Below, piece by piece: positions 1 through 64,000 of a stretch of 64,000 nt of DNA. The stretch's first letter is position 1; each line of letters begins with the position of its first letter. The position numbers were made by a program, and so were the translations under genes. The stretch comes from Gigantopelta aegis (lineage: Eukaryota; Mollusca; Gastropoda; Neomphalida; Peltospiridae): positions 66,111,478 through 66,175,477 of the forward strand of contig NC_054702.1 in the NCBI RefSeq assembly GCF_016097555.1, written 5' to 3'. Below the pieces are notes generated by a model that had not been told where the DNA came from, did not search any database, and worked only from the letters and a program-made list of their open reading frames with translations.

Positions 1-1190
1 GTTGTTTTAAAAAAAATTGGTTGTTTTTTTTTGCTTATTATTTCTATATATTATCTGGTACTGTACAGTGAATCATAACCATACTTGTAAGGTTTTTTTT
101 GCCTAGCAGGTCAAAGAGCCAACATAGAATTGTCTACTGTATTTTATTAAAGGTGATAATTACACACCTTTATAGAGACTTTCACAGGGTAGCAATACAG
201 AGTTTGTCAAAATAAATAGCCTCTTGAATTGGCTGAATAGGTATTCGTGGTGTTCTTTTAAATTTACACACGCAGGTTATAGTCTATTTGCATTAAAAGG
301 AAACTGATGCATTGACATGTAACTCAATAATTAATGAATAATGTTAAAACTCGTGTAAAAATATTGTACCCATACCAACTTGCATGAAATTGGGTCAGGG
401 TTCACACAAGCTTTAAACATCCTAATCAATGTACTTATATGGATTTGATTAAAATATTTCCAAAAATTTATAAAATCGAATAATCAGTCTGCTAAATGTT
501 ACCAATAACTAAAATAACTTTAAAAAATAACAGAATAGTCTGGTTCTCGAGTTTCAGTCTAAACTGGCTTTTAAAGTGTAGCATACATTCATTCGTTGGC
601 AGTGTAGCTATTTATCTAGACTAGTCTTTCGCTAACAGCAGAAATGTGCTGCAGTATTAAATATCCATAAGCATACTCCCGAAATACAGTGCATAATTTA
701 TAAACAAATGGTTTAACAAGATCACAAGTGTTACCCGCCATTTAAGTGCCAGACAATGTACTAATCACTGCAACAGAAAATGGATGGATAACAACAGCAA
801 AGTTCATAATTTCATTTGATGTGTCCTGGGGCCCCAACAATCTTGTAGTATCATATTAAACACCATAACAGTACAGAATTATGTATAGTAAACAGAACTG
901 AACTGGTTTAGCATCACATAAGAGGCAGTGGAGAAAGGACTATTTGTTTTAAAGTTCGAATTTTGGAAATGAAAGCTATTACTGTGCACTAGAAAACTGA
1001 AGCTAAATATTTTTTAAAGATATGGACAGTGATGTTGAAAACAGTTTTTAACATGGGACCTTGAGGAATTTCAGTACCTGAATGCATATCAGTTGTGAAT
1101 TAGACATGTCAGTATTTAGGACAATGTGATTTTATTTTGATGGTATGTGAGCAATGTTTGCATGCGTTCATGTCATAAGAAAGAAAACAA
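1..1190. other. SNAP-25 intron, nothing recognised
   Basis: AT-rich, no coding potential on either strand and no clear element ends apart from CAGGGTTCACAC at 397. Probably intron between SNAP-25 coding exons 1 and 2. Confidence 0.5.
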
Positions 1191-1198
1191 ACTAAAAA

Positions 1199-1251
1199 AA
1201 TATTCAATATATTATTTTCATTATTAAATGTAAAATAATATATTGAATATT
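1199..1251. repeat. Perfect 20-bp stem inverted repeat
   Basis: Arms AATATTCAATATATTATTTT (1199-1218) and its exact complement (1232-1251) surround a 13-base loop. There is no recognisable element around it. Possibly a remnant of a small palindromic MITE. Confidence 0.7.
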
Positions 1252-1380
1252 CTATATTGATGAATGAAATTTATTACTTCTTTGTTATTGGTACATATAA
1301 ATTCAAAACATTAATATGACATATTACAACACAGTATAATAATTGTTTACTTCCTAGGTCACCATGCTTTATTTCACAAG

Positions 1381-1866
1381 GATTGGTCCTCCACTCATAA
1401 ATAAGCCCATTTTAATTTTCAGACATCAAAGTCGAGAATGGATGTTCAGGTTACCAGATTACCCCCATGTTAAGGAAGTTGAGAATGGTACTTTGTTCTC
1501 AAAAAAATCTTATTAAACAATACACTTTAAACAATAGACCTATTTCACATTCCAACTGCGCACAGGAGAGTTCCTAGCAACTCTTTGATGTTATCAAGGA
1601 ACTTATGTAAGATTACGCAACAGAACATGTTGAAGAACATTGGACGATTTTATAATGTAGCGCTGATGAGGATAATACAGTCACTGTCATTTTATTTTTA
1701 AGAGATTAGACTAGCCGATAACTTGATAATATGGCTACAAACTCAGGATGGTCCTTTCAATATAACAGGTATCGAAATAAGTCGAGAACGGTCGTTCAGG
1801 TTACCGAGAGGTTACCACATGTAAGAAACGTCGAGAACGGTCTTTCGTTCTCGACAAAAAGTTCAA
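1381..1866. repeat. Two diverged direct copies of an unnamed interspersed repeat
   Basis: About 1381-1511 and 1744-1866 share GGTCCT(C/T), AAGTCGAGAA(T/C)GG, GTTCAGGTTACC and GTTGAGAATGGTACTTTGTTCTC-like segments in the same order. Between them is unrelated sequence containing CACATTCCAACTGCGCACAG, whose complement-like partner appears near 5040. Confidence 0.55.
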
Positions 1867-1904
1867 CGAACTGTAGTTTCGTTTCCGAACGTAAACCAGG
1901 CAAT

Positions 1905-2185
1905 TCATTCCAGACTTCGGCGTTTCATTTTCTCGTAAGGAATTGCATCGATGTTCTCGCGTACTTGTGCAATTGCAAGCAATTATAGTCATTCGGCATT
2001 TAAGCAGCGTCCACTGGATGAATTTACTTCCGCATTTCGTTTTCTCGTACAAAATTGCACCGATGTTCATGCGCATTTGTGCAATTGCAAAGCAATTCCG
2101 GCAATCCTCGTTTTCATTTACTTCCAGATTTCGTTTCTCGAACCGATGTTCGCGTGCACCGATACAATTTCAGAATGTCCGCGTT
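1905..2185. repeat. Three-copy tandem repeat, about 90-110 bp period
   Basis: Copies start near 1909, 2027 and 2116. Each has TTTCGTTTTCTCGTA-like, ATTGCACCGATGTTC and GCGCATTTGTGCAATTGC segments; the third is shortened. CG-rich motifs make it stand out from the AT-rich intron. Confidence 0.6.
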
Positions 2186-2227
2186 AAAAGTAGTAGTAAC
2201 AGGAATTAAATGCTAACTTTCATATAG

Positions 2228-2312
2228 TTGTGGTAACCTATAGGTTACCAGGCTATATTTTGTGGTAACCTGTAAATGGGTTACTAGACACAATGCTTAT
2301 TTCGATGCCTGT
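2228..2312. repeat. Interspersed repeat, second copy at 5210-5295
   Basis: 2228-2312 and 5210-5295 share AGGTTACCAG, ATATTTTGT(G/A)GTAACC and ACTTATTTCGATGCCTG-type blocks in the same order. They look like the same end of one unnamed element. Confidence 0.55.
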
Positions 2313-3057
2313 ATAAACGTATGAGGGTTTATTATGTGCAATCATAAGGTACCTAGGTGGAATGTACTACACCTCAGCTGACAGACATTCAACAAAAACA
2401 GAGACCAAGAAATGAGCCAGTAAAGAAAAAAAGTAAAGAAAAAAGAAGCAAAATAATCAGTTTCGTAAACTCCAGATTGAAAATGAAATTGTAGCTGACT
2501 GTAACAGTACTGTGAATATGATACATATAACTGTGAAGAGTAAATAAATAAAAAAAAATTTTAAACTTCGTAAATATCAGATATTTGAAATGAAGTTGTA
2601 TTTGACTGATATAAATGATAGTGAAGATTAAATTAATTAATTAATTTGTGGATAGACATCTACAGAACAAAATAGAGCTGTGATAAAGGTCTATATGAGG
2701 TGGCAGTTTTTTAAATTTTAAATGCTGATACAGGTGGAGAATTAAACATCACTGGAAATATGCACAAATATTTAACTATAATTCTAATTGTTAAAAGCAA
2801 CATTGAACACATAATGTGACATTCCAATTCAGTTAATTTTATTGTATTGTATGCATATTTTAATTTTGCATTGTTAAAGTCCTCGAATGGAGGCTACAGA
2901 TTTCATATAAGTTGTTTCACTGCTTTTGATCTTGAACCATTTCGATGCAAACTTTAGTAGACCGTTTTTTGCAGCCATTACACCATCAGATAAAACAAAT
3001 GCTTTTGTAATTCTTAATTGCAGTCACATCACATACGACAACTATCCTTGTTGCCCA

Positions 3058-3135
3058 CAACAGGTCAGGTCATAGGTTTTAACATGCACATTCAGAACAA
3101 GCTGTTGTAGTGCAAGCCTGTCAGGGGTGTAGGTG
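3058..3135. repeat. Unnamed repeat, further copies at 10296-10395 and 25212-25265
   Basis: Shared core TTAACATGCACATTCAGA followed by AACAAGCTGTTGTAGTGCA. The 10296 copy is preceded by five GGTCA units (GGTCAGGTCAGG..). The 25212 copy is more diverged and starts 26 bp after ZNF106 exon 6. Confidence 0.6.
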
Positions 3136-3495
3136 TTGACTACTCCATTAGGGATGTCCACAACTGTTAAACACAGATAGAAGTAAGCAAAAACTTTAAA
3201 TTGTACTTGTCCGCCAATATTTCCACTTGTCAAAGATGTCAAAAGCAGGGGTTGGGGGTGGTACGGGTGCACAGGCCTGCTCTCAAATGAAGCTGGATTT
3301 GAATTAATATATTTTTAGAAGGGTAAACATACGTGTTAAAAGATGTTTTGGTTGTTGAGCCATTCACAACACATTGGGCTTGCTCAGATCTATTAATACA
3401 TGTAGACAGGAAACTTTCCTGGGCTAAGTAGGAAAGAAATGAAGGAAATGGTTTATTTAACAACGCACTTAACACTTTTTATTTACAGTTATATG

Positions 3496-4229
3496 CAGGG
3501 ATATACCGGACGCACAAAACTTGCGCATAGGACGCACTAAAACTTAACTGGACCCGCAAAAATAGAGATACTGCGTCCCGTGGGACGCATAAAATATCTG
3601 ACATTTTCAGTATCCCTGTTCACTATCAATGATCGATCATTCTGTGTAACACACTATTTCTTTTCTACCTATAAACTGCGTATTCAAATGGGGATTCCCC
3701 ATATGGAAAACAAAAAGTTTTAATCTCTGGGAACACTGCGTGTTTATCCTTTGCTGCGCTTAATCGGGTAAAGTTAGTAATTTCCGGAAAGAGATCGCGG
3801 ATTTGCGATCATTCGGAACTTCTCGTCAACAGGCCGAACACAATCGGAAATTCCCGGGCGAATAAAACAAATTGGTTAAATGTTCTGATTTGCATTAACA
3901 AACAAGTAGCACGATTCATAAACAACGCATGGTATTGTGAGTGTCATTTAGTTTGCAGGAAATGGTTCAAATAATTATACAGATCAAAGTGAAATGTTGA
4001 TTTTGAAAGAATAAACAATGAATACCGACATTGATTTCCCGAAAGGAAAAACAACAACACAGCTTGTTAAATTTACTTTAATGAAACATATAGTATACAC
4101 GTGATTTGTTGTCTGCAGCTCTCTGTCGTTTGTGTGGTTTTGGGACCCTTTGTTTTCAGATTGGGACCCCCAGAAAAGAAAGAGTGAGTCCAAGGGAACC
4201 CCATTTCAGAAAAACAAAGTAAATCCCTG
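3496..4229. mobile_element. 734-bp DNA element inside a SINE, termini CAGGGATWTAC
   Basis: The ends CAGGGATATAC and (complement of the right end) CAGGGATTTAC differ at one of 11 bases. It is flanked by TATATG at 3490-3495 and 4230-4235. There is no coding; internal features are GGACGCAC/GTGGGACGCA palindromes near 3500-3600 and a second CAGGGATA-like end at 3613-3621. The termini look hAT-like, but the 6-bp duplication is shorter than the usual 8. Confidence 0.75.
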
Positions 4230-4242
4230 TATATGGTATCAG

Positions 4243-4409
4243 CAGTGTTCGAGATTAACGGTATCCCGATATCCCGGGGATACCAGACTTCAAGAACCCA
4301 GTATCCCACCGGGATACCATATAATACTTAATTCTCAGGTGGGATACCAGATTTTGAAATGTTAGTATCCAACTGGGATACTGGCCAAAATTTTTAATCT
4401 CGAACACTG
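4243..4409. mobile_element. MITE, CAGTGTTCGAG family, copy 1 (167 bp)
   Basis: Terminal inverted repeats CAGTGTTCGAGATTAA / TTAATCTCGAACACTG are perfect over 16 bp. Target duplication TATCAG at 4237-4242 and 4410-4415. The interior is a series of GGTATCCC / GGGATACC inverted units that can fold on themselves. Confidence 0.9.
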
Positions 4410-5299
4410 TATCAGACATATGGTTAAGGACCACACAGATATTGAGGGAGGAAATCTGATGTTGCCACTTCATGATTAGCAGCAAGGGATCTTTTATATG
4501 CACAATCCCATAGACAGGATAGTACATACAACAGCATTTGATGTACCAGTCGTGGTGCACTGGCTGAAGCGAGAAATAGTCCTGGGCAAAGAAGGTGTTC
4601 TTACAAGTATAATAACGTGCATACTGCATAATATGGTCACAAAATTATTTCAATTATGTATTTAAAATGTACTGCATCACACTGCTTTAATAGAAAGTGA
4701 CTGTTAATATTAAGTTTGTGACTGTCAAAGCTTGACAAATGACAAACTTGTAGAAATCAACAATAAATCTGGTGATTGACCTTTTCGCCTGAGATTTGTT
4801 GATCGCTCATATTGTTGTTTTTTCATCCATCATTATTTTGTTTTATTGAAATACAATAATTGCTCAAAATTATGATACTGCTTTATAAGTTCTTTACTTG
4901 TCCACCAGATAACCAACAAGGTATATTATGTTTGTGCGAGTAAATTTTCACTTGTCAGAGCAAGAGGACATTTGCTCATTTCAATCATTATTAAATCACT
5001 ATGTAGCTTGATTTGGTTAGGGACGTTACTCTTGGCACACATGCCCAGATGGAATGTGAAATAGCTCTATAGTATATTATTCAAGTATCAATACAATTAC
5101 AGGCCATTGGATTTCAACTTTCATGGGAAACACTTTTTCGGTTCCGTGCCTTATGATTATGGGAACCCATTAAAAACTGTTTTAAAAAATAATTAGATAA
5201 ATGTTCGCAACCTCTAGGTTACCAGATCCATATTTTGTAGTAACCGGTACATGAGGTACCACACACAACTTATTTCGATGCCTGCATTTTCATTATTTT

Positions 5300-6080
5300 T
5301 AAAACTTGAATGCTTTATTGATATTTCAATCATCAATTATAATTGAAAATTGATTAGTTTAGCAATGTGATATGCCATATAACCAGAAATGTTCGCGGTC
5401 TAAAGATTTCGTCATTTGGGGACAAATAACATTTCAAGATTCATTATTTTTGAGGTTTTACAAACCTGAATTGTTAGTAGATTTAATTTCATGGTTTAGG
5501 AAATATGGATTGCAAGAATATTTTATTGTTATTGTTAACTGCATTCTGCATTCACGGTAGTGTAACTATACAGTTTATGATAAACAATTAATGACATACA
5601 AACAAAGACTTTTATGATTGTTTTATTCTAGTCTTAGTGTTCTATTGTTTTTAATTATATTTTTTTTGTTATTGTTGTTCACCAATAAATATATGTTTTC
5701 TGATAAATATTTTCTGTTTATTTGTAATATAATAACTTGTGGTGTTGACTACCCTATTGTCTTGTAGTTTCCTGTTGTCTGCACATAACAGGATATACTA
5801 TAGTCTGGTCAATTATTAGTTTCTGTGGTGCTTCGAAGACGACAGCAGAGGAATATACTACTAACCAACCATAGTACTGTGGTCATAATTAATATTTTTG
5901 ATAGAATTTGATATTTTCAGATATTTTAGCCTTACCCTCGAAACCCATGGAAGTTTCCGGTTATACAGTATAGTTTTCGGTTGTGCCATTATACTTGAAT
6001 ATGGTTAAATGTTAAAGATTTCAGGAACATTTTATACTACAATTTTAGAAAGTTGTTCGCCCTCAAAATAAGTTGCGAAT
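5300..6080. other. SNAP-25 intron, nothing recognised
   Basis: AT-rich unique-looking sequence; the only open frame (62 codons at 5372) has no recognisable motifs. Confidence 0.45.
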
Positions 6081-6084
6081 AATA

Positions 6085-6375
6085 AGTGGTGTTTTATTTA
6101 ATGACACCACAAGAGCATATTGATTTATTTATAATCGACTACTAGATGTCAAACATTTGGACATAGTCTTAAGAGACGCTACATTTTTCAATTAGTAGTA
6201 AAGGATATTTTATATGTACCATCCCAAAGATAGGACAGCATATACCACTGCCTTTAATATACCAGTCAAGGTGCACTGGCTGGAACATGAAATAGCCCAT
6301 TGGGCCCACTGACGAGGATCGTTCCTAAACCGAATGTACATCAAGTGAGTTTTACCACTGGTTTTACACCCAGCC
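6085..6375 (-). mobile_element. SINE, family A, short tail
   Basis: Reads in complement from the tail (GTGTTTTATTTAATGACACC) through the central body (GGTGCACTGGCTGGAACATG) to a decayed head with GGATCGTTCC in place of box B. Old copy by divergence. Confidence 0.75.
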
Positions 6376-6749
6376 CCTTCCTGTGACCAATGCTTATTTG
6401 CAAATTTTTCAGGTGATGGCACTTACTATAACAAATAATTAAACTAATGTTTCTGATTACTTAAAATTTTATTATTTCTTATGGTACTGAAAGTATTACA
6501 GACACCATTTTAATTGCATTATCATCTCACTGGATTTCATTCTGTGGGAATTACATGTGTCCTATTAAACATCCAAATGCATTGAAATTTACTGACCGAA
6601 AATTCTGATGTTAAATACAATCTTTTAATATCACTATGATCCATTTGTCTGGTGTACAATTCATTCTGATCGACAACCTATATTGCATTCTGATTTAAAT
6701 TTTAAATATATAGTAATCGAATTGGTTATGACTGAGAAGTACTACCTAA

Positions 6750-7852
6750 CAGGGGTGGGGGGAAATAAAATTGTCAATCGGTCCCGCTTGATGTCGTCAT
6801 TAACCGGGGGGGGGGGGGGGGGGGAGCGGAGAGAGAGAGGGGAGAGAGAGAAAAAAAAAAGAAAGGAATAAAAAAAATTAATTTTTTTTATCATATTAGT
6901 GATTCGAGTGGAAAAAAAAGAAAACCCACAAATTGTATATATTTTACATAATGGAATAAACAATATAAAAAAAGGAATAAAAGTTATGAATTTAAATCCC
7001 ATATATATATAAAAAGTACGAGTATTCAGTACTGTGTCCTGAAAATTAATAAAAGATCGGACCATTGAAGCGTTTGACAGACTGAGCCAGCACATGTTTA
7101 GACAAAGAGATTAATAACGTCATCACTGATTGGACGAAATTTGACCTCTATTGGCTCTTGAGATAACCAGTACATGTAGCTGTTCTGCTTACTCCCACTT
7201 GTTAACAAAAAATTGGAAACCTTTTGTTAATTTTAAAATCCTTTATAATTATTGGATAGACTACATTGAACAGTCAACAATAAATACATTTATAGATTAT
7301 TTCAGTATATTTTATGCTATTTCAAGCAGTTTGTATTGCACAAAAGTCTCTTGCTTCGGACAGGGACACTCGACCCGACAAAGCTCCATACATAGGTGTT
7401 GATTGTAACCAGTTGCAAACTCTGGGTCCTTTGTTTTAATTGGAGTGTAATACCTTGATGGCTCTCTCACCAAGAATGGTGTTATTGTTAACGTCTGTTT
7501 AATCTCTTGACCGGCTCAGCAACTTTGACAAAATTAATGTCTAGCCTAGTGGCTGTGGATTGACACTACTGTAAGTCCGACTTCAGTGACTGACGATATA
7601 TACTTTAAAATCACAAACGTCTGAAACACAAGCCATATTGACCACTATTTATTTATGAAATACCGATGTCTGGGCAGGCCGGTCCACTTGACGGATAAGA
7701 ATTTGTGCCAATAATAGAAATGGACAGGTGCTTCGGACCGACAAGAATGACAAAAGTGGGACCGTCAAACACACGTTTTAAAAAAATACTTTCAGTCTCA
7801 GAGATCGAGAATCGGTCGCAGACCGGGAGAAAAGGGCTTTTCCCCACCCCTG
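6750..7852. mobile_element. hAT non-autonomous element, 1.1 kb, with 8-bp target duplication
   Basis: Ends CAGGGGTGGGG and CCCCACCCCTG. CTACCTAA is repeated exactly at 6742-6749 and 7853-7860, the standard hAT duplication length. Internally it has a G run (6806-6824), a purine-rich GAGAGAGAG/AAAAG stretch and no transposase frame. Confidence 0.88.
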
Positions 7853-8407
7853 CTACCTAACCTAGTAATCAGACTACAACTTATTTCGAGGGCTGATAAC
7901 TTGTATGTATTCTTATATGGTTATTCACTTATGCAAAATAATTTGTACTGTTTAAATGCTAACCAGTTCTATGAAGCAAAATAATAGGCAAATAAACAAT
8001 TTGCTAGAAAGTTTAAACCAATATGCGATTAAAGTGGATTCAACTATATTGTTATTGCTATGGTTGTTGGTTTCAGCTTTGAATTATATGTCTAAGACTA
8101 ATGGCGTAACATTTTATTAAAATCATTGCATTTATGTCTTATTTGGATAGCCTGTATTATGTGGACAGAAGGATAAAAAAACTGAAAATGACAGTTGATA
8201 TAAAATCCAGACATCACCTGAGCAGTCGCATAATAGTATTTTAATGTCCCAATTATTGTTCACTAATTTTATTAATATGTACATTTTATTTAATTCTTGT
8301 ACTGCACATTCCCACAATGTCTACTATCAACCATTTGCACGAAAACAACAGACTAAAATATGACTTGCTAAATTTAATGCACAAATGAAAAGTGGGTTAC
8401 ACAAAAC

Positions 8408-8594
8408 CAGTGTTCGAGATTAAAATTTGTGGCCAGTATCCCAGTTGGATACTAACATTTCAAAATCTGGTATCCCACCTGAGAATTTAGTATTATATGG
8501 TATCCCGGTGGGATACTGGGTTCTTGAAGTCTGGTATCCAAAATTAAATTCTGGTATCCCTGGGATATCGGGATACCGTTAATCTTGAACACTG
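8408..8594. mobile_element. MITE, CAGTGTTCGAG family, copy 2 (187 bp)
   Basis: Same termini (right end TTAATCTTGAACACTG, one change) and the same internal GGTATCCC units, in the opposite orientation to copy 1. Flanked by AAAAC on both sides. It lies about 200 bp after the SNAP-25 exon 2 donor, in the intron. Confidence 0.88.
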
Positions 8595-8797
8595 AAAACC
8601 CACTATGCACAAAATATGCGCAAATGAAACTTGTTTTCACAATTTTCAGAGGCCTGGTTTGTTCACACCTGAAGATGAAAATAGGTTTGGCTAAATTTTA
8701 TCCACTTGCAGTTATTATTAGCCACTTTCTGCAAAAATTAGCCAAAAGGTTAATTTGACTACAGACAACATGAGCCCTGTATAATATAGTTTCTTAC

Positions 8798-8869
8798 CTC
8801 ATCAGTAACCAGATTGGCCTGCATCTGTAGCTCTTGGAGTTCAGAGCGCATATCATTATCGTTTGCCAT
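8798..8869 (-). CDS. SNAP25: SNAP-25/SNAP-23 family t-SNARE, first coding exon (partial gene)
   Basis: The minus strand encodes 24 residues starting MANDNDMRSELQELQ and ending ..VTDE, followed by a consensus donor (GAG|GTAAGAA). Vertebrate SNAP25 starts MAEDADMRNELEEMQ, and its first coding exon is also exactly 24 residues ending ..ADE, so length, sequence and intron position agree. SNAP-25 proteins are membrane-anchored Q-SNAREs that pair with syntaxin and synaptobrevin in vesicle fusion; this exon starts the first SNARE helix. A 5'UTR stretch to 8926 precedes it. I searched the lower coordinates for the next exon (SLESTRRML-like) and found none, so the remaining exons lie left of position 1. 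The exon is too short for most ORF finders. It could equally be called SNAP-23, because the duplication separating the two is vertebrate. Confidence 0.86.
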
Positions 8870-8926
8870 ATTTGAACACTGATAAATTTGTTAGCTGATA
8901 AAATATTTTGTTGGATGATCTGTCAA
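8870..8926 (-). other. SNAP25: SNAP-25 5'UTR part of exon 2
   Basis: On the minus strand a pyrimidine-rich acceptor (TTCTTTTACAG) ends at 8927, and the transcript would run from 8926 into the ATG at 8869. This gives a 57-nt untranslated stretch joined to the first coding exon, as in vertebrate SNAP25, where exon 1 is non-coding. Confidence 0.6.
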
Positions 8927-8929
8927 CTG

Positions 8930-10139
8930 TAAAAGAAAAATAGTCATAATAAATTATTTTACATATAGGCAATTGCAAAAAGCAGAAGTGACTTTTTTTT
9001 CACATGGAGAAAGAGTTTGAGAAAAATGCACAAAAATAAAAATATCTGTTAATTTTGTTATTAAAAATTACTACTTATGGCAATAAAATATAAGCATAAT
9101 AAACAAGTTTTGCAATTTGCACGCACAGTCACATGCTGCATGTTAATTTTTACAAGTGAGACATTTGTTGCATTTTGGTCACCATCTCAAGATTTTAAGG
9201 TTTATTGATAAAGTTCATTCTTGTAAAAGTGCATTATTTTTATGCCCTAATGGTAAACTGATTAAGTAAAAAGACTTGTAATTCACTTACAAATAAACAA
9301 TCAATAAACAAACAATGTACTGGGGTGTTGTTATATAAAAATAAATAAAATTTTATGTTTAATTTATATTATCCAGATTTTTTTAAATTAAAAAACTCAC
9401 TCTTCTACCAAAAACTATGAAGAAAAAAACAGAGAGTAATGTTTAAATACCGGTATTATCCAGATCTATTATTACCAAAAATTAAATAAAATAAAAAAAA
9501 AGATTTAAAAAAACAAACAATTGTAAGTCACAGAACATCTAAACATTAATTAATACATTTACGGTAGTATGTTCATTGGTCGGTGCTTATCGTGTACATG
9601 TACTTTACATCATTATTTATTTGTGTTTTTAAAAAGTACCTAATGACAAAATTACATAAATCATATAAACATGCTTTATTTTCATAAATAATTATTTTAA
9701 ACTCATTACTGACATCGTGTTTCAAATACAAAATTTACCGGAATTACACTTGTTCCCGCGAGTAACTAAATGTCAGTCACATTATTCATTGATAGCACAA
9801 AAATAATCTCTTGAAGTGGACTCTTTGTTACCACCAATTTATATAACACGTAAACAATCAAAACTAACCCATCAAATGATTGCTTAGGATAACGTTTTGC
9901 TGTGTACTAGTATTGAGTCATCTAAGACTTCAATGGTGATCGAAAGAATATGTGTCAACTACAAGTTCTTAACTTTTGCACGAGTCTCGCTGAACAGTCG
10001 ACCTCTTATAATTACTGTTGCGTGAAGGATATAGTTTGGAACCAGACGTCAAACGCGATTATTTATAACTTATAAATATATTTTTCAAACAATTATTATT
10101 AAATGAAAAAATATATATATACCGGTATATAAAATAATA
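8930..10139. other. SNAP-25 first intron, nothing recognised
   Basis: Very AT-rich with A/T homopolymers. No repeats with clear ends, no exon-like frames. Confidence 0.45.
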
Positions 10140-10254
10140 AAATTCCAGGACTTTCCAGGGGGTTAATTCATTTTATCAGGAGTTATAAGCACTTTTTATG
10201 ATGAAAATAAAATTTAAGCACTTTCCAGGTTTTTCCAGGATGTGTGCAAACCCT
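10140..10254. repeat. Decayed element end with TTTCCAGG repeats
   Basis: GGACTTTCCAGG, GCACTTTCCAGG and TTTTTCCAGGATG followed by GTGCAAACCCTG. The CAAACCCTG end resembles a CAGGGTTTG terminus; a similar CAGGGTTCACACAAG lies at 397. The other end was not found. Confidence 0.35.
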
Positions 10255-10752
10255 GAGTAGTGTTTACCTTCTTCACTTTAAATAAACATTCCAATGAGTG
10301 GTCAGGTCAGGTCAGGTCAGGTCATGGGGTTTAACATGTACATTCAGAACAAGCTGTTGTAGCGCATGCAAGCTGTTGTAGTGCACGGCTGTCATGATGC
10401 AAGCTCTTGCGAAAAAAGTGCTTGCATCCAAGATAGTATAGGGGTGGGGGAGGGGAAGGTGGGACTCTCGCTTACAACTTTAGCACTAAAAGAGCACTGA
10501 AGACCGGTTGTTGTCAAGATAAACGAGGCGAAAGAGGCGGTGGTAAATTTAGAAAATTATCAGAAGCAGATTTAAGCCAAAAAGTTGAAGTAATTTTTTT
10601 GCATTATGTCCGAAAACTTTCTAGTGAGTGAATGCCAATTTGAACGGTTTTGCCAAAAGTTAAAGTATGTCAGATTTTTTTTTTAAGTTACGCCTAAACA
10701 TACCGACCTATACAAAACTAGGAGTAGTCTTAAGGGCTAGAATGAAAAAAAG

Positions 10753-11092
10753 TAAAGTTTGTTTTATTTAACGACGCCATTAGAGCACTGATTTTTATCT
10801 TATCATCAGCTACTGAAAGTCAAACATATGGTCATTGTAACAGTTTTTTTAGAGGAAACCCGCTGTCGTCACATAGGCTACTCTTTTACGGCAAGCAGCA
10901 AGGTATCTTTTATTTGCACTTCCCACAGGCAAGATAGCACAAACCATGGCCTTTGTTGACCCAGTTATGGATCACTGGTCCGTGCGTTTGGAGTCTGTAT
11001 ATGGATTAAAAATCCCATGCCTCGACTGGGATCCGAACCCAGTACCTACAAGCCTGTAGACCGATGGCCTAACCACGAAGCCGGTAAGAGCT
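10753..11092 (-). mobile_element. SINE, family B, short tail
   Basis: Tail AAAGTTTGTTTTATTTAACG at the left; head at the right with box B complement GGGATCCGAACCCAGT and box A complement CCGATGGCCTAACCAC. The central part (CAGGCAAGATAGCACAAACC) is shared with family A. Confidence 0.88.
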
Positions 11093-11329
11093 AGAATGAG
11101 TAGGAAGAATCTGTCATTTTTATACCCTCTATAAAAAAATGTAGGCTACTTAAAATTATTGAAACAAATAATGATTTTCAACTGAATTAAACATACCAGT
11201 TTATTAGCTGAAAAAGTGTTTCCTGAACAAATGTCTTGTCAAGTCAATGGTCAATAATACACAGTTTTGTTTTAAATGCCCCATTTTTAAATAGTATGTT
11301 TTTTTAGTTCTAAACAGAGATATAGAGTA

Positions 11330-13291
11330 AGGCAGTGACCCCAGTAATCGACCAGTGTATTTAATTAATTACCATACTCGTTTAAACTGAATAGTATATA
11401 GATTTTCTCAAAGTAATTTGAACATACGTGACAGGGTGAACATTTTTTCTTCCAGAAATGCAATTGCAGATGATAACCATGTGAATGAAAGTAAGTATAT
11501 ATTCATCGGCTATAGTGATAATTATATGAACGTCGGCCATTTTTATAGCATGCTATTAAACCATCCAACATTCCGTGAACATTTGCAATACTTTTAATCC
11601 AAATGAACAGTGTTCGAGATTAACAGTATCCAGATTTCCCAGGGATACCAGATTTTAATTTTGGATATCAAACTTCAAGAATCCAGTATCCCGCCGGGAT
11701 ACCATATAATGTTGTGTTTTTTTAATCCTGAGTGTTTCTTTTTGTTGAAACAATGTAAGTTGTCATTTACAGATGAAGTTAAGTACAACAGTATTTTCGA
11801 GTTCGTACCCAGTCTAATGCTACACTGGAGCAATAGCGGTATAGCAAAAGACTGTGAACCGCTAAGCTGCTATTGTTTTGTTGGCATGTTACCTTCCAGT
11901 CTAAGTTTTCCTTAATTAGGCCTAGTAATTCCAAAGTCGATAAATACACTGAAGAGGCAAGTAGCCATTATAAAATGTTTTCAACCAATACAGCCTTTTG
12001 TTTTATTTATTAAAATTAAAATTGGCTTGCTTGCTATATTTGAATGTCAAGTAACCATATCTAAAAGTGGGATACTAAATTTTCAGGTTGGATACCAGAT
12101 TTTGAAATGTTAGTATCCAGCTGGGATACTGCCCTAAAATTTTTAATCTCGAACACTGATGAAATTTTTGAAAATGTCTTTATGGTTTTTATTTACAATC
12201 AAACAGAGCTGGCAATGCAATGTGACCTCGGTCATTATAATTTCGATCACGTGACCATGTGGTCAAATAATAACACATGATAGAGAGGGTTGCTCCAGTA
12301 TTCAACCAATAGAAAAGCTAGATTGTTACCCTATAACATATTTGTTTTATTGGCATTTGCTAATATTTGTTTTTCTTACATACTTACTGGCAATGCTATT
12401 CATGAAATAGATCCAAGTTTTGTTCATGCAGTATACGCCGACTAGAGTACGTTTGAGTGCCGCAATGAACAGTATGCAGTATTCGACCAGATGGCCCAGT
12501 ATTCAACCACTTTCTAATTAACTAATAAAACTAAACTTTGAAATTTATTTTATAGTAAATGCAGCATATATCAAACAACTAAATCCAAAAACTGTTGATT
12601 TTAACAACTGTAACACCTATTCATGCATTTACACACACACGCACATGCTTGTATACACATTCACACACGCACACATACTTTCTGATAAACAATCTCTTTG
12701 GTCCTATCTCAATTTACAGATAATGATATTAGACTGAAAATAAAAGAAAATGTAGTTGTGTAAGTCCTGACAAACAACACCAAAAGACATAAAAGTAATA
12801 CATTTGTGGTTCTTGGGAGTTTATTTTGGGAATGTATCTTCAAGCCTTTTTATTGGTTGAATACTGGGGCAACCCTCTTTATCATATGTCATGATTTGAT
12901 CACGTGGTTACGTGATCGAAATTATAATGACTGAGGTCACATTGCATTGCCAGCTCTGTTTGACAATAAATAAAAGCATTAAAGACATTTTCAAAGATTT
13001 CAAATACATTAAATGTATTGCAAATGTTCACGAAATGTTGCATGGTGTAATAGCATGCAATAACAATGGCAGATGTTCATATTATCATTATAGCTGATGA
13101 ATATATACTCACATTCATTCATATGGTTATCGTCTGCTATTGCGTTTCTGGAAGAAAGGATGTTCACCTTGTCGCGTATGTTTTAAATACTTTGGGAAAA
13201 TCTATATACTATTCAGTTTAAACGAGCATGGTAGTTAATTAAATACATTGGTCGAATACTGGGTACTGGTCAAATACTGGGGTCCCTGCCC
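11330..13291. mobile_element. Foldback element with about 440-bp inverted arms
   Basis: Left arm 11330-12316 (about 430 bp once the nested MITE and its duplication are removed) and right arm 12845-13291 are inverted copies. Matching blocks include TTTAAACTGAATAGTATATA, GAGGTCACATTGCATTGCCA and GGGTTGCNCCAGTATTCAAC. The outer ends AGGCAGTGACCCCAGTA / GGGCAGGGACCCCAGTA are each next to TA. The spacer of about 530 bp carries more CCAGTATTCAACCA-like motifs (12476-12511) and a CA-rich tract (12634-12675). No transposase frame. Confidence 0.82.
11608..12158. mobile_element. MITE, CAGTGTTCGAG family, copy 3, enlarged by an internal insertion
   Basis: Termini as in the other copies, with ATGAA at 11603-11607 and 12159-12163. 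About 340 bp of unrelated sequence (about 11716-12055) separates the two halves; its own ends are unclear. The whole MITE sits inside the left arm of a foldback element. Confidence 0.85.
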
Positions 13292-13310
13292 TAATCCTTT
13301 CTTTCTTAAG

Positions 13311-13337
13311 TGGTCAAATACTGGGGTTGTTGCCCTA
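13311..13337. repeat. Extra solo terminus of the foldback family
   Basis: GTGGTCAAATACTGGGGTTG followed by TTGCCCTA repeats the right end of the foldback element 20 bp beyond it. It may be an older partial copy or an alternative end. Confidence 0.5.
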
Positions 13338-13841
13338 TAGACATTCCACAAGAAAATATTATAATCTGGGCTGATCAGGAAATTAAAAAAAATGAAATCA
13401 GTAACCCTGAATTTTTTATTAACTGTAATCATAATGTAGCAATATATGTGACTGAAATATCCACCCCCCTTATCCCGACTCCATCATGCGGCTAGCAGAC
13501 GACACAAATGATTATGATTACCCTTGGTTAACTGAAGTATTATTCTTTAAAATGAAACCTGCAACACTGTAATTTAAATAAATGGATCCAGCTACAATCA
13601 TACACGAGCTACTAATAATACGATAACAGGCGGGTTACACCACTTCTATTTATGTTGAAAATGTCACCTACTGGAACGACAGTCGTCGTCGCACGGTTTT
13701 GATTTAGACGGGATTTATCATTTATTTATAAAATATGCGCACAGTCACACGGTAAATAAGGATGCCAGAACTTGTGCGATCTTGTTATTTCGTTACTTTA
13801 TTCCTAATAAAACTTCTACTTCTCCCTCGGAGATTACTTAC

Positions 13842-13990
13842 CAAGCAAACCACTTAAATGTATTAACGTGTGTCAATAAATTGACAAATCGCCCAAAATG
13901 GCCGCCGGCTTGACGTCACATATTTTTTCTATCTAGAGGATTTCGGAGACCGCACTGAGCATGCGTGGATTCGCTTTGATCGCGAGTCAT
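13842..13990 (-). promoter_or_regulatory. SNAP25: Non-coding first exon and promoter of the SNAP-25 gene; likely shared start region with ZNF106
   Basis: On the minus strand a very strong donor (TTGCTTG|GTAAGTAATC) ends an exon at 13842, which fits the non-coding first exon splicing to 8926. Upstream the DNA is locally GC-rich, unlike its surroundings. It holds a perfect cAMP-response element TGACGTCA (13911-13918), a YY1-like AAAATGGCCGCC just before it, and an NRF1-like GAGCATGCG near 13958. The outer limit of the exon is not visible. The ZNF106 gene lies in the opposite direction to the right, so this may be a bidirectional promoter. The motif calls are by eye. Confidence 0.5.
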
Positions 13991-14223
13991 TCGAGGTCGT
14001 CGTTCTTGTGACTGATTTTTGCGTTATCTAAAATGTATCTAATAAATTATCAGATGGATATTTAAAATTAAAGTTTATATCCATTTTACAATGAGCAAAA
14101 AATTTAATTTCATATCTAGTTTTCATAATACTTCGTGTGAGCACCCCCACTCCCCGAATTTCTTTCAAAATTGCGTTAGGGCCTGCCAAAGGATGACTCT
14201 CCACAGGCGCGTGTTCATGTATT

Positions 14224-14345
14224 CATGAATGAATTAATGGATGTTCAACTACATCCCAGCACAAAACAAAATACAGATTGGCTAGGGATCTTTTATAAGC
14301 ATCACCTCCACAGACAGGATAGTACATACCACAACCTTTGTTACA
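14224..14345 (-). repeat. Decayed SINE body fragment
   Basis: GGGATCTTTTATAAGCATCA, CAGACAGGATAGTACATACC and a degenerate CACAACCTTTG..CACCAG block match the shared SINE body; the head and tail are not recognisable. Confidence 0.55.
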
Positions 14346-14426
14346 CCAGTTTAAACGAATGGAACTGCCTAATTTTATTTTATTTTTTTAACCGTTTTTT
14401 TTTTGGGGGGGAGGGCGGGGGGAGGA

Positions 14427-14822
14427 AGTAAAGTTTGTTTTATTTAACGACGCCGCTAGAGCACATTGATTTTTTATCTTATCATCGGCTATTGGACGTC
14501 AAACATATGGTCATTCTGACACTGTTTTTAGAGGAAACCCGCTGTCGCCACATAGGCTACTCTTTTTACGACAGGCAGCAAGGGATCTTTTATTTGCGCT
14601 TCCCACAGGCAGGATAGCACAAACCATGGCCTTTGTTGAACCAGTTATGGATCACTGGTCGGTGCAAGTGGTTTACACCTACCCATTGAGCCTTGCGGAG
14701 CACTCACTCAGGGTTTGGAGTCGGTATCTCGATTAAAAATCCCATGCCTCGACTGGGATCCGAACCCAGTACCTACCAGCCTGTAGACCGATGGCCTGCC
14801 ATGACGCCACCGAGGCCGGTAC
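14427..14822 (-). mobile_element. SINE, family B, short tail, full length
   Basis: Complete copy from the tail GTAAAGTTTGTTTTATTTAA to the head GACGCCACCGAGGCCGGTA. Intact A-box (complement CCGATGGCCT) and B-box (complement GGGATCCGAACC) promoters. Little diverged, so fairly young. Confidence 0.9.
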
Positions 14823-15022
14823 GGGGGGAGGAGGTAATTATATTGCTGTTGTTTGGTTCAGGAATTCATTTATATAGTATTGCAATTTCATTTTCCAAAT
14901 TTCTTTTTTTTTTTCAGTAGTGATGTTTGTCAGTATCGTAACGGACGTCAGTACCGTAATGTGTCAGTCAGTACCGTAACAAGAAAAAAATAATTATATA
15001 ATTTTGTTTGTTATTGTTCATC

Positions 15023-15230
15023 CAGGGGTGTAGCGTGATCTGGACCTGGGGGGGGGGGGTTCGAATATGAACCAAGTGGACCTTTTTCTATTTTGTTTTT
15101 GCACCACCAGAAACTCCATGTGTATAAACCTGTATGTTTTAGTTCTGAAAGCGGACCATTTGCTTCAGCGGGGGGGGGGGGGGGGGGGGGGTCGTCCGAA
15201 CCCCCCGAACCCCCCTAGCCTACGCCCCTG
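15023..15230. mobile_element. hAT-like MITE, 208 bp
   Basis: Ends CAGGGGTGTAGCGT / complement CAGGGGCGTAGGCT, flanked by GTTCATC at 15016-15022 and 15231-15237. It contains two long G runs (15047-15058 and 15170-15191). Confidence 0.82.
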
Positions 15231-15587
15231 GTTCATCATAAGTAGGTCTAATTATATCATTTGATCCAACAAATGATATGACTGCATGGTGTTTATAATA
15301 TATTAGTATTCAGCGTATAACATAATATGTACATACAAAAATTATACATCCTGAAAAATGCATTTAAAAGTTTAGTGTAGGCCTATTTAGGTCTAAATCA
15401 AAATATCAAAACGTGTAGCCTACAAGACACGTTTCGGAAAAGAAAATAGCTAGCCAGAAGGTGTTTAACGACACATCAGCACTTGTTAAGTATTGATATT
15501 TAATAAATAGTATATGTAGGCATATAGGGCCTACATGTATTACGACACATGGTCTAGAAAATGAGAGAGGAAACCCGCTGTCGCCGC

Positions 15588-15831
15588 ACATATAGGCGTA
15601 CGGGCTTTTTTTTTTTTTGGGGGGGGGGGGCGGGGGGCAGGCTGGTTTTTACCCGAATTAAACAAAATTGCCCGAGTTTTTCGGGTAGAATGATGGAAAT
15701 ACATGGTGAAAAGGCCTCAGTTTCGCACATTTTGCCAGAATATCTCTATAATATTTGCCAGAATTTGAGAATTTGCTCCAGTACTAGAGGGGCAGTTGCC
15801 CCTCCCTCGCCCTCTGTCTCGTACGCTTATG
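15588..15831. mobile_element. Probable MITE with GCGTACGRG ends
   Basis: Ends ATAGGCGTACGGGC and complement ATAAGCGTACGAGA with a T run and G run behind the left end. No clear target duplication. It follows a short family-B SINE scrap (GAGGAAACCCGCTGTCGCC at 15564). Confidence 0.45.
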
Positions 15832-15892
15832 GTCACACAGCTAAACTACTATAGCTCCTACGGTAGGCCTACCATTTAAAGCAGCAATGATT

Positions 15893-15975
15893 GCATTTCC
15901 CTCATAGACATACCACATCCTTTGGTGTACCAGTAAGGCACTGGTTTGGACGGAAAGGGGAACCCTGAGTCTACT
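15893..15975 (-). repeat. Decayed SINE fragment
   Basis: ATACCACATCCTTTGGTGTACCAG.. resembles the SINE body around the CCAGTGCACC motif; both ends are lost. Confidence 0.4.
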
Positions 15976-16110
15976 AAGGGTGATCGACCTGGCGCGTGTC
16001 CATGGGGAGGGTTTCATGGATCGAAACCTCTCCCTGCTCTAGCAAACGTTTTTTTTTTCCAATACTTGTCTGGACTCACCCTCCCGCCACAGTCTATACT
16101 CATCCCCCAC

Positions 16111-16312
16111 CAGGGCCGAATTTAGACCTTAAGGGGCCCGGGGCACTTCAGGTTCGGGGCCCCTCAACATAGAAATTAAATTACATGACCCCAAATTTTT
16201 TTTTATTAATTTTATAATTTGTACATTTTTTTTTATAAAAGAAGTCCTTAGTTTGGGGGGCCCGGGGCAATTCCCCCTTTGCCCCCTTTGCCCCCTTATA
16301 AATCCGGCACTG
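16111..16312. mobile_element. hAT-like MITE, 202 bp
   Basis: Ends CAGGGCCGAATTTA / complement CAGTGCCGGATTTA; flanks TCCCCCAC (16103-16110) and TCCCCCAT (16313-16320) differ at one base of 8. Inside are two GGGGCCCGGGGCA-type blocks. Confidence 0.82.
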
Positions 16313-16972
16313 TCCCCCATCACCCTGCTAAATTGCCTGCACACGCACCTGAACACCTCAGACGTATGTATGTATGTATGTATGTATGCCCACAAATGAC
16401 TGTCAGGTCAGATGTCGGGAATTAACGTGCTTATATCAATTTAATGTTCAAGCACGCTCGTTGCGAGCACAATTTTCGACTACGGCCAGAAACTGTGCTC
16501 ACAACGAAGAGGGTGGGGAGAGTGTTAAAAAAAAGAAAGAGTTAAAAACGTTTATACAAATGATTAGATAAAAAATACGAATTAATGGTTAAATAAACTT
16601 TATTTATAAGGAAGTTAAAAAGTATTTATACAAAGGGTTAAAAAGGGTTTCTACAAATGATTACGTAAAAAGTAGAATATTGACAATAAAATATGTCTGG
16701 TTAATCTGGTAGATCTATTTATGTCGGAGGAGAGTAGACGGGAAGGTCCGCCCCATTTTTAATTAATTTCCCTAGGCCGTCCCATCTACCACCTCCACCA
16801 TAATGGAAATGTTAAGAATTGCAAAGTGGAGATTGATGAATGATATCATCTCCATATTAACCATAATATGAGCCCGCATAAAACTATGTGATTGGTGCTG
16901 TGAGCTATCACCTAACTTTTAACATAACCGCCCCAACTAGCATCCATTTAAAACAATGAAGGGAAGGGAACT

Positions 16973-17283
16973 GTATTAACGTGACCACATCCTTACGGTT
17001 CAGGCACGCCCACCATGGACTCGGGTTCTAACTTCGCCAGCTCACGATTCCATGGCGGGAGGGTAAAACAATGAGAACAACACCTAAGACGAGCGGGCGT
17101 TATATTTATACAAACCACAAAAACGTTTAAATGATGGGGAAATCATAGCACAATCATGATATTGTAGTCAAATGGAACGGATTGGAAACTCGTTTAACGT
17201 GCCCATATCCACGAAGGTTCAGGCACGCCCACCACGGATCCGACCTCTGACTTCGCCAGTGGGGGGTTCCGTGGCATGAGGCT
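16973..17283 (+). repeat. Pair of about 88-bp direct repeats; diverged third copy at 62212
   Basis: 16973-17060 and 17197-17283 share TTAACGTG.CCA, GGTTCAGGCACGCCCACCA, ACTTCGCCAG and TTCC(A/G)TGGC in order, 224 bp apart. A weaker copy starts at 62212 (TTAACGTGCATACATGCCAC..). They are CG-rich against an AT-rich background. Source element unknown. Confidence 0.65.
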
Positions 17284-17899
17284 TGTAGTCAAAGCTCTCT
17301 AAAAACTCGCACCGCCTTTATAAGTCTTCAGGCTGCTCTTTTCTTTTCTTTTTGGCATTGCAATGCGAGATCACAAAGTAGCGAGAACTAAGTGCATTGA
17401 TCTATAATCAGCTGAGCTGATTTTAATCAGATGGCTAATTAGTCTACTTATATCCTAGGTCTCGAAGTAAGCCTACCTTTCACGTTTCGCATAAAATAGA
17501 TTTTGTTCTGGTTTTGCCAAAGTGTGTAGTTTAAATTCAACAGGTGCGTGTGCAGAAATTTTAGCAGGGAGGAGTCTAGACTGTAACGAACATAATTTAT
17601 AGGAAGGGGTCGAGTCGTCATCCCACCTGGAAACTATATTAAAGAAAAAGGAATTTGATTTGCTTAAGCAGAGAGGGGGTTTCGACCCCCAAAACCCTCC
17701 CATGAACATGCGCGTATTCAATATTTTATTCTGGCTTTTCATATTTACTAATATATTTATATTGTCATGCATTACTGAGTGGTCCATAAGGCGTTGGAAG
17801 ATGACAATAACTGATGAGAGTGGTGTTGTATTTTTTAACTAGGGAGCAATTAATGCAATTATCTTTAGAGTTTAAGGCGCGCGTTGCCTCTCAAACATA

Positions 17900-19128
17900 T
17901 TCTTTGCGCTTCTTTATTTTCACGTAATAATCTTTAGAATGAACGAAATGGTTATTAGAAAAAGCGAAATTAAATCAATTACAATTTTTAATACATTAAT
18001 AAGTTTGTAGCAGTTTCACGACCTAGTTGTTTTCTGACTGTGATGAGTAATTTCGTTGGAGGGATTTCATCAAAGGAAAAGAAACTATGGAAGACATGTT
18101 TGTCAATTTGTTTTCGTTTTGTAGTTTTGTTGACAAATTCTGATTGTTTGTTCCCACCACATATTGTTACAAGTCGAATTTTAATTCAGTATGATAAATG
18201 CTAAAATATAATTGCATTAAGAATTATTTATAGCATGCTACCTTTATATTAAATTTGTCAGTGTCAGCATGGGTATGTTGTTAGCGCTCAGTTGTCAAAA
18301 CGTGTGCAGACTTGAGGAAGCATGAATGAGTTTAAACAATGACTCATGATCACAATACATTGTAACGATTGTTGATAGTTGGACGAAATAGTCGACCACA
18401 CCTCCACACCCTTTACATACTTAAAAACAAAAACAAAAAAATCCATCAACGTGCTAATACCATCTCTTTCAATTTATTAATAATTAGAATTTTAAATTTA
18501 GCCTTTTTACTATTTTAGGTGAAACCTAAAACTTAGTAAATGAATGGTGGTCAACTCACCCCAAAACCATTTTGCCACAGGGGTTTGTTCAACTCATCCT
18601 CAGTTTGGGCGAGTTAACCAACTGAGGCCGAGTTAACCAACTGCCAGAGAAAATTGGTTTTGGGGTAAGTTAACATGCTCCATTAGAAAAGTAACTGCGG
18701 CAGTGCCTATCCCACTAGAGTAACCCAAAAATTCAGAATAATATAAATAAAATGCATTCTACCAATATAATCTGAATGGAAATGTTGACTAGAGACAAGC
18801 AAATACAAGCCCTAATTAATATAACTGGCAAGTGCCTCAAGTAGCCAATTATTAATTAGCAATAATGAACAGTTAAAGTCATAATATTTTGGTTGTAATC
18901 TAATTTAAAAAAAAGAGCACACCACTGACATCAAGCCACTGGCTTGTTTAGTGTCAAAACATCTTTGGTCACCTCTTTTGCTATACTGTAGTTGCAGTGA
19001 ATATTTCTTGATAGATCTGTGTTACTGTTTGGAGGCAGTATTTACATGTTTCTAATGTTTTTTCTGAACTGAACTAACTGGTGATATGTGTACATATACT
19101 CACTTGTAAATGTACTTGTGCTTTACAG
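17900..19128. other. ZNF106 upstream / first-intron region without recognised genes
   Basis: AT-rich single-copy-looking DNA apart from the inverted repeat at 18547. The acceptor CTTTACAG ends at 19128 and 32 nt of 5'UTR precede the ZNF106 ATG. I could not place the non-coding first exon with confidence. Confidence 0.4.
18547..18673. repeat. Imperfect inverted repeat (MITE-like)
   Basis: GTCAACTCACCCCAAAACCA at the left and the complement of TTGGTTTTGGGGTAAGTTAA at the right form arms of about 24 bp. GAGTTAACCAACTG recurs twice in the middle. Confidence 0.55.
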
Positions 19129-19160
19129 CTTGATGCAGATTGTTTACTAATATATAAACA

Positions 19161-20644
19161 ATGGCAGAACAGTCTAAAGAAGATAAGGAAATTGTTTCCC
19201 ATCAATGCAACTTGTGTAAACTCTCATACACTAGTGAACCAGTAAGTGTTATGTAGATGTTTTGCATAAAGAAAGCTACCGGTATGTTTGTGAAAAAAGT
19301 TAATTTCCTTTTGACCAGTAAAGTTCCTTTTTATCATGAAAACAGATTACATATATATGTAAACACTCATGTATATATATATATATATATATGCATATTA
19401 TAGGAGTGGGATGTAGCTTGGTGGTAAGATGCACACCTGATGTGTGGTTGGTTTGGGATCGATCCCCATTGGTGGGTCCATTAGGCTATTTCTCATTCTT
19501 GACAGTGCATCACGACTGGTATATCATCACTGTTTGAAATTTCATCATCGATCATTGGATATAATCGGCTTGCATCAACCGATCAACTTTTGATTACATA
19601 CTTGGTTAGAATTATATAAAAATAAAAAGGATTGTAATTAAAAGGACCGTTCACTGATTGTAATGTTCACCAGTATAGACCTTACAAATTGCTTTTTAAA
19701 AAATATTATGAACACAAACACCAACCCCAACATATTTACATCAATTCCATCACCAAAACTGGAGGAACAATAACTACAGTTAATATTTTCCTACACAATC
19801 GATTATGGATCGCATTGATATAGACAGACTATTAAACTGTATATTAGTAAAATTGTAGTATTCTTATTACTACAATTATTGTTCACATTAATATGAAAGT
19901 GCATTGTTATATATTTTAGGATTTAAGGGAACATTTCTGGTCATTGATGCATCACATGAAAATCGAAGAAAAGAAAAAGTATGTTATTGTTTTTGTTATA
20001 TAACAGTTTATAAGAAAAATATAACAGGTGATGATGTCATGAACTATATGTTGGTCTATTATTCTTTGTTTAATAATTGTTAAGTGCATTGGGTCTAGCT
20101 GTTGATGGTCCTTCCATCAAGGTACATATAGCCCTAAATCCAACATGTTTAGTTATTGTTTTAACTGATATGCCCAGTTTAATTTAAATTACAGACTTTC
20201 AAAATAGTTGCTACATTTTTGTATGAAATGATAGTTTGTTTTAGATAATTGTGCAATTTACCAAGTAAATATTTATAAATGCAGGATTTTATTTATCAAG
20301 ACCTGTTTCTTGTATTACAGTTGGAGGTTGTAGTATGCACTGGCCTATATATGTTGTGTAGTCCAAGTAAAACAGTCTTCCTGTTGAACACTAATAAAAT
20401 AAGTCCTTGTGGCAGGAACAGCAAATAACCACTTATTGAAGATTTCTTTACTTTACTTTTTCAGGAATTCATTACACAACTGCACACTGTGCTATGCAGC
20501 CTGTGCCACTATTAGTGAATACAGGAAACATTTGTCTGGAGACAAGCACCAGAAAGCTGTTGAAAAGTATTCAGAAGAATGTAAGAAGACAAAAGAGGAA
20601 AGGGAGAAACAGTCAACAAGTGTGCCTGCAAACCAACCTTTTGA
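19161..20644 (+). CDS. ZNF106: ZNF106 exons 1-3: N-terminal C2H2 zinc fingers
   Basis: Exon 1 encodes MAEQSKEDKEIVSHQCNLC.. with the first CxxC; exon 2 supplies DLREHFWSLMHH with the paired histidines, so finger 1 is split by an intron. Exon 3 carries a second finger, CTLC then HLSGDKH, followed by a basic helix. The CxxC/HxxxxH layout with a DKH ending is the RNA-type C2H2 finger rather than the classical DNA-reading type. The ATG at 19161 was chosen because it opens the exon frame and lies 32 nt after a good acceptor (TGCTTTACAG). Exon 3 ends at 20644 (TTTGA|GTAATT). Confidence 0.88.
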
Positions 20645-23600
20645 GTAATTATTCCATTCTTTAGTTTTTATCACACTGAGCACATCTTGAGCATGCTTAT
20701 TAGTACCCTACTGGTCCAACGAGAGGGGACTATAGGTTTCACATCCGTCTTTCTGTCTGTCTGTCCGTCTGTCTGTCCCTTTGTTTGTCCCACATATGTT
20801 TTTATCACACTGAGCACATCTTGAGCATGCTTATTAGTACCCTACTGGTCCAACGAGAGGGGACTATAGGTTTCACATCCGTCTTTCTGTCTTTCTGTCC
20901 GTCTGTTTGTCCCTTTGTCTGTCCCACATATGTTTTTATCACACTGAGCACATCTTGAGCATGCTTATTAGTCCCCTACTGGTCCAACGAGAGGGGACTA
21001 TAGGTTTCACATCCGTCTTTCTGTCTATCTGTCCGTCTGTCTGTCCCACATAAGTTTTCCGTCAGTCATATTACATGTTTTATTAAAGTGACAGACCCTA
21101 TTTTTTAAAGATTGTGGCATATGTTTCACTATTAGAACCATTTTTGTTAACTAAAATCATACTTTACTTAAATTTTATTGTTTAGATTATCCATTTCCAT
21201 GCATCCAAAGTGTTTGTGGTCATCCTGGTATTTTTTATATCGCAAATTTGTATTTTTCATAATTTTAAAAACACAAGTGCGTCTGAGAAGTAACAGTTAT
21301 GGAGTCGATGTTTAATCTATTTTTAAGGGTATTTCACTATTTCAACACCATAAAATCTTGTTTCACTCTGTTGTAACTTTATCCAAATGTGTTAATGTTT
21401 GTAGATTAACTAAATTAGTATTAATTTTTACAAGTTGACACTATGCTCTGTGACTTTAAACCTATTTTGTTTTGATATGCTACTAGATAGTATTTACTAT
21501 AATGGCTGTTGTGGTTTCTGTTTCTAGAGAACCAGATCAGGATATACCTGGTAATGACAACCCTACTCGTTACGGTAACAACAGCAGCAACAGAGAACAA
21601 GCTTGGCATGACCATGATGATGAGTTGTATCCCTTTAATGCAAGAAATGAACAAAATCCAGCTTACTCCCAAAGACAGTTTCCCCAGCCTGATTACCATA
21701 GACATTATGGCAAACAGTGGTCCAAACAGGGCCAGTTTAACAACAGGCATGACTTTGATGAACGGGAGTATTACGAACAACAGAGGGATTTTCCTTCTTA
21801 CCACTATTCTGGATTTAGGCAGCGATATAACAGGGATCCTCTTGAAAGGCCTCCAAGGGATTTTGGCAGGCCACATTTTGACCAGCATGACGATGATGAC
21901 TATTATAAGGAGTATAATTCCAGAGATAGTTATAAAAGAGGCTCGCACCAGTTTGGCAGTGAAAGAAGAGATTTCAACAAGTACTCACAAAATGGGCAGA
22001 TTGAGAGACCCCCTCGAGACTTTGCTAAGCCAAGCCGGTGGGACCAACCATTTCGGGAGAATTTTGGTCGTTCTGAATATCCTGAATACCCTAGTTTTGA
22101 TAATCCTCATTGGCATGTGGCACAGTGGGATATGGAGCGACCTCCCTTCTTCAACTTTGAAGACGAGATGAACTACCATAACAGAAGTAACCGAGAAGGT
22201 TCTGGTCCAAGAATGCCAGATCCGGCATTTAGTAGAGACACGCGGGTTCCATCTGATGATTCTTTAAACAGGCCTAAATCTTTCCAAACCAGTGAGGGGC
22301 CAGAAGGTCCAGAGAAAAATGAGAGCAGAGAAGGATCTCCTAGTGTGTCCAGTTCAAACCCAGAACCTCTGGAACAAATGAATGGACGAAAGAGAGGCAG
22401 AGATGGGGAAGGGGAATCCTCAGCCTCGAAAGCATCACGGAAGGCAGAATTTATCTCAGAATTGCGCAAACGCCAAGCTTCTCCTGCAAATTCACCCAGT
22501 CGAGATTTCTTGAAAACGTCTAGTGACAATAATCCATTTGTCGAGCTGGCGCATGCAAGTTTGGGATACACAGAACAGCAGATGGATAGCTTGTCATCAT
22601 CAGATAGGTGTGTAACATCATCCAAAGATTCAGGGGTGAAAAAGGTTAACAGCCCTTTGCAAAGAAGACGAACAGCTACTTCTGTAAGGCCAAGGTTTAT
22701 TGGTGGTAAAGTGTCACCCAAAAGTGTGCGTGGTGTGAAATTTTCGGCAGGAAAAAAGTCAAATAACATTCAGACTGAATCTTCGAAAAATGGTGAAAGA
22801 AATTCTTCTCGAAATGGTGTTTTGGAAACAGCAGAAAAACTTTGCAGAGAACTTCGTGAAAAAAGGCAAAATGCCCAGAGAGAAAAAGAGAAATTGTTAT
22901 TACGCCAAACACAAAAATCTTTAAACAGTCGAATTGCTGTGCTGTCTAAAACGAATCAGTCTTATTTAAAGGGTCATCTTTCCCAGAATGAATCTGTGTC
23001 ATCAGTGTCAGTGTTACCAGAAAGTAGAATTGCTTTGGAATCATCTCATTCTCACAGCAGCATTCGTTCTAATACTGACTTGGAGCAGGCGTCTCGTAGT
23101 GATGATCCCAGGTTCAGCTCACTGCCTCTTCCACAGAGATCAGGCATTGACAAAATACGTCATGAAATAGAAAGTAGCGTTCGAGGAACAAAGAGATTTG
23201 TTAGATCATCTTGTGAAACTAGCAGACAGGAGAAACATCAGGAGGTGCCTCCACATCTGAAGCCAACAGGAAGACCTGTGGGAAAGGGTAAAGGACCCAT
23301 GAGTAAAGATTCTCTTGCCAAGATGATTAACGCACCACGGTCGAGAAAAGAGAGACTTCAGCTGGCACAGATAGTACGTTCACACAGTAAGACTCAGAAC
23401 AAGTTGGCGCCCTCCCGTCTCAATGTACAGTTAAGTGGGTTATACGACAATGATAATCTGGACTTTGATGAGGAGGAGATGTCTGAAATAACTTTGGAGG
23501 ATTTGTCACCTCAGGTGAAAATGCAGATTGCACGACTAATTGAAGATGATATTGTAGATTTTGATACCGGGTTTGTGTCGACCAGTCCTAAAACACCACC

Positions 23601-26146
23601 ACATAAGAATAGGGCCAACATAAATCAGCTGATGGAAGTGGATGGTGATCACATACAGAGACCTGCAAAGCAGGAGCCGGAAGTAGAAAGCACAGACTTA
23701 ACACTGGATGATTTGGTTAGTCCATCCCAACCAACGTCAGAGGTTTCAGAAAATTTGACAGACAAAAATAATCAGGTAATAGTCATATTACCAACTTGGT
23801 TTTTTCTCCTGTCGTGCAGTGCTGCTGTTACTGGTAGACAGTACTGTAAATTCAAGTTACCTTCTTCCTGCCCCACCCTCGTCCTCTAATATTTTAAAAC
23901 TTTTAAACAGAAACATAACATATTCCATAATTCCCCATCTCTTGTCGAACGCCACTCAATTGTTGAACCACCCTTTTTCTGGTTGAAGTATTAATGCAAT
24001 TAGTAATATTTTATTTAGGAAAAATAGATACATTTTTCTTACAAGAATATTATTTATATTTGAAAGAAGGTCATATTATCGGTTTTACGTGACAATAAGT
24101 TAAATTGAATTTTCTTGTTCATGTCATTATGTCCCTTTAAAGAACTGTACACGAAGCACTACTTTCATTTTGTATCTTGTTACATAAGTCGTACTGTTGA
24201 TTATGTAAAACTCTTATACACAGGTGAAACATTCATCTTCAAAAGTAATGTAATGTTATGTGTACTATGTAATGTTCTCATTGTAACTTCTTTACATTTA
24301 GGGAGATTCAACTGTTGACTCTGGACATGTTACTGATGAAAGAGTTCCAAATATTACATCAAATGAACATTTAGAATCTTCAATAACAGGTTGGTGAGAT
24401 TTATCACTTTTAGCCTGCTTACACAAAGTTCAGACGAATTACCTTTTCCAAATTTTTCATATGAATTATGTTTTTTATTGAAAAAAGAGTCAAGTAGCGA
24501 ATGAGGGTTTGCATATTATGTTAACAACAACAATAATTCCTGGTGAGAGATCTTCGGCAGTTATCAACCAAGACATGAAAAGGATTCATTTATGGTATTT
24601 TATTCATTTAGATAACATGTAAACAAAATCATGAAAATGCCTCTTCTATTTTGTAACTACAAATAGCAATAGTGGAACTACTTGTGGACATGTTAAGCTG
24701 TCATTTTCTTTTGTGGAGTATCATACTGATCACTGTTACTAATCCCCATATTATTTTCTGCAAGCAGTATTCCCTGATTATTGTACATATGAGCTGTACA
24801 GATCAATATTAATAAAGAACTGATTATATAGGAAAGTAGTAGTGGTTTCCAAATGGTCCTGACTAATTTTTAAAATCTAATTTTCCTTTCTTGTTACAGA
24901 TCAGAGTCAAGACAACACTGTAAACCATTTGTCCCCGGAAGCGAGACCATCATCATTCCATGAAATCACAGACTCACGTCCTCAGTCACCACACATTGCA
25001 GATCCTGTTTCAGAAACATCGTCGCAGCCTCCGAATAACATTTTGTCATCCATTCTCTTCCTGTCACAGAAAGAAGAGGAGAAACAAACTGAGCTAGAGA
25101 GTGTACAGATGAGAATGGGAAGACTTCACAACTGGCTGCAGCAGATACTTACCCATCTGGCCAACTTTGACGTCAGACAAACCAAGGTGTTTGGATTGAA
25201 TTGGAAATAATTTAACATGCATGTTCAGAGCAAGTTGTTGTTGTATATGCTTGTCTTAGGTGCAAGTTCTGAAGTTGGCCAGTTCTTTTGTCTTAAGACA
25301 GGAAAAAAACCCCACGTTTTGTTTAACAACACCACTAGAGCACATTGATTAATTAATCATCATCTTTTGGTAATTATGACTCCTAGTCATCAAAGGAAAC
25401 CGGCTACTTTTTTTTCCATTAGCAGCAAGGGATATTTTATATGCACTTTCCCCACAGACAGGTAAGCACATACCATGGCCTTTGACCAGTTGTGGTGCAC
25501 TGATTGGAACAAGAAAATCTAAGACAGGACACAAAGGTATCCAGATTGGATCTTATTTTTTCCTCTCTTTTCTTTTTCTCTCTTTCTTTTTTTTTTCACT
25601 TCTTTTTTTTTTTACCATTTTAATTTTTCCCCTTTATTTTTTCTCTACCTTAAAATCTATCATTTCAAGTCATTATGATAGCACAACTTTTATTTTTTGT
25701 ATGACGTATGTGTGTAATATCTTTTTCGTGGTTGCTAATACTGTTGAAATATTGTATTTAGAGTTTTCTTTTTTGTTTTGTTTCAGCAGTAGTTCTAAAT
25801 TTGCTTAGAATTTTATTAATTTAAAATCTGATATTTCAGCTTCAAGATGAGATCAAAAGCCTGAGAGAAGAAAGAATTCAACTCATAAGCAGTGAGAACT
25901 TTATCATTGTACTCAGAAATTTGAATTTGATTATATTAAAATAATTTTGAAAACTCATTAATTCTTATTTATTTACCATCTGTCATCATATGTAATTAAA
26001 ATATTTTACTTTTATAACTATAAGGTGAAGTTGGAGAGAAAAAATCAAACGGGGACCAGGATTAATTAGACAACTGTGATACAAGATGTATTTTTTTACT
26101 CATTTACATGGCTCCATGGAGCTTTTAAAATTGAAAATTGAAAAAC

Positions 26147-26214
<68 letters not shown>

Positions 26215-29200
26215 TTGTTTAACGACACCACTAGAGCGCATTGATTAATTAATCATTGGCTATTGGATGTCAAATATTTGGTAATTCTGACACAGTCATC
26301 GGAGAAGACCTGCTACATTTTCTTAATGCAGCAAGAGATCTCTTATATGCACTTTCCCACAGACTAAAAAGCACATACCACAGCCTTTGACCAGATGTGG
26401 TGCACTGGTTGGAATGAGAAGAAAACCAATCGGTTGAATGGATCCATCGAGCTGATTCGATCTTGTGATGCAAGCATCTCAAGTGAGCACTCAACCGACT
26501 GAGCTAAATCCCGTCCCCAAATTCATTTCAAAACCAACTAGCTGAAACCAAATGGATTAACAGGCGCATGAAACTATGCAAACATTTTGTTTTAAAAATA
26601 TTCGTTAGCTAAAGTTAATAATCATTTAAAAATTAATAATTTAATATTTGATAAATTTGCCTAACCAATCACAACTTAAAACTAAATAAAATATTTCTGC
26701 TACCCTTATAATCCAGTAGTTTAAAAAAAACAAAAACAAAAACAAAAACAAATTAAATTGTATATCTTTTTAAAGATGTACCAAATTATTGTTTTTATTA
26801 CTATGACATTCTTTCAGGTGCTATGACCGGTTCTGCTGTGACTGTTGTCCCATCATCTTCCTGTACAGTGGACAGTTTCAGTAACAGGGTTCTGGAAAGC
26901 ATGACTTCATCTAACTTGCCTAGCACTGGATTGAACCAGAGCACTGTGGCCACACCTGAACCCTTGACTCAGCAGAACATTCATCAGCAAAACACTCATC
27001 AGCAGAACATTCATCAGCAAAACATTCATCAGCAAAACACTCATCAGCAAAACACTCATCAGCAGATCAACACAGCACCCAGAACAGCAGCAGCTGGTTC
27101 TGCAGAACACCTGCTTGAACAGAACAGTGTGTTACAGACAACCGACCAGACAGCAAACACCGGCTTGTTGGATCATTCTGACAGTCAAGCTTCGCTGTCT
27201 GCTTCCTTAAACATTAACACTCAACATCCTAGTTTGTGCAGATACCAGATACCAGTTGGTCACAGAGAGTACGACACTACCAGCCAAACACCAGCCACTG
27301 TTTTTGCAGTCAGTTCGATTCAGCAACCAAATGTTTTCAATTCTACCAGTCAGTTATCAACTTCTACCACAGCTGGTGGTGCTACAGCTGCTGGCGACCA
27401 ACCACATGTTTTCAGTATTACTAGTCGGTCATCAACATCTGCTGCTGTTTCAGTCAGTCAGCTTCACCAAGCAAGTGTGTCCAGTATTGCCCATCAGACT
27501 CCAGTGGTTTCTGTATCGGACCTCTCAGTTTCTGATCCCACTGCATCGGCCAAAACTATCAAGAGATCAGATTCTGTTCCTGGTGCATCAGCTGTCAGTA
27601 GGGACAGAATGTGCAGTTCAAAGAAAAATGATCATCCTGAAAAGCCAATAAAGGAAGAGAGAGTGAGTCCATCTTTGTCAGAGGCTGTGTCTTCCAGTGC
27701 TGCAAGAATGCGTAACCCTGTGGCTTCATCGGGGTCTTCCCAGGTGGAAATGGAAAATAATCCAGGTATTTTTAATGTGGATAATGTTAGAACTTCAAGA
27801 AAAGATTCTGTAAGTGAGGGATCAAACTGTGAAACCATAAAAAAAATTCTCTCCTCTGGACAGCAAATGCTGTCACCTTCTGCAAGAAAGTTTACCAGGA
27901 CACTGTCCGAGTCGGGGAATCCTGATTTATGCCTCACGTCCAGTAGCAGACTTTCTGAGTCAGAATATATGCCAAGTTCACAAAGTCAAGATGAAGAGAA
28001 AAGTACTGCCATGCCTGTGAAGTACTTAGGAACCTTCAGAGGTGATTTGGATAGTACAGATATTTTACAAAAAGTAGCTGCCAACCTTGGAGGTCTAAAT
28101 AAGGTGAACGCCATTTCCTACCTTTATTTAAACCAGAAGGAAAATGCAGATGTCCAACAGTTGATGTCGACAGTATGTGTGGATTCATCTGCGATTGATG
28201 TAGTTAATTCTGCATCAGAGGTTCACTTAATGGAACTGGACGCTGGGTCAAATGATAACAGTACAAGACAAATGACACCACGAGAAGAATCAGATTTAGG
28301 GAGTGTAGCAAGTAAGTCTTCATTAGGAGAGAAGATCAAGTGTTACTCTCGAGGTGACATTCCAAGGGCCACACTTGATACTGCCGAGGCCTGTCTGTCT
28401 GATGGCGATAAGACCCTGGAAGCCGACGATTGTGTGCAGAATTCCGACAACACACCAGGAAGGATATTAAAACAGTGCTCGGTTGTGCTACAAAAACTAG
28501 AAATAACCAAACATGACATTGTGGGTCAGGATTTTTATCTGATGGACACAGGCTCCTTATCACCTACGCACAAAAAGAAAAGGAAGACGAAGAAAGAACG
28601 TGACCTGATATCAAACCGAAAACATAAATACTGGGTTAACTCGAGTTCATCGGAGAATGCTTCTCAAGATGAAGAGAAAGGAGAAAATGTATCATCGCTG
28701 AAGCAGCAGTTGATTTTCCAGAGCAAGTCTGATGATAACAATTCTGATGACTCACAGAACATAGAAGTAAAAGACACGAAAGATCCATTGGTAGATGATC
28801 GAGGTATACATTCAGCTGGAGATGCTAGCAGCAGTCGAATTCAAAGTGGTCCACTTGACAGTTTAGGAGCTTCATCTGTCGAACACAAAATGAATGATAA
28901 TTCTTGGCAGAAACAGACATTGGAAGAAAAAAAATCAGATGTTCTTAAAGTTGATCCCAAGCGGTTTGTGAATTTTTATCTTGGCTTGAATACTTTTGGG
29001 TTAAAAATTAGAAATTTGTACAACAGTATTAAACTTCTCATTCAACAATGACTACATCCAATAAGTTTAGTTGAAAATTAAGAGACAATATTTACTATAA
29101 GATTTACTTGTTTTCTGGGAGTTTGCTTCATAGATTGAGCCTTAAAAACCCTATATCCCTAGTCTACATTCTTCCACTTTTAGTTTGTCATACATTTTGT

Positions 29201-32200
29201 AAAGTTTTAGCACCTAATATGTATTTCAGCTGAAATAAATTGAATCATATTGAAATAATTCTCCAGTTTAAAAAATCTCTTAAAATATGTTTAATAAAAT
29301 GATGACTGCAATCAATGTCTTTCCAAAGAAAGAAACTAAATTTAAAACTAAATCCAAGATTTAATGGAATGCAAAAAAAAAAAAAAAAAAAGGTTTACAG
29401 AGGTATTGGAATGCTTTTTCAACTTATTGGCAGGAAACAGGTTAAATAAATGAATATAATAACTCTTTAGCTTCCACAATTTTTATTTTTCTATATACTT
29501 CCAATAGGTTGAAGCTAAAACCAGAGAGTGTTGAACCATTCCGTGCTAATGTGATGTCATCTGTCGGTCTTGCAATTAATGAAACAAACAGTGATATGGT
29601 CTCCACAACTGACAAGATTTCATTTGTTGGTGCTCAAACACCAGTATCTTGTCTTCAAGTATACCAAAAGGAACTTTACATTTCTTATGAAGGAATGGAA
29701 AATGTAAAAAAATTTGATGTGACAGTGAGTACTTAATATTTTTTTAATGTAATTTGCATATACAAAAGATGTGCTTGGAATGATATTAAGATCTAAGTTA
29801 GATGAGATTATAAATCACAAATATCCATCTACTTTTATTCAACTAACAGAACAGCCTGGACATAACTATGTGTACTTTTATCTGATGTGAAAGTATCACC
29901 TATTTTCTTTTCATACAGTAACCTAACCTTTAACGGTTATTTAAAAATTGCTTGAATGATTTTGTTCACCTATTGCTCATTTTCATTTCAACTTATTTGT
30001 GTGCTTATATCCAATTAAGATTCAAGCACAGTATCCTGGGCACACACACACCTCAGCTATCTGGGCTCTCTGTCCAGGACAGTGGATTAGTGGTTAGTTG
30101 GTTAGCCGTTAGTGAGAGAGAAGAAGATGTAGTGGCCTTACACCTACCCATTGAGCCCTTAAGAACTCGCTCTGGATTGGAGCCGGTACTGGGTTGGATC
30201 GGGTACCGGGCTGCGAAACCTGTACCTACCAGCCTGTAGTGTGATGGCTTAACCACTGTCCAACCAAGGCCAGTTGCTATTACTCAAGCAAGTCTTGTGC
30301 ACTTGCACAACCAATTGTTCATTAAAAAATTTGTGCATAACATTTGACACATTTGTTTGGTGGTAATGATTTATACAAAATTAAATGGATAACCTGAATT
30401 TTTGTTTTGACTTAACTCATAAATACTTTATGCAAATTAATAATTCTAGGAGGCCTGTCTCATATCTCACCCACCACATTTTTATTTCATTTCAACTTAT
30501 TTCCGTACTTATATCCAAGTAAGGTTCAAGCACGCTGTCCTGGGCACACACCTCAGCTATCTGGGACGTCTGTCCAGGACAGTGGGTTAGTTGTTAGTGA
30601 GAAAGAAGAGGGTGTAATGATCTTACACCTAACCATTGAGTTGTTGCTCTGGGTGGGAGTCGGTACAGAGCTGCGAACCCAGTACCTACCAGCCTCATAT
30701 CTGATTGCTTAACCATGACACCACCGAGGCCAGTCCACCCACTCTATCTTACAGACTGGTCTAAACATCTGTGACAGACAATCAAATGACTATAATCTCC
30801 CATTATGTGAATAGTCACATTAGACTTGAAATTGTATTGGCTCTAGGTCAACTAGAACACATTGATAAATTAATCATTGGCTATTGGGTATCAAACATTT
30901 CGTAATGCTGACCTCTAGATCAAGGTGGAGTGGTGAATATGGAGTGGAAATAAGATCTGATTTTAGTTGAAAATATTGCCAGTTTTATAATTCATGCCCA
31001 GTGGTAAAGTGCTTGCCTGATGTGCGGTCAGTCTGGGATCGATCCCTGTCAGGGCCCATTGGGCTATTTCTCATTCCAGCCAGTGCACGACAACTGGTAT
31101 ATCAAAGGCCGTGGTATGTGCTATCCTGTCTGTAGGAGGGTGCATAAAAAAAAGATACCTTGTTACTAATAGGCAAATGTAGCAGATTTCTTCTCTAAGA
31201 CTGTCTAATTACCAGATGTTTGACATTCAATGATTGAAAAAAACAATGTGCTGTTGTTGTATCATTAAACAAAAACCTTTAGCATTTATACATGAATATT
31301 ATAAATATAGTGGGCTCTTAACTAAAGCTGACAGAATGCATTGGTATGTAGTCTCTCAGAGAAAGAAAGAAAGAAAATGTTTTATTTAACGATGCACTCA
31401 TCACATTTTATTTACGGTTATATGGCGTCAGACATATGGTTACGGACCACACAGATTTTAAGAGGAAACCCGCTGTCGCCACTGTATGGGCTACTCTTCC
31501 GATTAGCAGCAAGGGATCTTTCATTTGTACTTCCCATAGGCAGGATAGCACAAACCATGGCCTTTGTTGAACCAGTTATGGATCACTGGTCGGTGCAAGT
31601 GGTTTACACCTACCCATTGAGCCTTGCGGAGCACTCACTCAGGGTTTGGAGTCGGTATCTGGATTAAAAATGCCATGCCTTAACTGGGATACGAACCCAG
31701 TACCTACCAGCCTGTAGACCGATGGCCTACCACGATGCCACCGAGGACGGTCATAGTCTCTCAGAGATGCCAACTGCTATGCTTTGGGCATAGTTTGCTA
31801 CGCTTAGTTGACGTTTGCTATGCTGCTTCGCTCATGCCCAAATTGCTATGCTCAGTTGAAAAAAATCCAGTATGATACGCTAATGAAAACCAGTACTAAC
31901 TTTTGCAACAGATAAATATAACTAGATGATTAGTGTATTTGGCCAAAGTTTCTACTAACAAATTATGTTTTTATTTGGCAAGCGTATACGTTTCATCTTT
32001 ATCACAAATTATAGGTCTACAGATTACAGTTAGAAAGCGGGCGATTTCTGGCAATTATACTAAAAATTGGATGTAATCTAAAAACTGAATTCCTAATTTT
32101 TGTGGCTTTTTCTCTTTTTTATTCCAACATATAAAAATATAATTTGCGGATTAAGAACCATTGTAAAACAGTTATAGTAAGATGTATGCATTAACAGACA

Positions 32201-35200
32201 TGTAGTTTTACTATAGGTCGACCCCAGTGTCACGTACTATAAAACCCTCAAAGAATGTTACTGTTCTTTAATTGTGTTATGCTTGCATGCCGTGAATATA
32301 GAAAATTGCATGTGAACGTATGCCAGTTAGGAATAGAGTAATTTTAATTTTAACTTGAAATAAGAATATAAGCATTCAAATTTAGTATTGATCACATCAT
32401 CGCACAACAGTTAATTTTGGGTTAATTGCATTTTGATCTTGTTTTAAAAACAAAATTCTAGTTATTCATAATCCTATTCAAATCGCCCGACTTATTTGTT
32501 AACATTCGTTACAATTTGGGTATGTCCGTATCTCTTAACCGACGACAAGCGTTATCTATGCTAAAAATAGCATGAGCCAGTCTTTTGCAGTTATTATGAA
32601 GTAGTTATTTGGTGTTTTCTTTTGCTGCTGTTTATGACCTTCGGCCATGCTACGCTCAAATATCATTTGCTACACTCAGCTTGTCATTAATGCTACTTTC
32701 ACTTGTGACTAGGGGTTGGCATCTCTGGATTCTGGAATATTTGATATATTATACATCTATTTTTAATTAGTCAGTTGACTACAGTATTATTGGTCAAGTA
32801 CTTTTATTTAATAAAGAACCATTTTTTAAATAAACTAAAAGTAGTAAAAGTGAACAGAGATTATTTAAGTTCATGTAAGTGCATTTGTTTTTTAATTGCA
32901 GAGTGGACAGTTTGTAATGGAATATGAATCATCATATACTGAGCACCTTGTTGTGTTAAAAACCAAGATGGAGGAAATTCCAGTAAAGTTGTTTGTCAGT
33001 GGATCATCACAGATATTGCGAGTATTTGATATTCGGGTAGGTATTATTAACTTTTGAAATGTATACTTCAAAATTTCTGACATTTGTGATGTGTTCAATA
33101 TTTAATTTATAAACCCACTCTAAAACTGAAGATTTTTAATGCAGCATTTTTGATACACCTTATTTGAGTATAAATGCTCATGAAGATAAAGTAGGGAGAG
33201 TTTCCTCTGCAATCATTTGCTCTCCTGATAATAATTTAGGTAAAAGCAGCTTTCATTAAAAGAATGTGGAGGTAACATGAGTGTTGGTGGGGGGGGGGGG
33301 GGGGGTAGGGGGATTTGGGATACATACACATTTATGTTTATAAAAAATTATTAAATATATAATTTTTCTCTTATTAAGCAAGAACATCACTGTCTGCCAG
33401 ACTTTAACTTAGTAAGAAGATAAAAAGCAAAAAAAAAGTATGTGAATTATATTTACCACAGGAACTGAACTGAAATATTCATGAAGCTGTGTTGAGGGAT
33501 TACCAATATTTTTGTGATATGTTATTTCAGGAAAGTAAACCTATAGACTCGATTGCTGTGAGTAGCCCAGTACAGTGTATGCACTCTTTTGGATCCTATG
33601 TCTATCTGGGACTTGCTAGTGGAGAGGTGCATGTCGTGAGAAAAAAGGTTTGAAATCATTGATATTATCTCCACATTTGTTGTATCTAATATTTAAAACA
33701 CTTGAAAGTTATTTAACATTTCCCTTAAAGTACAGTTGATAAATGTCAATCATTTTGTTTATGTTCTCATAATGAAGCATGTTTGGGTATATTTTGCCTC
33801 TGTCCATATATATCTCTTATTCCTTGCATCCATTAGTTGTCAATCGATCTCTGTTGGTGGGCCAATTGGGCTATTTCTTGTTCCAGAATGTACACCATGA
33901 CTGGTTTATCCAGTCTGTGAGCTGGTACATATAAAAGATCACTTGCTACTAAATGAAAAATATAGCACGTTGCCTCTCTAAGACTATATGTGAAAATTAC
34001 CAAATGTTTGACATCTAATAGCCAATGATTATTAAATCAATGTTCTCTAGTGGTGTCGTTAAACAAAACAAACAAACCATTAGTTGTACGTCCCAAGAGC
34101 TTGTGTACAGAATTTCTAAAGAATGAATAAATAGATGTAAATCATCATATAAATTGAAAGTCCAAAGGTGTATAAATTTCCTGAGTTAATTTTCATTAAA
34201 ATAACCTATAGTTGATAATTCAAAGAAAGCTTAGTTGAAATTAGGTGTTTTACAAACATTGATGCACAATATTTTGGTTATTATATGTTACAAGATTGCA
34301 ATCTTATATATAATATTGAGTGCATTAAAGACTTCAGGTCATATTGAGAACGCCACCAATCTTTAAAATATTCTCCATGATGTCTAGTATGAGTGTGCAA
34401 AGTCTCATGCTTTTATCAAAAAGTGCATAATTCGGTAATTTTTGTGCACATATCCTATGGACTACTAAGTATGTGTCACAATATATTATATTTGATATGG
34501 GTCACAGTATAGGAATAGAAGTTCCTGTAATAACCATGAAAATCTTTACAGATCTGAATATCATGTAAATATGTGACTTTGTAGATATTTGACTTTACAG
34601 GACAGACATTTTATATGACTGATGTGGGCACAATCTGTATATCATGTGTTATTTGGTGTATATATACTGTACTACATATTTTGAACCATATGAATGCTAC
34701 AATTATGCAACAGGTAAATGTACTTTTTTTACATATTATTATTTATTTATTTTTTAGACTCATAAAACTAAAGATGTTTTTATGAGTGCTGACAAACCCA
34801 TTCACAGCATTACTTCCACAAAAGAAGCAGGACGAGTGCTGCTGTGTATTGGAGCACAGGACGCGACTATATCCATCTGTGACTCTCACTCTGGTCTCCC
34901 TATCAGGATTCTCGAAGGACACACAAAGACAGCATTTTCAATCAAGGTTACTTTCTTAAATAGCCTGCATTCAAACATTACTGTATTGAACAGAATTTGA
35001 TTAAATAATATACTTTTTGTGGCCACAGAAAAAACCATGAATTTTCATTTTAAGTAGTGGATTCCACTTGTTGGTAAATTAGTAAACTACTTTTAATAAT
35101 TTTTTCAAAAGTAAATTAGTTGAATAGGGAAGAATGACATGGATATTAGAATATGTGTAACAAATTCATTCATTTCAGGGGGAAAACATTGGTGAAAAAA

Positions 35201-38200
35201 TGGCTTGTATCAGTAAAATAACTGACATATTTGACTTGGAGTAATCCTAACACCAGAATTTCAATATATTGCTAATCATATAATGTGATTACTTGCTTAA
35301 TATTATATAAGTTTCCAAACTGTTAAAGCAGATTTCTTAAGTACTGATCAATGATTATTTTTATAGGCTTCCCAAGACCATGTGTTCAGTGGCTCTGGTG
35401 ACAGAACTGTTATGGTACACAATTTACATGTAAGTTTTTTAAATTCTGTTATTTTTAGTGTAATATCTTCAGTCGTTTCTGTTTTTCTATCTAGTCTATA
35501 CAATAAAGAGACAACAATGCTGTAAACCAGCCTTTTATTTTGTAATACTTATCCTGTCTTCACATTAAAAGTTCAGTCACTGATAGCTTGATCTAACAAT
35601 ATTATTTACATATAGTTAATTTTGATTGGCTTTTGGGAAATTCAGTTTGAAATCAGCATACCGGTAAGTACATTTGCGTTAGTTTTTAAATTCTGTTTTC
35701 ATTGTCAAAGGCTATACAACAGCATGCACAATATACATTCAATACAAAATGATATATATGATTTAACTTTTATTTCAGTATATAGTTGCTGTTTTAACGC
35801 ATACTGTAAACCGTATTAATATTGCGACATGTTTTTTTCGTGAATGTATACCTTAGCACATGTTCGCGACGTGTAAATTTCGCGAACGACCATTGACAGC
35901 TCAAAAAAAAAAGTGGATAAAGACAGCTCACTGTAATTGTTATAAAGTTACTGTCTGTAAATCATTATTCTGTTATCCTACATCAAGCAATTGTGCCTGG
36001 TTCAGAGTCCCTACCCACCTCACCTGTATTACTAACTATTAGAATCACAACTCACAGCTTCAGTTGTTAACTGTTAACACCCTTTGGTAGATAAAACAAT
36101 AAACGATTAGTCGCCATCGATTGAAGTTACATAAAACAATTAACGATTAGTCGCCATCAAGGAGAGCTCGTGTATAGGCTGTGCCTGTTGAGTGAATCTT
36201 TTTGTGAATTTTATTCTCAATAAAATATTTCAAAACAAAACAAATTACTTTAAGCATACTTCAAACTGGAAAATAGTGCGTGCGTATTAATTTCGCGACA
36301 TAAGGTTGGACGCGAACGGCGCGAAATTTATACGCACACATTTTTTTTACGGTTTACAGTACCAAAATGTGTGATTACGCTAAATTGCTTTTGTAGACGG
36401 GTGACTTGGAATGGACATATTCCGACCATAAGGGGATTGTGACCAGTGTGTGGTATTGGAATGACTTGTTGTTCTCTGCAGGATTTGATGGGTTCATTCG
36501 ATGTTTTGATTTAGAGGTATTTCCAGTTTTTATTTTAAATTATAATTGAGCTCTTACTAGTTTACCTAATTTTTAAATATATATCTAAACATTTAAAATT
36601 TAGGAATTGCTTTTAGGAAAATAAGCATTCTTTTAAGTTGGGCTTTAGTGTTGCAGTCAATTTCTGTACAGTAACTTAAACAGCATATATCTTCACCAAA
36701 TCTGCGTTGGTGAATTAATGGTGTCGTAATTTCTTTGTGCGGTGTGTCCGTTGCAAGAATGTTGATTTGGGCACACATCTATTTGAGCTTGCTGCTTAGA
36801 GCAGGTGTAAATGGGGAGGTGGGTGAGGATGAAATCCATTCAAAACATAGCTGAATTATTATTTACCGATTAGCAGTGACAGATCTTTTATATACCCGTT
36901 ACCAAATTTAATTTACTCATAGATCAGTGATTGGTGTATGAAAAAAAAGTTTGGTTTAATGACACCACCAGAGCATATTGATTTATTAACGATCGGCTAT
37001 TGGAGCGCAAATATTTGTTAATTCTGGTTTCTCTCTCTATATCTGTGTGGTTCTTAACCATATGTCTGACGCCATATAACCATAAATAAAATGTGTTGAG
37101 TTCATTGTTAAATAAAAATTTCCTTCCTTCCTTGTTTAATATTAGGAGTGTGTAGACCATTGAGGAAATTGATTTCTTCATGAAAACTTCACCACATTAT
37201 TCACCCTCAATAGCTTAATGATCACTGTGTCACTGTCCAGAAATTGATTTCAGACAAACTACTTTTATATTGCATGTCCATCCATTCTTTTTTCAAAGCC
37301 ATCATATGTGACTTTGTGCTCATATATCATCATTGCTGGCAAACTATCTGTTGTCTAACATTATTGAAATGAAAGTGCAAAAGGTATAAAATCTGTAACT
37401 TATTCTATTTTTCATACATTTACCAAATATTATACACTGATGGTATTAATTATTTCAGAAACGTATCGTAAAGCAGATGTACTATGGTGCTGGGAAAAGT
37501 GCGATCAAGTGCATGGCTGTATATGGTAACAAGGTATGGATTTGGGTTAGGCCAGACATTTTTTATTATATATTTTTCAGGCTAATTCTTACACAAAACA
37601 GTGGTTAAGAATCTGCATAAAAATAAAATTAAAACATGAGGAAATCATAATGTTACATTAATATAAGAGTTGAAATAATTTATACTCCCCATGTAACAGA
37701 ATATGTTACTTATTTCACGTACATAACCTTGCATTCATCAAGTGAAAACAGTGTTCAAAAATGCTAACTTGTTAAAATTTTTATTTAACATGTGCAGTTG
37801 ATAAATTGATGGTATTGGTAGCAATTAAAAAAGTGCACCTTTTTCAAATCTAAATATTCTAAATCGAGAAAATTCATGTCTGTGGACCCATAAAATATAG
37901 AATAATTAAATGTCTGGCCTTGCTGACACTGAAGAAAAAAGATATTCATATAATAATTACTTTTGAGTTTTATTCTTCTTCAAGGGCGGGTTGTAGCCCA
38001 GTGATAAAGCACTCACTCGATGCACGGTCAGTCTGGGATTGATCACTGTTGGTGGGCCTATTTGGCTATTTCTCGTTCCAGTCGGTGCACCACGACTGGT
38101 ATATCAAAGGCTGTGGTATTTACTACCCTGTCTGTGGGATGGTGTATATAAAAGAACCCTTGCTGCTAATCGAAAGGAGTAGCCCATGAAGTGACGACAG

Positions 38201-41200
38201 CAGGTTTTCTCTCTCAATATCTGTGTGGTTCTTAACCATATGTCTGACGCCATATAACTGTAAATAAAATGTGTTGAGTACGTTGTTAAATAAAACATTT
38301 CTTTCTTTCTTTTATTCTTCATTAACTTCCCACTGCTGGATGGACATGCTCCTCCAGCATGTCATTAACCATAATATACGGTTAACATGAATGTTTCACT
38401 CTGTAGGCTATACTTTAGTTCATTTAGATTTTAAGTTGGTAACATGTTGTAAAATCTGTTTCAGCTCTACACTGGTAACCGAAAGGGAGAGGTGGAATGT
38501 GTCAGTCTGGATCTCGACAAGAGCTGGAGTTGCAGAGTAAGTGTGACTTAAATGGACTAAAACTTTTAAATATTATTATAATTATAAAACTCTTCCATAA
38601 AGACCTCACAGAAACATAGATGGAATGTCTTTATTTTTTTAACAGTTCTTTGCCGACAACCTCTCCCCCATCACCTATATTAAAAAACAAAACAATTCTC
38701 AAAATTTTAAGATTTTAACAAAAAGAAAATTGCAAAATGTACGATGTGAATAAATTGCAAATATTTTATTTGCCATTGTTTTCTTATATTTTTAAAGCAA
38801 AATTGTAGAATCAGTTTTTATTGTTAATAACCTCACATATACCGCAGATATTAAAACACAATGTAAACCATTCTTTTACCGAGAAAAAACCTGGGCCATG
38901 TCTTAAACTGGCTATACAATAGATATGACACCATATTGGCTGATTTTATGACTGTATTTTTAATTTTAGAAAATGTATAATATCTCAAATATTTTAGAGA
39001 ATAGGGCAATATTAAAAACTTTAATACAATAAATAATACCGTTGTCATTTAAAAATTAATTAGGATTTTTCATGTGGTCTTTCCATGCATACAAAAAGCA
39101 ATCAAATTATCCTTTTTTTTTATAGTAATTGTAATTGCCAGTTTTCTTGTTTCAGAGTCCAGGCTGCAAATATGTGTTTGGACTGCGAGACCACCTGCTG
39201 CATCACATCATAACAGACCACACGCTGCCCAACACCAAAATGATGAGGTGTCCGTGGAAGGACTGCCCTCGTTGGATCTCCACCGAAAACAACACCAAGG
39301 TGGTTGTAAAATCTTCATAGCATCATTTTAAAGTTTGAATATATACCAGAGTTCGACAAATCCGCTAGCCCGACACCCATGGCTAGTGGTTTTTAAGTTC
39401 AGGCTAGTGAGAAATGCAAAACCACTAGCCCGCACAAACTGCAGTAACATGCTATCTCTACATCGTCACAGTTAAGCGTGCATTGTTTACTTTTCCCTTT
39501 CAAGTTTCTGGCACAGGAAATAAGTCTAATGACATGCGTGCTTTGATTGGTTGGACACGTCACGTGGTAGTTAATCTCGCACATATGTTTTAGGCTAAGA
39601 ACTTGGAAATCACAAATCGCGACGACAGGTTAATCTCAATCAAGTAAACCCCAGCCATACTTTGAATTTCAGTGTTTGTTTTATTTATCTATTGTTTTCT
39701 AATTTAACACTTCGCTGACATGTGGTTATCGGCAATCAGGAAAACAATTTACTTTAATGGTAACCGCATATGCAATGACTCGGCTTGGCCTATTACGTGT
39801 AGCGGTTTGGATAATACATCACAGTTGTCGATACAAGATAATACCTTTTTTGTTCATCAATTAACAACGGATTAGATGTCGCCGTTATATTCTTTTGATA
39901 TCGGTCTAACACGGGATAATGCCCTGTATTTGAGCAATTGGCATCACCGTTCATGGCGACATAAATAGTAGGCCCTAAATATATAACCAACTACCAAATA
40001 CACTGAACCATCTATTACTGTGTGTCACACTGTCGTATCCACATTTAAATTTAATTAGTTTGATAGTGGGTTTAGATGCCAACCATGAGTTTGCTCAATT
40101 ATTTTTCCCCGGGGGAGGGCAAAGCGAAAACGGGACAATGACGATGGATCACACTTGACAAAAGACCAAACATATGACACGACAAAAAACTGAAAGTTAC
40201 AACATGATTTAAAATTTTAAACTCGTAAATGTGTAATGTTACAAAAACATCCAGATTTGGAGGAATTTGGGCTAGTGCTTTATCTTGGTGGGCTAGTGCT
40301 TTATCTTGGTGGGCTAGTTTTATTTTACTGGGCTAGTGCTTTACTCGTAAATGCTTATCTTGGTGGGCTAGTGCTTTATCTTGGTGGGCTAAAATCTTGG
40401 TGGGCTATAAAAATCCAGTTATAATTGTGGCTAGGCTTTATCTTTGGGCTAGTGCTTTATCTTTGGGCTAGTGCTTTTTTGGTGGGCTAGTGCTTTATCT
40501 TGGTGGGCTAGTGGTTTATCTTGATCTAGTGGTGGGCTAGTGGTTTATCTTGGTGGGCTTGGTTTATCTTGATGGGCTAGTGGTTTGATCACAGTGCTTT
40601 ATCCACTAGTGCCTTGGTGTGGTTTAACGACTTTTCTTGGTGGGCTGGTTTATCTTGGTGTCAGTGGTTTACTCTGAGTGGTTTATGTGGGCTACTCTTG
40701 AAAAAAAGTGGTTTATCTTTGGGGAACTCTAATTGGTGGGCTAAGGTATATTGGGCTAGTGGTTTATCTTGGTTTATCTTGGTGGGCTAATGGTTATCTT
40801 ATGAGTGGTTTATCTTGGTGGGCTAGTGAATTATCTTGGTGGGCTAGTGGTTTATCTTGTGCAAACATTACACCTGGTAGTGGTTTTCACAAAGTAGCCC
40901 TGTGGCTAGCGACTTTTCAAAATATTTTTATGGACCAAAAAAAGTTGAAGATAATTTTGAAGGACGATTGAGGTCAGAAGTGAAATTTGAAAGATTGAGG
41001 TCAGAAGTGAAATTTGAAAGATGATGTTTTTGACTAAAAACAAAACAATAACAACTGTATGATCAACAGAATGAAAATGATTGACAGAAGTAATGTTCCA
41101 CAGTGATTAATCAACCTTCCTGGAAATTGTCAAAATCGAGAATGACACCCCACGCACGTGATGCACATGCGAACTATGGAATGTGTTTCAGTGTGCTGAT

Positions 41201-41993
41201 AAACAGACCTGAACGTTCTTTACTAGGATGTCTGTGATCAAAACATATGTTCGGTCTAATAGTTGATATTAACATTAATATTTCTGGTTCCCCATCTTTT
41301 TTTGAGGAGTATATTAATGCATAATGTACAAAACATGTGCAACACAACTTGCATGTTGCAGCAGGGCATTGGCCATATCCTAACCTCACCATTTAAGTGG
41401 TGGCATCATTCTTCATCACACCTCATCTGAGACTAGTTCAAGGGGAGTAATTTTTTTTAGCAATTATTCACTCTCCCGAATATTTTTCACGTTAAAACAA
41501 TCAGTTTGTTTTGTTTAACGACATCACTAGAGCACATTCATTTATTATTGGCTATTGGATGTCAAACATTTGGCAATTCTGACATATAGAGAGGAAACAC
41601 GGACAGGATAGCACATACCATGGCCTTTGATAACCGGTCGCTGGCTGAAACGACAAATAGCCCAATGGGCCTACCAACGGGGATCGATCCCAAACTGACC
41701 ATGCATCAAGCGATTTACCTTTTCACATTGAGGTCTAGGGATCTATTGATAGTGGAAACCTATAAATTTACTGAAACTGTAGTTGTGGGGTTTTTTTTAT
41801 TGGTAGACAGTGTTACAGGATGTTGAGGTGAAATTGCAGCTTTGAATGTCATTACTGTAATAATCACTTATTATTATTTAATTGTTTTCAGGTTGTTGAG
41901 GAGCACTTAAAGAAACACATTGATGACACGGTTATTGTTATTGGAGATGAACCAAATATAGCAACAGTTACCCCTATGATACACAAAGAGTAA
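19161..41993 (+). CDS. ZNF106: Zinc finger protein 106 (ZNF106/ZFP106), complete, 18 coding exons
   Basis: Coding exons with matching phases: 19161-19241, 19920-19978, 20465-20644, 21528-23775, 24302-24389, 24900-25186, 25840-25891, 26818-28963 (donor least certain), 29508-29724, 32902-33036, 33531-33647, 34758-34946, 35367-35429, 36397-36516, 37459-37533, 38465-38536, 39156-39299, 41892-41993. They sum to 2125 codons including the stop; human ZNF106 is about 1880 residues. The order of parts is diagnostic: paired C2H2 fingers at the N terminus (residues about 14-95), a long low-complexity middle, WD40 repeats (about 1740-2045), then two C2H2 fingers (about 2043-2110). Vertebrate ZFP106 is a nuclear RNA-binding protein that binds G-rich repeat RNA and is needed by motor neurons and muscle. 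A 5'UTR acceptor lies at 19128, so at least one non-coding exon is upstream. A poly(A) signal AATAAA is at 42289. Confidence 0.93.
19404..19532 (+). mobile_element. SINE head fragment, family A
   Basis: GGGATGTAGCTTGGTGGTAA (A box) and GGGATCGATCCCC (B box), then the body to CACGACTGGTATATCA, where it stops. It lies in ZNF106 intron 1, after a (TA)n tract at 19373-19391. Confidence 0.75.
20664..21055 (+). repeat. Three tandem 134-bp repeats
   Basis: Copies begin at 20664, 20798 and 20932 with GTTTTTATCACACTGAGCAC and end in a CTGT/CCGTCTGT-rich stretch; the third is shorter. The copies are nearly identical, so the expansion is recent. They begin about 20 bp after ZNF106 exon 3. Confidence 0.85.
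21528..23775 (+). CDS. ZNF106: ZNF106 exon 4: long disordered Arg/Ser/Tyr-rich region
   Basis: A 2.25-kb exon encodes about 749 residues. The open frame begins upstream at 21502, but the exon itself starts at 21528 after the acceptor TTTCTGTTTCTAG; this start joins in phase to exon 3. The sequence is hydrophilic, with repeated ERPP(R)DF motifs near the start (three copies), many NRxx/YRHYGK runs, then S/K/R-rich stretches with basic clusters such as GRKRGRDG and a coiled-coil-like ELREKRQNAQREKEKLL. The exon ends DKNNQ|GTAATAG at 23775; the further open frame (..VIVILPTW) is intron. Such a region fits an RNA-protein granule or splicing-associated protein. Confidence 0.85.
24302..25891 (+). 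CDS. ZNF106: ZNF106 exons 5-7: short linker exons with a coiled coil
   Basis: Three small exons (24302-24389, 24900-25186, 25840-25891) join in phases 0/1, 1/0 and 0/1. Exon 6 holds SQKEEEKQTELESVQMRMGR.., and exon 7 continues LQDEIKSLREERIQLIS. Together they make a heptad-like helix that probably mediates self-association. The acceptors TTGTTACAG and TGATATTTCAG are good. Confidence 0.78.
25310..25512 (-). mobile_element. SINE, family A, short tail, headless
   Basis: Tail GTTTTGTTTAACAACACCAC through GCAGCAAGGGATATTTTATA to GGTGCACTGATTGGAACAAG. Followed by a T/C-rich tract (25556-25640). Confidence 0.75.
26151..26211. repeat. (AT)n microsatellite
   Basis: About 30 uninterrupted AT units directly adjoining the tail of the next SINE. 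Confidence 0.95.
26212..26515 (-). mobile_element. SINE, family D (TAGCTCAGTCGGTTGAG head)
   Basis: Read in complement: head GATTTAGCTCAGTCGGTTGA with box B GATCGAATC, then the common body and short tail. The head differs from families A and B while the body and tail are the same. Confidence 0.82.
26818..28963 (+). CDS. ZNF106: ZNF106 exon 8: second long disordered region
   Basis: About 715 residues, rich in S, T and Q. Near its start is a 15-bp coding tandem repeat giving HQQN(I/T) units (26970-27066). Further on are acidic-serine stretches and a basic cluster KKKRKTKKER (around 28570) that resembles a nuclear localisation signal. Acceptor ATTCTTTCAG|GT. The donor is my least certain junction: AAGCG|GTTTGT at 28963 is the site that keeps phase with the next exon (G|TTGAAGCTA at 29508). 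The open frame continues to 29051, so an alternative end inside the exon is possible. Confidence 0.78.
26970..27066 (+). repeat. 15-bp coding tandem repeat (HQQN-I/T units) in ZNF106 exon 8
   Basis: CATCAGCARAAC followed by ATT or ACT repeats about six times in frame, giving QQNIHQQNTHQQN.. Copies are nearly identical at DNA level, so its length may vary between individuals. Confidence 0.9.
29508..38536 (+). CDS. ZNF106: ZNF106 exons 9-16: WD40 propeller
   Basis: Eight exons encode a run of WD40-like blades: VKLFVSGSSQILRVFDIR, VYLGLASGEVHVVRK, LLCIGAQDATISICD.. with LEGHTKTAFSIK, HVFSGSGDRTVMVHNL, LLFSAGFDGFIRCFDLE and LYTGNRKGEVECVSLDL. GH and (F/V)D signatures recur with about 40-residue spacing, and from exon 10 on the introns are mostly phase 0, falling between strands. 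In ZNF106 this propeller is expected to be a protein-interaction platform near the C terminus. The introns here hold many SINEs and two sizeable DNA elements. Confidence 0.9.
29984..30273 (-). mobile_element. SINE, family C
   Basis: Shares with 30487-30734 and 54021-54225 the blocks TTCAAGCACAGTATCCTGGGC, CAGCTATCTGGGC, CTTACACCTACCCATTGAG and ACCTACCAGCCTGTAG. Head at the right (complement CTGGCCTTGGTTGGACAGTG) is tRNA-like, with an A-box-like TGGTTAAGCCATC. Confidence 0.75.
30487..30734 (-). mobile_element. SINE, family C
   Basis: Second copy in the same ZNF106 intron and orientation, about 200 bp after the first. Ends ACCACCGAGGCCAG-like at the head. Confidence 0.75.
30992..31280 (+). mobile_element. 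SINE, family A, short tail
   Basis: Head CCCAGTGGTAAAGTGCTTGC, box B GGGATCGATCCC, body TATCAAAGGCCGTGGTATGT and tail ending TTAAACAAAAACC. A headless scrap of the same family (opposite strand) is at 30850-30920. Confidence 0.85.
31363..31753 (-). mobile_element. SINE, family B head with long tail
   Basis: Tail AAATGTTTTATTTAACGATG with TATGGCGTCAGACATATGG at the left; family-B head (TACGAACCCAGTACC, GACCGATGGCC) at the right. Target duplication TAGTCTCTCAGAGA at 31349-31362 and 31754-31767. The target was the left end of the next DNA element. Confidence 0.9.
31762..32727. mobile_element. hAT-like element, 966 bp, ends CAGAGATGCCAAC
   Basis: Perfect 13-bp inverted ends CAGAGATGCCAAC / GTTGGCATCTCTG. 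Near both ends TGCTATGC/TGCTACGC-like units recur. No transposase frame. Its left end was split by the SINE above, so its original left flank lies at about 31356. Confidence 0.75.
33836..34078 (+). mobile_element. SINE, family A, short tail, diverged
   Basis: Starts within the B box (TCAATCGATCTCTGTTGGTG) and runs to TCGTTAAACAAAACAAACAA. In the ZNF106 intron after exon 11. Confidence 0.78.
35804..36359. mobile_element. MITE with CTGTAAACCGTA ends, 556 bp, next to ZNF106 exon 14
   Basis: Ends CTGTAAACCGTA / complement CTGTAAACCGTA, each next to TA (Tc1/mariner-type duplication). TTTCGCGA/CGCGAAATT motifs lie behind both ends. In the middle (36090-36165) is a duplicated segment with ACGATTAGTCGCCATC. 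The right end is only 37 bp before exon 14. Confidence 0.82.
36940..37135. repeat. Two SINE tail fragments back to back
   Basis: 36940-37022 is a minus-strand short tail (GGTTTAATGACACCACCAGA); 37023-37135 is a plus-strand long tail (TATCTGTGTGGTTCTTAACC to AATAAAAATTTCC). Neither has a head. Confidence 0.7.
37983..38316 (+). mobile_element. SINE, family A, long tail, full length
   Basis: Head GGGTTGTAGCCCAGTGATAA, box B GGGATTGATCAC, complete body, long tail TGACGCCATATAACTGTAAA and a TTTC-repeat end. In the ZNF106 intron after exon 15. Confidence 0.88.
39156..41993 (+). CDS. ZNF106: ZNF106 exons 17-18: C-terminal C2H2 fingers and stop
   Basis: Exon 17 (39156-39299) encodes CKYVFGLRDHLLHHIITDH, which with the Cys at the end of exon 16 makes a CxxxxC..H..H finger, then CPWKDC, the start of a second finger. 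Its histidines come from exon 18 (EEHLKKHI), so the second finger is split by a 2.6-kb intron holding the GGCTAG repeat array. The stop is TAA at 41991-41993. Confidence 0.87.
39350..40920. repeat. GGCTAG-motif element with an internal 21-bp tandem array
   Basis: The left part (39352-39445) has CAGAGTTCGACAAATCCGCT and GGCTAGTGGTTTTTAAG. The array (about 40255-40860) repeats GGGCTAGTGNTTTATCTTGGT with many deletions. The end part has GTAGCCCTGTGGCTAGCGAC. The array unit looks like an expansion of the element's own GGCTAGTGGTTT motif. It lies in the last ZNF106 intron. Confidence 0.72.
41505..41735 (-). mobile_element. SINE, family A, short tail, internally shortened
   Basis: Tail GTTTGTTTTGTTTAACGACA, then a jump from GAGAGGAAACACGG to ACAGGATAGCACATACC, and the head with GGGATCGATCCC. 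About 160 bp before ZNF106 exon 18. Confidence 0.8.
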
Positions 41994-42288
41994 AGACGGA
42001 ATGGAAAAACAATACCAAATTTATTGGATAATAGCTTTGCTCTAACGTGATATAATGAATGTTAATAACGCTGACAACTTGAGCAAAGAAAATGACAATC
42101 ATACTAGATGTATAACCATTTTAAAAACTGATTTGTTTTTTAATAATACTAGTGGCATTAAAAATATTAATTATTGTAACAATGCATTTATAATAATTAA
42201 CATCAGTTAATATTAAGCTAAGGCACTTGACCTTGATAAGTTATTAGTAGTGTAGAACTAACCATGATGAAACCCTTGTGTATTAATT

Positions 42289-42294
42289 AATAAA
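42289..42294 (+). terminator. ZNF106: Candidate ZNF106 poly(A) signal
   Basis: AATAAA about 300 nt after the ZNF106 stop, in AT-rich DNA with no further coding. It is the first canonical hexamer after the stop that I see, with T-rich sequence within 30 nt downstream. Confidence 0.45.
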
Positions 42295-42593
42295 ATAAGG
42301 AACAAATATTATTTTTATTTTGATGATGAAATGTTGGAAATAATTGTCATCATATATAAAGGTCTATTAAATATTGATATTAACACAATTGTTGGTTATT
42401 TTGTTTTTATTTGCTAAAATGTAGGCAAAAAAACACACACCTGAATCTGGAGGTAATAGTCTGGACCTGAGGCTTAATATTGTCTCGAATTACATGGCAT
42501 GCACCGAGGTAAATTCAAAACATTCTTTGATTTATTCTAAAATGTTAGACTATCCCAAGTTTTTAGCTATTGTCACATTTTCAGTGAATAGAA

Positions 42594-42958
42594 GTTTGTT
42601 TTGTTTAACGACACCACTAGAGCACATTGATTAATTAATCATTGGCTATTAGATGTCAAACATTTGGTAATTTTGACATATAGTCTCGGAGGCAACCTGC
42701 TACATTTTTTTTTTTAATCGTCGCCTATCGGATGTCAAACGTGGTTAATATGACTCATAGTCAACCCGCTACATTTTTCCTAATGCGGCAAGGATCTTTT
42801 ATATGCACTTTTCCACAGACAGGAAAGTACATACCACAGCCTTTGTACAGTTGTGATGCACTGGTTGGAATACTGAATGGATCCACCAAGGTGGTTCGAT
42901 CCTGCGACACAAGCACCTCCAGCAAGAACTCGACCGACTGAACTAAATCCCACCCCTT
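42594..42958 (-). mobile_element. SINE, family D, with duplicated middle
   Basis: Tail GTTTTGTTTAACGACACC; the segment ATTGGCTATTAGATGTCAAAC reappears as GTCGCCTATCGGATGTCAAAC about 80 bp later; family-D head (CGACCGACTGAACTAAATCC) at the right. Just after the ZNF106 3' end. Confidence 0.8.
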
Positions 42959-43544
42959 GGTGAATAGAGCCTTTTTCAATTATTAGTTTAATACATGAAT
43001 TTTCTTGCTAAGATTAATATCTGTACAATTAATGCATTTGTAGAAACTGAATATGAATTGTCTGTTAGTTTGTATGTCACTTTTTTTTCTTCTACCTGCA
43101 AACAGAATATAAATGCTTTAAATTTCAAACTATATATTTAAATGTTTTATTACCCAGATTATTACATATAGTTAGATAAATCCACTCTATATTTTAGTGA
43201 CTTCAAACTTGGGATAGTCTTTTTAATTCAGTGTACTTTTGTATAATTTTGGAAAACTTTAATTCAGTTTACTGTTGTATGCTTATGAAAAATATCTCGC
43301 CTTGGATGTTTATGTTTGTTGGCTACATATACAAATACATATCCTATCACATGACCTCTCATACTTCAAATAACAAGACTGGAAACAAAATGGTTCACCA
43401 GAAGAAAAAAAAAAGACCCGTTTCTGCTTTCAACTTACTTTGCCACATCCTAGTTGTCTCGAACAAAACGTTAAATCCTGGAAAATGTTCATCCAGACAT
43501 TTTAAATAGTATAACCACAGATGTCTAATCATACAAACATCTTA

Positions 43545-43735
43545 CCATTTTGATTTCTTTATGTAATCAAAACTGGACCCTATGTAAACCGGAATTCCTT
43601 CAAAACCAGATAGTTTTTTTTTTTTATGATCACTTTTTAAATATCATTACCAAAACAGAACCTCTCTAAACCGGATACCTTTAAAACTGGTCTTTTTACT
43701 TGGTCCCGTGGGATACTGGTTTGAGGGGTTTCATT
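43545..43735. mobile_element. Pogo/Tigger-like MITE, diverged copy
   Basis: AAACCGGAATTCC, CCTCTCTAAACCGGATACC and GAGGGGTTTCATTATA match the better copy at 48082-48258 in the opposite orientation. The left end is decayed. Confidence 0.65.
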
Positions 43736-43975
43736 ATAGTAACTTTTAGAAGATTTTGCCATTTGGTTTTTGACTTGTAAACCTCTACAGGAATTCATGA
43801 GTGACCGTCACATGAGAAGACTACATGATATATTGCACATTACATTATTAGATATATTAGTAATAACAACAAGCAACAAGCTTTTGTATTCCCTAAATTC
43901 AATGGCTATAACTCTATCCAAAATAGGTAAATCACTATGAAAGAAAACTTGATCTGTAACTACATGAATTTGAGA

Positions 43976-44114
43976 ACAACTAACGAGCTACGAGGAATTA
44001 TGGGTTATCTGTCCCGAGTGAATGAATGTTGTAGACCTAACCCTCTGGCAAGGGCTTTTCAACATTCATTCATGAGGGACAGATCTATAATTCACAACTC
44101 CTCATTGTGAGTTG
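43976..44114. repeat. Long imperfect palindrome (MITE-like)
   Basis: GTGAATGAATGTTG and ATCTGTCCC on the left pair with CAACATTCATTCATG and GGGACAGAT on the right, around a loop of about 28 bases; the arms extend to about 50 bp with mismatches. Confidence 0.7.
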
Positions 44115-44677
44115 GTTATTCTCTTTATTACCCATTGTCACTTTTATGTGTTTTTTGGATATAACAATTCCCATGTGGTCTACAACAAAGCCATCAGCCA
44201 TTACATCATATAATCTTGCGTGATGTAATGTGACATCATAGCATAACAGCTTTCTTTTTACAGCCAAAGTTTACAATACAAAATAATACGACGGGTTGCA
44301 TTAAAAAAAAAAAAAAATCAATGCTATAAAAGCCACTGCTTATGAAAATATACCAATTCATGTGATGAAACGAATGAGTCAAAAACATGTCTGTAGATCG
44401 TATAACATATGTGGAATCGAACTCGTGAATGGAAACATATAAATGAAAGTGAAGTTCCAGCCACGGCAATCAACCAACCAAACATCGTAATTTTTAAGCC
44501 AGCCAATCAGTGGCTGTAAAAGCACTGTGCAGACGTAAAAAAATATTACCCTGTATATATGAGCAATATACAAAATTTCAGCTCAATATCTTAAGGCATT
44601 ATGGAATTTGTTTTTGAAAAACTATGTGGGACAAATTAATGGACAGACAGAAGAATGGAGACAAAACCTATGACTCG

Positions 44678-44700
44678 CCCCCCCCCCCCCCCCCCCCCCC
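44678..44700. repeat. C homopolymer, 23 bases
   Basis: One of several long G or C runs in the window; others are at 6806-6824, 15170-15191, 33288-33306, 48294-48315 and 62066-62082. Confidence 0.95.
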
Positions 44701-44856
44701 ACCCCCAGTTGGTCCAGTACGGGACTAATAATAAATTAAGTATCACAGTGTTCTTAAAGTCAGAGTATACACAGAGCCAGCACTCAACTCCAAATATCTT
44801 CCAGGATTCTTGTTCATTGTCAGTAACTAGCAATCATGACTGGCTGTTTGCATGGT

Positions 44857-44862
44857 TTTATT
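44857..44862 (-). terminator. FBXO6: Candidate FBXO poly(A) signal
   Basis: On the minus strand AATAAA lies about 230 nt after the FBXO stop, in a non-coding AT-rich stretch. Inferred only from the hexamer and its distance. Confidence 0.35.
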
Positions 44863-45088
44863 GCAATGATTTTTACAAGTACATGTATTTTCCACATTTT
44901 AAATTAATTTCTCATTGATACACAACCCGGTTTTGTGCTGCAACTAAACATTGCCCCAGTCATTTTTATTTTCGCCTTCATAATTTCTTATTTTTTCTCT
45001 TGTTGAAAAAACAATAATGACGAATGCTTCATTAGTGGGTATGATTGCAGCAAATGTATTTGTTTTTGATGAGTGGCCCAGTTGAGTG

Positions 45089-48000
45089 TTATGTGAAGTT
45101 AAATCGCACGGATGACAGTGTAAACTTGGGTCCATAGTGACCTGCCCAGAACTGCGTGTCCTTTCCAGAGTGTGTGAACTGCACATAACGCACACCGGTG
45201 CCATAGTCCTTGAATGTATGCATGACCTAAAATAAAAACATGTTGAAAGTTGTAGATTTTAGAGTTCAGTTAAAATTTGACTGCAACAATTATTAATTTG
45301 CTTTACATTGATTTTCCTTGGCTTTAAATATTTTTCACTTAACTTTCATATGCGGCTATCCAGACATGTACAACTACACCACTATGGTAGAATTGAAATA
45401 ATTATATCATCAAGGGGCAACAAATCCACCAGTTTAGATCTAGTTATTGTTGGCTTTATTTGCAACAAATCCACCAGTTATAAAGATGGTTTTATTGAAT
45501 TATAGTTTAAAATCTCAGTTATTTTTCTTACAGTTAAAATAATGGATATAAACACCTACACATTTCAGTAAAGGTTCTATCAGAACCCAGCAAATTGTGT
45601 CTCTGCCAGTTTGAATGAAGATGAAGATCTAGATACATCACCGTTTCAAGTGGTCTGGTAGGTTTGGAGAAGCCACTTAGAAACCTCACAATAATACTGA
45701 TTTCCCATGTGTGTTCAAACTGGGAACTAACAATATTAATTTATACAAATGGGGGGGCAATCCTCCCAATCACACCTCTTTTTCCCCAACAACTTTATAT
45801 ATTTTCCTGTTGCCCCATAACATGACTCATAGACCGTATGCCCCCCTATGTAGGTACCCCAAATATAAAATATAAAATCCTGGCTAGGCCAGTGTATAAA
45901 TCTCACACCATCACAAAAAAATAATAGTTAAAGTATCAATCACAAACTATATAAATGGCAAAACTATAACTATACCTGTTCCCACTGTTTTCCAGCCCAT
46001 TGGTCAACCCTTTCCTCCGTTTCAAATGTCTTAATTACCTTCTTTGTAGCAGAGAGCAGTTTAACAGTTAAATGATAGACACAGCCACAATCAAATCTTC
46101 CAGCATACCTATGCAGAAGTAATAAAAAGCTCAATAATTGTAAACATCATGCAGGTACTAACTTCCCTAAGCTAGCTACAGCACTGAAGTCATATACATA
46201 CAAGCGCACGCGCGCACACATACACACACACACACATGCATGTGCACACACGTAACCATTTACACAATACAAAAACCAAGATTAAGAACCCATCATGACT
46301 TTGGCTTAGAGTACTAATTTCCTCTTTACAACAGTTAATTTAGGAAATATTAAGTTTTTAAAGATATTTGTATTTTATGCTTTGTTTTGGGGGTTTTTTG
46401 TCATTCAAGGGAGACAACTTCACATACCATGCATTAGTATGGAAACTGAACAGCCTGAGCCCTGTTTTACGAAGTGATCTTAGCGCTAAGATCACCTTAA
46501 GTACATAGCTATCTTATGCACTTAAGACGGTCTTAGTACTAAGATCGCTTTGTAAAACGGAGCTCTGGACACTACTAGGGAACCATATCCTGTTTAGATT
46601 CATATGGTTTCACTATATTACCAAAAAAACTAAACAATTATCACAGATAGAGTGACCAGGCCGGAGATGTGGACATGGATGACAGACAGACAGACTTGAA
46701 AGAAAGACTTTGTCAGAATGGAAAGAAAAAGACACTGACCTCAAGAAAGAAGAAAAAAAAAGAGTAAAATTTAGGGAGGGGGTGGGGCAGAGAATCACAA
46801 AACCCCAGTTGTTCCTACCACTCAGAAACTTCAATAGGAGGCTGCCATGTGTCCAGTACAACTTCTGTACAACCTTCAGCTAGCAGATCAACAAGCTGGT
46901 ATTTTTCACACAGTGAATATGATGTCGCCCAATTTTTAATAGATCCTGAAATGAAGTATTTAAAAAAAAAAAAAGCTTTTGATTTTGACATGTTACTGTG
47001 AGTACCTGGTACAGGTTAGTTATATGTATGCATATATCTATATAATTACAAATTTAAAGATTTATTGTTTCAACAATTACAAGAAGTAATGTGTAGCATA
47101 TTCAAGTCCAGTTTATTACCAAAAAAACATTGAATAACTTTGTTTCATAAAGAAATTTGTTTATCTATTTTAGTTATATGTTGTTATTGAGTTATCAGAA
47201 AGTAACTATTGGTAACCAATAATCCTATTTCCATCCATTAAATTATGTCACAAAAGGAAAATAAGTGTCTTATCTATACCATGATATACACAATGTACTA
47301 ACTTGCAGCATACAAACATTTCTTTTATGGGACATATGTTTCAATAATATAAAAAATTAAAGGAAGATTTGTTTAATATAATGTAAACAAAGTGCAAGTA
47401 CCATAAAAAGAATTTGAGTTGAAAAATGTTTAAATTTAATTTTAAACCTGGTTTTTAAGAAGATGTAAGAAATATAATACATTCATGTTCATTACGTTTT
47501 CTTGTTAAAACAACTGTAGTGACTATGGCATCTAATCAAAGTCATGCAGTATTTTTTATATTGTTACCAATAACATTGGATGAAGCATCAACAATTGTCG
47601 AAAGTGGCACAGATCCTGATGGGGTAGCTTCCACAACAAACTGGTCTCCTCCTTTTTGTGTTACTTTCCAGTGCAACATCCCCTCTTACAAAAAAAAACA
47701 AAAAAAACATAATTTAAAATTTATAATAATATACTGATGGAAAGAAATAAGGGAACACATCAAATTGTAGACCATATTCAATTCACAACTAGCGTAGTAA
47801 TGTCTGTATTTCATACCAAGTTGTAATGTGGGACTGAATGTCTGTAGTGTTGAATGTGCTGCCTATATGTTCCCAGTCAACTTCTGACAATATCAATTGA
47901 TTTTTGATGCAGTCATTATTTCTTGTTGCTATCTGTGTGATCCTTTATTTCTTTCCATCAGTTAAAGAATAATATAATTACAGCTACCAGTACATAAAAC

Positions 48001-49771
48001 TGTACAACATGATAACATCAGGGTATATGAGGCTGTTTGTTAAATGTATCCAGCTACAAAATATGTAGTCTGCACGTTATACAATAAAACTCCTCTAAAC
48101 CGGACATACTAGGGACCAAGTAAAACGTCCAGTTTTTAAGAGGTATCCGGTTTAGAGAGGTTCTCTTCTGCATGGATATTTAAAAAGAGACCATGAAAAA
48201 CATCCGGTTTTGAGGGAATTCCGGTTTACAGAGAGTCTAGTTTTGAGAGGTTTCACTGTATATAGTATAGGGCTGTACCCTAATCAAAATCTTGGGGGGG
48301 GGGGGGGGGGGGGGGCGCACTACTTTTTATAAACAAATGAAACAATATACAAATTAAACCCTGAGATGTGTATGCTATTTTCTGAAGTAAAAAACCTAAA
48401 CAAAAGTGAGATTCTCAGGGGGGCAGCTGCCCCCTCTGCCCCCGTCGCCTCGGAGGGTCTGTAGTAGCTGACACAGATGTTACTCATGCCTAAAAGGCAA
48501 TGTGACACTGGCCACCAAATCTATAGGCTACTTCTTCTGATTTGCAGCAAGACATCTTTTATGTGAACTTCCCTGAAAGGATAGCACAGAACACAGTCTG
48601 ATAATTTTAACTATAGATCCAATATCAGGACTTCTAGAAAAAAATGTTTAATCCACTAACCATGAGATCAGTGATTTAAAACATTTACTAGCCAGGATTA
48701 AAAATTCACTAGCCCTATTTTACTTCAAGTCAATACAATTTTATTAAATAATAGTAATGTCACATAAAGGGAAAGAATTTTTTTATTTATTTAACGACGC
48801 ACCCAACACATTTTATTCATGGTTATATGGTATCAGACATATGGTTACGGACCACACAGATTGAGAGAAAGGAAACCCGCTGTCGCCACTTCATGGCTAC
48901 TCTTTTTTACTTGCAGAAAGGGATCTTTTATATGCACCATGCCACAGGCAGAGTAGTACCATACATACATTTGTGTACCAAGACCTTTGATATACCAGTC
49001 GTGTGGTACTGGCTGGAACGAGAAATATCCCAATGGGTCCACCAACAGGGATCGATCCCAGACTGACCATGCATTGAGCAAGTGCTTTACCATTGAGCTA
49101 CATCCCACCCTCCTAAAGAGGGAGATAGAGCTTAAAAACACTAACATTGGGGGTTGGGGTGGGGTTGGGGTGGGGTCAGGATATTTATATAAAATTTACA
49201 AAATAAGACTTAACTGCAGCATTTCACATATTGTTGTTTACTAGCCATCGGGCATGGCAGTAGTAGTTATTTACTAGCCCAACACTGAATATCACTAGCA
49301 ATGGGAGTGGGGCTACTAGATTAATCTAGAAGCCCTGAATATATCCACTTATGGGTCTGAATTCTATAGCCTATCATACTTAAGACTATGTGTACCACCC
49401 TGTCCAACTTGCTTATGTTGCAATTTAATAAAATGTCAGTATTACTATTATTTAAGCCACTACTGTGGTATATTCTTACCTGTGGCACAAGGATTTTTTA
49501 TTAAGTTTCTTGCATAAGGATTGAAAAAGTACAACTTCTTAAAATCATCTGACACCGGCATCACTGCTGGTACATATTTCCTCTCTTTCTGGCATTTTAT
49601 TCTCCACAGTGTTTGCTGTTCCACCACTTTGTACCAAGATTTATTTACCAAGCAGCAACATTGCACAAGGTCTTTGGCAGGCACATTTGAAAATATTATC
49701 ATTAGTATTTCATCAGGAAGATCATTCAAAGACAAATTCACAAAAGAACCAAGTTCACTTTGGCCCGCCAT
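45089..49771 (-). CDS. FBXO6: F-box only protein of the FBXO2/FBXO6/FBXO44 sugar-binding group, complete, 5 coding exons
   Basis: Exons on the minus strand: 49771-49480, 47684-47568, 46945-46819, 46108-45976, 45226-45089. Phases agree at every junction and the product is 268 residues (vertebrate FBXO2/6 are about 290). Residues about 10-55 form the F-box (LNDLPDEILMIIFSNVPAKD). The rest is the FBA domain: FFNPYARNLIKNPCA, CEKYQLVDLLAEG, DTWQPPIEVSEW, DCGCVYHLTVKLL, and near the end GKDTQFWAGHYGPKFTLSSV. These proteins join SKP1-CUL1 ligases and recognise high-mannose N-glycans on misfolded glycoproteins for ER-associated degradation. The FWAG motif aligns with the YW pair of the glycan pocket, with Phe in place of Tyr. 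An acceptor (AATTTGTAG) directly abuts the ATG, so the 5'UTR is on an upstream exon. The exact vertebrate paralogue cannot be assigned. Confidence 0.92.
46454..46567. mobile_element. Near-perfect palindromic MITE, 114 bp
   Basis: CCTGTTTTACGAAGTGATCT and CCTTAAGTACATAG on the left pair with complements on the right (GATCGCTTTGTAAAACGGAG, CTTATGCACTTAAGAC). GATCTTAGCGCTAAGATC is itself a palindrome. In the FBXO intron between coding exons 3 and 4. Confidence 0.82.
47734..47961. mobile_element. Tc1/mariner-like MITE, 228 bp
   Basis: Ends CTGATGGAAAGAAATAAGGG / complement CTGATGGAAAGAAATAAAGG; the left end follows TA, while the right flank has decayed to TT. No coding. In an FBXO intron. Confidence 0.75.
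48082..48258. mobile_element. Pogo/Tigger-like MITE, 177 bp
   Basis: Ends CAATAAAACTCCTCTAAACC and complement CAGTGAAACCTCTCAAAAC, flanked by TA (48080-48081, 48259-48260). AACCGGA units recur. This layout is typical of pogo-type elements. Confidence 0.82.
48294..48315. repeat. G homopolymer, 22 bases
   Basis: Starts about 35 bp after the pogo-like MITE, within a GGGGCGCAC / GGGGGGCAGCTGCCCCCTC-bearing stretch that looks like another decayed element (to about 48455). Confidence 0.9.
48640..49345. repeat. Second GGCTAG-motif element, split by a SINE
   Basis: ACTAGCC motifs at 48690-48718, 49242-49250 and 49274-49283, ending GATTAATCTAGAAGCCCTG (complement CAGGGCTTCTAGATTAATC). A family-A SINE (48778-49110) sits inside. 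Confidence 0.5.
48778..49110 (-). mobile_element. SINE, family A, long tail, full length
   Basis: Tail TTATTTATTTAACGACGCAC with GGTATCAGACATATGG, body, and head GCATTGAGCAAGTGCTTTACC..GAGCTACATCCCACCC. It also shows the uninterrupted form of the sequence that the two DNA elements at 3.5-4.4 kb entered. Confidence 0.88.
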
Positions 49772-49863
49772 CTACAAATTAAAAAAATAAATGAAAGATA
49801 GAGATAGAGATAGATACATTAGATTATAAATAAACAGATGGACGGATGGAAGGACAGACTGAC

Positions 49864-49986
<123 letters not shown>

Positions 49987-50130
49987 GGCTTCCTTAATGA
50001 CTTACCACAACACTGTTGAATCAGTGACTGTTATAAAAAAAAAGGAATGTTTAATAACAACTCAAAACAGATGAAACTATTGGAATTTGGAATTTGATGA
50101 TTTTATTTATTGCCACACTGTCCACACAGG

Positions 50131-50405
50131 GGTTTGGGGTGTAAACCTGTGGTAAAGTGCTCGTCTGATGTGTGGTCGGTCTAGGATTGATCCCCGTTGG
50201 TAGGCCCTATGGGCTATTTCTAATTCCAACCAATGCACGACAATTCTTATATATATATATATCAAAAGCTATGGTATGTGCTATCCTCTCTGTGAGATGG
50301 TGCATTAAAAAAGATGCCTTGCTACAAATGGAAAAATGTAGCAGGTTTCCTCTGAGATTATATATAAAAGTTACCAAGTGTTTGACATCTAAAACCTGAT
50401 GACTA
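50131..50405 (+). mobile_element. SINE, family A, old copy
   Basis: TGTGGTAAAGTGCTCGTCTG, GGATTGATCCCCGTTGG, then the body with a short (TA)n insertion and a decayed tail ending TGACATCTAAAACC. Confidence 0.78.
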
Positions 50406-50496
50406 ATATGTGCACATTTTAAACTACACCTATGTGGTATCTAACATATCATATGGTTATTGCAACATTTGATCAAGAGTTAAAAGTTTGTTTGTT

Positions 50497-50940
50497 TATG
50501 GCCTTTGAATTACCAGTCAGGGTGCTCCGACTGGAATGAGAAATAGCCCAATGAGCTTTTATTTGCGCTTCCCACAGGCAGGATAGCACAAACCATGGCC
50601 TTTGTTGAACCAGTTATGGATCACTGGTTGGTGCAAGTGGTTTACACCTACCCACTGAGCCTTGCGGAGCACTCCCTCAGGGTTTGGAGTCGGTATCTGG
50701 ATTAAAAATCCCATGCCTCAACTGGGATCCGAACCCAGTACCTACCAGCCTGTAGACCGATGGCCTAACCACGACGCCACCGAAGGCCGGTCAGAGGAAA
50801 CAACTGCCACCAAATGTATAAGCTAATCCTATCGAAAATGCAGCAATTAATTTATATGTATGTGCACAAGGTACTTTCCACAGGCTGAACAATACAATAT
50901 CCTTTAATGTACCATATGTAGAACACTGATTAGAACATAG
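50497..50940 (-). mobile_element. SINE family B (50554-50790) beside or within an older SINE
   Basis: 50554-50790 is the head half of a family-B SINE ending GCCACCGAAGGCCGGT. The flanks GGCCTTTGAATTACCAGTCA (50500) and TCCACAGGCTGAACAATACA (50878) are pieces of older body sequence on the same strand. The order of events is inferred. Confidence 0.7.
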
Positions 50941-51369
50941 ATAAAAAAATATTATAATAATGAAGTCCATCATGAGTGATCGATCCTGTAAGCCGTGGCA
51001 CCTCAGACGAGCGCTTTACAACTCGGTTATGTATCCTTCTAGTGATGTTTAATTGGTTTATTTTAATGAACTAATGTATAATATGTTTTTACATTGATTG
51101 TCTAAAACAATAAACAAAAAATAAACAAAACGCAGGACTGAGGACCTGCGTATTAGGCCTACTCACATTGTGAGTCACAATCCAAAGTCAGTTTCGCTGA
51201 TGCCGAAGAGTGTTTACTATATACACCGTGACAGCGCCAACATAATTTTATGTATAAATAATAATAAAAACAGACACTCAACATTATCTTAAACTAATTC
51301 TTGCATGCTAACTGAATATTTTTTAAAGTCAGCCTTGGTAAATCAGACACTCGTTTGACAACTTACTCA

Positions 51370-51760
51370 AGACTGTTCTGCAACTGTTGTGCATCCAAGG
51401 TTTGATTCGTGGACACTCGGAATATACTGTATTCGAAAAGTATGAAATTGAATACAAAACACGCAAACCAGTCTATAAAGCTAAGAATTTCTGAAGAACA
51501 ACTATCAATATAAAAAATAATTAATGCTAAGACAAATTTTCACCAGAGACGTCTCTTTTGGGTTTGCATTTGTAACGATATTTGTAAAACACTAGATTAT
51601 TTTATGCATTATCAATATGTTTGTAAACTAATTAAAGTAAAGTAATGCAACAGAATTGAAACTCTAAAGTAAAGAAATTGTTACCAGCTCCCAAATTCCA
51701 ACTCCAAGACTACTAAGCTTGGGCAAAGTTGTCAATTGTAATCGTTCGTTTAGTGGACCA
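51370..51760. promoter_or_regulatory. Head-to-head start region between FBXO (minus) and FNTB (plus)
   Basis: The FNTB ATG is at 51760 (plus). FBXO needs an upstream non-coding exon on the minus strand, and a fair donor (CTTGA|GTAAGTT) ends near 51371; another possible donor (ACAAT|GTGAGTAG) is near 51170. The first exon of FBXO would then start within this interval, making a compact bidirectional promoter. No TATA box or clear core motif is visible, and the interval is free of recognisable mobile elements, unlike both sides. Confidence 0.35.
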
Positions 51761-54700
51761 TGGAAGATGCTAATGAACTCAGGCACAGGTGCAGCACCAC
51801 TGATTTAAACAAGGAGAAATATAAAGACGATGCTCTTTGGACCGAAACTGCTGATGAACAGGTTCTTTTTTATTCAAATATTATATTGGGACATGCAAAA
51901 TAAAACACTGGTTTTAAAGTTATTAAATATTGATCAGAACTACAATGACCAGTCAAACCTAACATTTTGTGAGAGTCTTGTGCATTTGTATGCATGGCTT
52001 GTTCTAGTAAAGGGGTGGGACGTAGTCCAGTGGTAAAGCGCTCGCTTGATGCATGGTTGGTTTGGGATCGATCCCCGTCGGTGGGCCCATTGGGCTATTT
52101 CTCATTCCAGCCAGTGCACCACGACTGGTATATGAAAGGTTGTGGAATATACTATCCTGTCTGTGGGATGGTGAATATGAAAGATCCCTTGCTACTAATG
52201 AAAAAATGTAGCGGGTTTCCTCTCTATGACTGTCAAAAATGACCATATGTTTGACATCCAATAAATCAATGTGCTCTAGTGGTGTCGTTAACCATATCAA
52301 ACTTTTTTTCCTTTTTTTGTTCTAGTCGGTGCATCATGACTGGTATATCAAAGGTCATGGTATGTGCTATCCTGTCTGTGTGATGGTGTACATAAAAGAT
52401 CCCTTGCTACTAATGGGAAAATGTAGTGGGTTTCCTAATGTTTGACATCTGATGATTAATAAATCAATGTGCTCTAGTGGTGTTGTTAAACAAAACAAAC
52501 TTTTGTAGGCATGGATGCACCATTTAAAAATGACATCTACAATAGTCAAAGTTAAGTGTTTTATATGGCATTTAAAAGGGACACAGGACTACAGGGGAGC
52601 AGGTCAACTTGCCCCAAATCCAAATCTCTCACTAGCAACTCTCCCCAATCCCACTTAGTACCCCTTCAGTGCCCCCCTGCTCCTACTTGTTTCGACACCT
52701 GTTAAAAAGTCAAAACCTAAATAAGTCACAGTTCCTTTCTTGTATGTTCTGTTTACACACAAAACTTGTTATTCACTTGTTGATCTGAAACCATTCATTC
52801 ATTCATTATTTGGAGTGGGATTTAGCTCAGTCGATTGAGTGCTCACCTGAGGTGCTTGCATCACAGGATCAAACCACCTCAATGGATACATTCAACAGAT
52901 TGGGTTTTTTTCTTATTCAAACCAGTGCACCACTGCTGTTCAAAGGCTGTGGTATGTGCTTTCCTGTCTGTGGAGTCAGAATTACCAAATATTTGACATC
53001 CAGTAGCCAATGATTAATTAATCAATGTGCTCCAATGCAGGCCTCACGCGAAGTCACTTCTCTCTCAAACTTCAGAGAGGGCGAAGTTTTTAACGACAGG
53101 GAGACTTGAATTTTAATCTAATAAAAAGAAGATATCTTAATGCAGGTGCAACTTTTACAATCTGTATTTTATTATTTTTATTTTTTAAAATTTTACTTTC
53201 TGTACTGCTAATTGATGGATATGTGCTCTATAGTTGTTGTTTTTTTAATCACCTTTCCACATGTCGCCTTCTTTAGAAATAATGAAATGATAATGAATTA
53301 TGAAGAGTACTAATTTGACTGTTTAGAATTCATTCTCTTACAAGAGTATTGTCCTAGTAGATTAATCTACCACAGTCAAGCTGAGATTACCCAGAGGCAA
53401 TTAAATGCGTCCCACAGTCTCAGCTTCTTAATTAATACACTATGGAGTTGTAAAACTGAATGGGTACTAATATCCGTGAAGGTGTGAACATTGCTTATCT
53501 GCTGCACCTATTCACTGTTGTTTACCATAAAAAAAAGAATTTAGTGGCTGTTTTAACATGGACACTTTAGTGACTTGGGGATCCAGTTTAAGTATGTAAG
53601 ACAGGTCACTGCTATTTTATAATTTTGACATCTGTTTTGTATGTTGAATTTATTCATTATGACAAAGTCTACGTAAAACTAAATAATTACTCCCAACTAT
53701 TAGTGCCAGACACGGGTGTTGTCTGAGCTAGACCATCTACCTGTGAGCCTGTCGTATGATTTTGTGGCGCCAGTGTCTCTACAAACTCAGGCCATTCACA
53801 CTTAATTATTATCTATGAAGAGGTGTTCCTCAAGTTCTTCACCATTCATCCGTGATTATGTACATTGCAAGTGATGGCTATTTTCAAAAAGGTGACACAA
53901 ATTTCGAAGTCAGGCTGGTCAGAGAGAAGTTTGAGCTCACTTCGCCCAGTTGCGTGAGCCATGCAGTGGTGTCGTTAAATAAAACATTTTTTTTTTTTTT
54001 CATTCATTCATGCATTCATTCATTTCAACTTATTTCCGTGCTTATATCCAGTTAAGGTTCAAGTATGCTGTCCTGGGCACATACCTCAGCTATCTGGACT
54101 GTCAGTTCAGGACAGTGGGGTTCTCGTTAGTGTAGTGGTCTTACACCTACCCATTGAGTCATTAAAACTTGCTCTGGGTGAGAGCCGGTATGGACTGCTA
54201 ACCCATTACCTATGTCCGATGGCTGGTCAGAAACAGTATAAAGCGAGGAATTCATGTGTACATAGATTATAATGTGTGGTGCGTAAACAAAAGTTTATAT
54301 AGAAATCAACTGAAGTGTTTCCACATGTACTCAATCAGTGACGGATCCAGAAAATCCATTTAGGAGGGCCCTAATGACATGTGGCCAAATGCCACAAACG
54401 TTCCCAAAGGGATTTCTTGGATTCTCCAATTTAAAAAAAGGAATTTAGTTTTTTTTAGGCTAACCATCCTTAGATTCGCCACTGCATAACATGTGTTGCA
54501 TAATGCGTGATACTTTAATTCCCGAACTCATTAGTGATTATTCCAATACACAATACACATTAAGATGGTAAAATATCTTTTAGTACTAAGAATTTGTTTT
54601 GTTTAATGACAACACTAGAGCACATTGATTTATTAAACATCGGTTATTGGATATCAAACATTTAGTATCATGAATATTTGTTACATATAACATGTTATAT

Positions 54701-57700
54701 AACCAAAAAAGTGGGGATGAAGTTGTAAGTAATCGAAATCTAGCAGACCTAGACAAATTACTATTAATATTAGTCATTTATGCTAAACAAAATATACTGG
54801 TCAGTATGTTGTGGTGTTCTGAAATAATATTTTATTGTGTTTTTTAGGTAAATGTAGAAAACTCCGTTGACCAACTGTACACAGCATTTAGAAGTAGATT
54901 AAAGGATGACCCAGAGTAAGCACTGTTCTTCTCAACCCTTTTCATTTTATAACAGGTTTTAGCCACACAGGGCACATAAATACTACATCGGCATGTATAT
55001 TCTGTTCAACAACCAAAAATAAGCAATGTCCATCGTATGTAATGTAGTGTATTTACAGTTATTTGAAGTGATGTACAAATTATTTACTGCAATGATGTTA
55101 GTATGGTTTTAAGTCATTTCGACCCCATATACAATATTTAAGTATTGTAATTTTGTAATTGCTAAATTAATATAATTATGTAGTTGGCATATCCAATTAC
55201 CTTTTAAAAACATATGATTACTCTTAACATGCAAAATGACCTCTTAATTCATTATCCAACAATGGCCAAATTAATTGTGGATTAAGTTATGTTTAATGTC
55301 AATAATGTTAAAGTACACTGTAAATATAATGTTATGGAAACTAAAGTAACAGTTCAGATATATAAGCATGTTATTGTTAATAGCTACTAAAGAAACATTT
55401 CTTTTTAATTTCTAATGTAGTAAAATGACCTGCTACTATGAATTGTTTGCTTGCATCTGTACAGTCTAAAATAAACAACAAAACACACATTGATTAAATA
55501 GTTTCATTTAATAATCAGACGCAAATTGACATGTGACCGGGGCCAAAACAACTAGGGTTATGGGGCCAAAATTTCTGGGGCCGAACATGCACTTGGGCCG
55601 AAATGTCTCGAAAGTGTTAGTATTATGTTAAATAATTTGAAACTTCAATTCAATGTGTTGCAATCTACTTACTTGATAAGACTAGTCTCTGTGAGACAAG
55701 TAAGAGCAGAAAGTTGACAAAAATGGCCAAGTGTTTTACTGCAGTCCACATTAGTTTTAGCCAGCTGGTCCACAGCATATAAACATGTAGAAGCACTTGA
55801 CTGTGGCTGACAACTGGTGTAACAAAGGTCGTGGTATGTACTATCCTGTCTGTGGGATGGTGCATATAAAACATCCCTTGCTGATAATCGAAAAGAATAG
55901 CCTATGAAGTGGTGACAGCGGGTTTCCTCTCTCGATATCTGTCTGATCCTTAACCATATGTCTGTCGCCATATAACCGTAAATAAAATGTGTTGAGTGCG
56001 TCATTAAATAAAACATTTCCTTCCTTGACTGTGGCTGCATATGTTTTATATACATGTATTCATAATGACATTTCTAATTTCTCATCCCAGCATTCCAGTA
56101 CTAGAGCGTGGTATTCATCGAACATTCCTCTGGAAGGGACTCAAGAGCTTGTCGGGGGCATATGAGGTAGCGCATTAATTTACTCTCCCCCTTCTCCCTC
56201 AACAACTTCAGTTTGTGAAAAGCAATAATTATTATGAACATATTTTAAAGTACAGTGGATAAAATTTATAAGACACTTTTGCATATCAACTTTAAATTTG
56301 TGAATAACTACATTTTGTATTCGACTATTTGTGGACCTTAATATACCGTAGGTTTTACCAGTGATGCAAATTAGTTTTACCAGTGATGCAAAGCATTAAT
56401 TTCTATGGATGTATTATTCTGGTGGTTGAAAGTGAATTGCTGAAGTTTAGACTGTTCCACTTTTCATTAAAGAAAAGTAATTATATTATTAATGCTATTA
56501 TAATTAAGATTTTATGACAGCAGTATACTCATTATTATTATATAAAACTGTTATGTTCTCAGAATTTATTTGAACGCTTCAGCAATGCATATTAATGTTT
56601 TGTGACTACCAACATAGTATATTTAGATATTGAATGAAAATTATTGAGACTGCTAGTGAGTTATCACTAATCCACAGCAGTATCTTCATTGGTCTATATG
56701 GAACTGAATGCATTCTATCAGTCCATTCATTCATTCCATTCATTCCATTCATTCATCCAGCTGCTTCTACAATATGTTTCATTTAAATCAGCAATAAATG
56801 TTGGATTAAAAACAGGTAGATATTAAATGTTATATGTACCTCCATTAACACAGGGCTGGATGTAGTAAAGTGTTACAGCGGTCACTCGATGCGCGGTTCA
56901 TGCACCACGACTGGTATATCAAAAGGCTGTGGTATGTATTACCCTGTCTGTGGGATGGTGCATATAAAAGGTCTATTGCTGCTAATCAAAAAGAGTAGCC
57001 CATGAAGTGGCAACAGCAGGCTTGGTCCTTAACCATATGTCTGACACCATATGTGTTGAGTACGTCATTAAATAAAACATTTCTTTCTTTCTTTTTCCAT
57101 TGACACATCACCAGGTACTAATCTAGCTGTTGAAATTGCCTTTTTTTTGCCCTAGATTGGCTCAATATGCCAAGTTATTAGTCAAAATAGTTATAATATT
57201 TTCAACATTTATGGTCATCTCACATTTAGTATATATATTTTTATCTCGCCTTCATGTAAAATTCTTTAATCTCATTGATTGTTTGCCGTTGGAAAATTCC
57301 CTTATACCCCTGTGGGGGGAGTCAAATTCTCTTATACCCCGTCTGTAATTTCCAACAGTTTCCAGCCATCCCAGTTAATGCTAAAGCAATAAAATTTTTT
57401 TACTACATACATTTTTTTTATTTTATTAATATCTGTTTCAGACAATTTCGTATTACAAACATTTGAAGTTAAAAACTCGTTTATTGATGGAACTATTTTT
57501 CGTCACTGGCAAGTGGTTTCGTTCGCCTCCGCTAATAAATTGTTAACAATTATTGTCTGGCGTTATTTTGATTATTTGGCTATATGGTTTAACATGTCGG
57601 CAAGATTAATTCGTTGTAGAAGCATCTCTCGGGTATATGGCTTTTTATGTACCCGTTGTGTGCTCTTTTACCCCCTCGCCTTCGGCTCTGGGAAAAAACC

Positions 57701-60700
57701 CATATACCCCTCGTGTTGCTTCTACAACTTATAGTGTTTATTTTAATAAAATGGTAAAAATGAAAACTGTTGTGATTTATTTATTTTTTGAAATAATGTC
57801 TTATAAGCAGTTACTGGTTCCTTTTCGCCATATTTTTTCAAACTACTCTCTCTTTTTTTTTCTGGGAAAAGTTTTTTTAAGTCACTTTTTCAATATTTTC
57901 AATCCTAGATTAGTGCCTGTTCAGTATTTTTTTTATTTCAGTGTTTAAATGTGCCTGATCTCTATTTTTTGTTGTTTCAGTGTTTTGATAGTGCCTAATC
58001 ACTTTTTTATTTTATTTCCTTGTTTAGATAGTGCCTGATCACTATGTCTTGTTATTTCAGTGTTTGGATAGTGCCAGATCTCTATTTTTTGTTGTTTCGG
58101 TGTTTTGCTAGTGCCTAATCACTTTTTTATTTTATTTCCTTGTTTAGATAGTGCCTGATCACTATGTCTTGTTATTTCAGTGTTTGGATAGTGCCAGATC
58201 ACTATGTCTTGTTATTTCAGTGTTTAGATGGTGCCTGATCTCTATGTCTTGTTATTTCAGTGTTTAGATGGTGCCTGATCACTATGTCTTGTTATTTCAG
58301 TGTTTGGATAGTGCCAGATCACTATGTCTTGTTATTTCAGTGTTTGGATAGTGCCTGATCTCTATGTCTTGTTATTTCAGTGTTTGGATAGTGCCAGATC
58401 ACTATGTCTTGTTATTTCAGTGTTTGGATAGTGCCTGATCACTATGTCTTGTTATTTCAGTGTTTGGATATGCCTGATCACTATGTCTTGTTATTTCAGT
58501 GTTTGGATAGTGCCTGATCACTATGTCTTGTTATTTCAGTGTTTGGATAGTGCCAGATCACTATGTCTTGTTATTTCAGTGTTTGGATAGTGCCAGATCT
58601 CTATGTCTTGTTATTTCAGTGTTTAGATGGTGCCTGATCTCTATGTCTTGTTATTTCAGTGTTTAGATGGTGCCTGATCACTATGTCTTGTTATTTCAGT
58701 GTTTGGATAGTGCCAGATCACTATGTCTTGTTATTTCAGTGTTTGGATAGTGCCTGATCACTATGTCTTGTTATTTCAGTGTTTGGATAGTGCCAGATCA
58801 CTATGTCTTGTTATTTCAGTGTTTGGATAGTGCCTGATCACTATGTCTTGTTATTTCAGTGTTTGGATATATGCCTGATCACTATGTCTTGTTATTTCAG
58901 TGTTTGGATAGTGCCTGATCACTATGTCTTGTTATTTCAGTGTTTGGATAGTGCCAGATCACTATGTCTTGTTATTTCAGTGTTTGGATAGTGCCTGATC
59001 ACTATGTCTTGTTATTTCAGTGTTTGGATATATGCCTGATCACTATGTCTTGTTATTTCAGTGTTTGGATAGTGCCTGATCACTATGTCTTGTTATTTCA
59101 GTGTTTGGATAGTGCCAGATCACTATGTCTTGTTATTTCAGTGTTTGGATAGTGCCAGATCTCTATGTCTTGTTATTTCAGTGTTTAGATGGTGCCTGAT
59201 CTCTATGTCTTGTTATTTCAGTGTTTAGATGGTGCCTGATCACTATGTCTTGTTATTTCAGTGTTTGGATAGTGCCAGATCACTATGTCTTGTTATTTCA
59301 GTGTTTGGATAGTGCCTGATCACTATGTCTTGTTATTTCAGTGTTTGGATAGTGCCAGATCACTATGTCTTGTTATTTCAGTGTTTGGATAGTGCCTGAT
59401 CACTATGTCTTGTTATTTCAGTGTTTGGATATATGCCTGATCACTATGTCTTGTTATTTCAGTGTTTGGATAGTGCCTGATCACTATGTCTTGTTATTTC
59501 AGTGTTTGGATAGTGCCAGATCACTATGTCTTGTTATTTCAGTGTTTGGATAGTGCCAGATCACTATGTCTTGTTATTTCAGTGTTTAGATGGTGCCTGA
59601 TCTCTATGTCTTGTTATTTCAGTGTTTAGATGGTGCCTGATCACTATGTCTTGTTATTTCAGTGTTTGGATAGTGCCAGATCACTATGTCTTGTTATTTC
59701 AGTGTTTGGATAGTGCCTGATCACTGTGTCTTGTTATTTCAGTGTTTGGATAGTGCCTGATCACTATGTCTTGTTATTTCAGTGTTTGGATAGTGCCTGA
59801 TCACTGTGTCTTGTTATTTCAGTGTTTGGATAGTGCCTGATCACTATGTCTTGTTATTTCAGTGTTTGGATAGTGCCAGATCACTATGTCTTGTTATTTC
59901 AGTGTTTGGATAGTGCCAGATCACTATGTCTTGTTATTTCAGTGTTTGGATAGTGCCAGATCACTATGTCTTGTTATTTCAGTGTTTGGATGGTGCCAGA
60001 TCACTATGTCTTGTTATTTCAGTGTTTGGATGGTGCCTGATCACTATGTCTTGTTATTTCAGTGTTTGGATGGTGCCAGATCACTATGTCTTGTTATTTC
60101 AGTGTTTGGATGGTGCCAGATCACTATGTCTTGTTATTTCAGTGTTTGGATGGTGCCTGATCACTATGTCTTGTTATTTCAGTGTTTGGATAGTGCCAGA
60201 TCACTATGTCTTGTTATTTCAGTGTTTGGATGTGCTTGATCACTATGTCTTGTTATTTCAGTGTTTGGATAGTGCCAGATCACTATGTCTTGTTATTTCA
60301 GTGTTTGGATAGTGCCAGATCACTATGTCTTGTTATTTCAGTGTTTGGATAGTGCCAGATCACTATGTCTTGTTATTTCAGTGTTTGGATAGTGCCAGAT
60401 CACTATGTCTTGTTATTTCAGTGTTTGGATAGTGCCAGATCTCTATTTTTTATTAAGGGGCTGGACATAGTCCAGTGGTAAATTGCTCACTTGATGTGCA
60501 GTCTGTTTGGGATCGATCCCCGTCGGTGGTCTATTTCTCGTTCCATCCAGTGCACCACAACTGGTATATCAAAGGCTGTGGTATGTGCTATCCTGTCTGT
60601 GGGATGGTGAATATAAAAGATCCCTTGCCATTAATGGAAAAAAATGTAGTGGGTTTCCTCACTATGACTGTATCAAAATGACCATATGTTTGACATCCAA

Positions 60701-60879
60701 TAGCTAATGATTAATAAATCAATGTGCTCTAGTGGTGTCATTAAACAAAAAACCCTCTTTTTTAAATATATTTTTTTATTATTTCAGTGTTTAGATGCGA
60801 GTCGGCCATGGCTGTGTTACTGGATTGTTCACAGTTTGGAGATCCTGGAGGAATTGATTCCTGAGGACATAGCAGTGCA
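51760..60879 (+). CDS. FNTB: Protein farnesyltransferase beta subunit, first four coding exons (partial gene)
   Basis: Exons 51760-51861, 54848-54915, 56091-56166 and 60788-60879 join in phases 0, 2, 0, ending in phase 2. They give MEDANELRHRC.., DEQ|VNVENSVDQLYTAF.., ..PE|IPVLERGIHRTF.., then GAYE|CLDASRPWLCYWIVHSLE. The last part is nearly identical to human FNTB (YECLDASRPWLCYWILHSLELL). FNTB binds farnesyl diphosphate, zinc and the CaaX substrate; with FNTA it farnesylates Ras, lamins and others in the cytosol. Only the N-terminal part is present; the catalytic alpha-alpha barrel and zinc ligands lie right of the window. The first donor (CAG|GTTCTT) is weak; the last is A|GTTAGT at 60880. 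Intron 3 (56167-60787) contains the decoy splice-site minisatellite. Confidence 0.9.
52010..52310 (+). mobile_element. SINE, family A, short tail, full length
   Basis: GGGGTGGGACGTAGTCCAGT head, GGGATCGATCCCCGTCGGTG box B, complete body and tail TGGTGTCGTTAACCATATCA. In FNTB intron 1. Confidence 0.9.
52318..52506 (+). mobile_element. SINE, family A, headless copy in tandem
   Basis: Begins at TTCTAGTCGGTGCATCATGA directly after the previous SINE and ends TGTTGTTAAACAAAACAAAC. The pair is in the same orientation. Confidence 0.85.
52811..53990 (+). mobile_element. SINE, family D, split by a 920-bp DNA element
   Basis: Head GTGGGATTTAGCTCAGTCG, body, and tail up to GTGCTCCAATGCAG (53040); the tail resumes at 53961 with ATGCAGTGGTGTCGTTAAAT. 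The interrupted tail matches other SINEs exactly across the gap. Confidence 0.85.
53041..53960. mobile_element. 920-bp DNA element inserted in the SINE tail
   Basis: Flanked by ATGCAG (53035-53040 and 53961-53966). Ends GCCTCACGCGAAGTCACTTC and complement GGCTCACGCAACTGGGCGAAG; CTTCTCTCTCAAACTTC-like motifs recur in inverted order behind both ends. No coding frame. The superfamily is not clear. Confidence 0.78.
54021..54225 (-). mobile_element. SINE, family C, truncated
   Basis: TTCCGTGCTTATATCCAGTT, TTCAAGTATGCTGTCCTGGG and CTTACACCTACCCATTGAG match the two copies at about 30 kb; the head is shortened. Confidence 0.72.
54336..54484. mobile_element. Probable hAT-like MITE, 149 bp
   Basis: Ends CAGTGACGGATCCAG / complement CAGTGGCGAATCTAA; no clear target duplication. 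Precedes a short SINE tail scrap at 54592-54672. Confidence 0.55.
55810..56025 (+). mobile_element. SINE, family A, long tail, headless
   Basis: Starts at CAACTGGTGTAACAAAGG and ends GAGTGCGTCATTAAATAAAA. It ends about 65 bp before FNTB exon 3. Confidence 0.85.
56851..57098 (+). mobile_element. SINE, family A, long tail, internally deleted head
   Basis: GGGCTGGATGTAGTAAAGTG, CTCGATGCGCGGTTC, then directly CATGCACCACGACTGGTATA; long tail with TTTC repeats at the end. Confidence 0.82.
57275..57728. repeat. Two hairpin structures with TATACCCC motifs
   Basis: 57284-57358: GTTGGAAA..TTTCCAAC around TTATACCCC (twice). 57615-57728: GTTGTAGAAGCA..GGGTATATGG pairs with CCATATACCCC..TGCTTCTACAAC. 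They look like related palindromic elements, just before the minisatellite. Confidence 0.55.
57910..60450 (+). repeat. 40-bp minisatellite derived from the FNTB exon 4 splice acceptor, about 63 units
   Basis: Tandem units of 40 bp (some 38-42) run through FNTB intron 3. Each reads, in parts: TGTTTGGATAGTGCC, (A/T)GATCACTATG, then TCTTGTTATTTCAG. The real exon 4 junction is TTTTATTATTTCAG|TGTTTAGATG, and many units carry exactly TTATTTCAG followed by TGTTTAGATG. Every standard unit therefore contains a pyrimidine tract, CAG and about 10 bases of exon 4. The first few units (57910-58150) are more diverged, with TTGTTGTTTCAG and a longer T run, closer to the real site. Common variants are CC(A/T)GATC, GAT(A/G)GTGCC and GATATATGCC. 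Short open frames of 62-128 codons inside it are by-products of the repeat. Confidence 0.93.
60457..60755 (+). mobile_element. tRNA-derived SINE (family A, short tail) between the minisatellite and FNTB exon 4
   Basis: Full-length copy: head GGGGCTGGACATAGTCCAGTGG with box B GGGATCGATCCCC, shared central body (CACAACTGGTATATCAAAGG, CTATCCTGTCTGTGGGATGG), short tail GCTCTAGTGGTGTCATTAAAC. It is flanked by ATTTTTTATTA (60445-60455) and ATTTTTTTATTA (60770-60781), which I read as the target duplication. It therefore landed inside the polypyrimidine tract of the last unit. Confidence 0.85.
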
Positions 60880-60959
60880 GTTAGTCTTCCTTTACCTTTT
60901 AATTTTTTTTATTTTACGACTATGCGGATGTTTTGTTCATGCTAAACGAACCTTCGGAA

Positions 60960-61401
60960 TAGAGCTGGGCGGTATACTGTACGTATGTGTGCGTACAAAC
61001 TATTTTATCATCAGCAACCACATAGTGTTATACATAAAGCTGGACGGTATACCATATATATCATTTGATATTAGTATCATGTCAGTACCAATTTACTGTA
61101 CAGAGCAAATTTCAAAATACAGAAACTTTTATACAGTATTGAAAAATGTTTCCTGCTATTTAATAAAGCACTAACAATATATCTGACAAACGCAAAATGG
61201 GTTGGGTATGAATCAGACGAGAGCCTTGTGTATTTAATCAGATGAAATTAGCAGGTGAGTCTTAACTCAGGCATGCATTTAAAGCCGAGTATACCGAAAA
61301 TACCACTCTGTATTGGTATTGGTATTGTGTCAATACCGAATACCTGATACTGAGGTAAATCACCCCGAAAATACCTTGGATTTCAATACCGCCCAGCTCT
61401 A
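60960..61401. mobile_element. hAT-like non-autonomous element, 442 bp
   Basis: Perfect 16-bp terminal inverted repeats TAGAGCTGGGCGGTAT / ATACCGCCCAGCTCTA. The flanks CTTCGGAA (60952-60959) and CTTCAAAA (61402-61409) match at 6 of 8 positions, an old 8-bp target duplication. Inside are repeated GGTATAC and AATACC runs and no coding. The left end is 80 bp after the FNTB exon 4 donor. Confidence 0.75.
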
Positions 61402-62340
61402 CTTCAAAATACAGTGTTTGCTGCAACCCATATTATTTTAAAATTTGCCCTAAATATTTTTTTCCTGTCAGCCATACTTTCGTCAGTATCATCACATTTA
61501 AAAATGTAATAAACAACACTTTTAAAGTAAGGGTAGCACTATTATCTTTTGTTTAACGACACTACTAGAGAACATTCATTAATTAATCATCCATTAATGA
61601 ATGTTGAAACGCCCACAGCTAGCATATGAGTATCAAGGTTGCCTTCCCCTTCACCAATATCAGCAGATACCGGCACGGTTAGAACAATAGGAAAAAATGG
61701 CTACAATGTTCTGTAATGCTAGATTATAGACCTCAAAACTATTACCTATGCTCAGAGAAGCATCGCACCCCCCAACAAACAATGTGATATTGACATAGAG
61801 AATAACTAGTTATGAAAAATATTTTAGATTAATATGCAATAAAAAACTTGTTTCCCTTCAAACATATTATCTTAAGGATTTTTAAAAATCTCTTGCGTCT
61901 TAAATGTACATATTAACCATTGATCAACATTGTATTGTTTCAATAGTGCAGGATTAAAAACTAGGGTTAGTCCCTTGAAAAATGTGTAATATAACATTTT
62001 TCAGTACACCTGATTCCACCCTCTGTAACACCACATAACATTTGGAACTGTATTTATCCCCTTCCCCCCCCCCCCCCCCCCCGAACATTACATAATATTT
62101 TATTGGCCCCCCTAACACAAATGTTATTGGTTAATTGTTTATTTGGATATAGATATATGCATGTTAACAATAGTTGCTTTAAGGTTCATGTTCATGTTGT
62201 TGTTGGCAACTATTAACGTGCATACATGCCACAAAGGCTTCACGCACACCTGTCATGGGCTTAGTCTCTGGCCTTTGTTAGTGACTGAGTCTAGGAAAAG
62301 GGGGGGGGGGATGAGTTTGAAGTGGGCAGAATTTTGAATA
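61402..62340. other. FNTB intron 4 without recognised genes
   Basis: AT-rich; contains a SINE tail scrap (61546-61592), a C run at 62066-62082 and the diverged TTAACGTGC repeat (62212-62290). No exon-like frame with good splice sites seen. Confidence 0.5.
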
Positions 62341-62702
62341 AGTATTTAGTTACGTCCAGCGACTACGCGGACCGACTAGTAGACACCGAAAATGGGCCGT
62401 GTTCTGACTGGCTGAATTTCGATTCCTTCGGGTCTAACTAGAAAAAGCTATAGTCTACAGAGAATAACTGCACCTAACATCATGTCCGGACTAAGAATTT
62501 AAACCCAAAAATAAGTTTGACTGCTCGACCGAAAAGGTTTTAAGGTGATTTGAGCAATTGAACGGGCGCCAAAGTAAAATGCGTTGGACTATTTATGAAA
62601 AAAATAAACATACGAATTTTGAAGCTCGATCGAAAAATTTTAAAGTCCAACTAAGCCCAAAAAGGAGGTTACCTGTCCTAGTTAAGGTTGACGCAGCAGG
62701 AC

Positions 62703-63797
62703 TCATGGTGAGTTGATGGGCTGATCAGGGGAGAAGTTGGGGAGTCCTTCCATCAAAAACTGGTTGTTACGTTCAAGGGCTCCTGTGTAGATGTCCCGCA
62801 GTACCATCTTTAAGATGCGATGAATGGTCGCGTTGGGCATCGTAGGCATCAGGAGTCCTTGTCTGTACAGCCCGTCCTGCTGCGATGTCACATAAAGTTG
62901 GTTGGAGTGGTTGGCCTGCTGGAGCTGATACTTCCCTTGTCCAGTCGGAAGTTGGCGCCAGTGCTTGTCTGACCAGGGTCCCTTGAGTTGTTTGGCATCG
63001 GTGAAATCGCCAATGACCGCTCCTCTATACTTTGTTGGGAGTTTATCACATACGATAATCCAGTCGGGTTGGTCGGACTTCTTCGGTGAGGTAACCGATG
63101 ACGTCTTCCTCCTTTTGGATTCTCGCTGGATCTCCGCTGGTTTTTCAACAACAACAACCAGAGGTGGTGGTGGACTTTCCGGTGGGTCAATAGTGACCAC
63201 GTGTCCCGTGTCCATCGATGAAGGAACCTCAACAGGAGGAGCCTCCACTGTCAGTGGAGCTGACAGCTTTGGTCCCCCCTGGATGGTTCCTGGCGAGTGC
63301 TTCGGTCGAGTGGGTGGAGTCGGTGTAGCAGAATGAACCGCCCCTGGTGGTTTGGCCACCGGGTTTGGATCACCCTGCACCGTTCCGCATCTCGTCCTCC
63401 TCTTCGGGACAGGTGGAGCCGCCCCTGGCGGTTGAGCCGCCAAGTTAGGCTCCCCCTGTGTAGTCTTAGGTCGCCGCCTCCGTCTTCTACTGGTTGCGCG
63501 TCGCTTCGTCTCGCTGCCGTAATGTAGCGTCACAGTCGCTGAATCTCCATTGTGCTCAATTCTATACTTGGCCAAGGGCCCAAGCGAACGAAGCACAGCC
63601 CCTAGGGTAGGGGGGAGAGAAATCGCCACGTTCTCGGAACACAACCTCATCGTTCGAGAGAAATTCGTAGGTCCTCCATGTTCATGTGTATTTGTTTTGG
63701 TTTCAGAGTTGTGCAGTTTCTTGGAAAATGTCAGTCGCCCTCTGGTGGATTTGGTGGTATGTAGGCAGTCTCTTAATCTTATCTCTTTTCTATTCAA
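62703..63797 (-). CDS. Unrecognised 364-codon GC-rich ORF, possibly of mobile-element origin
   Basis: A single uninterrupted frame lies antisense inside FNTB intron 4. I do not recognise the protein. Residues 1-49 are weak, and a second start at 63650 (MRLCSENVAISLPPTLGAVL) may be the true one. It then shows ATVTLHYG, an Arg-rich block (ATSRRRRRRPK), a proline-rich region with three related GxPx(L/V)(A/S)xPPGA-type repeats, a basic KRRKTSS, and a compact C-terminal part (WIIVCDKLPTKYRGAVIGDF.., LYRQGLLMPTMPNATIHRI). There is no RT, transposase or zinc-knuckle motif. GC content and codon use differ sharply from the flanks. Candidates are ORF1 of a non-LTR element, a domesticated element gene or a lineage-specific retrogene. 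Confidence 0.45.
   Translation of the reverse strand: MNRKEIRLRDCLHTTKSTRGRLTFSKKLHNSETKTNTHEHGGPTNFSRTMRLCSENVAISLPPTLGAVLRSLGPLAKYRIEHNGDSATVTLHYGSETKRRATSRRRRRRPKTTQGEPNLAAQPPGAAPPVPKRRTRCGTVQGDPNPVAKPPGAVHSATPTPPTRPKHSPGTIQGGPKLSAPLTVEAPPVEVPSSMDTGHVVTIDPPESPPPPLVVVVEKPAEIQRESKRRKTSSVTSPKKSDQPDWIIVCDKLPTKYRGAVIGDFTDAKQLKGPWSDKHWRQLPTGQGKYQLQQANHSNQLYVTSQQDGLYRQGLLMPTMPNATIHRILKMVLRDIYTGALERNNQFLMEGLPNFSPDQPINSP
63736..63748 (-). promoter_or_regulatory. CTCF-core-like motif
   Basis: The minus strand reads CCACCAGAGGGCG, a full match to the CCASYAGRKGGC core known for CTCF. It falls in the first residues of the GC-rich ORF. One match in 64 kb could arise by chance, and similar strings occur inside many mobile elements. 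Confidence 0.25.
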
Positions 63798-64000
63798 GTG
63801 TGTAACATGTTAAGTAGTGTTTAATTATTTATAATTCACCACAGCACAATGGGAAATGACTTTCAACTTTTACCTTATTATATTACCATGGGATTAAATG
63901 CAGATTCCAGCTGTTGCTAAATCAGTGTTGATGGAGGGAGATATTTAAATTTTAATACAAAATGAATTCTAGTAATTTTCCTATCATATCAAGGCTCTGC

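Follow-up and report, generated by a model that had tools for sequence, protein, structure and literature searches.

Intron 3 of FNTB (farnesyltransferase beta), a housekeeping gene, in the deep-sea snail Gigantopelta aegis carries a 40-bp minisatellite built of copies of the gene's own intron 3/exon 4 junction. The authentic junction is the terminal member of this array and lies in register with it when a SINE-like insert is excluded. The array was found at a single locus, was copied from the gene, and belongs to an already described class, the mirages of amphioxus. At a probability of roughly 77%, we consider it a mirage minisatellite that originated by tandem duplication of the FNTB junction and is tolerated as a by-product, the true acceptor being selected through exon definition.

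Structure of the FNTB junction array

Positions refer to the window, i.e., the whole stretch of 64,000 nucleotides that was analysed. The features considered are as follows.

56091..56166, + strand: FNTB exon 3, ending with ...GAYE in phase 0; donor GTAGCG
56167..60787, + strand: FNTB intron 3, 4.6 kb, the host of the array
57878..57923, + strand: possible older, decayed unit at and just 5' of the array start (marginal)
57911..60446, + strand: 40-bp minisatellite of copied FNTB intron 3/exon 4 junctions, 62 complete units (39–41 bp) plus the first part of a 63rd
57942..58060, + strand: three units of the 5' edge, starting with TGTTTAAATG, TGTTTTGATA, and TGTTTAGATA; divergence and long T runs in units 1 and 2
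60422..60455, + strand: 5' part of unit 63, broken by the insert
60446..60455, + strand: left copy of the 10-bp target-site duplication TTTTTTATTA, in T-rich surroundings
60456..60781, + strand: 326-bp insert, SINE-like by its sequence, with a tRNA-like head; second target-site copy included
60772..60781, + strand: right copy of TTTTTTATTA, also forming part of the true acceptor's polypyrimidine tract
60788..60879, + strand: FNTB exon 4, 92 nt; preceded by the authentic acceptor, whose CAG extends to 60787, and followed by donor GTTAGT from 60880
63707..63756, + strand: FNTB exon 5

Exon 4, the fourth of 13 FNTB exons, codes for CLDASRPWLCYWI, and mammalian FNTB is identical over those residues. 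The Gigantopelta protein in the database spans the authentic junction (AYE followed by CLDA); it may derive from homology-guided prediction.

Tandem Repeats Finder delimited the array at 57911–60446 with a period of 40, 63.4 copies, and 94% matches. Parsing of the array yielded 63 junction copies in addition to the real junction at 60788, each unit being composed of 30 intron bases and 10 exon bases. The junction sequence TTATTTCAGTGTTTRGAT (up to two mismatches allowed) occurred 63 times in the window, 62 times in the array and once at the true junction (60779–60796), and was never found in 100 shuffles. A junction minisatellite in front of exon 4, as proposed by the sequence-only reading, was thus borne out. 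Its interval, 57910..60787, holds the array together with the 326-bp insert, which went unmentioned there. The acceptor triplet was CAG in 60 of the 63 array junctions, CCT in two, and CGG in one. The same reading held that many units match the true junction exactly through the first ten exon bases: the start TGTTTRGAT indeed follows the junction in 60/63 copies, but "many" is an overstatement for exact matches because all ten bases, TGTTTAGATG, are kept in only 8/63. T runs of 6–8, similar to that of the real site, precede five of the 63 junctions, all within the first six. The interrupted last unit 63 also has a long T run.

The interior of the array is homogenised and consists of few unit types, and the edge units are divergent, as in amphioxus mirages; the most divergent were units 1, 2, 4, and 5, together with the unit 63 fragment. 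Units 4–6 resemble units 1–3, as if they came from a 120-bp duplication. Identical units were commonest at lags of 10 (22/52), 14 (16/48), and 24 (12/38) units, followed by a lag of 2 (17/60). The segment 57878–57923 is a marginal candidate for a decayed older unit: an equal score was reached in 13 of 500 shuffles in comparison with the early units and in 107 of 500 in comparison with the interior ones.

Unit 63 is split by the insert, which we take to be a molluscan SINE by kind and which now stands between the array and exon 4. The Rfam search of the stretch gave no match, and ARAGORN found nothing in it. With the insert left out, unit 63 is exactly 40 bp long and in phase with the true exon 4 junction.

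A 161-bp piece of the array was searched against the 1.15-Gb assembly, a search in which scoring is limited to the best candidates. It brought up a single candidate region for scoring, and all 19 matches lay inside the FNTB array. Exon 4 gave one match in the assembly, and a second copy was not found. The sequence-only reading had named two observations that would refute it, the same satellite at many unrelated loci lacking an FNTB junction and the loss of shared exon bases from the oldest units. The 40-bp satellite was not found at other loci among the best-scoring candidates of the assembly, which also speaks against a dispersed satellite or transposon-borne repeat, and units 1–3 at the array edge keep 8–9 of the 10 shared exon bases.

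Decoy acceptors and competing explanations

A tandem duplication through slippage or unequal exchange would have taken in the last 30 bases of intron 3 and the first 10 of exon 4. Amplification may have proceeded as single units, and also larger blocks, were exchanged, the order of units being most alike at distances of 10, 14, and 24 units, and the SINE-like element would have been inserted into the last unit later. In splicing, exon definition would pair the acceptor at 60788 with the nearby donor at 60880. Such pairing is expected because intron 3 is long and the 11 internal FNTB exons measure 50–133 nt, while the exons that decoys would define measure 458–2938 nt. Occasional use of a decoy would lead to a truncated reading frame and presumably to nonsense-mediated decay. 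Such arrays would arise wherever the frequent tandem duplication in this genome spans a splice junction. A tolerated by-product, not a regulator, is what we infer as the most likely nature of the array.

The strength of the decoys was estimated with an acceptor matrix built from the 11 other FNTB acceptors. The matrix is crude; two of the 11 sites score below 0 when left out. By this crude measure, 58/63 decoys equal or exceed the authentic acceptor in score, and of 5385 other same-strand AGs over 103 kb, only eight reached the median decoy score; the decoys are therefore not weak by sequence alone. The idea that interior units are weakened as acceptors by a broken T run was dropped, since the median decoy scores above the authentic site on the same crude matrix. 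A branch-like motif, YTNAY, was present 15–45 nt upstream of 35/63 decoys, whereas the authentic site lacks such a motif at these distances. Taken as sequence features, the scores and branch-like motifs favour competition between splice sites and would speak against a silent array.

In the strongest alternative, which we regard as unlikely, about 60 acceptor-like sites would bind U2AF/SF1 and hold the exon 3 donor in non-productive complexes. FNTB output would then be set by intron retention or by mRNA prone to decay, the length of the array serving as a rheostat. The mode of action would resemble that of the OGT, ARGLU1, and SF3B1 decoy exons. In favour of this, 58 decoys equal or exceed the true acceptor on the crude matrix, and all 63 run into a stop before exon 4. 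The stop comes after five codons in 29/63 decoys, after 16 in 18/63, and later than that in 16/63, so the earlier statement that TAG is usually met after about 16 codons was incorrect. The available text of PMC12017769 describes decoy exons to which U2AF binds and which favour retention of the intron. Against a regulatory role, amphioxus mirages are reported, in the parts of PMC3087553 and PMC3902484 available, without disturbance of splicing. Donor-like GT sites in the array are also poor, the best of them (11 sites) agreeing with the consensus at 6/9 positions, though exon 4's own donor agrees at only 5/9.

An assembly artefact, with a wrong copy number or order of units, is improbable. Long near-identical arrays are difficult to assemble, and one aberrantly assembled amphioxus mirage is on record (PMC3087553, available portion). 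However, the variation among units is ordered and includes block duplications, and an error in copy number would leave the junction copies themselves in place.

Slightly less probable still is a module of alternative acceptors in which some units are regularly used and add peptide to FNTB. The model for it is human IFI6, where downstream repeat units serve as donors (PMC4526556, in the text available). In FNTB, the reading frame from decoy to exon 4 is open in none of the 63 cases, and an extended protein could therefore come about only through additional splicing; in the database protein the junction is normal.

Register between the array and the junction is also predicted by the opposite direction of copying, in which a minisatellite already present in the intron extended as far as the exon, so that its final unit took the place of the original acceptor and of the bases at the exon start. 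This explanation is already close to refuted. The ten exon bases code for conserved residues, CLDA being present in 152/189 FNTB proteins among the matches listed (two lists, own protein included). The predicted FNTB proteins of a chimaera and two birds switch abruptly to unrelated residues directly before CLDA, and two mammalian models (P0036 and P0057) have additional residues exactly between AYE and CLD. These proteins suggest the same intron position in vertebrates; with the position apparently common to vertebrates and Gigantopelta, a random satellite would have needed to supply the residues by chance. The absence of the satellite elsewhere among the best-scoring assembly candidates is a further argument against it. 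Because the exon bases encode the conserved CLDA and the satellite was found at a single locus, copying went from the gene to the array. The proposal that the junction was tandemly duplicated, leaving the functional site as the last unit, is upheld by these data and by the register restored without the insert. Recursive splicing, with units as ratchet points removing the intron stepwise, is highly improbable: CAG ends 60/63 units, but AGGT is absent from the array (0 occurrences), and therefore no unit re-creates a donor after splicing.

Comparison with known systems

Mirages of amphioxus are tandem repeats across an intron/exon boundary, with acceptor-side and donor-side forms; AG/GT signals are kept in many repeats, the interior is homogenised, and the edges are divergent (PMC3087553, PMC3902484; available parts). 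In the same parts of the two papers they are described from Adh3, the globins BflGb6 and BflGb9, and troponin C, with imperfect ones in PGBD5, and are said not to disturb splicing. The BflGb6 mirage has three and six units of 150–160 bp in two haplotypes, and the Adh3 units are 10–72 bp long (PMC3087553, available portion). The FNTB unit likewise holds the intron end and exon start of one junction. It differs in occurring in a mollusc, as one array with 63 copies of 40 bp, and in having a SINE-like insert between array and exon.

The human IFI6 minisatellite resembles the FNTB array in its repeated potential splice signals at an exon boundary. IFI6 is of the donor side and its units are really used, whereas the FNTB array is of the acceptor side and its units are putative splice sites. 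The IFI6 donor-site minisatellite was reportedly the subject of Turri 1995, and intronic VNTRs of human or dog, e.g., in ABCA7 and hTERT, are said to be linked to splicing or disease. As both the amphioxus mirages and the IFI6 repeat are on record (PMC3087553, PMC3902484, and PMC4526556, as far as available), the assertion of the sequence-only reading that a splice-site-derived satellite is not a described class does not hold. Decoy exons of retained introns in OGT, ARGLU1, and SF3B1 engage the spliceosome without being spliced in (PMC12017769, available text). They share with the FNTB array intronic splice sites that could hold an intron back, but they carry a decoy donor too, and the donor-like sites of the FNTB array are poor.

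Similar arrays in the genome and their significance

Junction arrays like that of FNTB seem to occur at a few other genes of Gigantopelta aegis. Among 15 other TTTCAG arrays sampled in the genome, four (L066, L068, L072, and L077) share bases with the adjoining exon or exon-like ORF. Only for L077 was the adjoining exon confirmed by homology, as eIF4A-like in a PDB sequence search; in Pfam it gave nothing significant (DEAD, E 0.057, below the cut-off standard). The exon-like ORFs of L066, L068, and L072 received no assignment from Pfam and PDB searches: the best PDB row of L066 was collagen at a chance-level E of 0.03, and the L072 peptide matched an SH2 fragment weakly (E 0.009 for a single pair). 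In the 11 arrays that remained, both ends were located, which brought out L066 as a donor-side array. Another array, L070, abuts a MAP4K-like exon (PDB sequence search; nothing significant for the peptide in Pfam) and shares no exon bases with it.

Three TTTCAG spaced 26–56 bp apart occurred at 22295 places vs. 10911 for the reversed control. We rejected this enrichment as evidence, because TTTCAG itself is commoner than GACTTT (151 vs. 66 in a local 145-kb background) and this explains the twofold excess. For TTTTTCAG, the counts were 472 vs. 140, with a background of 16 vs. 7, too few to tell. Another, more fragmented assembly of G. aegis has been published with its repeat content, and the available part of that description makes no mention of junction arrays (PMC7736800).

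We see an even chance that the genome has hundreds of junction-derived minisatellites, acceptor-side and donor-side, because frequent tandem duplication would strike junctions no less often than other sequence and selection would hardly remove the products. In that case, Gigantopelta would suffer next to no harm from dozens of good splice sites close to a real one, and its genome would provide a natural library in which to measure the suppression of competing sites by exon definition. The FNTB array would then count as a strong example, and others may have turned into retention switches.

The FNTB array is a natural setting in which to test splice-site choice by the cell. Splicing models disagree on the outcome when many good acceptors precede the true one, and a housekeeping gene that was found once in the assembly and holds 60 nearly identical acceptor-like sites in a single intron makes a clean natural experiment. 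Amphioxus mirages have been little studied, and here an array resembling them is found in a deep-sea snail. Recurrence in a small sample of arrays suggests that splice-junction minisatellites are not a peculiarity of lancelets. In genomes rich in minisatellites, turnover of splice sites and gain of introns may commonly stem from such arrays, a source that has been overlooked.

Structure of the FNTB junction array

The window holds a gene for farnesyltransferase beta (FNTB). A database protein from the deep-sea vent snail Gigantopelta aegis matched it at 99% across all 357 residues of the query. Mapping with this protein gave 13 coding exons, the 11 internal ones measuring 50–133 nt. The features concerned were as follows.

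C4:66111478-66175477, the window, in the 1.149-Gb assembly (C4 is contig NC_054702.1)
57911-60446, + strand, 40-bp minisatellite of 63.4 copies in FNTB intron 3
60456-60781, + strand, 326-bp SINE-like insert separating the array from FNTB exon 4
60788-60879, + strand, FNTB exon 4, starting in phase 0 with TGT TTA GAT GCG (CLDA)

When the array was cut at the intron/exon junction, 63 copies were obtained, with CAG before the cut in 60, CCT in two, and CGG in one. The start TGTTTRGAT was present in 60 of 63 copies; 44 read TGTTTGGATA, and all ten exon bases were matched in eight. Exon sharing ended after these ten bases, with CG as the continuation in none of the 63. Complete units (n = 62) were mostly 40 bp long (56), with three each of 39 and 41 bp. 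Identical units were most common at lags of 10 (22/52), 14 (16/48), and 24 (12/38) units, followed by lag 2 (17/60); the peaks at 10, 14, and 24 indicate that whole blocks were copied within the array. The long T run was kept by the edge units and the interrupted last unit, and the polypyrimidine tract of the interior was derived and homogenized.

The insert at 60456-60781, which from its letters we take to be a putative tRNA-derived SINE, is flanked on both sides by the 10-bp duplication TTTTTTATTA; Rfam and ARAGORN gave no hit for it. With the insert omitted, the last unit has a length of exactly 40 bp and leads into CAG|TGTTTAGATGCG, so the array was formerly continuous and in phase with exon 4. 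The insert now forms the region upstream of the exon 4 acceptor, and the array is displaced by 326 bp. Two other repeats were noted in the window: an irregular minisatellite of TGGGCTAGTGCTTTATCTTGG-type units at 40268-41022, with a 27-bp exact duplication, and, at 20664-21047, 2.9 tandem copies of a 134-bp unit with 97% matches.

Copying was from the gene to the array and not in the reverse direction. CLDA was found in 152 of 189 FNTB proteins (best rows of two lists combined, own protein included), and exon 4 aligned with residues 95–123 of mammalian FNTB. Searched against the whole assembly, exon 4 had a single match; for a 161-bp segment of the array, 19 matches were obtained among the best candidates scored, all inside the FNTB array. 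The exact string TTTCAGTGTTTAGATG occurred at 11 places in the assembly, nine of them in the array; no array was present in the 280 bases around each of the other two. Residues directly before CLDA were unrelated in three predicted vertebrate proteins (Callorhinchus P0119, Haliaeetus P0098, and Corvus P0109), and two mammalian models (P0036 and P0057) had extra residues exactly at the AYE/CLD boundary. These gene models suggest that the intron position in vertebrates is the same as in Gigantopelta.

Predicted consequences of decoy use

With an acceptor matrix built on the 11 other FNTB acceptors, 58 of the 63 decoys (the array copies of the junction) scored at least as high as the authentic acceptor. 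The median decoy score was reached by 8 of 5385 other AGs, or by 21 of 5385 in a matrix version including two exon bases. A YTNAY motif lay 15–45 nt upstream of 35 decoys and was absent from this interval upstream of the authentic acceptor. Judged on sequence alone, the decoys should compete with the authentic site. Joined to exon 3, they would meet a stop after 5 codons (29/63), after 16 (18/63), or later (16/63); none had a frame open through to exon 4. Recursive splicing at the units was rejected, as AGGT does not occur in the array.

Exon definition is established for genes with long introns. It would favor the authentic acceptor, since exons running from decoys to the exon 4 donor would measure 458–2938 nt compared to 50–133 nt for the internal exons. 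Before the insertion, the last decoy would have given an exon of 132 nt (458 minus 326), and arrival of the SINE-like insert may have eliminated the only decoy whose exon fell in the normal size range.

Similar arrays elsewhere in the genome

Three TTTCAG motifs spaced 26–56 bp apart were found at 22295 places in the assembly vs. 10911 for the reversed control; background frequencies account for this difference, and enrichment of TTTCAG arrays was rejected. The matches listed, all at C1:0.29–3.87 Mb, comprised 16 arrays in 15 regions, of which one per region was analyzed (the array at C1:2665459, beside L072, was left out). Exon bases were common to the array and an adjoining exon or exon-like ORF in four of the 15 (L066, L068, L072, and L077). 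These and the intron-tail repeat L070 are listed below.

L066, C1:810500-815000, minus strand, donor side, 41-bp units with the final 26 bases of an exon-like ORF, followed by GTATACTGCATAA
L068, C1:1188900-1193400, acceptor side, 40-bp units in which 20 bases come from an exon-like ORF and 20 from the acceptor of that ORF
L070, C1:1898700-1902900, a few ~39-bp repeats of an intron tail, degenerate and lying immediately upstream of a kinase exon acceptor
L072, C1:2662600-2667600, minus strand, acceptor side, 48-bp units containing the acceptor of an exon-like ORF and 22 bases of that ORF
L077, C1:3864500-3869000, donor side, units of 22 bp that combine the end of an eIF4A-III-like exon with GTATG

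In L072, nine of ten copies matched 21–22 of the 22 exon bases, and the tenth was shifted by a 1-base deletion. Its ORF was open for 50 codons up to a possible donor, with a GC content of 52% vs. 18% in the 500 bases upstream; the unit length is divisible by three, and the frame is open throughout the array. All 12 copies of L068 matched 17–20 of 20 exon bases, and the ORF was open for 62 codons, up to CAG|GTGAAG. In L066, 24–26 of the last 26 ORF bases were matched by eight of nine copies, the ninth being shifted by one base; a possible acceptor, TTACAG, precedes the ORF, which ends in CAG|GTATAC. The exon-like ORFs of L066, L068, and L072 received no Pfam or PDB assignment. L077 carried 27 GGGAGGTAYG sites, the authentic donor included, with an acceptor-like and a donor-like site in each unit. 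Its exon is homologous to eIF4A-III (PDB sequence search, E 7.6e-10), and among the four exon-sharing arrays only L077 is confirmed, on homology, at a real exon. The exon adjoining L070 was MAP4K4/MINK-like (PDB, E 5.7e-5) and had no bases in common with the repeats.

No exon was recognized at either edge of the other ten arrays, where both edges were located and short exons may be missed; one peptide from each of nine of them (L073 excluded) gave no significant Pfam hit. L074 and L075 were irregular or simple-repeat stretches. L067 (C1:925500-930600) had 47–49-bp units resembling an acceptor, a 23-base mini-exon, and a GTGAAG donor, with edges lacking a recognized exon. At C3:16842524-16842637, the array unit TTTTTCAG|AACCGAATGATGGACATC... 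resembled another acceptor with coding bases.

The genome was estimated to contain ~1.2 million TTTCAG, scaled from the local background count, and on the order of 100,000 TTTCAG acceptors, assumed from gene-structure figures. The rough expectation under blind duplication was about 10% acceptor-side cases; 2–3 of 15 were seen, which is of the same order and gives no sign of preference or strong removal. Our guess for the genome-wide number of junction arrays is hundreds, the sample of 15 being small and the share uncertain.

Relation to known junction repeats

Tandemly repeated intron/exon boundaries are described in amphioxus as mirages, in genes including Adh3, the globins BflGb6 and BflGb9, troponin C and, in imperfect form, PGBD5; these accounts report homogenized interiors with spared edges and undisturbed regular splicing, and their authors propose a part in intron gain (PMC3087553; PMC3902484). 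A minisatellite supplying multiple donors is described in human IFI6 (PMC4526556). The FNTB array agrees with the mirage definition in every testable feature. It is a real, well-formed splice-junction minisatellite of an already described, obscure kind, and it may have a regulatory role. No mollusc case was found in the literature, of which coverage was partial. As far as the literature searches show, molluscs are a new phylum for splice-junction minisatellites, and there are hints that junction arrays recur widely in this genome.
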